IMG/VR virus record: IMGVR_UViG_3300030380_002313
Location: 1-41,934 of that record
Source: a virus
DNA: 41,934 bases
Strand: one strand, 5' to 3'
Position numbers and translations under genes: made by a program
Notes under the pieces: generated by a model
Database searches by the model: none
Seen by the model: the letters and a program-made list of their open reading frames with translations, nothing else
What the model was told of the DNA's origin: nothing
Shown: positions 1-41,934 of the stretch, piece by piece
Position numbering within the stretch: position 1 is the stretch's first letter
Layout of the letters: every line of letters starts with the position of its first letter

Positions 1-70
1 TCTTTGCGGTAAAGCGGGTGCTGCGATACGACTCGTCGCCGGGGCCAGCACTATCTATTTCAACAACCAT
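1..70 (-). CDS. Tailspike gene, 5' fragment (duplicate copy)
   Basis: This is the first 23 codons of the tailspike gene, starting at the ATG complementary to bases 68-70 and running off the left edge. It is the same DNA as 41836-41905, so in the circular genome it is the start of the full gene at 40034-41905 and not a second gene. A good ribosome site (AGGAGG) lies just upstream, in the 26 bases between the capsid stop and this start. Confidence 0.9.
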   Translation of the reverse strand, partial: MVVEIDSAGPGDESYRSTRFTAK

Positions 71-99
71 ACGGAGCCTCCTGAGCTATTCAAAGATTA
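1..99. repeat. 99-bp terminal direct repeat, left copy
   Basis: Bases 1-99 are identical to bases 41836-41934. The repeat covers the start codon and first 23 codons of the tailspike gene and the last three bases of the capsid gene, so it lies inside an ordinary gene junction. The exact length of 99 equals a common assembler k-mer, which suggests a circular contig cut open with its overlap retained. T7-like phages do carry real terminal repeats, usually longer (about 150 bp or more), so a physical repeat cannot be excluded. Confidence 0.95.
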
Positions 100-1110
100 G
101 GCGAGTTGGATCAGCGCAGCGCAATCAGGACGCAGCGTGCCGTGACCCGCGATGTAATCGCTAAGAATCAGGTCGCCACGACGCTCGACCGAGTGCTCGG
201 CATCCACGCCGATCTCCTTGAGGCGAACGGTAGCCATTGCATCCGGCACAAAGCAAACACCAAGTTGCTTGGTGAAGTCCGCGTTGTAGCCGATGCCCAC
301 CGAACCCCAGGGATCGTTGCGGACACCCGGAGCCGCCACCTCATCATCATCGCCCGAACGGAAAGCGTTCGACATGACGACGTTGAAGCCCGCGACCGAC
401 ATGATCTCGCGCTTCGTGGTGTCACCAGGACCGCTGGTGAAGTCCTTGTTCACCAAGTCTTGAACACTTGCCAGCTTGTGGTAAGCCGACGGCTTCAAGA
501 CAACGGTGCGGCCCATCTTCGGGATGCTGTGCTCATCAAAGAGTTGAGCAATGTCGAAGATACGGGTGGCGATGTTCGCGCCCGTCTCCGAAGCAATGGT
601 GGCCCGCTTGTCAGCGGTAGCCATGTTGGTGACACCCGTCGGGTTGACATCCGCCGGATCCTTGTAAGCAGCAGCTTGCAGAGTGCTGAGGATGTTCGAG
701 TCCATCTGCTCGGCAAGGGCCGCGCCGACCTCAGCCGTGTAGACAGATCGTTCATCAAAGTAATTCATCAGGCGGTCAATCTCCGGGACGAAGACGCCCG
801 AAACCACCGGATCATCGACAAAGATTTCGATCTCCTTGCCACGGATGTTGGACAGGTAGGTGCTGGTCTGGGAGTTATCCGTCCCGTAGACCGACTCGCC
901 CGCCGTGTGGTAAGCCGTGGTGGCGACGCCCGTGATCGGGAACGCAGCCGACTTGCCCGACGAGATCGTCTTGCTCCGGGTCAGACCGAGGAGCTTGTTC
1001 TCGCGGTGGAAAGCCGTCAGGACTTCACCAGCCCAGAGCTTGTAGAAGAGTTCCTGCTTGTTTGAGCCACCGTTGTTGGCTCCAGGATGGGTAATGGGAT
1101 TCACAACCAT
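97..1110 (-). CDS. Major capsid protein (T7 gp10-like)
   Basis: The 337-residue product forms the icosahedral head shell (HK97-fold family). It has the T7 capsid layout: an N-terminal NKQELFYKLWAGEVLTAF segment, the GKSAAFPITG strand near residue 53, a long helix around LMNYFDERSVYTAEVGAAL, and a C-terminal domain with IGYNADFTKQLG. Length is close to T7 gp10A (345). It lies downstream of portal and scaffold, as in T7. A GAGG ribosome site sits about nine bases before the start, after a long structured leader at 1111-1290. In the circle its stop is followed within 26 bases by the tailspike start, so no T7-type terminator separates head and tail genes. The family is certain; whether a frameshifted minor form exists is not visible. 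Confidence 0.96.
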   Translation of the reverse strand: MVVNPITHPGANNGGSNKQELFYKLWAGEVLTAFHRENKLLGLTRSKTISSGKSAAFPITGVATTAYHTAGESVYGTDNSQTSTYLSNIRGKEIEIFVDDPVVSGVFVPEIDRLMNYFDERSVYTAEVGAALAEQMDSNILSTLQAAAYKDPADVNPTGVTNMATADKRATIASETGANIATRIFDIAQLFDEHSIPKMGRTVVLKPSAYHKLASVQDLVNKDFTSGPGDTTKREIMSVAGFNVVMSNAFRSGDDDEVAAPGVRNDPWGSVGIGYNADFTKQLGVCFVPDAMATVRLKEIGVDAEHSVERRGDLILSDYIAGHGTLRPDCAALIQLA

Positions 1111-1143
1111 TGTGATTTTCCTCTATGAAAAAACGTGGGTAAA

Positions 1144-1282
1144 GCAGAAGGAGCTACAGATCCCTACGCTTCTGCGGTTGCGGTCTGTTCTCAGCCAAGG
1201 TTGTCCTTGCGGGCCTTGGGGCAGACACCGCACCAGCCCGTAAGCTAGGTGCGCCAGAGGTTCCTTCTATACCTCTGGACTT
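1144..1282 (-). promoter_or_regulatory. Structured leader of the capsid gene
   Basis: The 180 bases between the preceding small gene and the capsid start hold no credible gene. They contain four perfect inverted repeats: 1144-1150 with 1169-1175 (7 bp), 1195-1200 with 1214-1219 (6 bp), 1229-1234 with 1248-1253 (6 bp) and 1254-1260 with 1272-1278 (7 bp). On the minus strand the third hairpin shows CTTACGGG in its loop. The motif TCCAGAGGTA (complement of 1270-1279) also occurs at 14297 and 14355. The leader probably carries the late promoter and an RNA stability or translation structure for the most abundant virion protein; no T-tract terminator is seen. Confidence 0.55.
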
Positions 1283-1290
1283 GAATACGA

Positions 1291-1509
1291 TTAAATGCGG
1301 GGAGCGCGACGCGGCGCGGGATTCAACCGACGCTGCTGCTCTGCCTTGGCTTCGTCCAGGCTCCCCTCAATGCTTTGGCGACCTTTCATGCGCTCGTAGA
1401 GTTCATTTAGGCCACCACCTGGGAAAAAGATGGCGCGAAGACCGCGCTTCTTTTTCTTATCGCCCCCAAACTTGGGGTCTCGATACAGTTTTGATGGGAC
1501 GGCACACAT
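1291..1509 (-). CDS. Small basic protein of unknown function
   Basis: About 72 residues starting MCAVPSK, with a KKKKRGLRAIFFPGGGLNEL core and an arginine-rich tail. I chose the ATG at 1509 over the one six bases upstream because it overlaps the TGA of the preceding gene (TGATG) and has GGGAG about eight bases before it. The protein is strongly basic, has no membrane segment, and closes a run of four overlapping small basic genes between the lipoprotein and the capsid. I do not recognise a function; a virion-packaged or nucleic-acid-binding role is inference from charge and position only. Confidence 0.75.
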   Translation of the reverse strand: MCAVPSKLYRDPKFGGDKKKKRGLRAIFFPGGGLNELYERMKGRQSIEGSLDEAKAEQQRRLNPAPRRAPRI

Positions 1510-1763
1510 CACCATTTCTCCCGTGCAGCCCAGTAAGCCGCCGACATCTTTCCCTTAGATATGTTCTTGGCGTGCCGCGCACGGAATGATTTGTTTCGAG
1601 CGGATCCCTTAGGAGACCCCTTGACGCCTTGCTGACCAAAACGGATCAGCTTGACTTGATCGCCTGACTTAGCCAGGACAGCATGGGACTTGGTCTTGTG
1701 ACCGGGGGTTCTCTTGGGCTTGTTGTAGCCCGAGAACTTCTCACCGCCGCGCTCGATAGCCAT
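1509..1763 (-). CDS. Small basic conserved phage protein (DUF6321-like)
   Basis: 84 residues with the pattern MAIERGGEKFSGYNKPKRTP, then TKSHAVLAKSGDQVKLIRFG, QQGVKGSPKG, ARHAKNI and SAAYWAAREKW. From memory this matches a small conserved protein of marine T7-like phages (DUF6321); I cannot run the search. It is lysine and arginine rich and soluble. It starts a few bases after the stop of the gene at 1766-1927 and its stop overlaps the next start by TGATG, so translation is probably coupled. The function is unknown. Confidence 0.85.
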   Translation of the reverse strand: MAIERGGEKFSGYNKPKRTPGHKTKSHAVLAKSGDQVKLIRFGQQGVKGSPKGSARNKSFRARHAKNISKGKMSAAYWAAREKW

Positions 1764-1765
1764 TA

Positions 1766-1927
1766 CTATCTCCTCTTTTTCTTTGCAGTCTTCTTGGACT
1801 GACGGAACGCCTCTGCCGTCGGGGCACCCTTAGAACCAGGCTTACGCATCTTCTCGCCGCTACCGGCTGCAATGCGTTTTCTCTTCTGGTTAATATTATG
1901 ATAGAGTCCCTTTTTCTTAGCGGCCAC
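1766..1927 (-). CDS. 53-residue lysine-rich protein, GTG start
   Basis: A short gene reading VAAKKKGLYHNINQKRKR, then IAAGSGEKMRKPGSKGAPTA and a KKTAKKKRR tail. The pattern KKKGLYxNI...KR..AGSGEKMRKPGSKGAP is one I associate with a small conserved protein of marine phages. No ATG is available; GTG at 1927 is the only good start, and it overlaps the preceding gene by 11 bases. The AGGAG at the 3' end of this gene serves as ribosome site for the next gene. It is too short for common gene-length cut-offs. The function is unknown; the charge suggests nucleic-acid binding. Confidence 0.75.
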   Translation of the reverse strand: MAAKKKGLYHNINQKRKRIAAGSGEKMRKPGSKGAPTAEAFRQSKKTAKKKRR

Positions 1928-2045
1928 GACTCTTCTTCTTAGGCATGGCCTTCTTGGTCGTCTTCTTGGAAGCCTTCTTCTTAGGCAGTTCCATCATCGG
2001 CATTTTCTTTTTGCTGCCGTAGGCTCGTTGATTTTTTGCTGGCAT
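1917..2045 (-). CDS. 42-residue lysine-rich microprotein
   Basis: Starts at an ATG that overlaps the stop of the lipoprotein gene (TAATG) and reads MPAKNQRAYGSKKKMPMMEL followed by repeated PKKK and KK pairs to SRGR. Roughly two fifths of its residues are lysine or arginine. It overlaps the following GTG-started gene by 11 bases, forming a tightly coupled chain. Its resemblance to histone-like tails is compositional only. A packaged DNA-condensing peptide is one possibility, but no function is known. Confidence 0.65.
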   Translation of the reverse strand: MPAKNQRAYGSKKKMPMMELPKKKASKKTTKKAMPKKKSRGR

Positions 2046-2362
2046 TATTCACCCTTCAAGTTTTTCTGTGCCGCTAACATCGACACGACTTCATTCTGAA
2101 TACGACGACGCGGAGGTGCAACGCGCACCCCGAAATAAGCAAGGAGACCCGCAGCCACCGTCTCGATTAGCATCCGCCAGTCGAAACCTGGGGTCACCTG
2201 GGACTGAATGGTCTCGACCAAACCCTCCCATTGTTCTTGAGAGATAACTCCCGAAACCAGTAGTTGGTCGGCCACTGCAACCGCTGCTTCTTGCTGTTGT
2301 AGATCCAGCATTCCACAGCTAGTCAGGCAGGCCGCGACAACCGCCAAAAGAATCCAACGCAT
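2045..2362 (-). CDS. Putative lipoprotein with C-terminal membrane helix (lysis candidate)
   Basis: 105 residues. The N-terminus is a lipoprotein signal: a hydrophobic core LLAVVAA and a lipobox LTSC, with the cysteine near residue 16. A second hydrophobic stretch, LIETVAAGLLAYFGV, lies near residues 63-80 and is followed by the basic run APPRRR. The gene sits between scaffold and the basic small genes and overlaps both neighbours by the TAATG pattern. A lipoprotein encoded by a virulent-type phage of a Gram-negative host is often an outer spanin subunit, but this one lacks the proline-rich short form typical of Rz1, so spanin, holin-like and unknown envelope protein all remain open. Confidence 0.75.
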   Translation of the reverse strand: MRWILLAVVAACLTSCGMLDLQQQEAAVAVADQLLVSGVISQEQWEGLVETIQSQVTPGFDWRMLIETVAAGLLAYFGVRVAPPRRRIQNEVVSMLAAQKNLKGE

Positions 2363-3081
2363 TACAGTAGCTCCTTACTAACGGCCAGACGGTCGGCAAC
2401 CTGCTTCTGGTAGACCGGGTCCGAATTGTAGCGAGGGTCGCCCATAGCTTGCATAAGCTCATGGTAAGACTGGAAGGCAGACCGGCTGGTCGTGGATGCG
2501 TTGCCCTGAATTAGCGACGCTTCCTTGCCGTGAACTTGGTCGTAGCGGCTCTTAATCATCTGGGTCGCCATCTTTGCCGACTCACCGCCCTGACCCAGCA
2601 TCTCATTCAGAGTGCTAACCTCGCCTTCAGCAAGGTTGCCCCCGGCCCAAGCAGCCATCGTTTCAAACTGCTCCTTGCCCCCTGCAATGCTGTAGACAGC
2701 GTCGGCCTCTTGAGTCTGAGCGCCCTGGAACCCGGCGATGTAGACATCTACCATCTCGCGAGTAATGCCCAGCTTTTCCAGCTTGGCATAGCTTTCGTCC
2801 CCCAGCTTGCCGCTCTCTTCGTATTCCTTGTGGAACTCGCCGAGTGCATCCGGCTGGCCTTCAGAGGACAGCTTGCCCTCCAGTTCTCCGTAAGCCTTCG
2901 CAAGATCCTCGGGAGACTGAAACTTCTCAGGAAGCCACTCGGGTCGCTCAACCTGCGCCTCAGCCTGCTCTTGGGGAGCTTGCTCTGCTTGAGCGACGGC
3001 GTCCCTCAGTTCTGAATCAGGGGTAGGAGCCTGATCCGGGACACCGACATCATTGATCTGAACAGAGTGCTGTTCACCCAT
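2362..3081 (-). CDS. Capsid assembly scaffold protein (T7 gp9-like)
   Basis: 239 residues, acidic and rich in Glu, Gln and Ala, mostly predicted helical. The N-terminal third is disordered-looking (PTPDSELRDAVAQAEQAPQE), then a WLPEKFQSPEDLAKAYGELE segment common in phage scaffold proteins, and a C-terminus around DPRYNSDPVYQKQVADRL typical of T7-like scaffolds. It directs prohead assembly and leaves the head before DNA packaging. It lies immediately after the portal gene, with overlapping stop and start, exactly the T7 gp8-gp9 order. Length is below T7 gp9 (307). Confidence 0.93.
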   Translation of the reverse strand: MGEQHSVQINDVGVPDQAPTPDSELRDAVAQAEQAPQEQAEAQVERPEWLPEKFQSPEDLAKAYGELEGKLSSEGQPDALGEFHKEYEESGKLGDESYAKLEKLGITREMVDVYIAGFQGAQTQEADAVYSIAGGKEQFETMAAWAGGNLAEGEVSTLNEMLGQGGESAKMATQMIKSRYDQVHGKEASLIQGNASTTSRSAFQSYHELMQAMGDPRYNSDPVYQKQVADRLAVSKELL

Positions 3082-4598
3082 TACTCGCCTCCATTACTCA
3101 TCTGGTTTCCCATCTGCCGGATGGCTTCTGGGGTAGCAGTTTGAAGTAGCGCAGCCTGTTGCTGCTGCTGGTTCATCTGCTGGACTTCTTCTTCGGATCG
3201 GATCAAGCCACTCGACTGGATCCCAACGGCTGTAGCGCGACGAGTCAGGTAGTCCCCTGTATTGAGATACTGCATGAGAGCCTGGGGTCCGAGCACCTGC
3301 CCCGCACCCTGGACAAACGTGTCCAAGCGGATCAGATCGTGCCCACGACCCAGGGCTTCCAAGCCAGTAACAATCGTGGGGGTAGCCACGCCATCGAGCT
3401 TCTGGATATCGCCCCGACGCTCCATGTGGTGCAGCATCAAACGAACGATAGGAAGTTGTTCTTCCTGTGCGAGCAAGCTGTAGGTGCCCGCCAAGACATC
3501 CTCAAGTTCCTGCGCCAAGAACCGGATCTCCTCGGCGGTGACCCGCTCGCCAGAACGCTGGACAGATTGGTTGAGCAAGAAGCTGAACCCAAGAGATCGA
3601 GTTAACTGCTCGATAGCTTGGAACGCGACGCTCATGTCTGCCCCCTTATCCACCCGTAGAGCAGCAATGTCATCCGACATGCCGCTCACGAACGAGCCGT
3701 TGTCCGCTCGATTCAGGTGACTGATTTTTGTGGAGGCCGAGGGGTTAACCAAGAAGACGGTGCGTGCCGAAATTGCCGCCGCTTCTACCAAGGCTTTCAT
3801 CAGCCCCTCAAGGCTGGCAAGGTCACCGAGCAGGCTAGCCACGTATCCATAGCCGTAGCTCTGGCCGCTGATAGTCTCCATACGAAGAGGAATCCACGGC
3901 AGGTGCTCGGGCTTGTAGAAGCCTTCGCTGTTCGGAATCATCTCGCCGCCCACTTCTTGGCAGACGCGATACTTATCGTCTTCCAGAACAATCGCGGTGT
4001 AGATTTCTACGAACTCAGCATTCGCGTCGATCTGACCAGCCCCTTCCAAGACCTCTTGCGGCAGTGCCCGAGGGCTGATCTGCTCTCGGATAACCATCGC
4101 CAAGACGTTCCCCGATGGATCGCGCTTGATGACAAAGTCTTTCAGGTGGTAGACCTTGGCCTGACCTTCTCTGGGGATGTAGAGGACAGCATTGCCCGAC
4201 ACCAGCAGGTGCTTCTTAGCTTCGTGCAAGTAGGGCCGCAACGCCCGTGATTCCATCTCGGCATCCAGAGCTTTCTCAATACCTGCCAGGGCAGCGTCTA
4301 CTTCGCTGCGGGCCTGACCCTCGCCCAACTGAGCCAAAGCATCGGGACTAAGGCGCAGACGAATAAAACTCTGGTTAGGTGGGAAGAGAGCAAGCAGCAA
4401 CTTAGACGCTAGGCTGTTAATACCACGCGCACCTAAGCCTTGGTATGGAGTCGGCAGGGTTTGATTAGAGTGGCCCTCTGGCGGAACCAAGGTTGGGAGC
4501 GTCAGCTTGGAGACATCCCGCGCTCGTCTCAGGAAAGGCTCTCTTTCTGCTGTCAGATTATGGTAGTAGCCCGCAGCAGTTTGACCGTCGATCATCAT
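3081..4598 (-). CDS. Portal / head-tail connector (T7 gp8-like)
   Basis: 505 residues, close to T7 gp8 (536). It forms the dodecameric ring at the head vertex through which DNA enters and to which the tail attaches. Family features include the N-terminal YYHNLTAEREPFLRRARDVS segment, NSLASKLLLALFPPNQSF, the central VEIYTAIVLEDDKYRV strand region, GYVASLLGDLASLEGLMKA, and a glutamine-rich C-terminus. The start is one of two tandem ATGs; both overlap the stop of a doubtful short frame upstream, with GGGGG about seven bases before. Confidence 0.96.
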   Translation of the reverse strand: MMIDGQTAAGYYHNLTAEREPFLRRARDVSKLTLPTLVPPEGHSNQTLPTPYQGLGARGINSLASKLLLALFPPNQSFIRLRLSPDALAQLGEGQARSEVDAALAGIEKALDAEMESRALRPYLHEAKKHLLVSGNAVLYIPREGQAKVYHLKDFVIKRDPSGNVLAMVIREQISPRALPQEVLEGAGQIDANAEFVEIYTAIVLEDDKYRVCQEVGGEMIPNSEGFYKPEHLPWIPLRMETISGQSYGYGYVASLLGDLASLEGLMKALVEAAAISARTVFLVNPSASTKISHLNRADNGSFVSGMSDDIAALRVDKGADMSVAFQAIEQLTRSLGFSFLLNQSVQRSGERVTAEEIRFLAQELEDVLAGTYSLLAQEEQLPIVRLMLHHMERRGDIQKLDGVATPTIVTGLEALGRGHDLIRLDTFVQGAGQVLGPQALMQYLNTGDYLTRRATAVGIQSSGLIRSEEEVQQMNQQQQQAALLQTATPEAIRQMGNQMSNGGE

Positions 4599-4777
4599 TG
4601 GGGCACCCCCGGCGTAGCCATGCGAGGAGATACCGGAATCCTAAGACGAGAGAGTGTGTCCTGCCCCCCGCGATCACGCCTAGCCCTAGCTGGCCGAAGA
4701 GCCTTAGCTAGAGGCAGGGGTGCCTCGGGTGGAGCCGCCGGTCGTGAAGGCGGGCGGGGGGTCGGTGGGCTACACAT
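4595..4777 (-). CDS. Doubtful Pro/Arg-rich reading frame before portal
   Basis: A 60-codon frame fills most of the 180 bases between the small gene at 4779-4982 and the portal start. It begins two bases after the previous stop with AAGAGG just upstream, and its TGA overlaps the portal ATG, so coupling is possible. Against it, the product is low-complexity (PPTPRPPSRPAAPPEAPLP, then RPARARRD), unlike any neighbour, and the DNA is a GC-rich tract. It may be an untranslated leader holding the portal promoter. I lean slightly against it being a real gene. Confidence 0.25.
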   Translation of the reverse strand: MCSPPTPRPPSRPAAPPEAPLPLAKALRPARARRDRGGQDTLSRLRIPVSPRMATPGVPQ

Positions 4778-4778
4778 A

Positions 4779-4982
4779 CTACCTCTTGCGTTGATTGAGA
4801 GACTCTTGCCTCAGATATTGTAGGACCGAGCGACGCCCGATCTCATACCAATACTTTTCCGGCGGCACCCCTGGCTGGGGGATATATTCCGGCAGCTTTT
4901 GGCTCAAAGCCTCCAGCAAATTGGGAGGAATAAACGGGAAATCGTCATCTTCCTCCATATGTCCAGCGGTATCCCTACTCAT
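4779..4982 (-). CDS. Small conserved phage protein upstream of portal
   Basis: 67 residues containing EEDDDFPFIPPNLLEALSQK and a basic C-terminus LNQRKR. The DDFPFIPPNLLEAL motif seems familiar from small proteins encoded near the portal in other T7-like phages, the position held by T7 gp7.3 and neighbours, but I know no function. The start overlaps the end of the upstream gene (GATGAGTAG). An alternative start at the second Met, eight codons in, would give MEEDDDFPF and cannot be excluded. Confidence 0.75.
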   Translation of the reverse strand: MSRDTAGHMEEDDDFPFIPPNLLEALSQKLPEYIPQPGVPPEKYWYEIGRRSVLQYLRQESLNQRKR

Positions 4983-5178
4983 CTAGGTGCGCCCTCAGCT
5001 TTTTAAGGATCCGAGTAAACATCGAGGGATCTGGTTGACCTGACCGTTGGCGCAAAAACTGCCATGTGTAGATGGGGCGGCATTCTTTCTCCATAACCTC
5101 CATCAATTCCAACACTTCCCGCAACATGGTCCTATCTCTTGACTTACGCGGGGATGGCTTTTTTTCTTTTTCAGTCAT
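4975..5178 (-). CDS. 67-residue unknown protein
   Basis: Reads MTEKEKKPSPRKSRDRTMLR then EVLELMEVMEKE, TWQFLRQRSGQPDPSMFTRI and LKKLRAHLDE. The start ATG overlaps the dNMP kinase stop by eight bases (ATGACTGA), the same junction type used before the primase-helicase, which supports this start over longer upstream extensions. It is predicted helical, basic at the N-terminus, with a possible short helix-turn-helix-like segment. No family recognised. Confidence 0.7.
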   Translation of the reverse strand: MTEKEKKPSPRKSRDRTMLREVLELMEVMEKECRPIYTWQFLRQRSGQPDPSMFTRILKKLRAHLDE

Positions 5179-5764
5179 TGCACTTAACCCATCCGTTTTC
5201 GATGTCCCGGACCACCTCTGCCAAACGGACCCGCAGGTCACCCCTGGTGCCGTTGTTCCTAATCTCGAAAGATAGGCAGTCCTCCAGATCAATGCGGCCT
5301 CGACTGTCGTTATCAAACGTAGCTCCGTTGCGACACAAGTTGAGAACGTAAACCTGCACTCCGAAGCGGTCCTGTAGAACCTCGGCTTCCTGCTGGAACC
5401 CGGAGTCGGTAATGATGAAGTTCTCAAAGCCTTCATCCTTCTTCTTCTGGATCTGATCTGCGAGCAGCGACCCGAAGATCCCCTCCCCATACAGCGGCTT
5501 GCACAGCTTCTCGCTGACAGCAATGTAGACATCCCGAGGAGTCAGCCCAAAAAAGAAGGGGCTAGGCTCGTCCTTACAGGTGTCAAAGGCTTCGCTCAGG
5601 GGAACAGTCCCCTCGCCCCGCATCATACGCATGACTGCGTGAGCAGACATCTTCACGGGTTCGGCGAACTTGAGGATGCAGGCGTTGTCCAAAAGGGACA
5701 TCAGCATCTCCCCGGCGGCGTCTTTACCAGACCGAGGAGGACCGTTAAGCAGAAAGATTCTCAT
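5171..5764 (-). CDS. Deoxynucleoside monophosphate kinase-like (P-loop)
   Basis: 197 residues. The N-terminus MRIFLLNGPPRSGKDAAGEM is a Walker A motif (GPPRSGKD) of the phage dNMP kinase family, and IIITD-like FENFIITDSGFQQEAE is the likely Walker B and lid-side region. Such enzymes phosphorylate dNMPs to dNDPs to feed phage DNA synthesis; T7 gp1.7 plays a similar role although unrelated in detail. It overlaps the exonuclease gene by 20 bases. With a dCMP deaminase at 22192-22647 it would form part of nucleotide supply. Whether it accepts a modified guanine nucleotide is unknown. Confidence 0.82.
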   Translation of the reverse strand: MRIFLLNGPPRSGKDAAGEMLMSLLDNACILKFAEPVKMSAHAVMRMMRGEGTVPLSEAFDTCKDEPSPFFFGLTPRDVYIAVSEKLCKPLYGEGIFGSLLADQIQKKKDEGFENFIITDSGFQQEAEVLQDRFGVQVYVLNLCRNGATFDNDSRGRIDLEDCLSFEIRNNGTRGDLRVRLAEVVRDIENGWVKCND

Positions 5765-6494
5765 AGGGTTCCCACAGCTTGACTGATTCCGTGTCTTCGT
5801 TCCAGTCCGAACAACGGAGAATACGGGCCATACGGGCGTTTAGCAACGCCTCCGACTCAGGTAGCTCGGACTTCTTGTAGGCACCTAAGACAGTCTCCCA
5901 GGACGGACCTTCTTTCTCCAGCAGGCGAGCGGCCCGCACCATGCCCATACCGGGGACACCCTTGTAGTTGTCCGTGCTGTCGCCCGCGATAGCCTGGGTG
6001 TAGAAGAAGAAGTCTGCTTCTTCCTCGGTCACAGTCACTACACCCTGCTCCTTCTTGTCAGGGTTCCAGTGCATACCGGGAACGCTCTTCAGGTCTTTGT
6101 CGATGGTGACAATGATGCTGTCTCTGTGCCGGGTGCCCAAGATGCCCATAACATCGTCAGCCTCCAAGTGGTCCCACCGGATCGCCCCCTGCTCTACGGT
6201 CCAGTCACGGAGAGCGTGGAAGATCAGGGGCTTGCGGCTAGTCCGGTTGGCCTTGTATGCGGGAAGAAGATCGTGGCGGAACGTCGGGCCTTTGCAGCTA
6301 ACGCAGACCGTCACATCTTTGCGGGACACGTTCAGATCCCGAGCAATCTCAGCAATCGCACAGACATAGTGTCCGCGCCCCTCGCGCATGTCCGCCGCGA
6401 TTGACCAGAGATCGTCTCCCCAATCACAGATGGTCTCCGCGTGCTGCGCCGCTCGATAGATGACGACATCGCCATCTACAAAAACTCTAGGCAT
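5745..6494 (-). CDS. 5'-3' exonuclease (T7 gp6-like, FEN family)
   Basis: 249 residues. It degrades host DNA, removes RNA primers and assists recombination. Metal-binding aspartates appear in order: VFVDGDVVIYRA near residue 8, the arch region FRHDLLPAYKANR near 95-107, HLEADDVMG near 130, VTIDKDLK near 150 and the helix-hairpin-helix part GDSTDNYKGVPGMG near 190. The length is shorter than T7 gp6 (300). It lies downstream of the DNA polymerase as in T7, separated only by the LAGLIDADG gene, whose stop it overlaps by eight bases. Confidence 0.93.
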   Translation of the reverse strand: MPRVFVDGDVVIYRAAQHAETICDWGDDLWSIAADMREGRGHYVCAIAEIARDLNVSRKDVTVCVSCKGPTFRHDLLPAYKANRTSRKPLIFHALRDWTVEQGAIRWDHLEADDVMGILGTRHRDSIIVTIDKDLKSVPGMHWNPDKKEQGVVTVTEEEADFFFYTQAIAGDSTDNYKGVPGMGMVRAARLLEKEGPSWETVLGAYKKSELPESEALLNARMARILRCSDWNEDTESVKLWEPYENLSA

Positions 6495-6945
6495 GATATT
6501 CTCCGTGCTTCAGTGTCTTAACTTGTGCTAGAAGTGATTCTCGGAACGGACCCGGCTCTACACGGCGGGCCTGAAGAATGATCTGTGCTTGGGCTTTCTT
6601 GACGTAAAGGTGGGGAATCAGGTCGATCATGCACTTCTCTGCGTTGTTGCCCGAAGCAGACCAGCGCCACAGTGGGCGACATGGGGAACTTATGGGTCGA
6701 ACGCTTCCACCCCAGCGAACCTGATACTCCTCTAGGATCCACGGGAAGACCGATACGATCTCGACCCGAGGAGTTCCTCCGCTAAACCTAACGCAGCCAT
6801 CTGCGTCCAGATACCCAGCTAAGTAGGCATCAGTGGGTTTCGGACCAGTTTGCTCCGACCCGCGCTTCCCCTGTGATGGGGCAACGTAGTCCGAGGATGT
6901 CCCCGGCTTCTTCGATTGACTGCACTGCGAGCTTTGCGGTGTCAT
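6487..6945 (-). CDS. LAGLIDADG-type homing endonuclease-like protein nested at polymerase 3' end
   Basis: 152 codons, of which the first about 38 overlap the DNA polymerase 3' end in another frame. The recognisable domain starts near residue 40 with YLAGYLDADGCVRF, a single LAGLIDADG motif, followed by a beta-strand segment VEIVSVFPWILEEYQVRWGG and a helical tail. One motif implies action as a homodimer. T7 has an HNH endonuclease (gp5.3) at the same place, downstream of DNA polymerase. No ATG exists downstream of 6945 before the motif, so either the overlap is translated or a rare start is used. A free-standing mobile endonuclease is the best reading; activity is not assured. Confidence 0.72.
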   Translation of the reverse strand: MTPQSSQCSQSKKPGTSSDYVAPSQGKRGSEQTGPKPTDAYLAGYLDADGCVRFSGGTPRVEIVSVFPWILEEYQVRWGGSVRPISSPCRPLWRWSASGNNAEKCMIDLIPHLYVKKAQAQIILQARRVEPGPFRESLLAQVKTLKHGEYHA

Positions 6946-8731
6946 CAGCGATCTCCTCTCTGGTCTCCGTCTGCCATTCGTCGTGAACGTGGGCGACCAG
7001 ACACCAATCGTCTGGCATCTTGTAACCCGTGCCTTCCATTAGTTGTCGGAAGCGAACAGTAGCGGCCTTAGTAGCGATAGATCCCGCACTCTGGATGAGA
7101 GCATTGAGGGCACTGTGAGCGGATCGGATAATAATGGCCCGACCGTCCAGCCCCTCCAGTCTCTTACTCTTTGCGGCTTTAGTGCGAACTGCCTGAGACA
7201 ACCGAGCCAACGCCGGGGTCTTGGTCATAAACCGACGGCGTAACTGCTTGCCTAACTTACGCAGCTTTGAGTCATCACGCTCATCAGGATTAGCAATGGA
7301 CCCCAGCTTGCCATCACCCGCGCCATACAAAAACGCATAGACGAAGACCTTGGCTTGGTCTCGCGTAGATAGCCCTGCGGTCTCCTGGTTGCGCGTATGG
7401 ATGTCCCCCTCCAGTATAATCTTGGCATACTCCCCGCCGTCCCATCGGCTCATGTAATGAGCTAATAGGCGCAATTCCAAACCTGAAACATCGCAGCCCA
7501 CAAGACGGCGTCCTTTAGGAACATGGAAGAAACCACGGCATTCTTTCCCATAAGGAGCGCGAACTCCCGGTATCTGTCCCATATTTGGTCCACTATGCGT
7601 GAACCGATATGTAATGGTTCCCATAGTGTTGCACCGACCGTGCATCCTACCGTCGTCCCCCACTAGCTTTAGCCAAGCAGAGCGGCCCTCTGCAATCTGA
7701 CCAAGCCGCTTAGTAATCATTGAATACTCGACCAACGGCTTGGCCTCGTCAAACTGCTTGCCTACCTCCTCCAAGATAGGCTCGTCCATCTTTGGCTGAC
7801 CCTTGTCAGTAAACTCCTTGGCCTCCCAGCCCATCTGCTCTAGGCGCTCGATGATCTGTTTCTCAGAGTTCGGGTTAAACGGCTGCGCCTTTTCCCACTT
7901 GAACCGGATGCCCAGCCCCTCCAGTTGCCCCCGAACATCCGGGAACATCCAGTCCATCTCCTGATAGCCGTCTTGCTCCAGCATCCGCACCATGCGAGCC
8001 TTCTGGTTCCCGTAAGGACCGATTAACTTCTCAGGCTTGGGTGGGAACGCTTTCTGTAGTTGCCCCAGCAACTCGTCCCGGCGCTGCCCCAGGGAGGCCG
8101 TCAACTTCTGCGCCCCCTCTACATCGAACAAGAACCCGTGGCGCTCCTGCTGACAGATGATCTCTTGGAGATGTAGCTCCATCTCCGCAGCCCTGTCGCT
8201 CAAGCCACAAGCCACCAAGTGAGCCGTCAGCTTTTTGGTCACCTCCACATCTTGGCGGCAATAGACATCCATCTCCTCGCTCCAGGCTTCCCACGCGCCC
8301 TTCTGGTCGCCGTAGTCGCCCTTGAGTTCCCCGATCCGCAAGCCCCACGCTTTGAGGCTGTGGCTTCCATACAGGTTGCGCGGCAGACCGTTCGGAGACC
8401 GCGTGAAGTCCACCTGCTGCATGTGTGGATACGCCAGCCGAGCCAAGACCAACGTGTCGATCACATGGCCGCTGGGCTTCCAGTCAGGGTAGAGCTTCTG
8501 AATCGCCGGGATATCATAACCAATGATGTTGTGTCCGATAATGACATCAGCATTGGCAAGGTCATCTAGTGCTTTGTGTATCTCTTCTGGTTCCGGCCCC
8601 GTGGTGTAAGCCACAGAATCAGGACTAGACATGCCAACGGTATGAATCTTAGATACCTCATCAAGCAACCCGTCCGTCTCAAGGTCGAAGTAGATGGTGC
8701 TAGAATGGACAATCAGCTTCTTCAGATTCAT
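6830..8731 (-). CDS. DNA polymerase, family A with 3'-5' exonuclease (T7 gp5-like)
   Basis: 633 residues replicate the phage genome. Proofreading motifs: YFDLETDGL (D16, E18), GYD near residue 73, and YCRQD (D161). Polymerase motifs: A at CDVSGLELR (D414), B at RDQAKVFVYAFLYG (R457, K461, Y465), C at HVHDEW (H583, D584). The residue matching T7 Tyr526 and E. coli Pol I Phe762 is tyrosine, a type usually linked with virulent phages. It is about 70 residues shorter than T7 gp5, and the segment where T7 carries its thioredoxin-binding loop (between about 235 and 290) is short, so thioredoxin dependence is doubtful. The gene overlaps the primase-helicase by 32 bases. Confidence 0.97.
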   Translation of the reverse strand: MNLKKLIVHSSTIYFDLETDGLLDEVSKIHTVGMSSPDSVAYTTGPEPEEIHKALDDLANADVIIGHNIIGYDIPAIQKLYPDWKPSGHVIDTLVLARLAYPHMQQVDFTRSPNGLPRNLYGSHSLKAWGLRIGELKGDYGDQKGAWEAWSEEMDVYCRQDVEVTKKLTAHLVACGLSDRAAEMELHLQEIICQQERHGFLFDVEGAQKLTASLGQRRDELLGQLQKAFPPKPEKLIGPYGNQKARMVRMLEQDGYQEMDWMFPDVRGQLEGLGIRFKWEKAQPFNPNSEKQIIERLEQMGWEAKEFTDKGQPKMDEPILEEVGKQFDEAKPLVEYSMITKRLGQIAEGRSAWLKLVGDDGRMHGRCNTMGTITYRFTHSGPNMGQIPGVRAPYGKECRGFFHVPKGRRLVGCDVSGLELRLLAHYMSRWDGGEYAKIILEGDIHTRNQETAGLSTRDQAKVFVYAFLYGAGDGKLGSIANPDERDDSKLRKLGKQLRRRFMTKTPALARLSQAVRTKAAKSKRLEGLDGRAIIIRSAHSALNALIQSAGSIATKAATVRFRQLMEGTGYKMPDDWCLVAHVHDEWQTETREEIADDTAKLAVQSIEEAGDILGLRCPITGEARVGANWSETH

Positions 8732-10307
8732 CAGATACCTCGTTCATCAAGCCAGAATCGACATCGTATTGCAGTTTGCAAGCCAGACCAGTGCGACCAC
8801 TAAACCTGTTCTTGAGAACTACAACTTCGCTAGTATGAGGATCGTCTCCCTGCTGGTCCCGCTGGATAGCGATGACCGCGTCAGACAGTTGGCTGATAGC
8901 CTTGGATCCCCTTAGTTGGTTTAGTTTCGGGCGACCGCCCTCTTCGTGACTCTTCTCGCCCTGCGTGGGACTGCGGAGGTGGCTGATAAGCACCATGCCC
9001 ACCCCGGTCTGCTCGCAGATCGAGCGGAGTTCCGTCATCACGTTGTCGATGAGACGGCGCTCGTCTCCGTCGCCCCAGCCAGAGACAAGGATGCTCAGGT
9101 GATCGACGAACACAAAGTCCACGCCCTCGGCCACCCGCATATACTTCACGCGCTGCGTCAAACCCTCGGCATCCATCGAGCCAAAGTGGTTGAAGATGAC
9201 CACCTGCCCGTCGAACACATCGTTCCAGGTAGACTCCAGCATCTCGTCTGTCACGCCTCGGCGGTGCAGGTGCAAAGGCACCCCAAGTTCCGCGCTGACC
9301 AGACGCTCCGCTGTTCGCGCAAGACTCTCCTCTAGGCTAATGTATCCAATGCGAACGCCACGCTTCACCAGACTGTGCGCGATCAAGCCAGCTACGCTAG
9401 ACTTGCCAACGCCCGTCCCCGCCGTCAGCGTCACCAACTCCTTGCGGCGCAGCCCGTGCAGGATGTCCGTCAGTCCTTTCCAGGGGTAGTCCACGCCAGG
9501 GTCAGGCTTCTTCAGTAGAGCCTCTAGGATTTCCTCGCTGCCCACGATGCCGTCGGGGCGCTTGGGGCTAGCAGCCCAATACAAATCCTGGAGTTCTTTG
9601 CTGTAGCCCTGCTGGACCGCATCACAGATGTCGTTGCAGCCAGACGGAAGCTGCATCACCTTGACCTTTCCGGGGGTCAGTAGGTTGCAGACATCATCCA
9701 CCGCATCTCGGCCAGCATCGTCGTTGTCAAAGCACAGGATCACTTCTTCAAACGACTCGACAAAGTCTAGGCACTTTGCAATCGCCTTACGAGCGGCGGG
9801 CGCTCCGTTAGGCACGGACACTGCGGGCCAGCGGTTTCCCTGGCTGGGCAAGCTCTGCCACGCCAGAAGGTCCGTCTCCCCCTCGGTAATCAGTAGGCGC
9901 TTCCCCCCGCTGTTAAAGCGGTGCATGGGCCACAAGCGCATCTGCTTCGCGTCGCCCAAGATGGTGAACCTCTTGTCAGCCGTCTTCACCTTCTGAGCAA
10001 CAACCTCCCCCCGGTCATTGCAGTATTCAGCGACCTGAACCTGCTGGCCGTTCCAAGTGGCAGAGCCGTAGCCGTTGCTTCGAGCTACGTCTACGCTGAT
10101 CTTCCTCTTCGGGATCGCACTGTAGCAAACCTTCAGCAATCCTGCTGCGGTCTTCCTCTCAGGCAGAGCCTCTACAGGTTCACCAGACTCAGGGAAGTGC
10201 GTGTTGCAGCTAAAGCAGAAAGCGTGGCCGTCGTCGTAGACCGCGCAGGCGTCACTGCTATCACACTTGGGACACGGATCATGGCGGATCAGTTGTGACT
10301 CAGTCAT
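8700..10307 (-). CDS. Primase-helicase (T7 gp4-like)
   Basis: 535 residues from the ATG at 10307, which overlaps the resolvase stop by eight bases; an upstream in-frame start would lie inside that gene. The N-terminal zinc ribbon has CPKC and CFSC (C12, C15, C31, C34) and reads primase recognition sites. The TOPRIM-type primase core follows with LLITEGETDLLAWQ and ILCFDNDDAGRDAVDD. The C-terminal RecA-type hexameric helicase has Walker A GTGVGKSS, Walker B FVFVDHLSIL and the ISHLRSP sensor segment, plus an arginine-rich C-terminal part SKAISQLSDAVIAIQRD. It unwinds DNA and primes lagging-strand synthesis with the polymerase encoded just downstream. Confidence 0.96.
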   Translation of the reverse strand: MTESQLIRHDPCPKCDSSDACAVYDDGHAFCFSCNTHFPESGEPVEALPERKTAAGLLKVCYSAIPKRKISVDVARSNGYGSATWNGQQVQVAEYCNDRGEVVAQKVKTADKRFTILGDAKQMRLWPMHRFNSGGKRLLITEGETDLLAWQSLPSQGNRWPAVSVPNGAPAARKAIAKCLDFVESFEEVILCFDNDDAGRDAVDDVCNLLTPGKVKVMQLPSGCNDICDAVQQGYSKELQDLYWAASPKRPDGIVGSEEILEALLKKPDPGVDYPWKGLTDILHGLRRKELVTLTAGTGVGKSSVAGLIAHSLVKRGVRIGYISLEESLARTAERLVSAELGVPLHLHRRGVTDEMLESTWNDVFDGQVVIFNHFGSMDAEGLTQRVKYMRVAEGVDFVFVDHLSILVSGWGDGDERRLIDNVMTELRSICEQTGVGMVLISHLRSPTQGEKSHEEGGRPKLNQLRGSKAISQLSDAVIAIQRDQQGDDPHTSEVVVLKNRFSGRTGLACKLQYDVDSGLMNEVSDESEEADCPF

Positions 10308-10692
10308 GCAGAGGCTCGATAAAAACTTGGATTTCCCCAGGCTCCCCCGGCGAACTCCATGACTTAGTTGCTTCAAGTTCGACTACTTGCGTGTCATCAG
10401 TATACGCCCAACCAGAAAGCAGGTCGAGCACACTTTTCGCATAGTTGTCTACGTCAGGCTTCGGGTGCAATAGCTTAGTTTGCTTGGGACGGCGCACCCG
10501 CATAGCCATCCTTACAAGCAACGGACCTTCCAGCTTACGATGCAGCCCAGCATCAAAGAGACATCCGGGCAGCACAGTTGCGGCTTCCTTTTTGAACTTG
10601 TTATAGATTCGCGGATAATACATCCGCCCCGTTCTGGTCATCCGTGGTCGAGGACACGGAACCGGGTTTATAGGAAGCCGCAACTCGATCAT
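10300..10692 (-). CDS. RusA-family Holliday junction resolvase-like endonuclease
   Basis: 130 residues. The start LPINPVPCPRPRMTRTGRMY and the core KPDVDNYAKSVLDLL followed by AYTDDTQVV are the RusA signature, with the acidic residues that bind catalytic metal (DVDN and DD). It should resolve branched replication and recombination intermediates before packaging. In T7 this is done by the unrelated endonuclease I (gp3), which I do not find here, and the position between ssDNA-binding protein and primase-helicase matches the T7 gp2.5-gp3-gp4 order. This looks like non-orthologous replacement. Confidence 0.88.
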   Translation of the reverse strand: MIELRLPINPVPCPRPRMTRTGRMYYPRIYNKFKKEAATVLPGCLFDAGLHRKLEGPLLVRMAMRVRRPKQTKLLHPKPDVDNYAKSVLDLLSGWAYTDDTQVVELEATKSWSSPGEPGEIQVFIEPLHD

Positions 10693-11312
10693 TAGAAGTC
10701 AGAGCCGCCTGTTGATTCGTCCTTAAAGCCGTTAGACTCTCCGGTGAATCCAAACGAGTCAGCCGTAGCTCCTACGCCACCTTCCACTAACTTGTGGAGT
10801 TGCACGCCCTCCAGCCACAAGGTCATGCCCATCTTGCTGGGGTTGCGCCACAGGCGGCACCGGCCCGCGATCTTGACCTGAGAACCCAAGCCGATGTTCG
10901 GCATCTCCTCCGGGCGAATAAGCTGGTTGCTGGTGTCAAAGACCTTGGGCCGCTGGTCGAAGTAAGTGCCGTCGCGCTTCTTCACGCGGGCCTTCATCTT
11001 GAAGCGGAAACCCATGCGGCCCGTAGGCTCGTCGTCATCGTCCGTTTCCTCAAACCACGGAAGCAGATCCGGGTCGATCTTCAGGCTCTTCTTGCCTGAG
11101 TCCTTGAGTTCACTTTGGTAGAACTCCGTCCAGATGCCCTCAAGGTGCTGCTTGAAAGCCTGGGCATCGTCGCCCTCTAGGAAGAGGCGAGCCTTGTAGT
11201 CGCCCAAGTCGTTGGGATCCGTGTCGTCCGCGAACTTGCTATCAGGCGCGTGGATGGCAGAAGGAAACCCGAGAACCCCCAATGGGGACGTAAAGCGCGG
11301 TTGGCTTTGCAT
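10692..11312 (-). CDS. ssDNA-binding protein (T7 gp2.5-like)
   Basis: 206 residues from the ATG at 11312 (MQSQPRFTSPLGVLGFPSAI). An in-frame upstream start would add 26 hydrophobic residues encoded inside the RNA polymerase 3' end and is unlikely. The middle has the OB-fold region (GFRFKMKARVKKRDGTYFDQ, IGLGSQVKIAGRCRLW, MGMTLWLEGVQLHKLV) and the tail is acidic and glycine-rich, ending ESTGGSDF with the terminal phenylalanine characteristic of gp2.5-type proteins that contact polymerase and helicase. No clear ribosome site precedes it, so it may be translated by coupling with the RNA polymerase gene that ends one base upstream. Confidence 0.9.
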   Translation of the reverse strand: MQSQPRFTSPLGVLGFPSAIHAPDSKFADDTDPNDLGDYKARLFLEGDDAQAFKQHLEGIWTEFYQSELKDSGKKSLKIDPDLLPWFEETDDDDEPTGRMGFRFKMKARVKKRDGTYFDQRPKVFDTSNQLIRPEEMPNIGLGSQVKIAGRCRLWRNPSKMGMTLWLEGVQLHKLVEGGVGATADSFGFTGESNGFKDESTGGSDF

Positions 11313-11313
11313 A

Positions 11314-13710
11314 TCAGCTAAAGAAATAAGGAGACTTAAGAACCAAAGAAACATCCAGATCCCCGTAACTAGGGATATTTGGAATAGCAATATCGGTTGG
11401 CAGTTGCGCCTGTAACTCTTTTATGAGGTTATCTAAAACATCATTAGAAAACAACTCATAAAAAGACTGACGAGTAGCTTCAGCCAATGCAGGACTATCT
11501 GCGGCTATAGAAGCAAATGAATCGTGGTTACAGGCGACATGCCTGACACCTAGTTGCTGCGCTAGCACCATGGTTCTCATCATGGCAGCAGCGTCTAAGC
11601 TATGGATAAAGTTGGGAGCAAAGGCCGACCGCATCTTACGTCGATCTACTTTACCAGTTGCAGCCCGTAGGCCAACCTGACGAAACTTCTCACCGATGCG
11701 TGTTCTAACGCAGTAGTGATTGTGGTCGCTATACCACTGCTTAATTGGCATACCGAGCGGGTTAGTCCACGTAATCGGTAGCCCTTTGTCGGCAAAGCAA
11801 GTAGCAGCCTCACTAAACCAATCCTGTCCCCGAGTAGTCGAAGAGACAACGGTCTCCATGGCGTCCCAAAGCAACTCCGTCAGGAACCAGTAAGGCTTTT
11901 CATCATCGTTTTCGCGTCGAGGATGAGGCTTACCGGAGGCATTAGTTTTATCTTCAGCCCACTCTTGGATATATTTGCTAGAGCTATGTCGCGTCGCGTT
12001 GTAAACCCGAGTCATTACAGGGCGCTTGCAGCACTTCCTGTCGATTCCAAAATCGAGCCACGCCTTGGCTAGTCTTTGGTTGGGGCCAGGACTCTGGGCA
12101 ACTGAGAAAAGACGCTTCTCTAGTTCAGACGCGACCAGCCCGTAGAGATCCTGCGGCACATCCGAGGGGGTCACATTCGTGGCTTGCGCTGCGGCGGTAT
12201 CGCGCAGCAACAAGGAGTAAATCTGGATGCCCGACTGCGTAGCATCCTGCTGAATTGGAAGAGTTGAGGGATGTAGGGGGTTGTCTAGGATGGCAACGTG
12301 GTCGATAGCCCAGGCCAAGAACTGCCATGGAGAACCTGCGGCCTCCCAATCTCGGCAGTCCAGTGGATCCTCAGCAATCTTCCGTAACCAAGACTCCTGA
12401 TCTTTGACCCAAGCTACCCGATCATCGAACGTCATCTTGTCCAGGCCAAACATGTTGGCTCCGTGGACTGCATGAGCACGTTTGGCAGATACCGATTCCA
12501 CCGGGGCACCCGAGGCAAACGTCAGAAGAGACTTGACGTAGTCCGACCCCTGCGGACTCAGGTAGTAGGTGACGGGATAAGCACGGCCTCTCCAGTCAAC
12601 CTGATGGCAGAACCAGAACTTTCGATCCAAGAACTGCTTGCAGATCCAGTGAAGGCGACTAGCAGCCAGCCTCTCAGATCCCCGTCGGTGGTTGGAGTCG
12701 TGGACAGCCCGCGCCTGTTTGCGCCATTCTTGACGGGCCTCTTTGTCGGTGTCGATGTTGGCAGGACGAGGCGGAATCGGAAGATCCTCGCGGATCGGAA
12801 GACCCGTAGCAGGCAAAGACTCCGTCCAGAGGTAGTCAAACATCTCCCAGATAGGAGTGTTGATCTTCCAGGGCGTCCTTTGGAGCATGTTGATCGACGT
12901 GTAAACGTCGGGCATGTCCGCATCCGTCAGGCTCTTGAGGTAGTCCCGGTCGGATGTCTTGACCAGAGCCGTCGAGTAGACGTTGAGGGTGTGGAATCCA
13001 CCCGACAGGGGGTCGATCCAGTCCAGAGGCTCCTCAACAAAGGGCATGTAGAGAGGCATCCGCCCCGCAGACAGGTCGTTCAGCGCCTCGATGTAGTCCA
13101 GAGAGGCCGGTCGGATCCGTAGCTCCTTCTTCTTTTTGTTGTTGACCGTGAATACCTCGATCAAATCGAAGTTCTCTGCGATCAACTCCAGCAGAACGAC
13201 ACCCGCAGAAACCCTTGTGTCCTCGGACCATGCAGGAATCTCCAGACCATGGATACTCATGGCCCGTAGAATGTGCCTGCGGCGACTGTCGTAGCCCGAG
13301 AAGTCCCCAGATCGGTTCAGAGCAGCCCGGAAGAAATGAGGGTGTTGCTTCTGGAAGCTGATGTAGCGGACCTCGTCCTCCAGCCGCCTCCCGATCATCG
13401 CAGCAGTCTTGGTGTAGCCCCTGTGCTTGCTCAGAGCGTCTAGGATCGTCTGTAGGGCCAGAACAGACACCACCCTATGCTCCAGCCCTTGGATAGCCAT
13501 TAGAGCCTTGTGGCGCCTCCCAGGGCTTCTCATGGCATCCTCGGTCCACTCCTTGATCTTTTCAGCCAAGGTGTTGGTCAGATGCTTGATGATCTTCTTG
13601 CTGCCTGGGGTCTGGGACTCGATGCCCCGCTCTCGATACTTGTGGTTCTTCCGAAGTTCTCGTTGACGACCTTGGTCGGCCATCTGTTGTTCATGCGACG
13701 CTTGATCCAT
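11314..13710 (-). CDS. Single-subunit DNA-dependent RNA polymerase (T7 gp1-like)
   Basis: About 798 residues from the ATG at 13710, which overlaps the preceding TGA (TGATG) and has GGAGG five bases before it; an upstream ATG 12 bases earlier contains that ribosome site and is less likely. Catalytic features: VDWRGRAYPVTYYL near 371, motif A QQDATQSGIQ (Asp489, T7 Asp537), motif B KCCKRPVMTRVY (Lys562, Tyr570, T7 Lys631 and Tyr639) and motif C HDSF (Asp730, T7 Asp812). It is 85 residues shorter than T7 gp1. It should transcribe middle and late genes from phage promoters, candidates for which lie at 14297-14357. Confidence 0.97.
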   Translation of the reverse strand: MDQASHEQQMADQGRQRELRKNHKYRERGIESQTPGSKKIIKHLTNTLAEKIKEWTEDAMRSPGRRHKALMAIQGLEHRVVSVLALQTILDALSKHRGYTKTAAMIGRRLEDEVRYISFQKQHPHFFRAALNRSGDFSGYDSRRRHILRAMSIHGLEIPAWSEDTRVSAGVVLLELIAENFDLIEVFTVNNKKKKELRIRPASLDYIEALNDLSAGRMPLYMPFVEEPLDWIDPLSGGFHTLNVYSTALVKTSDRDYLKSLTDADMPDVYTSINMLQRTPWKINTPIWEMFDYLWTESLPATGLPIREDLPIPPRPANIDTDKEARQEWRKQARAVHDSNHRRGSERLAASRLHWICKQFLDRKFWFCHQVDWRGRAYPVTYYLSPQGSDYVKSLLTFASGAPVESVSAKRAHAVHGANMFGLDKMTFDDRVAWVKDQESWLRKIAEDPLDCRDWEAAGSPWQFLAWAIDHVAILDNPLHPSTLPIQQDATQSGIQIYSLLLRDTAAAQATNVTPSDVPQDLYGLVASELEKRLFSVAQSPGPNQRLAKAWLDFGIDRKCCKRPVMTRVYNATRHSSSKYIQEWAEDKTNASGKPHPRRENDDEKPYWFLTELLWDAMETVVSSTTRGQDWFSEAATCFADKGLPITWTNPLGMPIKQWYSDHNHYCVRTRIGEKFRQVGLRAATGKVDRRKMRSAFAPNFIHSLDAAAMMRTMVLAQQLGVRHVACNHDSFASIAADSPALAEATRQSFYELFSNDVLDNLIKELQAQLPTDIAIPNIPSYGDLDVSLVLKSPYFFS

Positions 13711-14189
13711 CAGAACCTCCAAGTCTTGCGGTCAGCCTCGTCAATAATCCGGGTGACCTCTTCCCGAGACTTGGAGGTCTCACGCCAGGGAGTCCCCTTG
13801 GGCAGAACAGTTCCGTAGTTAGCTCGACGCTGCTCCCCTCGACGCTCCTGCTTCCGCTTGGTCCCGTTCTCCACCAGCATCTTGTGGATACATTCGGGGT
13901 CTCCGCAGGTCTTGCGCTTCTGCTGCTTGCCCCTGGGACAGCGGTAGACCTTGGCTCGTCGCCCGCACCCAGCAACACACTTGGCTTGCTTCTCAGAGTA
14001 TAGACGATTCCCAATCAGCTTCCGGGGAACAAAGTCCGATGGTAACGGGTCTTGGAGATACTTGGTGTCCAAGCCCTCCAAAGGATCGTCTTCATCAAAG
14101 AGACCTCCTTCGACCATGCTGGGATCTTGCGGAGCACCGGATTCAGAGTCAAGTCTATTCCGCTGGACATATGGAAGTATCTCTGTCAT
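13710..14189 (-). CDS. Zinc-binding protein of unknown function upstream of RNA polymerase
   Basis: 159 residues. The N-terminal half is acidic (LFDEDDPLEGLD); the centre has a cysteine cluster CVAGC, then CPRGK, TCGDPECIHK, consistent with one or two zinc sites, followed by a basic KRKQERRGEQRR stretch. It resembles a zinc-dependent nucleic-acid-binding or HNH-like protein, but no catalytic HNH pair is clear. It is the first gene of the minus-strand operon and overlaps the RNA polymerase gene, so it is probably expressed early. Function unknown. Confidence 0.78.
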   Translation of the reverse strand: MTEILPYVQRNRLDSESGAPQDPSMVEGGLFDEDDPLEGLDTKYLQDPLPSDFVPRKLIGNRLYSEKQAKCVAGCGRRAKVYRCPRGKQQKRKTCGDPECIHKMLVENGTKRKQERRGEQRRANYGTVLPKGTPWRETSKSREEVTRIIDEADRKTWRF

Positions 14190-14244
14190 CCGGTCAAGCC
14201 GTAGTCAGGGATCTCTGCCCCCTGGCCGACGGGACCGGAAGATT

Positions 14245-14270
14245 CTTCTGGGAGATGTCTCTCCCGGAAG
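14245..14270. other. Inverted repeat in the divergent intergenic region
   Basis: A hairpin with a six-base inner stem GGGAGA/TCTCCC around the loop TGTC, continued after one mismatch by CTTC/GAAG. It lies in the 179-base gap between the minus-strand zinc protein gene and the plus-strand fibre gene. No T-tract follows on either strand, so it does not look like an intrinsic terminator; it could be an operator or leader structure for the minus-strand operon. Confidence 0.5.
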
Positions 14271-14296
14271 TGCCCCTCCTTAAGTAACCCTAGGTA

Positions 14297-14320
14297 TCCA
14301 GAGGTAACCTATAGGGGGGG
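14297..14320 (+). promoter_or_regulatory. Candidate phage RNA polymerase promoter 1
   Basis: The stretch TCCAGAGGTAACCTATAGG followed by G-rich DNA and AGAAG resembles the T7-type promoter end CTATAGGG-GGAGA, with a predicted start at G14314. The 11-mer TAACCTATAGG recurs 37 bases downstream at 14342-14352. CCTATAGG is palindromic, so the direction is uncertain and divergent use is possible. This is inference from resemblance; no start has been mapped. Confidence 0.4.
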
Positions 14321-14335
14321 AGAAGAATATAATCA

Positions 14336-14364
14336 TATACCTAACCTATAGGAATCCAGAGGTA
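14336..14364 (+). promoter_or_regulatory. Candidate phage promoter 2 and ribosome site
   Basis: A second TAACCTATAGG (14342-14352) followed by AATCCAGAGGTA, whose AGAGG lies six bases before the fibre-like gene start at 14369 and can act as its ribosome site. The block TCCAGAGGTA is shared with 14297-14306 and with the capsid leader (complement of 1270-1279). If it is a promoter, the transcript would have a leader of only about 18 bases. Confidence 0.35.
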
Positions 14365-14368
14365 TCTT

Positions 14369-15469
14369 ATGGTAATCAAGGTCAGCCCCACAGGACTAGA
14401 CTTAGATGAGTTGTCGAGTCTGAATCTGTCGGACACCCCGTCCAGCTACGGGACCACAGGGCAAGTCCTAGCCGTCAATGCAGGGGCAGACGGTTTGACC
14501 TTCCAGACAGTCTCCGGGGGAGGCACTACAGCCTTCACGGACCTGACGGATTCCCCGGCTTCCCTAGGAACCGCTGGTCAATACGTGGCCATGAACGCTG
14601 GAGCTACTGCTCTAGAGTTTATCAGCCCACCGTCGATCCCATCGGTCAAGAACAACTTCGTTCAGCTTGATGATACCCCGGCTAACTTTACAGGCTCCGC
14701 TGGTTACGCCGTCCGGGTCAACGCAGCAGCGTCAGGACTAGAGTTCGTGCCTGCTAGTAGTCTCCCTCAGACCTTTATCGGTCTGTCGGACACCCCCGAC
14801 ACTACTACCGGAGCAGACGGCAAGTTCGTAAAGTATAGCGCAGACACCGGAGAGTTGGTCTTTGATGATGTCAATGCCTCCGTCACCCCTGGACTGATCT
14901 CATTCCACGACCTGGGCAAGACTCCTAGCCAGAATGCAGCCAACAATGGCAAGTATCTCAGGCAGAAGTCAGACAACAGCTTCGACCTAGAGTGGGTTTC
15001 AGTCGGTGGTGGGTCTTCTGATGTCCTGAACCTGTCGGATACCCCCACAACCTACGGGAACCCAGGTCAATACTTGGAGATCAACGGGGAATCTAATGGG
15101 TTCTCCTACAAGACTCCCGGACCTAACCCGCCGATCATCATGGAAGTCACCCACCATGAGACTACGGTGACCTCGGGAGCTAACAAATACAGCTTTAGGA
15201 TGCCGTATGCAGCCGAACTGACTGCTGTAAGAGCCTCAGTTAACTCTGCTCCTACCGGAGCGGGCTTGGTTGTAGACATCAACGCAGGAGGAACGTCGGT
15301 TCTTGGGAGCAACAAGCTCACCATCAACAGTGGAGAGACCACCTCCACCACCAGTGACGTAGCTGTGACGATCAATACGAAGAACCTGACCGATGACCAG
15401 TTGATTTCTGTGGATGTCGATTCGGTCTCAGGGACTCCTGCGGGTCTTAAGGTGACTTTGGTGTTCTAG
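14369..15469 (+). CDS. Repeat-built tail-fibre-like protein
   Basis: 366 residues. Six imperfect repeats of about 32-36 residues run from about residue 15 to 250, each shaped like LSDTPxxYGTxGQxLxVNAGADGLxF; examples begin LNLSDTPSSYG, LTDSPASLG, LDDTPANFT, LSDTPDTTT, LGKTPSQN and LSDTPTTYG. Similar modules occur in fibre or baseplate-wedge proteins of marine phages. The C-terminal about 110 residues (VTHHETTVTSGANKYSFRMP onward) form a separate beta-rich domain seen in other phage structural proteins. No signal peptide or lytic motif is visible. It is a virion-type gene isolated on the plus strand at the edge of the accessory block, suggesting recent acquisition or its own control. Host binding is inferred. 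Confidence 0.75.
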   Translation: MVIKVSPTGLDLDELSSLNLSDTPSSYGTTGQVLAVNAGADGLTFQTVSGGGTTAFTDLTDSPASLGTAGQYVAMNAGATALEFISPPSIPSVKNNFVQLDDTPANFTGSAGYAVRVNAAASGLEFVPASSLPQTFIGLSDTPDTTTGADGKFVKYSADTGELVFDDVNASVTPGLISFHDLGKTPSQNAANNGKYLRQKSDNSFDLEWVSVGGGSSDVLNLSDTPTTYGNPGQYLEINGESNGFSYKTPGPNPPIIMEVTHHETTVTSGANKYSFRMPYAAELTAVRASVNSAPTGAGLVVDINAGGTSVLGSNKLTINSGETTSTTSDVAVTINTKNLTDDQLISVDVDSVSGTPAGLKVTLVF

Positions 15470-15749
15470 AGGTTTCGGCGCAAAAATCTGAAGCCCTGAT
15501 AAATACGTGGGTTGCCAATCCGCCCCCCGTGGGGGGGTCGCCCGCGCCCCTGCGTATAACGAGAACCAACTTTTGTAAGACGCGCACGCGCAGGGGTTTA
15601 TACCGCGCACGCGCACGCGCAGGTTATTTCCCCCGCGAGGAAATCCCTGGGCTGAAATCGGGTCGAAAACGGTCGTAAATGCTTGCATTTGCTTGCTTTG
15701 CGGCCTGTTCGCGCGCGCGTCTTACGGGAACCCTCGGGATCCCTTGCAG

Positions 15750-15863
15750 GGGTGCTCTAATACCCGCGCGAACTACGGGCGCACACGCGTTCACGCGTGG
15801 ATTAGGGACAACCTCGGATCCGGCGGGACCGGATGTGACCTCGGGTGCTCTAATACCCGCGCG
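15750..15863. repeat. Direct repeat pair with 21-bp exact core
   Basis: GGGTGCTCTAATACCCGCGCG occurs at 15750-15770 and 15843-15863, in each case followed about 12-18 bases later by a second shared block CACACGCGTTCACGCG (15782-15797 and 15881-15896). Together they make two imperfect direct units of roughly 95 bp. The first block can fold through GGGT/ACCC. The composite order (TA-containing block, then CG-rich block) is conserved, so it is not simple-sequence chance. Confidence 0.85.
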
Positions 15864-15882
15864 TAGCTCGCGCGTGCGGACA

Positions 15883-15957
15883 CACGCGTTCACGCGGGAT
15901 GGGGTCAACTCCAGTCGAAACCTCCAGGATCCCCACGATATCCCGCGTGAACGCGTG
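15883..15957. repeat. 18-bp perfect inverted repeat
   Basis: CACGCGTTCACGCGGGAT at 15883-15900 is the exact reverse complement of 15940-15957, with 39 bases between. The right arm begins an inverted-orientation unit that is itself repeated: GATATCCCGCG at 15937-15947 and 16018-16028, each followed by GATCGCGCGTGG further on. The overall plan is two direct units followed by two inverted units. In RNA this would fold into a very stable stem; in DNA it resembles paired binding sites. Confidence 0.85.
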
Positions 15958-16096
15958 CGCACACGGGATCGCGCGTGGTTCAAGGAACATCCTGGGGGCG
16001 TGCCCGCACCCGTGAGCGATATCCCGCGCGAACGCAGGCGGCACGCGATCGCGCGTGGATCACAGCCTCGAAGCCCTGGGAGGCCGCATCGGGAAA

Positions 16097-16168
16097 CTTT
16101 GAGAAAAGTTGAGCGGCTAACCCTCGATAACACCGGGGCTTGTGACGATCTCCAAAACTTTCTCAAAG
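16097..16168. repeat. AT-rich inverted repeat pair
   Basis: CTTTGAGAAAAGTT (16097-16110) is the reverse complement of AACTTTCTCAAAG (16156-16168) apart from one extra A. The arms are A/T-rich islands in otherwise GC-rich DNA, separated by about 45 bases. Such islands flanked by inverted repeats can be melting sites or recombinase core-type sites, but no further evidence is present. Confidence 0.7.
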
Positions 16169-16250
16169 GTCCATTGTTGACGTGGTCGATCCATTCGCTA
16201 GGCTGGGTGAACCGGCGTTGGCGACAGCGGCGGACCCGCCGCGAGGCGTG

Positions 16251-16275
16251 GCCGGATGCGAGCGACGCATCCGGC
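16251..16275. repeat. Perfect 10-bp hairpin, REP-like
   Basis: GCCGGATGCG-AGCGA-CGCATCCGGC folds into a ten-base-pair stem with a five-base loop and is followed by GATCTTTG. The arm GCCGGATGCG resembles the start of enterobacterial REP elements, but the rest does not match, so kinship is doubtful. The short T-run makes weak intrinsic termination on the plus strand possible. Confidence 0.7.
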
Positions 16276-16303
16276 GATCTTTGACAACTTGGGTGACAGC
16301 ACA

Positions 16304-16325
16304 GCGCGACCCGCTTACGTCGCGC
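16304..16325. other. Hairpin with CCGCTTAC loop
   Basis: Stem GCGCGAC/GTCGCGC of seven pairs around CCGCTTAC. A second hairpin at 16457-16476 (CAGACGA/TCGTCTG) presents nearly the same loop CCCGCT, from the shared string GACCCGCTT-CGTC. Different stems around a similar loop argue for a conserved RNA or protein-binding feature more than simple duplication. Confidence 0.55.
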
Positions 16326-16456
16326 AGAGCAACCGACGGACGACCGTGGTGATACACGGGTCGCCGTTCCCGGCCTCACAAGGCCCAACGTCCTGCATGC
16401 AGGGAGCGACGGGAGCGGCGGCGGCTAAGGCGTCGGAGGGTGCGAGATTGCGAGCA

Positions 16457-16476
16457 CAGACGACCCGCTTCGTCTG
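16457..16476. other. Hairpin with CCCGCT loop
   Basis: Seven-pair stem CAGACGA/TCGTCTG, partner of the hairpin at 16304-16325. It is followed by CCCTTTGTTC on the plus strand, which is too short and mixed to call a terminator. Confidence 0.5.
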
Positions 16477-16496
16477 CCCTTTGTTCGCCGTCTCAA

Positions 16497-16515
16497 ATCG
16501 GTTTCGACTACCGAT
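16497..16515. other. T-arm-like stem-loop
   Basis: ATCGGT-TTCGACT-ACCGAT has a seven-base loop matching the tRNA T-loop pattern T-T-C-R-A-N-Y. It lacks the invariant G53-C61 closing pair, and no acceptor stem, D-arm or anticodon arm can be drawn around it, so it is not a tRNA. As the genome carries a tyrosine integrase, and such enzymes often use tRNA genes, this is a weak attP candidate. Confidence 0.3.
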
Positions 16516-16654
16516 CCGCCGCTCGGCACGTCCGGTCACGTCGTGAGACGTTACCTACCGAGCAGGATAGGCTTCCTACCTAGCGGGCTACCAATTCGCA
16601 CGGCTATGTTACCTACGTAGAAAGCCACGGCTGTCTATGCCAGTTACCGACCAT

Positions 16655-16695
16655 GGGGCTTACGGGACGCCCCTTACCAATCCCCGCCCATTCTT
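16655..16695 (+). promoter_or_regulatory. 41-base leader element, copy 1
   Basis: GGGGCTTACGGGACGCCCC (a GGGGC/GCCCC stem with a nine-base loop), then TTACCAAT, CCCCGCCC and ATTCTT. It is identical at 40 of 41 positions to 18057-18097. It lies 73 bases before the start of the 24-codon gene at 16728. The loop GGG can pair with the downstream CCCC or CCC, so a pseudoknot or alternative hairpin is possible. It may be a cis-acting RNA element or contain a phage promoter. Confidence 0.7.
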
Positions 16696-16727
16696 CTGTT
16701 TACCTACTTACCTACTAGGAGTTACCG

Positions 16728-16802
16728 ATGTCTGATACTTACCACGACGAACGCGACGAAATCGCTCTCTACGCTCTCTACCTGGAAACCTTCAAACGCT
16801 AG
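16728..16802 (+). CDS. 24-residue acidic microprotein
   Basis: Reads MSDTYHDERDEIALYALYLE then TFKR. It has a strong ribosome site TAGGAG six bases before the ATG, and its TAG stop is itself part of the TAGGAG ribosome site of the next gene, so it is well embedded in the operon. The length would hide it from ordinary gene finders. It is either a functional micropeptide or a leader peptide coupling translation of the following gene. Confidence 0.55.
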   Translation: MSDTYHDERDEIALYALYLETFKR

Positions 16803-16811
16803 GAGTCTACC

Positions 16812-17111
16812 GTGCAAACCTGGAACCAAATCCTAGGGCGTATGCCCGTTGGCCGTCTGCTCAAAGACGGCGCTTACCGAGTCCAATCCCACGACGACCG
16901 AGGGATTACCATCGAGCGGACCGCGTCGGGTAAGACCGTGCGGATTACCCGCAAGAAGGTCGAAACCGTGGATGCCCGCCTCGATGCTGGGGAGCGTCTT
17001 CCTAAGCAATCCAACGCCGGGATCTCCTACACCATCGCTGTGGAGTTCCTGGTCGTGACCTGTATCGGTCCGAGCAACATCCGCCTCGAAGGCCGGGAGT
17101 GGGTCCGATGA
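16812..17111 (+). CDS. Unknown protein, GTG start
   Basis: 99 residues beginning MQTWNQILGRMPVGRLLKDG with a GTG start and AGGAG five to six bases before it. The middle (YRVQSHDDRGITIERTASGK, TVRITRKKVETVDARL) looks like a small beta-sheet domain with a basic face. No family recognised. It ends with an ATGA overlap into the next gene. It is probably one of a set of early accessory proteins. Confidence 0.7.
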   Translation: MQTWNQILGRMPVGRLLKDGAYRVQSHDDRGITIERTASGKTVRITRKKVETVDARLDAGERLPKQSNAGISYTIAVEFLVVTCIGPSNIRLEGREWVR

Positions 17112-17233
17112 CGCTACGCTACTCCCACGACGACCGGTGCGCCTACTGTGGGCACATCGGCACCCCTGAAGAACCCCTTTACGACGCCGACGGCGTCACC
17201 CTTTGTGAACCGTGCTACGTAGCACAAGACTGA
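17108..17233 (+). CDS. 41-residue zinc-ribbon microprotein
   Basis: Starts at the ATG overlapping the previous TGA and carries two CxxC pairs, CAYCGHIG and CEPCYVAQ, spaced about 20 residues apart, a compact zinc ribbon. GTCCG precedes it and translation is probably coupled. Small phage zinc ribbons often bind host polymerase, nucleases or DNA, but no target can be inferred here. Confidence 0.65.
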   Translation: MTLRYSHDDRCAYCGHIGTPEEPLYDADGVTLCEPCYVAQD

Positions 17234-17248
17234 CGGAGCTTTTTGACC

Positions 17249-17593
17249 ATGGCATCTATCGAGCACAACCCTAACGGGTTTCGCATCAACTTCGCAAACG
17301 GCTTCATGCTGTCCATCGGCTACGGCGAACCGCACCAATGCGAGAACCGTATGAGGACCGGGGACAACCCCATGTCCCGAGATTTCGAGTTTCAGGTCCG
17401 CCGCGATGGGCAGGGCGTCCCGCTTTGCGTGTCGGATCCCGACGACGAGTTTCGCTTTGACGAGACCGTCCGGGGATATGTGCCCGTCGAACATCTCGAC
17501 TGGCTCATCAAACACGTCCGAGAACTATACCCGCAGGGATACCAGCGCACCGGAACCGTCTTTGGTGAGCGCCTGCCCAATCGACTGACCTAG
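17249..17593 (+). CDS. Unknown small protein
   Basis: 114 residues beginning MASIEHNPNGFRINFANGFM. I take the ATG at 17249, with GGAG about 11 bases upstream; a TTG six bases earlier is possible. It contains LSIGYGEPHQCENR, SRDFEFQVRR and a C-terminal helix VEHLDWLIKHVRELYPQGYQ. No family recognised. It ends just before the TAGGAG leader of the next gene. Confidence 0.7.
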   Translation: MASIEHNPNGFRINFANGFMLSIGYGEPHQCENRMRTGDNPMSRDFEFQVRRDGQGVPLCVSDPDDEFRFDETVRGYVPVEHLDWLIKHVRELYPQGYQRTGTVFGERLPNRLT

Positions 17594-17602
17594 GAGACTA
17601 CC

Positions 17603-17863
17603 ATGTATCGAATCGTCGGAGAACACCAGGAAAACGGCAACCAACGCCCGATGGCGCACTCTGCCGACCTGTCCCGCCTTATGGCTCGCATCCGCCGTGA
17701 CGCTGACCTGTGGCGGCGTCTCGGCTGGGGAGATTTCGTCCTCGAAGACCGCAGCCTGTCCGTCGGCTACACGCCGACACTACGTGAGCACCTTCGCTCG
17801 ATGGCTCGACTTGGAGCTATCAACTACCGCACCTTCCGTTTTTTCCGTTCCCTCTGTAACTAG
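17603..17863 (+). CDS. Small basic unknown protein
   Basis: 86 residues, arginine-rich: MYRIVGEHQENGNQ, then LSRLMARIRRDADLWRRLGW and LREHLRSMARLGAINYRTFR. It is predicted mostly helical with an amphipathic basic face, which could bind nucleic acid. The leader CTAGGAGACTACC precedes the ATG. No family recognised. Confidence 0.65.
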   Translation: MYRIVGEHQENGNQRPMAHSADLSRLMARIRRDADLWRRLGWGDFVLEDRSLSVGYTPTLREHLRSMARLGAINYRTFRFFRSLCN

Positions 17864-17874
17864 GAGACCCAGCT

Positions 17875-18051
17875 ATGAAGATTCGCATCGCTTACGAGAT
17901 CAACGTCCCTGAGGACGCCGCCGATCTGTCCCCCATTCTCGACGCTGCTAACGAGGCGCTTGATTCCGTCGTTTACAATGTCGAGAACATTATAGACGAG
18001 CCAGTTGATTACGACGAAGACAACGCCGCAAGCGTGGAATACGTCAAATAG
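17875..18051 (+). CDS. 58-residue acidic unknown protein
   Basis: Reads MKIRIAYEINVPEDAADLSP, then ILDAANEALDSVVYNVENII and an acidic end DEPVDYDEDNAASVEYVK. The leader CTAGGAGACCCAGCT precedes the ATG. The acidic profile and small size are typical of phage early proteins that bind host enzymes. It is directly followed by the second copy of the 41-base leader element. Confidence 0.7.
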   Translation: MKIRIAYEINVPEDAADLSPILDAANEALDSVVYNVENIIDEPVDYDEDNAASVEYVK

Positions 18052-18056
18052 CCGCC

Positions 18057-18097
18057 GGGGCTTACGGGACGCCCCTTATCAATCCCCGCCCATTCTT
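18057..18097 (+). promoter_or_regulatory. 41-base leader element, copy 2
   Basis: The only difference from 16655-16695 is TTATC in place of TTACC. It begins six bases after the stop of the 58-residue gene and lies 70 bases before the GTG start of the 220-residue gene, matching the spacing of copy 1 from its gene (73). The flanks on both sides are unrelated, so the conservation is confined to this element. Confidence 0.7.
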
Positions 18098-18126
18098 TCC
18101 GTTCCTTTGATACCTAGGAGAAACCT

Positions 18127-18789
18127 GTGACTGATTACCTTACGATTCCGGCGGACGGTTCCCGCTATCTGTGCGACGTTGCTATTGATACCGAAGCGTG
18201 GCTTGCTGCCGTGCTCGGGGATCCTGTGGATGACACGGTCAACTGTAACGGCGTGGAGCTGTGGCCTGACGGCGTGCCCGATTGGGATCACGACGACGCT
18301 ATCCTCTACGCTGTGCGGTTGCATACAGAGAAGCCCGGATACGCTAGTTACGAGCGCGTCTTCCGTGACAACGTCTACAACCGAGAGCAAGACTTCGGAG
18401 CTATCTTTACCTTCTCCGTCTACTCTACGAGTGACGACTGGTATTACGACGACGATGCTTACGTCGCCGTCTGCCTCCACAAAGGCGGGGATGCTCGCGG
18501 TAACTACGGCAGGCCGACGCTTTACAAGGCAGACAACCTAGCCGAAAGCGGCTTTCTTGATTGGATGGTCGGCTGGTATGTCACCGACGCAAACGAAGAG
18601 CCGCACCGGATCAATGACAAGGTCTGCCACGCTTACGACAGCAACCCGACCTGCCTGCTCGAAAGCATGTTGGACGGTGTCCCGACAGATTCCGAGGGTG
18701 CCCCTGGTATCTGGAAGGACGGCTCTTACCACGCAACTATCGACGGGTTGCCCGTCATCTGTCACCCTTACGTCAACGTCCAGAACTAA
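18127..18789 (+). CDS. Strongly acidic unknown protein, GTG start
   Basis: 220 residues with about 43 Asp/Glu against about 13 Lys/Arg, including runs DDD and WDHDDAIL. Conserved-looking parts are YAVRLHTEKPGY, VYNREQDFGAIFTFSVYSTS, VCLHKGGDARGNYGRP and a C-terminal VICHPY. It starts at GTG with TAGGAG upstream and follows the second 41-base element. The charge is compatible with a DNA-mimic protein against restriction or other DNA-binding defences, but this is inference from composition; no antirestriction family motif is recognised. Confidence 0.75.
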   Translation: MTDYLTIPADGSRYLCDVAIDTEAWLAAVLGDPVDDTVNCNGVELWPDGVPDWDHDDAILYAVRLHTEKPGYASYERVFRDNVYNREQDFGAIFTFSVYSTSDDWYYDDDAYVAVCLHKGGDARGNYGRPTLYKADNLAESGFLDWMVGWYVTDANEEPHRINDKVCHAYDSNPTCLLESMLDGVPTDSEGAPGIWKDGSYHATIDGLPVICHPYVNVQN

Positions 18790-18814
18790 CCCCTAACAAC
18801 TAGGAGACCTAACC

Positions 18815-19036
18815 ATGTATAAGAAGAGACGACCAAGCTACGATAAGGCGGTGGAGATGTTCGCCTTGAACATTGCCGACGCCAACCACGAGCACAACCT
18901 GCACGACATGACGGCGGGCCTGATCGCCTGGACCTGGAACTGCACCATCGAAAAGGTGGCGAACGATGCCGCAAAGGTTCGTTTGGAGTGCAATTACCCT
19001 GTCGAGAACTGGCCGAGCGCGGAGGGCGACGAATGA
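18815..19036 (+). CDS. Small unknown protein
   Basis: 73 residues: MYKKRRPSYDKAVEMFALNI, then DANHEHNLHDMTAGLIAWTW and CTIEKVANDAAKVRLECNYP. Leader CTAGGAGACCTAACC before the ATG. It ends with an ATGA overlap into the next gene. Mostly helical; no family recognised. Confidence 0.7.
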   Translation: MYKKRRPSYDKAVEMFALNIADANHEHNLHDMTAGLIAWTWNCTIEKVANDAAKVRLECNYPVENWPSAEGDE

Positions 19037-19416
19037 GCGCCCCCGCTGATACGTTCACGTTCGACGTGGTCACCAGCTACACCGTCACCCGCGACGATGT
19101 CGAGTGCATTGTTGAGGACGCGCTAGCGTTCGGCGGGGTGTCTGTTGGCGGGTGGTTCCAGGTCTTCGACCTGCCCAAGCGTGACGGGTGGAAGGTGGTC
19201 ACCTGGGAATGCCCGAACGGCTACGGCTGGGTCGGGACGCCCCTCGTCCACTACATCAACCACGCCGACATCGTCGCCGCGATCCCGAAAGCCGCCGCCA
19301 AACTCTACGGAGGGGTGCCCGTCGCGGACATCATCAACTGCGGACAGCATCACGACAGCGTCAGCGATGACGCCGTGCTCCAGATGGCTACGCTTGGGGA
19401 CATCGTCTTCGGCTAG
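19033..19416 (+). CDS. Unknown protein
   Basis: 127 residues from the ATG overlapping the previous TGA (MSAPADTFTFDVVTSYTVTR); an upstream in-frame ATG inside the previous gene is less likely. It contains DDVECIVEDALAFGGVSVGG, a beta-rich centre PNGYGWVGTPLVHYINHADI and a His-rich GQHHDSVSDDAVLQMA end. Similar layouts are common among uncharacterised phage early proteins; no function recognised. Confidence 0.7.
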   Translation: MSAPADTFTFDVVTSYTVTRDDVECIVEDALAFGGVSVGGWFQVFDLPKRDGWKVVTWECPNGYGWVGTPLVHYINHADIVAAIPKAAAKLYGGVPVADIINCGQHHDSVSDDAVLQMATLGDIVFG

Positions 19417-19439
19417 CTCCAGTTTTTTCCCTTCACTTC

Positions 19440-19477
19440 TTGACACCTTCCGTCCGAGGTGTAACTTCGCACCTCGG
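19440..19477 (+). promoter_or_regulatory. Promoter-like TTGACA and hairpin in a 91-base gap
   Basis: TTGACA at 19440-19445 is followed after 16 bases by TAACTT, a poor -10 match. An 8-bp perfect hairpin, CCGAGGTG/CACCTCGG with loop TAACTTCG, occupies 19454-19477, so the -10-like sequence sits in its loop. No T-tract follows. This may be a weak internal promoter or an RNA processing site ahead of the gene at 19508. Confidence 0.3.
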
Positions 19478-19488
19478 AAACTTCCTCC

Positions 19489-19510
19489 ACAACTAGGAGA
19501 CCTAACGATG
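19489..19510 (+). promoter_or_regulatory. Stereotyped leader CTAGGAGACCTAAC before small genes
   Basis: The same short translation-start cassette precedes most genes of this cluster: near 16711, 16799, 17590, 17860, 18111, 18798, here and 19938, with the form CTAGGAGAC-CTA-C before ATG or GTG. At several sites (16800, 17860, 19940) the TAG is also the stop codon of the previous gene. The match extends beyond the ribosome site itself into the spacer, so the genes may have spread as cassettes or share a regulator. Confidence 0.7.
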
Positions 19511-19942
19511 ACTGCTTACGGAACCGACAAAGAACTCGACGCCCGCGCTGCCCGCATGATCGCCAACGAAGTCCTGGCTTGCCAGTCTGCCTTGGTGGAG
19601 ATGCTGATCGATACGAGCTATCTCGACTGGGATAGCATCGCCAACCTGACCAAGCCTACCTGCCCCGAGTGCGGAACGGACGATGTCGAACTCGACTGCA
19701 CCGCCGAAAAGGAGCACGACTACGAGTGCAACGACTGGGGCCATACCTTCGACATGTGCGACGCCGAGCATGAGCCTCGGGAGGTGCTGGAGTGGTGGCT
19801 GGTTACGCCCCGGCTGGCTTCGGACCTCGAATCCGAGGGCGAGACTATCGCCACCGACGACGCCAACCACTGGTGGGGGCGCTGCACCTCCGGCCAAGCC
19901 ATCCTGCTGGATGGCATCATTCAACGAATCGTTCAAGACTAG
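19508..19942 (+). CDS. Acidic zinc-finger-like unknown protein
   Basis: 144 residues from the ATG after the CTAGGAGACCTAACG leader (MTAYGTDKELDARAARM). The centre has CPECGTDDVELDCTAEKEHD and YECNDWGHTFDMCDAEHE, a likely zinc knuckle built on CxxC plus later Cys. The C-terminal half contains VLEWWLVTPRLASDLESEGE and HWWGRCTSGQAILLDGIIQR. I recognise no family. Confidence 0.72.
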   Translation: MTAYGTDKELDARAARMIANEVLACQSALVEMLIDTSYLDWDSIANLTKPTCPECGTDDVELDCTAEKEHDYECNDWGHTFDMCDAEHEPREVLEWWLVTPRLASDLESEGETIATDDANHWWGRCTSGQAILLDGIIQRIVQD

Positions 19943-19953
19943 GAGACCTAACT

Positions 19954-20193
19954 ATGAAGATCCAAAAAGAGAAACTGATCGGCACCCTTGACGGGTGGGC
20001 CGAACTTCTACGCACCCTGAGCTTCGACCTACGGAGCGCAAAGCTGGAGCTACCCGACGGACGCTCGGGTGAGGAAACCACCGACGAGGAGGACGAGGTG
20101 CTTTATAACCTGGCCTACAAGGCCCGCGATGCCATGGACCAGTTGCGGGACTTGGTAGATATGCTTCAACACGACGCACGGGGAGTGCTCTAA
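19954..20193 (+). CDS. Small helical acidic protein
   Basis: 79 residues: MKIQKEKLIGTLDGWAELLR, then RSAKLELPDGRSGEETTDEE and AYKARDAMDQLRDLVDMLQH. Predicted helical hairpin with an acidic linker. Leader CTAGGAGACCTAACT before the ATG. Function unknown. Confidence 0.7.
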   Translation: MKIQKEKLIGTLDGWAELLRTLSFDLRSAKLELPDGRSGEETTDEEDEVLYNLAYKARDAMDQLRDLVDMLQHDARGVL

Positions 20194-20195
20194 CT

Positions 20196-20426
20196 ATGGC
20201 TAAGAAAGAACTAGACGTAGAGGTATCCGACCTCATCTTTTCCGCCGCCCACTATGGCGACTGGACAGCCGACGATTTCGAGCGGCACCTGCGCGATGTC
20301 GCTTGCGAGTGTGGCGTGACGCTCCAGGAGGCGTGGGATGAAGTGCATGAGCAGGACAGGCTCGCTAACGAATACGTCGATGAGGCACACGCCGAGCGTC
20401 AGCAGCTAGGGCTGACCAGTCTGTAA
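20196..20426 (+). CDS. Small acidic unknown protein
   Basis: 76 residues starting two bases after the previous stop: MAKKELDVEVSDLIFSAAHY, then DWTADDFERHLRDVACECGV and EAWDEVHEQDRLANEYVDEA. Acidic and helical, without a membrane segment. No separate leader, so probably coupled to the gene before it. No family recognised. Confidence 0.68.
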   Translation: MAKKELDVEVSDLIFSAAHYGDWTADDFERHLRDVACECGVTLQEAWDEVHEQDRLANEYVDEAHAERQQLGLTSL

Positions 20427-20442
20427 CCAAGGAGAACAACCC

Positions 20443-20715
20443 GTGACATTCAAACCTCTAAACCACAAGGACTACGACAAGCTCTTTGCTCAGGCTGTGT
20501 CCCTTACCGATGCCATGATACAGCAGAGAGCGGAGGACTGCTTCCGCCACGGAGTATCTACTGAACTACTGGAGGGGCAGGGCATTGTGCCCGTAATCTC
20601 TAGCCAACAACACTACGACGAGTCTAGTTTCTGGCAGACTTACCTACAGAAACGACTGGATGGCATGACCCATGAGGAAATCCGACAAGCTAACGAGGCA
20701 TATAACCGTGCATAA
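20443..20715 (+). CDS. Unknown protein, GTG start
   Basis: 90 residues beginning MTFKPLNHKDYDKLFAQAVS; AAGGAG lies upstream of the GTG. It contains DAMIQQRAEDCFRHGVSTEL and ends KRLDGMTHEEIRQANEAYNR. Predicted helical. It overlaps the following membrane microprotein by eight bases. No family recognised. Confidence 0.65.
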   Translation: MTFKPLNHKDYDKLFAQAVSLTDAMIQQRAEDCFRHGVSTELLEGQGIVPVISSQQHYDESSFWQTYLQKRLDGMTHEEIRQANEAYNRA

Positions 20716-20842
20716 CGAACCCCCTCTTATCAAAGGCGGCCAAGGCCGCAGTTCCGCCGATGTCACCAGTGCTGCCGGGTTTCTGTCAGTGCTTGCGGGT
20801 GTCTGTATTTTCTGGGTGTTGGTTTGGAGGCTGTGTGCATGA
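20708..20842 (+). CDS. 44-residue single-span membrane microprotein
   Basis: A GTG-started gene whose product is polar in its first 20 residues (MHNEPPLIKGGQGRSSADVT) and then a hydrophobic helix GFLSVLAGVCIFWVLVW followed by RLCA, consistent with an N-out or N-in single membrane span ending with a positive residue. It overlaps the gene before it by eight bases and the integrase start by four (ATGA), and it carries the GGAGG used by the integrase. It could be a small holin-like or exclusion protein; function unknown. Confidence 0.55.
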   Translation: MHNEPPLIKGGQGRSSADVTSAAGFLSVLAGVCIFWVLVWRLCA

Positions 20843-21645
20843 GCACCATCGATCAAATCTGTGACCTTGGGCTAGAGCACTACAAAGATACCCGCAGCGC
20901 CGAGGCTGCTCGCTCTCTGCTCAAGCATATCCGCAAGCTCAAGTCCCTGGATATCCGGGACATCTCCCTGTGGCGGGACAAGCTATCCGACCGCTACACA
21001 CCGAACACCGTCCGTCGGACAATGGGTATCCTGCGGGCCATGCTTGCTAAGGCGGTAGATTATGGCATCATCGACACCGCCCCCAAGCTGAAGCTACCCA
21101 GCGCCCCGGTAGGTAGGGTGGGGTATATCACCGAGGAGCAGGAGGTAGCCTTGTTAGATGCTATCATAAAGCAACGATCACGCGAGGCTTTGGATATCGT
21201 CGCCTTTCTGATAGATACCGGGCTGCGTATTGGCGAAGCCTTAGGGTGGGGTGGTAAGATCGTGGAGTCCCCAAAGGGTCCGATGATTACCATCGAGAAA
21301 ACTAAGACCGACCGAGCCAGGACCGTCCCGCTTACTGACCGGGCTGCGGAGATCGCTGGGCGCTACCGCCGTGGCTTCCGCATGAAATACGCTAGGTTCT
21401 ACAAGATCTGGCAGGCTGCTCGGGTGAAGCTAGGCCAGGAGAAGAACAAGGATTGGGTGCCGCACCTGCTGCGCCATACCTTCGCCTCTCGACTAGCCCA
21501 GCGGGGCGCTCCGATTGCCGTCATCTCTCAACTGCTGGGGCACCAGAACCTAGAGCAGACCATGGTCTACTCGCACCTGTCCCTCGACTGCCTCCAGCAG
21601 TCTATCGACCTCATCCGGGGCAGCGGTGACGAGGGCGGAAAGTAA
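20839..21645 (+). CDS. Tyrosine-type integrase / site-specific recombinase
   Basis: 268 residues from the ATG overlapping the previous stop, with GGAGG nine bases before. The N-terminal part (to about 85) is a SAM-like core-binding domain; the catalytic domain has Arg130 (TGLRIGE), Lys156 in the beta-hairpin, His209 and Arg212 (HLLRHTF), His235 (LGHQN) and the nucleophile Tyr244 (MVYSHL), so all catalytic residues are present. It should catalyse integration or another site-specific recombination. Integrases occur in some marine T7-like phages, but no clear attP or excisionase is visible here, so lysogeny is not proven. Confidence 0.93.
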   Translation: MSTIDQICDLGLEHYKDTRSAEAARSLLKHIRKLKSLDIRDISLWRDKLSDRYTPNTVRRTMGILRAMLAKAVDYGIIDTAPKLKLPSAPVGRVGYITEEQEVALLDAIIKQRSREALDIVAFLIDTGLRIGEALGWGGKIVESPKGPMITIEKTKTDRARTVPLTDRAAEIAGRYRRGFRMKYARFYKIWQAARVKLGQEKNKDWVPHLLRHTFASRLAQRGAPIAVISQLLGHQNLEQTMVYSHLSLDCLQQSIDLIRGSGDEGGK

Positions 21646-21946
21646 CGTCCGCAAGTATGCCTCTTATCTAAGGGGCAAACTGCCGCCGTTGCTACCTGTC
21701 CGGGTCTATTTCAGGGACCGCATGGACGACGAGGGTCTATGCGTCTGTAACTATACGGGCGACAGACCTACGTCCTTCTCCATATTCATACGCCGACAGG
21801 GTTTTCGAGCTATGCTGGATATCCTGATGCACGAATGGGCGCACGCTCTGGCTTGGTCTCACGACGAGTGTGCGGAGGACCATGATGCGGCCTGGGGTAT
21901 TGCCCATGCCCGCGTGTATCGCTATGTTATAGAGGGCTATGAGTGA
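21626..21946 (+). CDS. SprT/metallopeptidase-like protein with HExxH
   Basis: 106 residues with GTG start overlapping the integrase end by 20 bases; the start could be a little further in. It has the zinc-protease motif HEWAH (MLDILMHEWAHALAWSHDEC) followed by His and Asp residues (EDHDAAWGIAHARVY) that may give the third metal ligand. The size is that of the SprT-like catalytic core. It may be a protease or a metal-binding protein that has lost activity; no phage role is established. Confidence 0.7.
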   Translation: MTRAESNVRKYASYLRGKLPPLLPVRVYFRDRMDDEGLCVCNYTGDRPTSFSIFIRRQGFRAMLDILMHEWAHALAWSHDECAEDHDAAWGIAHARVYRYVIEGYE

Positions 21947-22208
21947 TGGGCAGAAATGGCGCAAACTGTCGGATCGTCTAGGCTTACAGGACAAAGATGT
22001 CGTTAGTCTGGGGGATTTACTAGAGGCAGTCGAGACCGCACTCGATAAAAAGCCCGAGTTGACGCAGACCATGCGGGGGATGGCGTGCGTTATATTGGAG
22101 ACTGACGACTTGTTTATTTTCTGCGAGTCAGCCATGCTGTTAGCTAGGGAAATCTGGGGAGATGATGCCCATATCCACGGGGGACATGACGATGAACAAA
22201 TGGACTAA
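21939..22208 (+). CDS. Small unknown protein
   Basis: 89 residues: MSDGQKWRKLSDRLGLQDKD, then LGDLLEAVETALDKKPELTQ and FIFCESAMLLAREIWGDDAH. It overlaps the metallopeptidase-like gene by eight bases at its start and the deaminase start at its end. Helical, acidic tail. No family recognised. Confidence 0.7.
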   Translation: MSDGQKWRKLSDRLGLQDKDVVSLGDLLEAVETALDKKPELTQTMRGMACVILETDDLFIFCESAMLLAREIWGDDAHIHGGHDDEQMD

Positions 22209-22647
22209 GCACTTCCTGCGTATCGCTGCGGAAGCAGGGTCTATGTCAAAGGATCCCACCACCCAGGTCGGGGCGGTGCTGGTGGTGGATAGACGGGTGG
22301 TAGGCACCGGGTTCAACGGGTTCCCTAGTCTCATCAGGGACACCCAGCGGCGCTTACAAGACAGGGAGACTAAGCTAAAGATGATTGTCCACGCAGAGAT
22401 GAACGCTCTGTTGGACGCAGGGCGGGAAGCTCGGGGATCTACCCTCTACCTGCATGGGTTCCAGGCTAGCCCGTGCCTCGATTGCACAAAGCACCTGATC
22501 CAAGCAGGGGTGCGGTCGATTGTGGCCTATGGCCCGCCACTACCAGAGCGTTGGGTCAAGGAGACAGACGAGTCCCGCGATCTGCTGCATGAGGCGGACA
22601 TCGACTTGACAGTATACTCTGCTACGCATAGTATTCTAGCTCTCTGA
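22192..22647 (+). CDS. dCMP deaminase-like enzyme
   Basis: 151 residues starting MNKWTKHFLRIAAEAGSMSK; the ATG at 22192, or one six bases earlier, fits family length better than the upstream in-frame ATG at 22162. Zinc-dependent cytidine/deoxycytidylate deaminase motifs are complete: HAEMNAL (ligand His, catalytic Glu) and SPCLDCTKHL (two Cys ligands). The GTGFNGFP and RLQDRETKLKMIV parts are typical of dCMP deaminases, which convert dCMP to dUMP for thymidylate supply. No thymidylate synthase is visible. It lies just before the deazaguanine genes, but its chemistry is on pyrimidines and need not be part of that pathway. Confidence 0.85.
   Translation: MNKWTKHFLRIAAEAGSMSKDPTTQVGAVLVVDRRVVGTGFNGFPSLIRDTQRRLQDRETKLKMIVHAEMNALLDAGREARGSTLYLHGFQASPCLDCTKHLIQAGVRSIVAYGPPLPERWVKETDESRDLLHEADIDLTVYSATHSILAL
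22606..22634 (+). promoter_or_regulatory. Sigma70-like promoter upstream of the deazaguanine genes
   Basis: A perfect TTGACA (22606-22611), 17-base spacer, then TAGTAT (22629-22634, four of six matches to TATAAT). It lies in the 3' end of the deaminase gene and ends 21 bases before the DpdA start at 22656, so a transcript would have a short leader. Host RNA polymerase could thus express dpdA, queC and queE early. It is a sequence match only. Confidence 0.45.
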
Positions 22648-22655
22648 GCTAGACT

Positions 22656-23294
22656 ATGCTGGTGATGCCGAGTAACAACACAGGGATCCTGGTCGGCTAC
22701 CTTGTCGGGCAGTATCCGGGGAAGATGGGCCACCTCTTCAGCCCCGAGGGGCTGCGTAAGACGCACGACTGGATGCCCTTCGCACTGGACAACGGCAAGT
22801 TCGCCTGCTGGAGCAGGGGCAAAGAGTGGGACGAGCAGGGCTATCGGGACATGCTGGCTGAGGTAGCCCAGCGAGATCAGCAGCCCATGTGGGCGCTGGT
22901 TCCTGACGCAGTGGCTAACCCGGAAGAGACCCGCAGGCTATGGGGCGTTTGGTTCCCTGTCATCAAGAGCTACGGATGGGATGTGGCCTTTGCTGTGCAG
23001 GATGGGATGACCAAGGACGATGTCCCCGAGGAGGCAGATGTCATCTTCATCGGTGGCTCCACCAAGTGGAAGTGGGGATCCATGCACCGCTGGTGCCAGG
23101 AGTTCCCCCGCGTCCACGTAGGTCGCGTTAATAGCCCCGCGAAACTGTGGGACTGTGATGAGTCTGGGGCGGAATCCTGCGACGGCACCGGGTGGTTCCG
23201 GGGCAACAAGAAGCAGACCCAGGGTCTCATTGACTACCTGCATGGTAGCTTTCACGGTGAGCCACGGCCTGGAGGGGCTACGTTATGGACCTAG
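22656..23294 (+). CDS. dpdA: DpdA-like DNA 7-deazaguanine transglycosylase
   Basis: 212 residues of the short phage branch of the tRNA-guanine transglycosylase family. DpdA enzymes exchange guanine in DNA for a 7-deazaguanine base. Visible motifs: ALDNGKFACW (Asp45), LVPDAVANPE (Asp84), FAVQDGMTKDDVP (Asp116), IFIGGSTKWKW, HVGRVNSPAKL and a family-like SCDGTGW near 174-180, where the aspartate is the expected nucleophile. The order VPDxV-xxQDG-GG-HVGRxNS-DGTG is as I remember it for phage DpdA2-type proteins such as that of mycobacteriophage Rosebush. The start may be here or three codons further in; the ribosome site is weak. It directly overlaps queC. The family call is good; the exact base it inserts is inference. 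Confidence 0.8.
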   Translation: MLVMPSNNTGILVGYLVGQYPGKMGHLFSPEGLRKTHDWMPFALDNGKFACWSRGKEWDEQGYRDMLAEVAQRDQQPMWALVPDAVANPEETRRLWGVWFPVIKSYGWDVAFAVQDGMTKDDVPEEADVIFIGGSTKWKWGSMHRWCQEFPRVHVGRVNSPAKLWDCDESGAESCDGTGWFRGNKKQTQGLIDYLHGSFHGEPRPGGATLWT

Positions 23295-23779
23295 TTCTTC
23301 TTAGTGGGGGGCATGACTCCGCTAACCTCATCCGCACGGCTAAGAAAGACGAGCAAGACTGCTGCGCTCTCTTCGTAGACTACGGTCAGCCCGCCGCCGC
23401 GAGGGAACTGGTGGCGGCTGTCAAGATCACGGACTACTTTGGGGTTCCTCTGATCCGGCGAACCATGCCTACCCCGGCTACCTCGGGGGTCGAGTGGCTA
23501 GGTCGGAACCTTGCCCTGATTGGTGTCGCCATGCCCGTAGCCTTGGAGCACAAGTGCAAGCGGATCCTGATCGGATGCACGGACCAGGATTACGAAAGGT
23601 TCCCGGACTGTCGTCAGGATTTCATCAACTCCCTCAATGCTGCCGCTGAGATCGGATACAACGTGCAGGTTGTAGCTCCACTAACTGTGCGGCCTAGTTA
23701 TATCGTCAAGGGAACGTGGTCCTGCTACGGCCCTGGCCCCCGCCCCTGCGGGGAATGCCCTAGCTGCAAGCAAGAGTAG
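23285..23779 (+). CDS. queC: QueC-like 7-cyano-7-deazaguanine synthase (short)
   Basis: 164 residues, against about 220-230 for cellular QueC. It keeps the PP-loop SGGHDS (7-12), the LFVDYGQPAAARELVAAV segment, CTDQDYERFPDCR, and a C-terminal zinc site of four cysteines, Cys147, Cys155, Cys158 and Cys161 (SCY then CGECPSC). QueC uses ATP to convert 7-carboxy-7-deazaguanine to preQ0 by way of an amide. The loss of about 60 residues is in the middle. It overlaps dpdA by ten bases and is followed by queE after one base, so the three form one unit. A variant that stops at the amide (ADG) is possible. Confidence 0.85.
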   Translation: MDLVLLSGGHDSANLIRTAKKDEQDCCALFVDYGQPAAARELVAAVKITDYFGVPLIRRTMPTPATSGVEWLGRNLALIGVAMPVALEHKCKRILIGCTDQDYERFPDCRQDFINSLNAAAEIGYNVQVVAPLTVRPSYIVKGTWSCYGPGPRPCGECPSCKQE

Positions 23780-23780
23780 A

Positions 23781-24365
23781 ATGTTCATCCACGAAACCTT
23801 TACTTCCTTCCAAGGGACCGGGCACCTGTCCGGTGTCCGTCAGTTCTTCGTCCGGTTTGCTGGGTGCAGCGTCAAGTGCCCCATCCGTTCAGAGTGTGAT
23901 GAGCCGAACGCTCTGACTCGCAGGGCGGCTCTGAAGGTGGATCCCGAGGAGATCATTCAGCAAGCCAAGCAAGCCGTAGGGCCACGGGGTTGGCTTCATG
24001 TCACCGGAGGGGAGCCTACTGACCAGCCTGAGGCACTCCAACTCCTGGTAATGAAGGCCCGTAGTGAGGGACTCTACGTCCATGTGCAAACCTCGGGTGT
24101 CCGCAGGGTTCCGGTGCAATGGGACTGGCTAACCGTCAGCCCCAAGGTGACCGAACCCCAACAGAGATTCGGCCAAGAGATAATCGTCATCGACGACGGC
24201 ACCGTAGAGACAGCTTGGTTGGACGAGCTTAAAGCCACGACCAACTACTGGTGCTACTACCTGTGTCCGTTGTGGGGCCGTGATGCCACCAGCACCGCAG
24301 ACTTGGCTGCTCGTAGCGGGTGGGATCTGACCTCGCAGATGCACAAGCACTACGGCATCAGCTAG
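23781..24365 (+). CDS. queE: QueE-like radical-SAM 7-carboxy-7-deazaguanine synthase
   Basis: 194 residues. It has the QueE-like start MFIHETFTSFQGTGHLSGVR, the aromatic/glycine pattern FFVRFAGCSVKC, and LHVTGGEPTDQ with the SAM-binding GGEP (76-79), then HVQTSG and a C-terminal VSPKV. Members convert CPH4 to 7-carboxy-7-deazaguanine. The cluster cysteines are spaced Cys29, Cys33, Cys39, that is CX3CX5C, not the usual CX3CX2C. Its stop codon overlaps, on the opposite strand, the stop of the terminase gene. Function by family; the altered cysteine spacing is observed directly. Confidence 0.85.
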   Translation: MFIHETFTSFQGTGHLSGVRQFFVRFAGCSVKCPIRSECDEPNALTRRAALKVDPEEIIQQAKQAVGPRGWLHVTGGEPTDQPEALQLLVMKARSEGLYVHVQTSGVRRVPVQWDWLTVSPKVTEPQQRFGQEIIVIDDGTVETAWLDELKATTNYWCYYLCPLWGRDATSTADLAARSGWDLTSQMHKHYGIS

Positions 24366-26059
24366 ATCGGGCGGGCAGTCACAAAGTTAGGGGCGGGCGG
24401 CTCTGCTGGCCCACCCACTGCACGCCGCAAGAACCCCTCGATCACCCTGCGCTGCCTCTCATCGTCCTCCGCCTGCATATGGCGGTCGGTGTCCCGAGCC
24501 ATAGCCCTCACCCAGAACTCGCACGCCATAGCCAGGGCATCCACCCGGTCGTCGTGACGTAGGGCACCACGGTCCCGAGTGATCCGGCTGATCTGGAAGC
24601 CAAGTAGACGGGACTGCTGCTCCTCACTGGTGTAGGTCTTGACTGACTCCCAATCCTCGATCCAAACCTTGCGGTTGAAGATCAGTTTGTGCGAGTTCAT
24701 CAGCGGCTCCAAGACATCACAGATCCGCCTCTCCTTCTGGATATGGTGGCGGACCCCCTCGATAGCGCAAGGGTAGGTAGATTGGAGCACGGGCACCAAC
24801 AGCGCCTCGAACATCCCTTGGCCGAAGTTCTCCTCGCAGAGAATGCGGGACACCTTGTTTCTCCTGGCGATCTCAGCCAGACGGGCCAGCACCTTGGCGT
24901 CGTAGCCCCCTTGGATACCGCCAGACTCCAGGACGAATAGCTGACCACCGTAGCTCGCCACTACAGAGTAAGCCGTCTCGTCGAGTCCTTTACCGGCTGG
25001 GTCTACCGACATGATTGCTCCTTCGTAGGCAGAAGTCTTACCTACTCTGTTGAGCGGGCGGTGGTAGTAGTCACCGTTGAACCCCGGACAACTAGGATCA
25101 GACCAGCGGAGATCGGGGTCGTTAGCCCAGACATACTTCTCGTAGCAGGTATCAAGGTCCAGGTCATCCACGATCAGGTCGTTGATCTTCAGCGGGTAGC
25201 GGTCGGCGTCCGCCATCGACTGGTCGAGCAAGAACTGCATGGCATAGCCAGTCTTGCCGTAGCCCTGCCGCCTGCGTTCCAGGTCTTCCAGGTCGAACCG
25301 CAGGGGATCTACCGGAGTGCCTACCTCTACCCCATCCGCGATCTTCTTGCGGATCATGGGGGCCAGCCGCTCCCCTTGGCTGGTCACGATCTTCTGACTA
25401 GGGATCTCCGACGGCCAGATGCGGACGCTATACCCACGGTTTGGCAGTTCATGCAGCAAGTCCTGCTCTGACTGCGGGGTGCCCAGATACATCACCCGAC
25501 CATCGGGCTTCAGGATAGCGTTAAACTCCTCGGTAGCCGAGGCAATCTTGTCGCGCATCGACTGCGTCGCGGAGTTCTGTTTGGTCACTACGTCGTCAGC
25601 AATGATGATGTCCGCGCGACCGCCTGTCAGTTGGGAGAAGATGCCCTTGCTAGTCAGTGAGGGAGAGTGCGAGGGCGGGGCTGGGCCTACATCAAAGGCG
25701 ACCTTGGAGTTCCGCTGGTCGTCCCGAGGTAGCAGGTGCTCCGTCAGTTCACCCATCTCATGTAAGAGACGGAGGGTAAACGTCGTGAAGTCATCCGCTC
25801 TGATCTTGCTACCCGAGACGACCTGGATCAGCTTGGTAGGATCCAGCAGCAGCGTCCAGACACAGAAGGCGGACGCGATGTAGCTCTTGCCAACCCCCCG
25901 GAAAGCCTCCACGACCACTCGGTCTCCGCCGTGCTGCATGAAGTCAGCGATGTCATACTGAACCGGGGTCGGATCAGGTAGACCGATGGCCTTCCATGAC
26001 AGATAGACGAAGTTCTTGAAGCCCGAGGGGCCGCTGAAGACTGCCGGGATATCCTGCAT
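24362..26059 (-). CDS. Terminase large subunit (T7 gp19-like)
   Basis: 565 residues, near T7 gp19 (586). The N-terminal ATPase has a packaging Walker A, VEAFRGVGKSYIASAF (53-59 FRGVGKS), and a Walker B-type IIADDVVT, and the C-terminal RNase H-like nuclease has MSVDPAGKGLDETAYSV and later acidic residues near LRHDDRVDALA. It pumps DNA into the prohead and cuts concatemers. It is the last gene of the minus-strand late operon and meets queE tail to tail with overlapping stops. Confidence 0.96.
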   Translation of the reverse strand: MQDIPAVFSGPSGFKNFVYLSWKAIGLPDPTPVQYDIADFMQHGGDRVVVEAFRGVGKSYIASAFCVWTLLLDPTKLIQVVSGSKIRADDFTTFTLRLLHEMGELTEHLLPRDDQRNSKVAFDVGPAPPSHSPSLTSKGIFSQLTGGRADIIIADDVVTKQNSATQSMRDKIASATEEFNAILKPDGRVMYLGTPQSEQDLLHELPNRGYSVRIWPSEIPSQKIVTSQGERLAPMIRKKIADGVEVGTPVDPLRFDLEDLERRRQGYGKTGYAMQFLLDQSMADADRYPLKINDLIVDDLDLDTCYEKYVWANDPDLRWSDPSCPGFNGDYYHRPLNRVGKTSAYEGAIMSVDPAGKGLDETAYSVVASYGGQLFVLESGGIQGGYDAKVLARLAEIARRNKVSRILCEENFGQGMFEALLVPVLQSTYPCAIEGVRHHIQKERRICDVLEPLMNSHKLIFNRKVWIEDWESVKTYTSEEQQSRLLGFQISRITRDRGALRHDDRVDALAMACEFWVRAMARDTDRHMQAEDDERQRRVIEGFLRRAVGGPAEPPAPNFVTARPI

Positions 26060-26454
26060 TACACCAGGACAGTAACGTAGAAGATCGCCTGCTCAGTCGC
26101 AAAGTCCTTCATACGCACGCGGAACTTAGGAGTCCAAGGGAACGTGAGGATTTGCCGCTGGACTAGGTTAGGACTCGTAAACGACATCGACGTAATGGTC
26201 TTTATCACGTTGTATTCAACGCCGTCGTTTAGGCTCCCCTGGATCTCTGCCTCATGGACGTGAGTTCCCCCAAATACACCACTCACAGACTTGATAACCG
26301 TGTCGATCACGATCTCATCCCGGTTACTGGTGGTAGTGCTAACGTCAAAGTCCAGGAACTCAGTCGATAGTCCGCTCTCAACAAGTCCTAGTGAGTCTTT
26401 GCCCATCACTCCTAGATACTTATTAATAAACGTCGGCTTGTGCGCTACGGTCAT
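26059..26454 (-). CDS. Unknown protein between terminase subunits
   Basis: 131 residues, beta-rich with little charge bias: MTVAHKPTFINKYLGVMGKD, DEIVIDTVIKSVSGVFGGTH and LTFPWTPKFRVRMKDFATEQ. It starts at the stop of the small terminase and ends at the large-terminase start, so it is translated with both. T7 has small genes (18.5, 18.7, the Rz-type spanins) at this place, but this protein has no signal peptide or membrane segment. A small virion or assembly protein is the most economical guess. Confidence 0.72.
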   Translation of the reverse strand: MTVAHKPTFINKYLGVMGKDSLGLVESGLSTEFLDFDVSTTTSNRDEIVIDTVIKSVSGVFGGTHVHEAEIQGSLNDGVEYNVIKTITSMSFTSPNLVQRQILTFPWTPKFRVRMKDFATEQAIFYVTVLV

Positions 26455-26696
26455 TACTCCCCCGATGCCTTCTTGATAGGCTCATTTGAATCATTGAAAG
26501 GAACAAGGTCCGCCAGCTTTTGTAGGCCGCTCCCCTTGTTGGTAAGGTCCGCCGAGCTAATCGAGTTATCCTTGAGGAACTGGCGGGCCACGTTGAGATC
26601 CGCAGGGCAGTAGTCACCAGACTCCAGCTTGACCAGGAGTTCCTTGGTCAGCAGACTGTGAAGATCACCCAGCAGTTTGTCGATGTCGTTGCTCAT
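26454..26696 (-). CDS. Small terminase subunit (T7 gp18-like)
   Basis: 80 residues, similar to T7 gp18 (89). It carries DIDKLLGDLHSLLTKELLVK and CPADLNVARQFLKDNSIS, the pattern of T7-type small terminases which recognise concatemer DNA and regulate the large subunit. It overlaps the gene upstream by four bases (ATGA type). Confidence 0.85.
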   Translation of the reverse strand: MSNDIDKLLGDLHSLLTKELLVKLESGDYCPADLNVARQFLKDNSISSADLTNKGSGLQKLADLVPFNDSNEPIKKASGE

Positions 26697-27016
26697 TCGA
26701 GAACGTATACCTCGACGTTGCCGCCGTTTGGGTTGGTGGACATAACAATCTCGGCTCGCTCGAAGCGGACCAGCGGGATGTCCTTGTGGTAGAAGTTGTT
26801 GCTCTCGGCGCTAGTCAAATCAGCAAACACGGAGGCATCTGTGGGGCCAAGAACTCCTTGGATCTTGCTGGTAAATGCCATGCCTGATGCCGATGTTCTC
26901 ACATGGACTGCGCCCTTTTCCCTGTCACTACCTCTGTAGTCAGGACTCCAAGTCACATACTTGGTGCCCGTTTCTGCGGCGCTAAACGTAGCTTCTCCTA
27001 CTTTACGAGTTTTCAT
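26693..27016 (-). CDS. Unknown small beta-rich protein
   Basis: 107 residues: MKTRKVGEATFSAAETGTKY, VTWSPDYRGSDREKGAVHVR, then FADLTSAESNNFYHKDIPLV and NGGNVEVYVLE. Beta-sandwich-like composition, no signal peptide. It may be a minor virion protein. Together with 26059-26454 it brackets the small terminase. Confidence 0.7.
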   Translation of the reverse strand: MKTRKVGEATFSAAETGTKYVTWSPDYRGSDREKGAVHVRTSASGMAFTSKIQGVLGPTDASVFADLTSAESNNFYHKDIPLVRFERAEIVMSTNPNGGNVEVYVLE

Positions 27017-27025
27017 ATCTGTCTC

Positions 27026-27265
27026 CTACCTGATAGATGAAACAATCAAAGCACTGACAGCAGGGATCATCCCGCCCATCAAGCCCCAGATCCCACAGCG
27101 GACCTTGAGAATAGCTAGCCCCTTCTCCATCTCCGTCATGCGATCAATCATGTATTGTTGAACGGAGCGAGCATTAGCCCGCTCCTGCCTAACCTCGTCT
27201 GTCAACCGATCAATAGAAGACATGACGAGCCTCTTGTATTCGTCCCAACCGTTACCTTCCACCAT
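27026..27265 (-). CDS. Holin-like small membrane protein (XhlA-type layout)
   Basis: 79 residues. The N-terminal 50 form an amphipathic, coiled-coil-like helix (DEYKRLVMSSIDRLTDEVRQ, MIDRMTEMEKGLAILKV) and the C-terminus is one membrane span CGIWGLMGGMIPAVSALIVS. This arrangement resembles XhlA-type hemolysin/holin proteins of other phages. It sits between the tail fibre and terminase genes, the position of T7 holin gp17.5. I therefore take it as the likely holin. Confidence 0.72.
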   Translation of the reverse strand: MVEGNGWDEYKRLVMSSIDRLTDEVRQERANARSVQQYMIDRMTEMEKGLAILKVRCGIWGLMGGMIPAVSALIVSSIR

Positions 27266-27273
27266 TGCATCTC

Positions 27274-28935
27274 CTATGTCTTGTATCCGTAGACGATGAT
27301 TCGAGCGCCCGCCGCGATAGTTGGTCCTTCAAAGCGGAACCTGTGATACGCAGGGACACCGTAGATGCTGTGGTTAAACACGTCTCCTCCAGAGTCACCA
27401 ATCAAGAAGTTGCTGTGCATCTTTGTGGATCCGTCTTTTGGTAGATTAAACAACCAGCAATAAGTGAACGGGTAGTCTGTATCGCCCCTTCTTTCTGCGG
27501 CGTTTCGGTGCATAGATTGCCAGTCTGTTCCGTTACTACTGACTTCTTGATAAATCCAAGGATTACTTCCCCAACGCACGTTAGTAATCGTCACGTTGTA
27601 GAAATGGTAATCAGTGTTATACCAGCTAGGGTTGCCTCCCGACCAAGTGTTGATGTATTGACCAGCGGGTAGCGTAGCAGTATATAGTTGGTCAATCTTG
27701 GATCCGGTGCCTGCGCCAACAGCACTGTCCACGTATCCCTTGGTAGCGGCATCTGCCGCAACCCCAGGAGCCTGGAGGTTGTTGATGCGCTTGTTGTTTA
27801 GGTCCAAGTTACTTGTGGGGACTCCTAGTTGATTAAGAGCTACGCCCGCAAGCTCAGTAAGAAAGTCAGATAGGTCGGCAGCTAAAGCCGTGGATACCGA
27901 TACGTTGCCGGTGTTCTTGTCCACCTTTAGATACTGATCGAACGACCCTCCGGGGGCCGTTACAAATCCAGCTTCCTTCAGTTTGTTGAAGGTCACCGAT
28001 TCATCAGCAATCTTGGCCTCGGTGACGCTGCTGGCGTTCAGTTTATCTGCGGTCACCGCTGCATCTACAATGGCACCAGTGTCCACAGCGTTGTCTGCAA
28101 GGTTTACCGCAGTGACCCCGTCCGTTTTGATTTCAAAACTGCCAACAGAGTTCTCTGTCAGAATCAGCGTGTTCAGGAACCGAGCCTTGCCAAAGTTCTG
28201 GACACTGATGACTGTGTTGTTAGCGGGGAATGTGGTTCCAAAGCTCAGGGTGCTGTTTGGATCTCCGGGAATCACCGTGAAGTCTGCACCCGGACGCTGC
28301 ACGACACCCTCAATGGCAACCACTAGGTAGTTTTCATTTAGGTTAGTGCCTCCCGACAACACAAAGTCGCCGGTCGCTCCTGTCCCTGTAAACTCAAAAG
28401 ACTGAGGCACCCCAGCTACACCAAACTCCGCAATGTCATCGACGTAATCCTTAGTCGCCGCGTCTGTCCCTGTGTTGGGTGCTTCTACGTTTGCAATGCG
28501 CTGCTTGGCTGCGTTTCTTAGAGCCGTCCAGTTTCCAGCAGCATTATCGTATTGTAGGTATTCAGCGTTTGGGTTGATCTCCCCGCCATCGTCTTCCTCC
28601 AGAGCCTCCTGAATCAAGAACCATACTTGCTTCTGGTTCAGATCCATCTCGGTCTCGGTGATGGAACCAAAGGACTTGAAGTCAACTGCTCGGGCGCTGT
28701 ATTGCCGAGGAGTAACCCGCCGGATACGGATTTCTTCGCCACTTGCCGGGGCCGTTGCGAACACAATCGCCTCGTTGACGACTGTGTAATCCGATCCGCT
28801 AGTCTTTACGACGCCCCCCACCGTAACCGTAACATGGCTGTCGCTGATATAATTGAACAGCGTGCCATAGTTAGTAGTGGAACCGTCGCCGGTATAGAAT
28901 GTGTAGCTTAGTCCGCTAAAAGTTGGGGTTGCCAT
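27274..28935 (-). CDS. Tail fibre protein (T7 gp17-like N-terminus)
   Basis: 553 residues. The N-terminal about 150 match the T7 gp17 tail-attachment domain (YTGDGSTTNYGTLFNYISDS, IRIRRVTPRQYSARAVDF, TETEMDLNQKQVWFLIQEAL). The shaft has two copies of a QAP.TAADAATKxYVD module (near 157 and 395), and the C-terminal receptor-binding part is aromatic and beta-rich (RWGSNPWIYQEVSSNGTDWQ, HRFRFEGPTIAAGARIIVYG). It binds the host surface. It is preceded by a short gap with the sequence CTAACCATAGAGA on the minus strand, weakly like the CTATAGG motif at 14300. Confidence 0.93.
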   Translation of the reverse strand: MATPTFSGLSYTFYTGDGSTTNYGTLFNYISDSHVTVTVGGVVKTSGSDYTVVNEAIVFATAPASGEEIRIRRVTPRQYSARAVDFKSFGSITETEMDLNQKQVWFLIQEALEEDDGGEINPNAEYLQYDNAAGNWTALRNAAKQRIANVEAPNTGTDAATKDYVDDIAEFGVAGVPQSFEFTGTGATGDFVLSGGTNLNENYLVVAIEGVVQRPGADFTVIPGDPNSTLSFGTTFPANNTVISVQNFGKARFLNTLILTENSVGSFEIKTDGVTAVNLADNAVDTGAIVDAAVTADKLNASSVTEAKIADESVTFNKLKEAGFVTAPGGSFDQYLKVDKNTGNVSVSTALAADLSDFLTELAGVALNQLGVPTSNLDLNNKRINNLQAPGVAADAATKGYVDSAVGAGTGSKIDQLYTATLPAGQYINTWSGGNPSWYNTDYHFYNVTITNVRWGSNPWIYQEVSSNGTDWQSMHRNAAERRGDTDYPFTYCWLFNLPKDGSTKMHSNFLIGDSGGDVFNHSIYGVPAYHRFRFEGPTIAAGARIIVYGYKT

Positions 28936-28958
28936 GTGTATTCTCTATGGTTAGGGGG

Positions 28959-31900
28959 CTAGCCACCCAGCAAATCAAGGATCTCATCAGCACCGGCACC
29001 GCGCCGCTGCCGTTTCATAATCAAACGCCGCCTGTCAGTGTCGTTCTTTAGTTGATCGAACTCCGTCAACAGCATTTTCTGCGCCCGACGCCGATACTTG
29101 TTGACCAGCTTTCGGATCTCAACTACTCGGGGGCTGGTGTAGCCTGACTCCCGGTAGCTCTCGACAGGTAGTGATTGATATTTCTTGGATCGGATAAGGC
29201 GCTCGACAGCCGAACGCATCTTGCGTCCTCCAATGCTGATCTCGCCAGTAAGTTCTTGCCATCGGTCATAGGCAGACTGTCCGTCTTTCGTGAAGTAATC
29301 CCGAAGATCGACGCCGAATCGCATGGGATCAGGCTCGTTCATGGGATACATCAGCGTCTCGATCTCTTTCTCGATAACGCCGCTGCCTACTGTGTTGATA
29401 GAAATGGGCAGCATGTAGTCAACCCAACCAGCGGTCTGGGCCATGCCCTTGCTCATCATCTTCCGAGACAGAGGCTCGCCCAAGAAGTTCCGCTGCTTGT
29501 CCATGCTGTCGTTGAGGAACGGGACACGCCGCTGGATAGAATCCAAGATGCTGTAGGATTCTTTAAGGGTTGGGTCCATCGCTGCGCCCGCGCCCGCCAC
29601 TACGTTAGGGACAATGGTGCCCGCCAAGCGGTTCGCCAGCTTACTCAGGTAGCGGTCGGGATCCTTAACTGCACCGGCCAAGTCAATCAGACCAGAGATA
29701 TAGCTTTTGTCTGAGATGTTCCGCATGACCGACAGGGTCGCTGCATACGACAGGTCAGAAAGATCCTGATCCTTGCTCGCATACCTCGACAGGTCGCTCA
29801 TGTCGCCAATGAAGCCCAGCAGACCTCCGAGCGGATCGAGGCGCTGGAAGCTGACAAAGGTATCTCCGACTCGGATGGAGTATTCCTGCCAGCCCACCGA
29901 TCGTAGAGCCTTCTGAGCCTCGGGATCCTGTGGACCCTTGCCCGTGATGACCCCCGTCCCGGCAACCATCATTGCCGTGCTCGCCAAGGAACCAGCGACC
30001 ATCAGTTGACCAGCGGTCTCCGCAGCAACCTTGGGATCGCTGCTCATCAGCTTGGCCCGTAGGTCTTGGCCCATCTTATCCAGCATGGGAATGCTCTTGC
30101 CCGTAGCTCCCCTAATGAGTTTATCGCTCATCAAAGCCAGCGCGTTCGTCAAGTTCTTGTTGACGATTGGGATAGGCAGACGCTTGTTCGTCTCGATCAG
30201 GATGTTCATCGGGGTTCGGATGAACGGTGCGATCAAGCGAACCGCAGGGTAGGCATCAGCCAGCCCCATCAAGTGGGAACCCGCCTTGGCTAAGAAACCG
30301 TCGCCATCCTCCAGGTTCCTTGTGAATGTTTCGGTCTCTGCGTTCTTCATCGCACGCTCTGCGATGTCGAACATGGACTCACCAGGAGCCAGGGGAACCG
30401 AAGGGGCCGAGGGACCGACAAAGTCCTCGGGGTTTACATCCGCCATCGCCCGCTGCATCCGAGCCTTAATCTCATTATCCCGGTTCGCGGGGTTGACGTA
30501 AGCGTCTATCTCAATGCTTCGCTCGATGTTCTCACGAACCACCTTTTCAGTGGCCGCTTGTCCATTGATAAGGAACTGGCGGGACTTGTGGTGAACCCAG
30601 GCTTCTAGGGCATTACCACTCAGTCCTACGTCCATCTCTCCGACAATACGAAGGTGCTCCGTAATGTCCGACATGTAGAACATCTGCTTGAAGTATTCGT
30701 CACTGCCCGCCATGGCCGCACCCGGAAGCCCAATTATCTTGGACAGAGTTTGACTGATGGCAGACCCCGCATCCTCGGGGGTCGGCAGTTGACGGCGAGC
30801 TACCTCGTTCATGGCCGAAGCACTGCCCGTCAGGTTGCTGCGGCCCGTCCTAGCAGAGACCTTGGCGCTCTCAAAAATCGTAGACAGAGCGGGGCTGTCC
30901 TTAAGCAACGCCGTGTTGGACATCATGGAAGCCCGCCGTCGGGCTGTCCGCATCTGCTGTAAAATGTAGCGAGACATGCCTGCCTTGGCGTCGGGGTTCT
31001 TGCGAAGCGCCGCCTGGAGCCACGCACCCGCAGCTTTCTCCAGGGGAGCAAAGATCCCCATGAGACCCGTAGAGATCAGGTTCGTCGCCAGGGTCGCAGG
31101 CTTAGACAGCAGGCTGAACATGTAGTAGGGCGTGACGCGGTCCATCAGTCCCTTGAGTTGATCCCGAGACGCCATCTCGGCGATCTGTAGGCTGTCCAGG
31201 TCGGCAATACGTCGAGCCATTCGGACCATCTGGGTCCGCCCGCCACGATCAATGACGCCCTTGGCGATCTCGTTGGAGAGCATCCGGTCAACCGTAATGT
31301 TAAACGAGTTGAGGCCGCGACCGAACTCACCGCGAACCTTGCCGTAGGCGACCGCCAAAGCCGAGTATGCGTCCATCTGCTTCATCAGCATGTTGGCGAC
31401 TTGGTCAATCGGTAGGGCAGGATCGCCCTTCATCTTGCTGATCTCAATAGCAGAGATGTTGCCCGACTTCTTTGTCAGGTCTTGGGACAGCTTTTTGATC
31501 TGACCTGCTAAGTGATCCATGACCACAGAAGCAGCCTTGGCTTGGCGGTAAGCAGCCGTGACGTTGCCCGCCGAGTGCATCAGCGTGTTGGCTACAGTAG
31601 TGGGGTCTTGCCCCAACATCCGAGGAAGTTCTGACTTGGCAACGCTGTTAATCAGGTCGTCGTGAGTTTGAACCTTGCCTTCATCAGCGATCTGGCGAAG
31701 ACCAAGGGTTTCAATCAAAGCTACCGCAGTGTGGGCATGGTCAGCACTGGTCTGCTTCTCGATGTTCAGGAGACCGGCTAGCTTCTCCTTAGCAGGGTCT
31801 TCGGCACCTTCTACACCAAGGTCATCCATGCGGCCCTCCCCACGGGCCGTAGCTTCACGGGAAAGCAGCGCATCCGCAGCTTCCTCAAGTTGCTGCTGTG

Positions 31901-33206
31901 TTGTGCCCGTAAGATCGCGTGTCTTCTCGACCGGATCATCCTTGACCAGAGGACTATCGGGATCCCGCTGTTGCTGCTGACGCTGACGCTCCTTCTTGGC
32001 GATGTAGCCCGAGGTAGGAGCTACTTCGATCCGCTTGAGCACGGCGCTGTCGTCAAGAACGTGGGCAACTGTGCGACCGTTTCTTGTCTCGAATAGAACT
32101 TGGTAGCCGCGAGACTTCAAGGCGTCTCGTCTAACCGATAGCCATTCTTCATCGCTCATCCCAGGGGTTCTCCGAATCCCCTCTTGCCTAGCGGTGTGGC
32201 TCTTGGCGACCTTCAGGTCTTTCGTGGGCTTCAGTTGCACCAGACCCAGCCGAGTCTCGGGGACTTCTACGACATCCTGTAGATTGCTGTAGGCACGAAG
32301 AAGACCGCTCGGGTCTTCGGTGTCTACAACCAGAACATCTCCTCCGTTAACATCGACCTCTCCGGGAGCCGCTAGGTCTGCGGGGTTCTCCGTGATGTCT
32401 TCGGGCTTGGTCCTCTCCTGATTGCGCGGGGCTACGGTATCGGCATCCGCTTCGGCTTCCTTAGCCGCATCCGTGGGACCGCCACCGTCACGGGCGGACT
32501 GCACCATGTCGTCAAGGTCTGCATTCTCGGTGCCGTTGACTGCGTCCTCAGCAGCGTCCTCGATGTCCCTCTTAGCACCGTCCATCCCAGCCTGATCTCC
32601 TGATCGACTGGCCTTGTTGAACCGCTTCATGCCCTTGAGCATGGCAAAGATCGGCTCCGAGATGCCGCCAAGAAGAGCGCCTTCTAGCACGTTCTTGATG
32701 CGCCCCTCGACCTCTGTGTCTTCCTCATCTGAAGCCAGCCAGCCAGTGACCGGGTTAGCCAGATCAGGCAGGTCTTGGATCAAGTTGGACAGGCGAGCGT
32801 CATTTCCGTCGAAGACAAAGAAGTCCGCCGTCGCACCAGCAACAGCGCCGCGAGCTATACCAGCAACCTTCCCCGCCCCAGCCAGCACACCTGTGACTTT
32901 AGACAAGTGCCCGACGCCCCACATGCCGGGGAGGAACCCCACCATGAACTGCGTGGTTCCCTCTAGGAATCCCGCAACGGCTCCGGTGGATCGACCAAGA
33001 CCAAAGTTGTCTTGGATGTCGGCACCGAAAAGGTTCGCAAGACCCGCAGCCGCCCCAGCAACGCCACGGACGGGAGCGTAAAGAAGCTCAAAGTCGTCTG
33101 TCTCTTCTCGCGATGCCAGTTCTTTCTGGCGAAGCTCTTCCTCTTTAATCCTGCGCTTGCGCTGACGCTCTTCGTAGTCCTCAATGTAGGAAGTATATTC
33201 GCTCAT
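28959..33206 (-). CDS. Large internal virion protein (T7 gp16-like)
   Basis: 1415 residues (T7 gp16 is 1318). It would be ejected into the cell with the DNA and form part of the trans-envelope channel. The first 40 residues are charged, followed by glycine/alanine-rich hydrophobic parts (VRGVAGAAAGLANLFGADIQ, LAGAGKVAGIARGAVAGATA) that could enter membranes, an acidic low-complexity part near 215-290, and a long helical C-terminal half with PFIRTPMNILIETNKRLPIP. I see no transglycosylase active site of the T7 gp16 N-terminus, so peptidoglycan cutting may be absent or elsewhere. It overlaps the gp15-like gene by one base. Confidence 0.88.
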   Translation of the reverse strand: MSEYTSYIEDYEERQRKRRIKEEELRQKELASREETDDFELLYAPVRGVAGAAAGLANLFGADIQDNFGLGRSTGAVAGFLEGTTQFMVGFLPGMWGVGHLSKVTGVLAGAGKVAGIARGAVAGATADFFVFDGNDARLSNLIQDLPDLANPVTGWLASDEEDTEVEGRIKNVLEGALLGGISEPIFAMLKGMKRFNKASRSGDQAGMDGAKRDIEDAAEDAVNGTENADLDDMVQSARDGGGPTDAAKEAEADADTVAPRNQERTKPEDITENPADLAAPGEVDVNGGDVLVVDTEDPSGLLRAYSNLQDVVEVPETRLGLVQLKPTKDLKVAKSHTARQEGIRRTPGMSDEEWLSVRRDALKSRGYQVLFETRNGRTVAHVLDDSAVLKRIEVAPTSGYIAKKERQRQQQQRDPDSPLVKDDPVEKTRDLTGTTQQQLEEAADALLSREATARGEGRMDDLGVEGAEDPAKEKLAGLLNIEKQTSADHAHTAVALIETLGLRQIADEGKVQTHDDLINSVAKSELPRMLGQDPTTVANTLMHSAGNVTAAYRQAKAASVVMDHLAGQIKKLSQDLTKKSGNISAIEISKMKGDPALPIDQVANMLMKQMDAYSALAVAYGKVRGEFGRGLNSFNITVDRMLSNEIAKGVIDRGGRTQMVRMARRIADLDSLQIAEMASRDQLKGLMDRVTPYYMFSLLSKPATLATNLISTGLMGIFAPLEKAAGAWLQAALRKNPDAKAGMSRYILQQMRTARRRASMMSNTALLKDSPALSTIFESAKVSARTGRSNLTGSASAMNEVARRQLPTPEDAGSAISQTLSKIIGLPGAAMAGSDEYFKQMFYMSDITEHLRIVGEMDVGLSGNALEAWVHHKSRQFLINGQAATEKVVRENIERSIEIDAYVNPANRDNEIKARMQRAMADVNPEDFVGPSAPSVPLAPGESMFDIAERAMKNAETETFTRNLEDGDGFLAKAGSHLMGLADAYPAVRLIAPFIRTPMNILIETNKRLPIPIVNKNLTNALALMSDKLIRGATGKSIPMLDKMGQDLRAKLMSSDPKVAAETAGQLMVAGSLASTAMMVAGTGVITGKGPQDPEAQKALRSVGWQEYSIRVGDTFVSFQRLDPLGGLLGFIGDMSDLSRYASKDQDLSDLSYAATLSVMRNISDKSYISGLIDLAGAVKDPDRYLSKLANRLAGTIVPNVVAGAGAAMDPTLKESYSILDSIQRRVPFLNDSMDKQRNFLGEPLSRKMMSKGMAQTAGWVDYMLPISINTVGSGVIEKEIETLMYPMNEPDPMRFGVDLRDYFTKDGQSAYDRWQELTGEISIGGRKMRSAVERLIRSKKYQSLPVESYRESGYTSPRVVEIRKLVNKYRRRAQKMLLTEFDQLKNDTDRRRLIMKRQRRGAGADEILDLLGG

Positions 33207-35893
33207 TACTTATCCCCCAATACCTTCCGGCGGAACTCGGATTCCAGCAGGTTGTTGTTACGGAACTTGATTAAGCCGTCCTCCCTTCTCACCGATGAGG
33301 GATCAGGCGTCTGCATTCTCTTTATGAAGTTCTGCACATTCACGTTTTCAGAAGTCATCTTTTCCTGAACATTGTGAAAGTGTTGAATTGTCTCCTGCTC
33401 AGTGTTGATCTTTAGGAAGTTGAAGGCTTGCTTGGCGGTATCGCTCAGTTGCCATGTGCCTTCCTCGTCCTTGAAGACATGGCTGGCGAGTTCCCCGCGT
33501 GACGTAAAGTATGGGCTGGACTCATAGGTGAGTGTCATCTCCTTTAAGTCCATGCCAAGGTGCTTACCCTCGGCTAATGAAGCTAAGGGCACCCCATAGT
33601 TGAGGGTGTGCGCCCGCAGGTATTTCTTGGCAACACCTGGATCCGGGAACTCTGCGAACGCGGGCCTCCGAAAACCATCAGTTACAGTCTTAACTGAAGC
33701 TAAAGCCCGAATATATATACTATCGTGCGCTACAGGCTTAGTGGGATCAATGTCTGGCAATCGTTCGTCAAGGTCGCCCCCAGGTTTGACTTCCTTATAA
33801 CGAAGGACATAGTCGTGGGCTGCTTTTAAGTAGAAGTCCGCTCCCATAAAATAATCGAAGGAGAAGAACGACGGCTCTGGAGGCAGTGCTCGTGCAATTT
33901 CTTCATAAGCCGACCTAATATTAATTTTAGCATGTATCGGGATAGCCTGACCCTCGGTTTCCTTTGCCTGTAGGCCCGTTGCGTTCCTGCGGTCATCTGC
34001 CGCCTGCTGCCTTTCCCGATCCTCTTCAAGTCGATTTTCTAGTGCTTGCCTCTGCACGGGATTTTTTAATTCCTGAACTCGCGTCGTCAGGTGTAGAGCG
34101 GCCTCTGCTTCGGTCATTCTCCGAAACTTATCACGCTCTTTGTCGGACATTCCGGCAAAGATGTAGTCAAGAACATCGCTGTATAGTTGGTTCCTTTTTT
34201 CCTCGTCGTAGTTTTCTTTCTGACTGGCGGCAACGTCATCAATGTTAGAGCGAATAGCTCCAGACATGCCTGAGCGTCCCTCTGCCATCCAGAAAGCCGT
34301 CTTGTCAATACGCTGGCTATCTGCTTGTGCCCTGAGGCGGTCATTAACTGCCTCGGTGTAGGCGTCCCGCATTGCTTGGCTCCTTTCCTTGACTGTTCCC
34401 TTAGTCGAGGTAAAGGTTCGCACCAGTTCTGGCATGATGTCTGCCTCTGCGATACCTGCGGGAATCTTCTGCTGGCTAAGGAACCTACTGACCCTGGCAT
34501 CTGCTTGCGCTGGGTCTGTGCTGCTCTCGATGTCACCCATCAGGCGGTTACGAGTTTCCGCACTGATCTTGCGATCTTTATATGCTTGATCGACTAGGTC
34601 GATTACGTCGGGGCTAAGGTTTCTGATGTTAGCCTCCAGAGATATCACCATCTCGCGGTCGTCCGGGCGCAAAGCCTCTCGGTCAGCGCGGGCTAGTCTC
34701 TTGGCTTCTTGCAGGGCTGTGTAAGCACGATTAGGGCTTAGGCCAGCTTTCGTGTAGATGGCCTGCACGTCGGACAGCTTACCTTTTAGTAAATTACTTA
34801 ATTGCTCTTCTGTTAGGCGTGCTTCGTTTTGTTGCTCCTGGGCATAGATTTCTCCAGCTAAAAACCCTTGGACATCTGCGTTGACTTGAGAAGACCTAAT
34901 TTGAAGAGCAGGGTTTTGCGCCCTAGCTGTTAGCTTGGCTTCAACTACCCTTTGCAAATCAGCTTGTTGCTCTGCGTCTAGCAACCCCGCATCCTCAACA
35001 GCCGTTAGGATTTCAAGGGCATCCTCTTCAGACATCTCCTCTGAATCAATCTCAGCGACCATCCTGTCACTGAGAGCAGCCTGTAGTTTCACCCGAGCAA
35101 CATTCTGGTTTGTCGCTGACAGAGTTTTCATCACCTGTCTAGCGTTGTCTATAGCCTGAAGCTGTTCGTCTTCGTCCCCCATAGTGACGGCCTGGGCCAC
35201 CATTCCCGCAGCCTGGGCCAAGATTGCCGTCGTCTTGGCTTCGTGCTGCCGGTCGCGGCGTGCAGCCATTGCCGCATTACGCTCGTCATCCAGCGGCCTC
35301 AGTACGCTCAAGAGAATTGGAACTTGAGACTGGTTTAGCCGACCCTCTGAAAGTAGTTCAGCAATGTATTCTTGCTTTCTCTCGTTGTAGGCGGCTAGCT
35401 TCTCCTCTTCAGGAAGGTTGACGATGGATTCCAAAAACTCAGGATCCTCCATCATGGCGGCATACCCGGTATCATCGGGCAGACGAGCTACCTCGAAGCG
35501 GGCGATGGATTGCAGCAGTTGGGGGTTACTAGCATCGGGAACGCCAGCTTGGTGCAGCAAACCCGTAATCTTCAGTTGCAGGTCTTCATCAGCTAGGCCC
35601 GACTTGTAGAGTTCCAGTTCTTTCTTGGACAGATTCTTAAGCACCTCAGAGGCAACCGGGGCATACCTGTCTGCCTCTTGTCTCTGCGCCCTTTGTTCAG
35701 CCTCGTTAGCTCGTTTTTCTTGTTTCTTACTCTTCTCTGCCTGACGATAGGCGGCATCCGCCGACATCAGGGATTGAGACAGTTGCATCAACCCGTCCCA
35801 ACTCTGATTACTCTGCTCGGGGCCGGGGTTTGCCGGGGTAACAAAGGCATCAACCGGAGTGGCTACCGGACGCAAACGCTTTCTAGTTGCCAT
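33206..35893 (-). CDS. Internal virion protein (T7 gp15-like)
   Basis: About 895 residues from the ATG at 35893 (MATRKRLRPVATPVDAFVTP), which overlaps the gp14-like stop by 11 bases with AAGGGA just before it; a start 72 bases upstream would lie inside the gp14 gene and encodes a Thr/Pro-rich stretch. The body is almost entirely helical and rich in Ala, Glu, Gln and Arg, like T7 gp15 (747 residues), which forms the core ring and part of the ejection channel. It lies between gp14 and gp16 homologues, in T7 order. Confidence 0.87.
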   Translation of the reverse strand: MATRKRLRPVATPVDAFVTPANPGPEQSNQSWDGLMQLSQSLMSADAAYRQAEKSKKQEKRANEAEQRAQRQEADRYAPVASEVLKNLSKKELELYKSGLADEDLQLKITGLLHQAGVPDASNPQLLQSIARFEVARLPDDTGYAAMMEDPEFLESIVNLPEEEKLAAYNERKQEYIAELLSEGRLNQSQVPILLSVLRPLDDERNAAMAARRDRQHEAKTTAILAQAAGMVAQAVTMGDEDEQLQAIDNARQVMKTLSATNQNVARVKLQAALSDRMVAEIDSEEMSEEDALEILTAVEDAGLLDAEQQADLQRVVEAKLTARAQNPALQIRSSQVNADVQGFLAGEIYAQEQQNEARLTEEQLSNLLKGKLSDVQAIYTKAGLSPNRAYTALQEAKRLARADREALRPDDREMVISLEANIRNLSPDVIDLVDQAYKDRKISAETRNRLMGDIESSTDPAQADARVSRFLSQQKIPAGIAEADIMPELVRTFTSTKGTVKERSQAMRDAYTEAVNDRLRAQADSQRIDKTAFWMAEGRSGMSGAIRSNIDDVAASQKENYDEEKRNQLYSDVLDYIFAGMSDKERDKFRRMTEAEAALHLTTRVQELKNPVQRQALENRLEEDRERQQAADDRRNATGLQAKETEGQAIPIHAKINIRSAYEEIARALPPEPSFFSFDYFMGADFYLKAAHDYVLRYKEVKPGGDLDERLPDIDPTKPVAHDSIYIRALASVKTVTDGFRRPAFAEFPDPGVAKKYLRAHTLNYGVPLASLAEGKHLGMDLKEMTLTYESSPYFTSRGELASHVFKDEEGTWQLSDTAKQAFNFLKINTEQETIQHFHNVQEKMTSENVNVQNFIKRMQTPDPSSVRREDGLIKFRNNNLLESEFRRKVLGDK

Positions 35894-36467
35894 TGGATCC
35901 CTTGTTACTGGTGTTGTTACTGGTGTTGGGGGTGTTCCTTGCAGCACGGTAAGAGCCGTAGGCACCGATGCCTTGGCCCAGAGTTCCGATCATACGGCCA
36001 TAGTCAATGCCTTGGATCGGGCTAGGCATCGCAGCATTCAGGCGCGACTGTTGGTTGGCTAGGATTTGATCGACCCCGCGCATGATCTGGTTCTCCTCAA
36101 ACGTCAGGTTGCGTGCATCAATCGCAGCATCCTGAGCGGCTTGGACAGCCAGACCGGCACGAAGATCATCGACAACACCTTCAGACAAACCGACAGTCTC
36201 CGCGCCAACGCGCAGGGTGGCCTTGGCCTTCTCTAGTTCCTGAGAGGTTCGCAGGCTCTCTTCAGTAGCCGCTGCCCGCACTTGGTTCAGTTGCTCTAGT
36301 TGAGCCACGTAGCTGCCCTCAGCGGCAGCAGCAGCGTTCTGTTCTGTAGCTCGCGCAAGTTTGCCTTGATATTCTGACTGCTTGTTAGCGTTGTCTGCTT
36401 GCTGAACAGCGGTTCCCGCAGCACTGACAATTGCCAGACCAAGACCTATCAGACCTGGGTTACACAT
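35883..36467 (-). CDS. Internal virion protein (T7 gp14-like)
   Basis: 194 residues (T7 gp14 is 196). It begins with a hydrophobic helix MCNPGLIGLGLAIVSAAGTA, then a long alanine/glutamine-rich helix and an Asn/Ser/Thr-rich tail NTPNTSNNTSNKGSNGN. The length, N-terminal hydrophobic helix and position are as in T7 gp14, which inserts into the outer membrane on infection. Confidence 0.88.
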   Translation of the reverse strand: MCNPGLIGLGLAIVSAAGTAVQQADNANKQSEYQGKLARATEQNAAAAAEGSYVAQLEQLNQVRAAATEESLRTSQELEKAKATLRVGAETVGLSEGVVDDLRAGLAVQAAQDAAIDARNLTFEENQIMRGVDQILANQQSRLNAAMPSPIQGIDYGRMIGTLGQGIGAYGSYRAARNTPNTSNNTSNKGSNGN

Positions 36468-36906
36468 TGGTTATCCTCCCGAACTCGATGAATGGGCCAA
36501 CCTTCTTGAAGAAGGAGAAGCCCAACCACTTGAGCCACTTAATATGTAAGGTGTTATCTTGATGAATGTAGTTGCTGACGGACTTGTAGTTCTTGGTGAT
36601 CTCAGCCAGCCACTTCTCAGATTCCCGGAGGAACTGAGTCCTGACCTTTAGGATCCTGTCGGTCCCGAGGAACCAGATGTTCCCCGCGCCAGGGTAGCGA
36701 CCGTCTGGGACGACGCCGAACATGCCGCAGCATGACCCGTCTACTTCCACAGCTAGACAGGGGAGAGACATCCGAAGACCTCTCTCTAAGGATTGCTTAG
36801 GTCCGTAGTTGCTTGCCTCGATCTCTAGGAGATCCGCAGGCCGAAGCCCGTCAGCCAGCATCTCGTCCACATCGGACGGCTTGGCTTCTCTGACTACACC
36901 CCTCAT
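36460..36906 (-). CDS. gp13-like internal protein (DUF2833, acetyltransferase-like fold)
   Basis: 148 residues (T7 gp13 is 138). Features: MRGVVREAKPSDVDEMLADG, PCLAVEVDGSCCGMFGVVPD, PGAGNIWFLGTDRI and NYIHQDNTLHIKWLKWLGF, the GNAT-like pattern of the T7 gp13 family. It is needed for virion assembly in T7 but is not a stable virion component; any enzyme activity is unproven. It lies between tail tube B and gp14, as in T7. Confidence 0.88.
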   Translation of the reverse strand: MRGVVREAKPSDVDEMLADGLRPADLLEIEASNYGPKQSLERGLRMSLPCLAVEVDGSCCGMFGVVPDGRYPGAGNIWFLGTDRILKVRTQFLRESEKWLAEITKNYKSVSNYIHQDNTLHIKWLKWLGFSFFKKVGPFIEFGRITNV

Positions 36907-39452
36907 CGAGAACCTCTAGCTCGCGTAATGCGAGCAGCTAAATCAGCCGTGACCAACTGGAGAGGACCAGGGCTGGTAGACTGGAAACTAATGGTCCTCT
37001 CATCAGCACGACCCCGAACTCCAAACCGCAAGGATCCAGAGGACAGGGTGAAGTTCTGGTAGTTGGTGCCGTCGCCCAGGAACTTGCCCATCATCGAGGT
37101 GCGATAGGCAGTCCCATCCCGACCTGTGATGACGATGTCGAACTCCGAGGAGTCCTGGTAGTTGATGACCCCGGAGTCCAGAAAGAGATCCTGGCCGACC
37201 ACAGGGGCTTGGTTCTGGTCTGATCGGTAAATCTTGGACAGATCGTGCCGGAACGAGAACGGCGACCCCAAGAAAAGATCCTTGTTCTGGTGGTCACCCT
37301 CAAGTGTCACGGTGCTGTTGGAAGTATCTACGCTTAACACCCGGATCTCTTTGAGGGTCCGCTTCTCTAAGCAACGAATGTCTGCTGTAGGTGTGAACGG
37401 CATAGAAACCACCGTGTTGAAGGTCATCCCGCTGGTCAGACTGGTGGTGATGTCATCCTCATCCACTCGGCAGTCCAGGTGGACCCGCCCACCCGCAGGG
37501 TCTTCTGCATGATAGGCACAGTCCATCTTTAGCAGGCGAGTAGAGGATCCGTAGGACAGCACGACATACAAGATCGACTCCTCAAACCACACCGAGACTA
37601 TGCTAGGGTCATTGGGCCAGACCCACTTCTGCCAAGCCTGCATCACCCGCTCGCCACGGTTCATGTAGTCCGTGTAGACCCACAGGGTATCCGGGGTCTT
37701 GTCAGAGACGCCGACCATCATGTCAGCCTGGGGGCTGGCGCTCAGGTGCCAGAGGTTCTCGATGTAGTCCGAGGCCACCGCCGTAAGATCAAGGCGGTCC
37801 AGGCTAGGGCGCCGCTCACCAGCCACGCGGAACTCGTAGATAGCCGCCTTTCCCCCTCGGATGTTGGAGGTGACTAGGGCATCCTTGCGCCGCAGTGGCA
37901 GCGAGGTGGGCGAAGCATCATACTGACCGCCCTGAATAAACGAGGCAGACGAAGGAGTCAGCGGACCCTCGGATCTTACGACGTATTGGCGACCGTTGGA
38001 GAACACCACCACGTCAGAACCCAGCGGAGCTACGTGAGTCAGCTTGGCGTCGTCCTTCTGGTCCGCTGCCAGTTCAATCCGGTCGCTGTCCAGAATGTTA
38101 AGGACCGACACTCGGAAAAAATTGAACGGCTCCCGAGTCTCCGAGAAAATCAAAGCATCGTCGGACAGCAGCCCCATGCGCCCTTCGTGAAAGCACAGGT
38201 CTCGGATGCTCTTCCCAACAAACTTGGGGTTCTTGTTAGTGTATTCCTTGTCCCCGGCGATCCGGTCGGCCCACTTGGGAATGGTATACTCTGTGCCTGC
38301 AATTTGATAAGTATGGCCGTCTAGTGGGCTGAACTGCCATTCTCCATTGGGCTGGCGGAAGATGACGTGAGGCATAGTCACGGGATCAAATGATTTGTTG
38401 ATCCCTGGCTTGGCCGTTTCTTCCCAATACCCGTCCGACCAATCTCCGATTTGCTTGTCTTCTTGAGTGTCTCGGAACGCAACCCAATACGAAGCCGCAA
38501 CATCCTCGGGGTTGCCGAGAATCTCTACAGCCATGCCCACCCTAGCATGCACCGGCAAATCCGAGAATAACTGCTCGGATCGGTGGGCTGTTTTCATCAG
38601 CGTATCGCCCCGATCATCAGTCACGCGCATTTCAAAGGGCGTCCCGTCTAGCCGCTGGATGCTGATAGTGCTGCCGCTGTGTTGAACATCCCAGTCAGTA
38701 GAGGGTAGACCACCCGATATACCCGCGATCACTACAGTCTTGCCGATGTAAGTAGATTGGCCAGTGTCGAGGAGTTCAAAAATGCCTTTAGCAATAGCCT
38801 TGGTTCGGATGCTTTGCTCTGCTGACGACGTGCTCGTTGTAGATCCCCCATTTGGATCGCTTCCGTCTGCTCCCCAAGTTTCTAGTTGAACCGTAATACT
38901 TTGGTTGTTAGTGGGATCCGTAATCTCTACTTCATAAACACTACTGTAAGCGCCAGAATTGACTTGCAGTATTGCGATGCTTGCGTCCCAAGTAGTCACG
39001 GTGTCGCTAGACTCTGCGGTGACTTTGGTAGAATTAAGAACTACAGTGTAGTCACCCAACGTCAGAAACTTGAGGTCTGACCTGGGAGCAGGGGTGCTGA
39101 GGTAGTTGAAATCAGAACCAGAAGCGATCCCCCCTAGATTGTTGCGGATAGTCTTAGTATCAGACGGATCGTCAATATCGTAAACTTGCAGGGAACTACC
39201 ATTCGTGGCGATAAGGTAGTCTCCGCTTGTATCCTTGGCTACGTGGGTAGTGGACTCTCCACTAGGAAAACCCACCATAACTCCGCAGTATTCCGATGGT
39301 GGTCGCTTACGTAGTCCTTCCACCACAGATGCTACGGCGTTAGTCGATACTTCGGCTTGCTGAGGCAGACGTAGCGCGTCGGGCTGAGAGCTAACACCGC
39401 CCGTCAGTGTTGGTATGGGAATCGATACAGATAGCGGCCCTCTTGTGGACAT
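36903..39452 (-). CDS. Tail tubular protein B (T7 gp12-like)
   Basis: 849 residues (T7 gp12 is 794). The start STRGPLSVSIPIPTLTGGVS with SSQPDALRLPQQAEVSTNAV is the conserved gp12 N-terminus, and GLRKRPPSEYCG and DRIAGDKEYTNKNPKFVGKS, DLCFHEGRMGLLSDDALIFS follow as in other T7-like nozzles. It forms the distal tail nozzle and is beta-propeller-rich. It ends overlapping the gp13-like gene by four bases. Confidence 0.94.
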   Translation of the reverse strand: MSTRGPLSVSIPIPTLTGGVSSQPDALRLPQQAEVSTNAVASVVEGLRKRPPSEYCGVMVGFPSGESTTHVAKDTSGDYLIATNGSSLQVYDIDDPSDTKTIRNNLGGIASGSDFNYLSTPAPRSDLKFLTLGDYTVVLNSTKVTAESSDTVTTWDASIAILQVNSGAYSSVYEVEITDPTNNQSITVQLETWGADGSDPNGGSTTSTSSAEQSIRTKAIAKGIFELLDTGQSTYIGKTVVIAGISGGLPSTDWDVQHSGSTISIQRLDGTPFEMRVTDDRGDTLMKTAHRSEQLFSDLPVHARVGMAVEILGNPEDVAASYWVAFRDTQEDKQIGDWSDGYWEETAKPGINKSFDPVTMPHVIFRQPNGEWQFSPLDGHTYQIAGTEYTIPKWADRIAGDKEYTNKNPKFVGKSIRDLCFHEGRMGLLSDDALIFSETREPFNFFRVSVLNILDSDRIELAADQKDDAKLTHVAPLGSDVVVFSNGRQYVVRSEGPLTPSSASFIQGGQYDASPTSLPLRRKDALVTSNIRGGKAAIYEFRVAGERRPSLDRLDLTAVASDYIENLWHLSASPQADMMVGVSDKTPDTLWVYTDYMNRGERVMQAWQKWVWPNDPSIVSVWFEESILYVVLSYGSSTRLLKMDCAYHAEDPAGGRVHLDCRVDEDDITTSLTSGMTFNTVVSMPFTPTADIRCLEKRTLKEIRVLSVDTSNSTVTLEGDHQNKDLFLGSPFSFRHDLSKIYRSDQNQAPVVGQDLFLDSGVINYQDSSEFDIVITGRDGTAYRTSMMGKFLGDGTNYQNFTLSSGSLRFGVRGRADERTISFQSTSPGPLQLVTADLAARITRARGSR

Positions 39453-39455
39453 AGA

Positions 39456-40034
39456 TTAAAGCCCCCGTCGCGTGATGAATTGGGAGTTAAAATCTGCCAT
39501 CATGGTAAAGTCTGAATCCTCTAGTTCGTGAGCTTGAAGAGCAGACAGCGCGTTAAACTCAGACTCCTGTGCGCTACGTTGGCGAAGCGCGTCTGCATCT
39601 AGCCGCTCCCCAAAGATTCGGGAAGCACGGGCCTCAACATACTTGCGGCACACTTCGGGGATGTAACGCCACTCCAAATCCATTGTCAGGACAACCGGAA
39701 TGTTCTTGCTGAAAACGTAGGTGTTGCCCTTGCGGTTGTAGAGGAAGTCGCCCCGGTGGGTGATCTTGTAGTCCCGAGTCATCGAAGTCTCGTTGGGATC
39801 CAAATCAATCTGTAGGGTTCCCTCGGGAATGCGGATCTTGCCGTCATTATCGGGGGCTAGCTCCCTCTCTTCGCGGTTGAAGTTGAAACCGCGCAGTAGC
39901 ACTGCCTTGGTGGTGGAGCGGAGGATATGCTTGGCTAACTCCACATCGGGGGAGATCGCACCACTAAGGCTGGAGACCGGGGACTGCCCGACGACGGACA
40001 GCATGGTGTTTACTGCTTCCAGTTCCGACAACAT
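39456..40034 (-). CDS. Tail tubular protein A (T7 gp11-like adaptor)
   Basis: 192 residues (T7 gp11 is 196). Conserved features: LSELEAVNTMLSVVGQSPVS, TKAVLLRGFNFNREERELAP and MDLEWRYIPEVCRKYVEARA, the helical and strand pattern of the portal-binding adaptor ring. It connects the portal to the nozzle protein encoded next. It starts at the tailspike stop. Confidence 0.95.
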   Translation of the reverse strand: MLSELEAVNTMLSVVGQSPVSSLSGAISPDVELAKHILRSTTKAVLLRGFNFNREERELAPDNDGKIRIPEGTLQIDLDPNETSMTRDYKITHRGDFLYNRKGNTYVFSKNIPVVLTMDLEWRYIPEVCRKYVEARASRIFGERLDADALRQRSAQESEFNALSALQAHELEDSDFTMMADFNSQFITRRGL

Positions 40035-41905
40035 TACTGGCCTCCTTCGTAGGGGTCCGTGACCTGGGGAGTATCAAACGTCACGTTGTATACGTTTGAG
40101 TCAATCTCCCAGAATGTAGATTGGTTTTCTGCGGTAACGCGGGTGCCACCTACAGTCATGTTTCTGATCGTGACATTGCTCGCGGTGTTGTTTTCATCGT
40201 GGTCATAAAGACCCGACTTGTTAGGCGGACTGCCTTCAATAAAGATGTTATCGAAAACAAAGAACCCGGTATTACCGTGCAGGTCTCTTTGGCTTCCAAT
40301 GTTTGCAGCGCCGCCAAAAGGATAGCGGAGGTTTCCTAAGCAAATTGGGCGACCAACGCAGGCAGTATCCCAGATGCGAATGTTCTTCAAGATAACGTGA
40401 CGAACACCCATAGTTGTCTGGTCTTCTTCCGAAGCAGGGTCGCCATCAAAGCCATCAGTCAACGACTTGATAATACAGCGAGCACCCAAAGCTGGGTCGG
40501 GAGCGTTTCCCGAAGTGTTCTGCTCGCCGCCTTGATCGGCTTCTGCTAAATACAGGATGTCAATATCATCGACCATCACTCTGTATTGGTCTGTAGTTTC
40601 AAAAGACTGCGGCCTTGCCCCAAAGTGAATAGATGAGTTGGCCGTCTGAACGATGAAGGTTCTAGTGGCATAAAGCGGGCCTGCGCTGCGGTGCTTTAGC
40701 TTGATGCCGTCGTCCCCGGCAAACATGTAGCTGTCGCGAACAAAACCTAGTTCGCCAGTAGATCGAGAGACAGGCATAAACCCATCTGCGTTAAACGTCC
40801 AAGGGGATATAAACGAGCACTGGTTGAAGTCTCCGATGCCCTGAACATTGCAGTAGAACGCAGGCTTAAGGATGGTTGTGCCGAAGACTCTGTTGGTCGT
40901 AGGCATTCGCACGTTTCCCGGCCCAAAGACACGACCATCTATTGCAACGTAAGGAATTAGACTATTATACTGTCCTGCGCTCGTGTCTACGTCTGCCCGA
41001 CGGATGTAGGTTCCCGACAGGATCCCCGGTCCCTCAATGCTGACGTTCTGGGTCATTGCAGTCCCATCGGTAGGAACTGACGCTCCTACGTGGCGCCGGA
41101 GATCCAGACTCCCAATAACTACAGCGCCTTCGTCAAAGTAGAGCGTGGTATTTGACTCAACCCGAAACCCCCGTCCGATGTGGTGGATGCCTCGGGAGAA
41201 GTATAGAGTCCCTCCAGTTAGGTGGTCCATCACGGACATCGTCAGCGTCCCGGTGCCCGCCGAGCTAAACTGAATGGAGATGCCATCCGAGTCAACCAGA
41301 GCCAAGATGCTATCGCTGACAGCTACGGCTACCACATCGTGGTTGGCCTTCAAAGTTCCTTGACTGGTAGCCGGTAGGGTGCCTGTAGTGTTCAAGGCAA
41401 CGCGCTGGTAATCGCCCGTAGGGATCCCGTGGTTGCTGACCGTGATGACGTTGAGTCCAGTGTCTACGCTAGATACGGGAAGTTCTCTAGTTGTCCAGTC
41501 GGTATGGGTGGTAGCTAGTTTTGGCTTAGGTCTCTGCCCAATGACTGACAGCGTATGCTTACGGTCCCCGTTGATCTCCACATACAAAGTTGTATTCGGA
41601 ATGACCGTTAGGAAGAGAGATCCGTAAGCAATCCGCTGAGTAAACCGAGTGTTCTTAGGGTATACCGTGGCAGATGTGATATCAGTTCCGTCTGCCTTCG
41701 AGACAACTAGAGTAACTTCCTCGTCTGATCCGTATTTAACCCAGGAGTGCTCCACGGAATCGTTTTTAGTCCAAACGATTGTGTCCATGTCTACCGTCTC
41801 AGTATGACCGTAGACAAAAGACTCCGTGTTGTTGATCTTTGCGGTAAAGCGGGTGCTGCGATACGACTCGTCGCCGGGGCCAGCACTATCTATTTCAACA
41901 ACCAT
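40034..41905 (-). CDS. Beta-helix tailspike with GH28/GH49-like glycanase features
   Basis: 623 residues. After a beta-rich N-terminal part (about 1-235) comes a right-handed beta-helix (LYFSRGIHHIGRGFRVESNT, TLYFDEGAVVIGSL, GPGILSGTYI). In the helix the acidic set NADGF (Asp375) and GDDGIKLK (Asp398, Asp399) matches the Asp...Asp-Asp pattern of polygalacturonase (GH28) and dextranase (GH49) active sites, while the GH28 GHG motif is missing. It probably degrades a host capsule or exopolysaccharide. Its place directly after capsid and before tail tube A is where T7 has none. AGGAGG precedes the start. Substrate unknown. Confidence 0.75.
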   Translation of the reverse strand: MVVEIDSAGPGDESYRSTRFTAKINNTESFVYGHTETVDMDTIVWTKNDSVEHSWVKYGSDEEVTLVVSKADGTDITSATVYPKNTRFTQRIAYGSLFLTVIPNTTLYVEINGDRKHTLSVIGQRPKPKLATTHTDWTTRELPVSSVDTGLNVITVSNHGIPTGDYQRVALNTTGTLPATSQGTLKANHDVVAVAVSDSILALVDSDGISIQFSSAGTGTLTMSVMDHLTGGTLYFSRGIHHIGRGFRVESNTTLYFDEGAVVIGSLDLRRHVGASVPTDGTAMTQNVSIEGPGILSGTYIRRADVDTSAGQYNSLIPYVAIDGRVFGPGNVRMPTTNRVFGTTILKPAFYCNVQGIGDFNQCSFISPWTFNADGFMPVSRSTGELGFVRDSYMFAGDDGIKLKHRSAGPLYATRTFIVQTANSSIHFGARPQSFETTDQYRVMVDDIDILYLAEADQGGEQNTSGNAPDPALGARCIIKSLTDGFDGDPASEEDQTTMGVRHVILKNIRIWDTACVGRPICLGNLRYPFGGAANIGSQRDLHGNTGFFVFDNIFIEGSPPNKSGLYDHDENNTASNVTIRNMTVGGTRVTAENQSTFWEIDSNVYNVTFDTPQVTDPYEGGQ

Positions 41906-41934
41906 ACGGAGCCTCCTGAGCTATTCAAAGATTA
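41836..41934. repeat. 99-bp terminal direct repeat, right copy
   Basis: Identical to 1-99. It contains the tailspike start and the capsid stop. Joining the copies restores an unbroken capsid-tailspike gene junction with 26 bases between stop and start, which supports a circular map. Confidence 0.95.

Follow-up and report, generated by a model that had tools for sequence, protein, structure and literature searches.

Three adjoining genes of a T7-like phage, encoding a short DpdA-type guanine transglycosylase candidate, a QueC and a QueE, probably constitute a compact, host-fed cassette for 7-deazaguanine modification of DNA, one that sits in an exchangeable slot of the genome and would confer resistance to restriction. 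T7-like phages are textbook examples of small phages that defeat restriction by means of Ocr inhibitors or site avoidance, not by base hypermodification.

A three-gene cassette in a T7-like genome

The window covers the virus record in full (41,934 nucleotides). Its first 99 bases are identical to its last 99 (a direct repeat at 1–99 and 41836–41934), and with this end repeat the record forms a closed circle of 41,835 bp. The minus strand carries a replication set – a single-subunit RNA polymerase of T7-like type (11314–13722; phrog_414, 2.9e-214), which marks the type of phage, a T7-type SSB, a primase/helicase, a DNA polymerase and an exonuclease – together with a structural set comprising the portal, the T7 capsid-assembly protein, the major capsid protein, tail tubular proteins, internal virion proteins, tail fibre and TerL. 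The series follows the T7 order, circularly permuted; by gene set and gene order the phage is T7-like (Autographiviridae-like). A 10-kb block on the plus strand holds a tyrosine integrase (20824–21645, recognized by family matches), a SprT-like gene, a dCMP deaminase gene and the cassette. Given the integrase, this T7-like phage is probably temperate. No tRNA genes were found in the window, and hence there is no clue to the host from tRNA; a host call from TerL was rejected because the TerL relatives in genomes, mostly on Pelagibacteraceae contigs, are 45–50% identical and thus too distant. A possible LAGLIDADG-type endonuclease gene (6487–6945, minus strand; a weak match, E 0.006) adjoins the DNA polymerase gene.

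The cassette spans 22656–24365 on the plus strand, where three open reading frames, all intact, lie back to back: dpdA (22656–23294, 212 aa), queC (23285–23779, 164 aa) and queE (23781–24365, 194 aa). The first two overlap by 10 bases (23285–23294) and queE begins after a gap of one base, coordinates that match exactly the arrangement described in the original prediction. To the left, the dCMP deaminase gene (22162–22647, plus strand) lies 8 bp upstream of dpdA; to the right, terL (24362–26059, minus strand) stands tail to tail with queE, with an overlap of four bases. An RNA hairpin on the plus strand (22624–22663; −20.9 kcal/mol, z −2.96) holds the stop codon of the deaminase gene close to the loop and, within the 3' arm, the codon at which dpdA starts; it could possibly couple translation of dpdA to that of the gene upstream. 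Across the three genes dN/dS against relatives is about 0.03–0.22 in comparisons with unsaturated dS. Purifying selection on all three genes, together with recurrence of the trio in other phages, argues that the cassette is not a product of chance.

Identity of the three proteins

That the second gene encodes a QueC, albeit a divergent one, is certain from its family and its solved relatives. The protein passes the Pfam cut-off (PF06508, 6.9e-28, 98 bits), and the closest solved sequences are QueC (3bl5 at 6e-14 and another QueC structure at 1e-13). Its motifs were scored against the 2026 catalytic signature of canonical QueC (PMC13329287). Retained are the SGGxDS loop (S7GGHDS12), the zinc cysteines C147, C155, C158 and C161 (the first gap being seven residues rather than eight), the Tyr adjoining the first of these, Y33, Q35 and E40 of YxQxHxxE, R74 and N75 of VPxRN, and YPDC in the form FPDC. 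Missing are the His of YxQxHxxE, the VP of VPxRN and a segment preceding the zinc site. Three residues with a reported essential role in the E. coli enzyme (Y35, R99 and Y189) are present; Y131 of E. coli QueC is F in the phage protein, and E. coli Y131F retains partial activity (PMC13329287).

The identity of the QueE, also a divergent member, is equally certain. It matches phrog_2076 ('QueE-like', 1.1e-21) and, above cut-off, PF04055; the solved sequences nearest to it are QueE (6nhl, 2.8e-10; 4njg, 1.2e-8), and its AF2 model reaches a TM-score of 0.81 to B. multivorans QueE. By sequence and model together the closest solved relatives are the QueE of E. coli, B. multivorans and B. subtilis. 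With the canonical enzymes (E. coli 6NHL, B. multivorans 4NJG) it shares the fold, as predicted, along with Q11, R25, three cysteines, GGEP, SPK and Q.HK. It differs from them in the spacing of the cluster motif, CX3CX5C (C29, C33, C39), which matches neither of the textbook forms CX3CX2C and CX14CX2C, and in having QGTG in place of QGEG and CDE in place of CDT. In E. coli QueE, Q13, E15 and R27 bind substrate and T40 binds Mg (PMC11142719). The phage protein keeps Q11 and R25, while E15 is replaced by T13 and the Mg-binding T40 by E41: a reciprocal exchange.

A comparison of 43 phage QueE sequences places this exchange in context. R25 and the three cysteines are invariant and Q11 is nearly so. 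CX5C spacing occurs in 10 of the 43 and CX5CX6C in 12 more, which makes phage QueE broader than the textbook motif. Positions 13 and 41 co-vary: all 33 sequences spaced X2, X6 or X9 pair E with T/S, and nine of the ten X5-spaced sequences pair T/S at 13 with E at 41 (the tenth, L103, has E with E), the counts being of sequences and not of independent events. The window QueE belongs to an odd subclass marked by CX3-4CX5C cysteines and by T/E in place of E/T. Since the two groups would be kept, in swapped places, around substrate and Mg2+, the enzyme likely catalyses the usual reaction; a changed product is possible. Many loci among L112–L175 (for example L125 and L142) make up a sizeable group of QueE from environmental phages with the CX5CX6C motif, and the QueE of L105–L107 has CX4CX9C.

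The short DpdA is matched by no Pfam or NCBIfam family. PF01702 (Pfam TGT) matched none of 51 short DpdA relatives at E ≤ 0.1, and a sequence search of the PDB gave chance matches only. A tblastn search led to phage genes whose deposited name is 'DpdA-like tRNA-guanine transglycosylase', at about 32% identity (E 5e-11 to 4e-12), and 23 of the 51 relatives individually match phrog_887 (queuine tRNA-ribosyltransferase). Aligned by hhalign to six long phage DpdA, that of 9g included, the short DpdA profile scored 93.6% (E 2.1e-7), against 4.4% for a ribulose-epimerase control consisting of a single sequence; the profile also recovers a long phage DpdA at 1.6e-4. Single-sequence hhalign to E. coli TGT failed, a result that we discount because a bona fide long phage DpdA fails likewise. 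The missing PF01702 match lowers the sequence-family claim and not the fold-level one, since DpdA2, too, escaped a PSI-BLAST search started from 9g DpdA and was recognized by HHpred (PMC6884629).

The AF2 model of the short DpdA is a TIM barrel (mean pLDDT 94). In a search of the PDB its highest TM-scores are to TGT (0.60–0.61, compared with 0.48–0.57 for ribulose epimerase), and bacterial DpdA (7ui4) is also among the matches; a library of viral models returned phage 'queuine tRNA-ribosyltransferases' and a protein of Vibrio phage nt-1. Ranked by Foldseek E-value, generic TIM barrels such as ribulose epimerase come ahead of TGT, and for this reason the predicted fold is supportive rather than decisive. 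The protein carries the TGT-like motifs D45-N-G, P83-D84, Q115-D-G, G133-G134, H154 and D176, the last five invariant in the alignment of 51 relatives and D45-N46 nearly so. They stand in register with DSG, D, H-x-G, LGG, HG and CD of long (9g-type) phage DpdA. By analogy with TGT, D45, D84, Q115, G133-G134, H154 and D176 would supply the catalytic Asp pair and the base-recognition residues. Bacterial DpdA and TGT share the TIM-barrel fold and the order of active-site motifs; compared with these the short DpdA is about half the length and has no detectable Pfam TGT match.

Fold, profile and motifs together support membership of the TGT/DpdA superfamily. All three assignments made in the original prediction accordingly stand, those of QueC and QueE at the level of family HMMs and that of DpdA through structure search and profile–profile matching to long DpdA, there being no Pfam or NCBIfam match. 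Further DpdA subfamilies, DpdA3 and DpdA4, were reportedly defined in a 2023 NAR study. Judged against a comparison set of long phage DpdA, the short DpdA appears to be a distinct subfamily outside Pfam and NCBIfam.

Recurrence and an exchangeable slot

HMMs run over 253 fetched loci, with blastx as a check, showed that the short DpdA repeatedly adjoins que genes in other phages. Besides the window, at least four contigs have the trio, and the short DpdA turns up in at least six other T7-like contigs; at least five T7-like contigs, most of them with que genes, have it at positions that differ from that in the window. The expectation that such a set is unusual in a T7-like genome thus holds as rarity and not as uniqueness. 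On a 46-kb contig of a different phage (L001) the three genes stand in the same order, with 71%, 50% and 70% identity to the window; no FolE or QueD was found on this contig either, so the three-gene form recurs.

In T7-like contigs that combine the short DpdA with T7-type RNA polymerase and replication genes the arrangements vary: RNA polymerase, primase, queE, queC, dpdA and DNA polymerase in L102; primase, dpdA, queE, queC and DNA polymerase in L233; queE, queC, dpdA and RNA polymerase in L238 and L239; queE, dpdA and RNA polymerase in L251; and dpdA and RNA polymerase in L245. In L228 dpdA, queD, queE and folE lie between primase and DNA polymerase (L228:3313–5354) with no queC in the stretch, which makes this phage a candidate for CDG-type DNA. 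A quick tree of DpdA, on which gain and loss are indistinguishable, requires the T7-like label to change at least four times along branches with good support. Together with the differing positions, the tree suggests that T7-like phages probably gained or exchanged the short DpdA more than once.

A short DpdA was found in 24 of 50,697 deposited phage records; going by the size, host and annotation given there, none of these is a cultured T7-like phage. Matches to que genes in the records were sampled and not exhausted. Variovorax phage VPv64 (43 kb, with all five genes) was considered as a cultured T7-like carrier and rejected, models of the T7-type RNA polymerase, primase and TerL being unmatched. 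A separate observation concerns an 84-aa basic protein encoded near the capsid gene of the window (1509–1763, minus strand): a homologue 74–76% identical (L003:12826–13095) sits close to the dpdA–queC–queE cassette in the otherwise different L002–L004.

Sister phages with TerL about 92% identical to that of the window allow the slot to be read from the dCMP deaminase gene to terL, its constant left and right flanks. L008 has no gene between the two (about 136 bp); it is an exact empty site, with the sequence of L012 minus the methylase. In L012 and L014, and in L011 as far as the contig reaches, the slot is taken by a C5-cytosine DNA methylase (L012:2589–3335, PF00145 3e-32; L011:6686–7432, 1e-32; L014:about 1120–1841). 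In L009 and L010 dpdA is kept and is followed by a scar, in which ATGGACCTA, the first three codons of queC, is joined to ATCAACTAG, the last codons of queE; the same ATCGG junction and terL follow. On these contigs, which are fragments and speak for the slot, the scar is best read as deletion of queC–queE from a three-gene ancestor with dpdA retained. Between the sister dpdA and that of the window dN/dS is 0.07 over the 150 codons available.

These alternatives in sister phages – a C5-cytosine methylase, dpdA alone with a deletion scar, or nothing – are new here. Exchange of the cassette with a DNA methylase provides the strongest hint that its job is modification of DNA. Two details of the slot may be added. 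The methylase reading frame of L014 is split between two ORFs, and at the slot edge of L008 and L012, after the dCMP deaminase gene and before terL or the methylase, there is a region of about 100 bp with an inverted repeat (GCGACCAGC...GCTGGTCGC) that is not seen there in the window.

Precursor supply, product and meaning

FolE (PF01227) and QueD (PF01242) gave no match in the complete genome, while control genomes were matched; QueF and the preQ0 transporter YhhQ are likewise absent, again with working controls. The closed circle makes these absences meaningful, and the earlier view that the genome lacks the first two steps is correct. With FolE and QueD required for a complete preQ0 pathway and absent from this phage, we infer that the host supplies the precursor through its own enzymes.

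The proposed scheme rests on the established route from precursor to preQ0 to exchange in DNA (PMC6884629). Host FolE and QueD would make 6-carboxytetrahydropterin (CPH4), which phage QueE would convert to 7-carboxy-7-deazaguanine; phage QueC, with ATP and ammonia, would carry this through the amide ADG to preQ0. After replication the short DpdA, a predicted TIM-barrel transglycosylase, would swap selected guanines of the phage DNA for preQ0, and the modified DNA would resist host restriction enzymes, all from a slot in which sister phages use a cytosine-C5 methyltransferase. We take preQ0 as the default product; ADG or CDG may be made instead.

Known systems provide both precedent and contrast. 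Phages 9g, CAjan and Rosebush, which have the full preQ0 set, likewise combine a DpdA-type transglycosylase with QueC and QueE in one gene run (PMC6884629), and the 9g DpdA was shown to insert deazaguanine (Nat Commun 2019, PMC6884629); preQ0-type bases directed against restriction are expected of the window cassette as of theirs. These phages are larger (56.7 kb for 9g, 59.7 kb for CAjan) and carry FolE, QueD and a long DpdA (317 aa in 9g), whereas the window phage has QueC and QueE only, with a 212-aa DpdA, in a 41.8-kb T7-like genome. A third group has DpdA only (Mycobacterium phage Orion and Salmonella phage 7-11; PMC6884629) and would need host precursors: L009 and L010 appear to be of this kind, to which the window phage adds the last two enzymes of synthesis. 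The same short DpdA family occurs in StevieRay-type mycobacteriophages and in Arthrobacter phages (Sonali gp81, Aoka gp40), at about 30–32% identity. Sonali (L093) differs in that queC and queE are not directly adjacent to the short DpdA and in having a second, long DpdA (gp87), alongside queC, queD and queE; its two kinds of DpdA may have different targets.

Several points count against the cassette reading. The short DpdA may have a different job in Sonali, where it accompanies a long one; Pfam TGT and Foldseek E-values do not single out TGT; QueE is without equivalents of E15 and T40, and QueC without the conserved His and VP. Moreover, hosts that carry QueD usually have QueE and QueC as well, and the purpose of the phage copies is not obvious.

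The alternative that survives best, unlikely as we judge it, retains the pathway and changes the base: QueC would stop at the amide, or DpdA would prefer an earlier intermediate, and ADG or CDG would enter the DNA. The shortened QueC, with its missing motif residues and an F at the position of Y131, is consistent with this, as are L237, L242, L244, L246 and L251, which pair the short DpdA with queE and have no queC on the fetched stretch; a phage without QueC was earlier suggested to use the QueC substrate (PMC6884629). Against this, the three essential E. coli residues and the four zinc cysteines are all kept, and characterized QueC enzymes proceed all the way to preQ0.

It is improbable that QueE and QueC serve queuosine in host tRNA, or preQ0 supply, while the short DpdA-like protein modifies RNA or another non-DNA target. 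TGT has a zinc-binding tRNA-contact part beyond the barrel; the 212-aa protein stops soon after the barrel and has no space for it. The phage has no QueF, sisters have a DNA methyltransferase in place of the cassette, and dpdA was kept in sisters after loss of queC–queE. What speaks for an RNA target is that TGT represents the ancestral function of the fold; in addition, phages that carry que genes but lack DpdA have been suggested to raise Q levels in tRNA (PMC6884629).

More improbable still is a protein-modification or counter-defence device in which QueC acts like Cap9 of type IV CBASS and attaches deazaguanine to protein. The phage QueC is minimal like Cap9, which is its third solved relative (1e-8) and likewise has no conserved His in YxQxHxxE, and the PADLOC QueC model matches at 1.6e-23; true QueC structures nevertheless match better, as does Pfam QueC, and the neighbours are DpdA and QueE with no CBASS genes. 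Finally, decay of a transferred cassette, suggested by three proteins shorter than their textbook relatives and by sisters that lost queC–queE, we reject as highly improbable: frames are intact, starts coupled, catalytic residues largely kept and dN/dS low, and equally short forms in relatives with saturated synonymous divergence mark the shortness as old and stable.

Host-fed modification of DNA by the cassette is thus the reading that we prefer. A bolder proposal, which we advance tentatively and consider rather doubtful, is that T7-like phages run a distinct minimal deazaguanine system, with a new short DpdA subfamily and an exchanged-ligand CX3-4CX5C QueE, that its base is perhaps not preQ0, and that in a fixed anti-restriction slot it is swapped as a module for cytosine methyltransferases. 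Through its swapped ligands, the QueE subclass puts to the test present views of the way Mg2+ guides the radical reaction. If the cassette functions as proposed, its three genes and 1.7 kb would be among the smallest ways to deazaguanine DNA, using host precursors, and would offer a handy means to label or protect DNA. Near-identical phages whose slot is filled by the cassette, by a methylase or by a remnant of one gene, or is empty, constitute a clean natural experiment.
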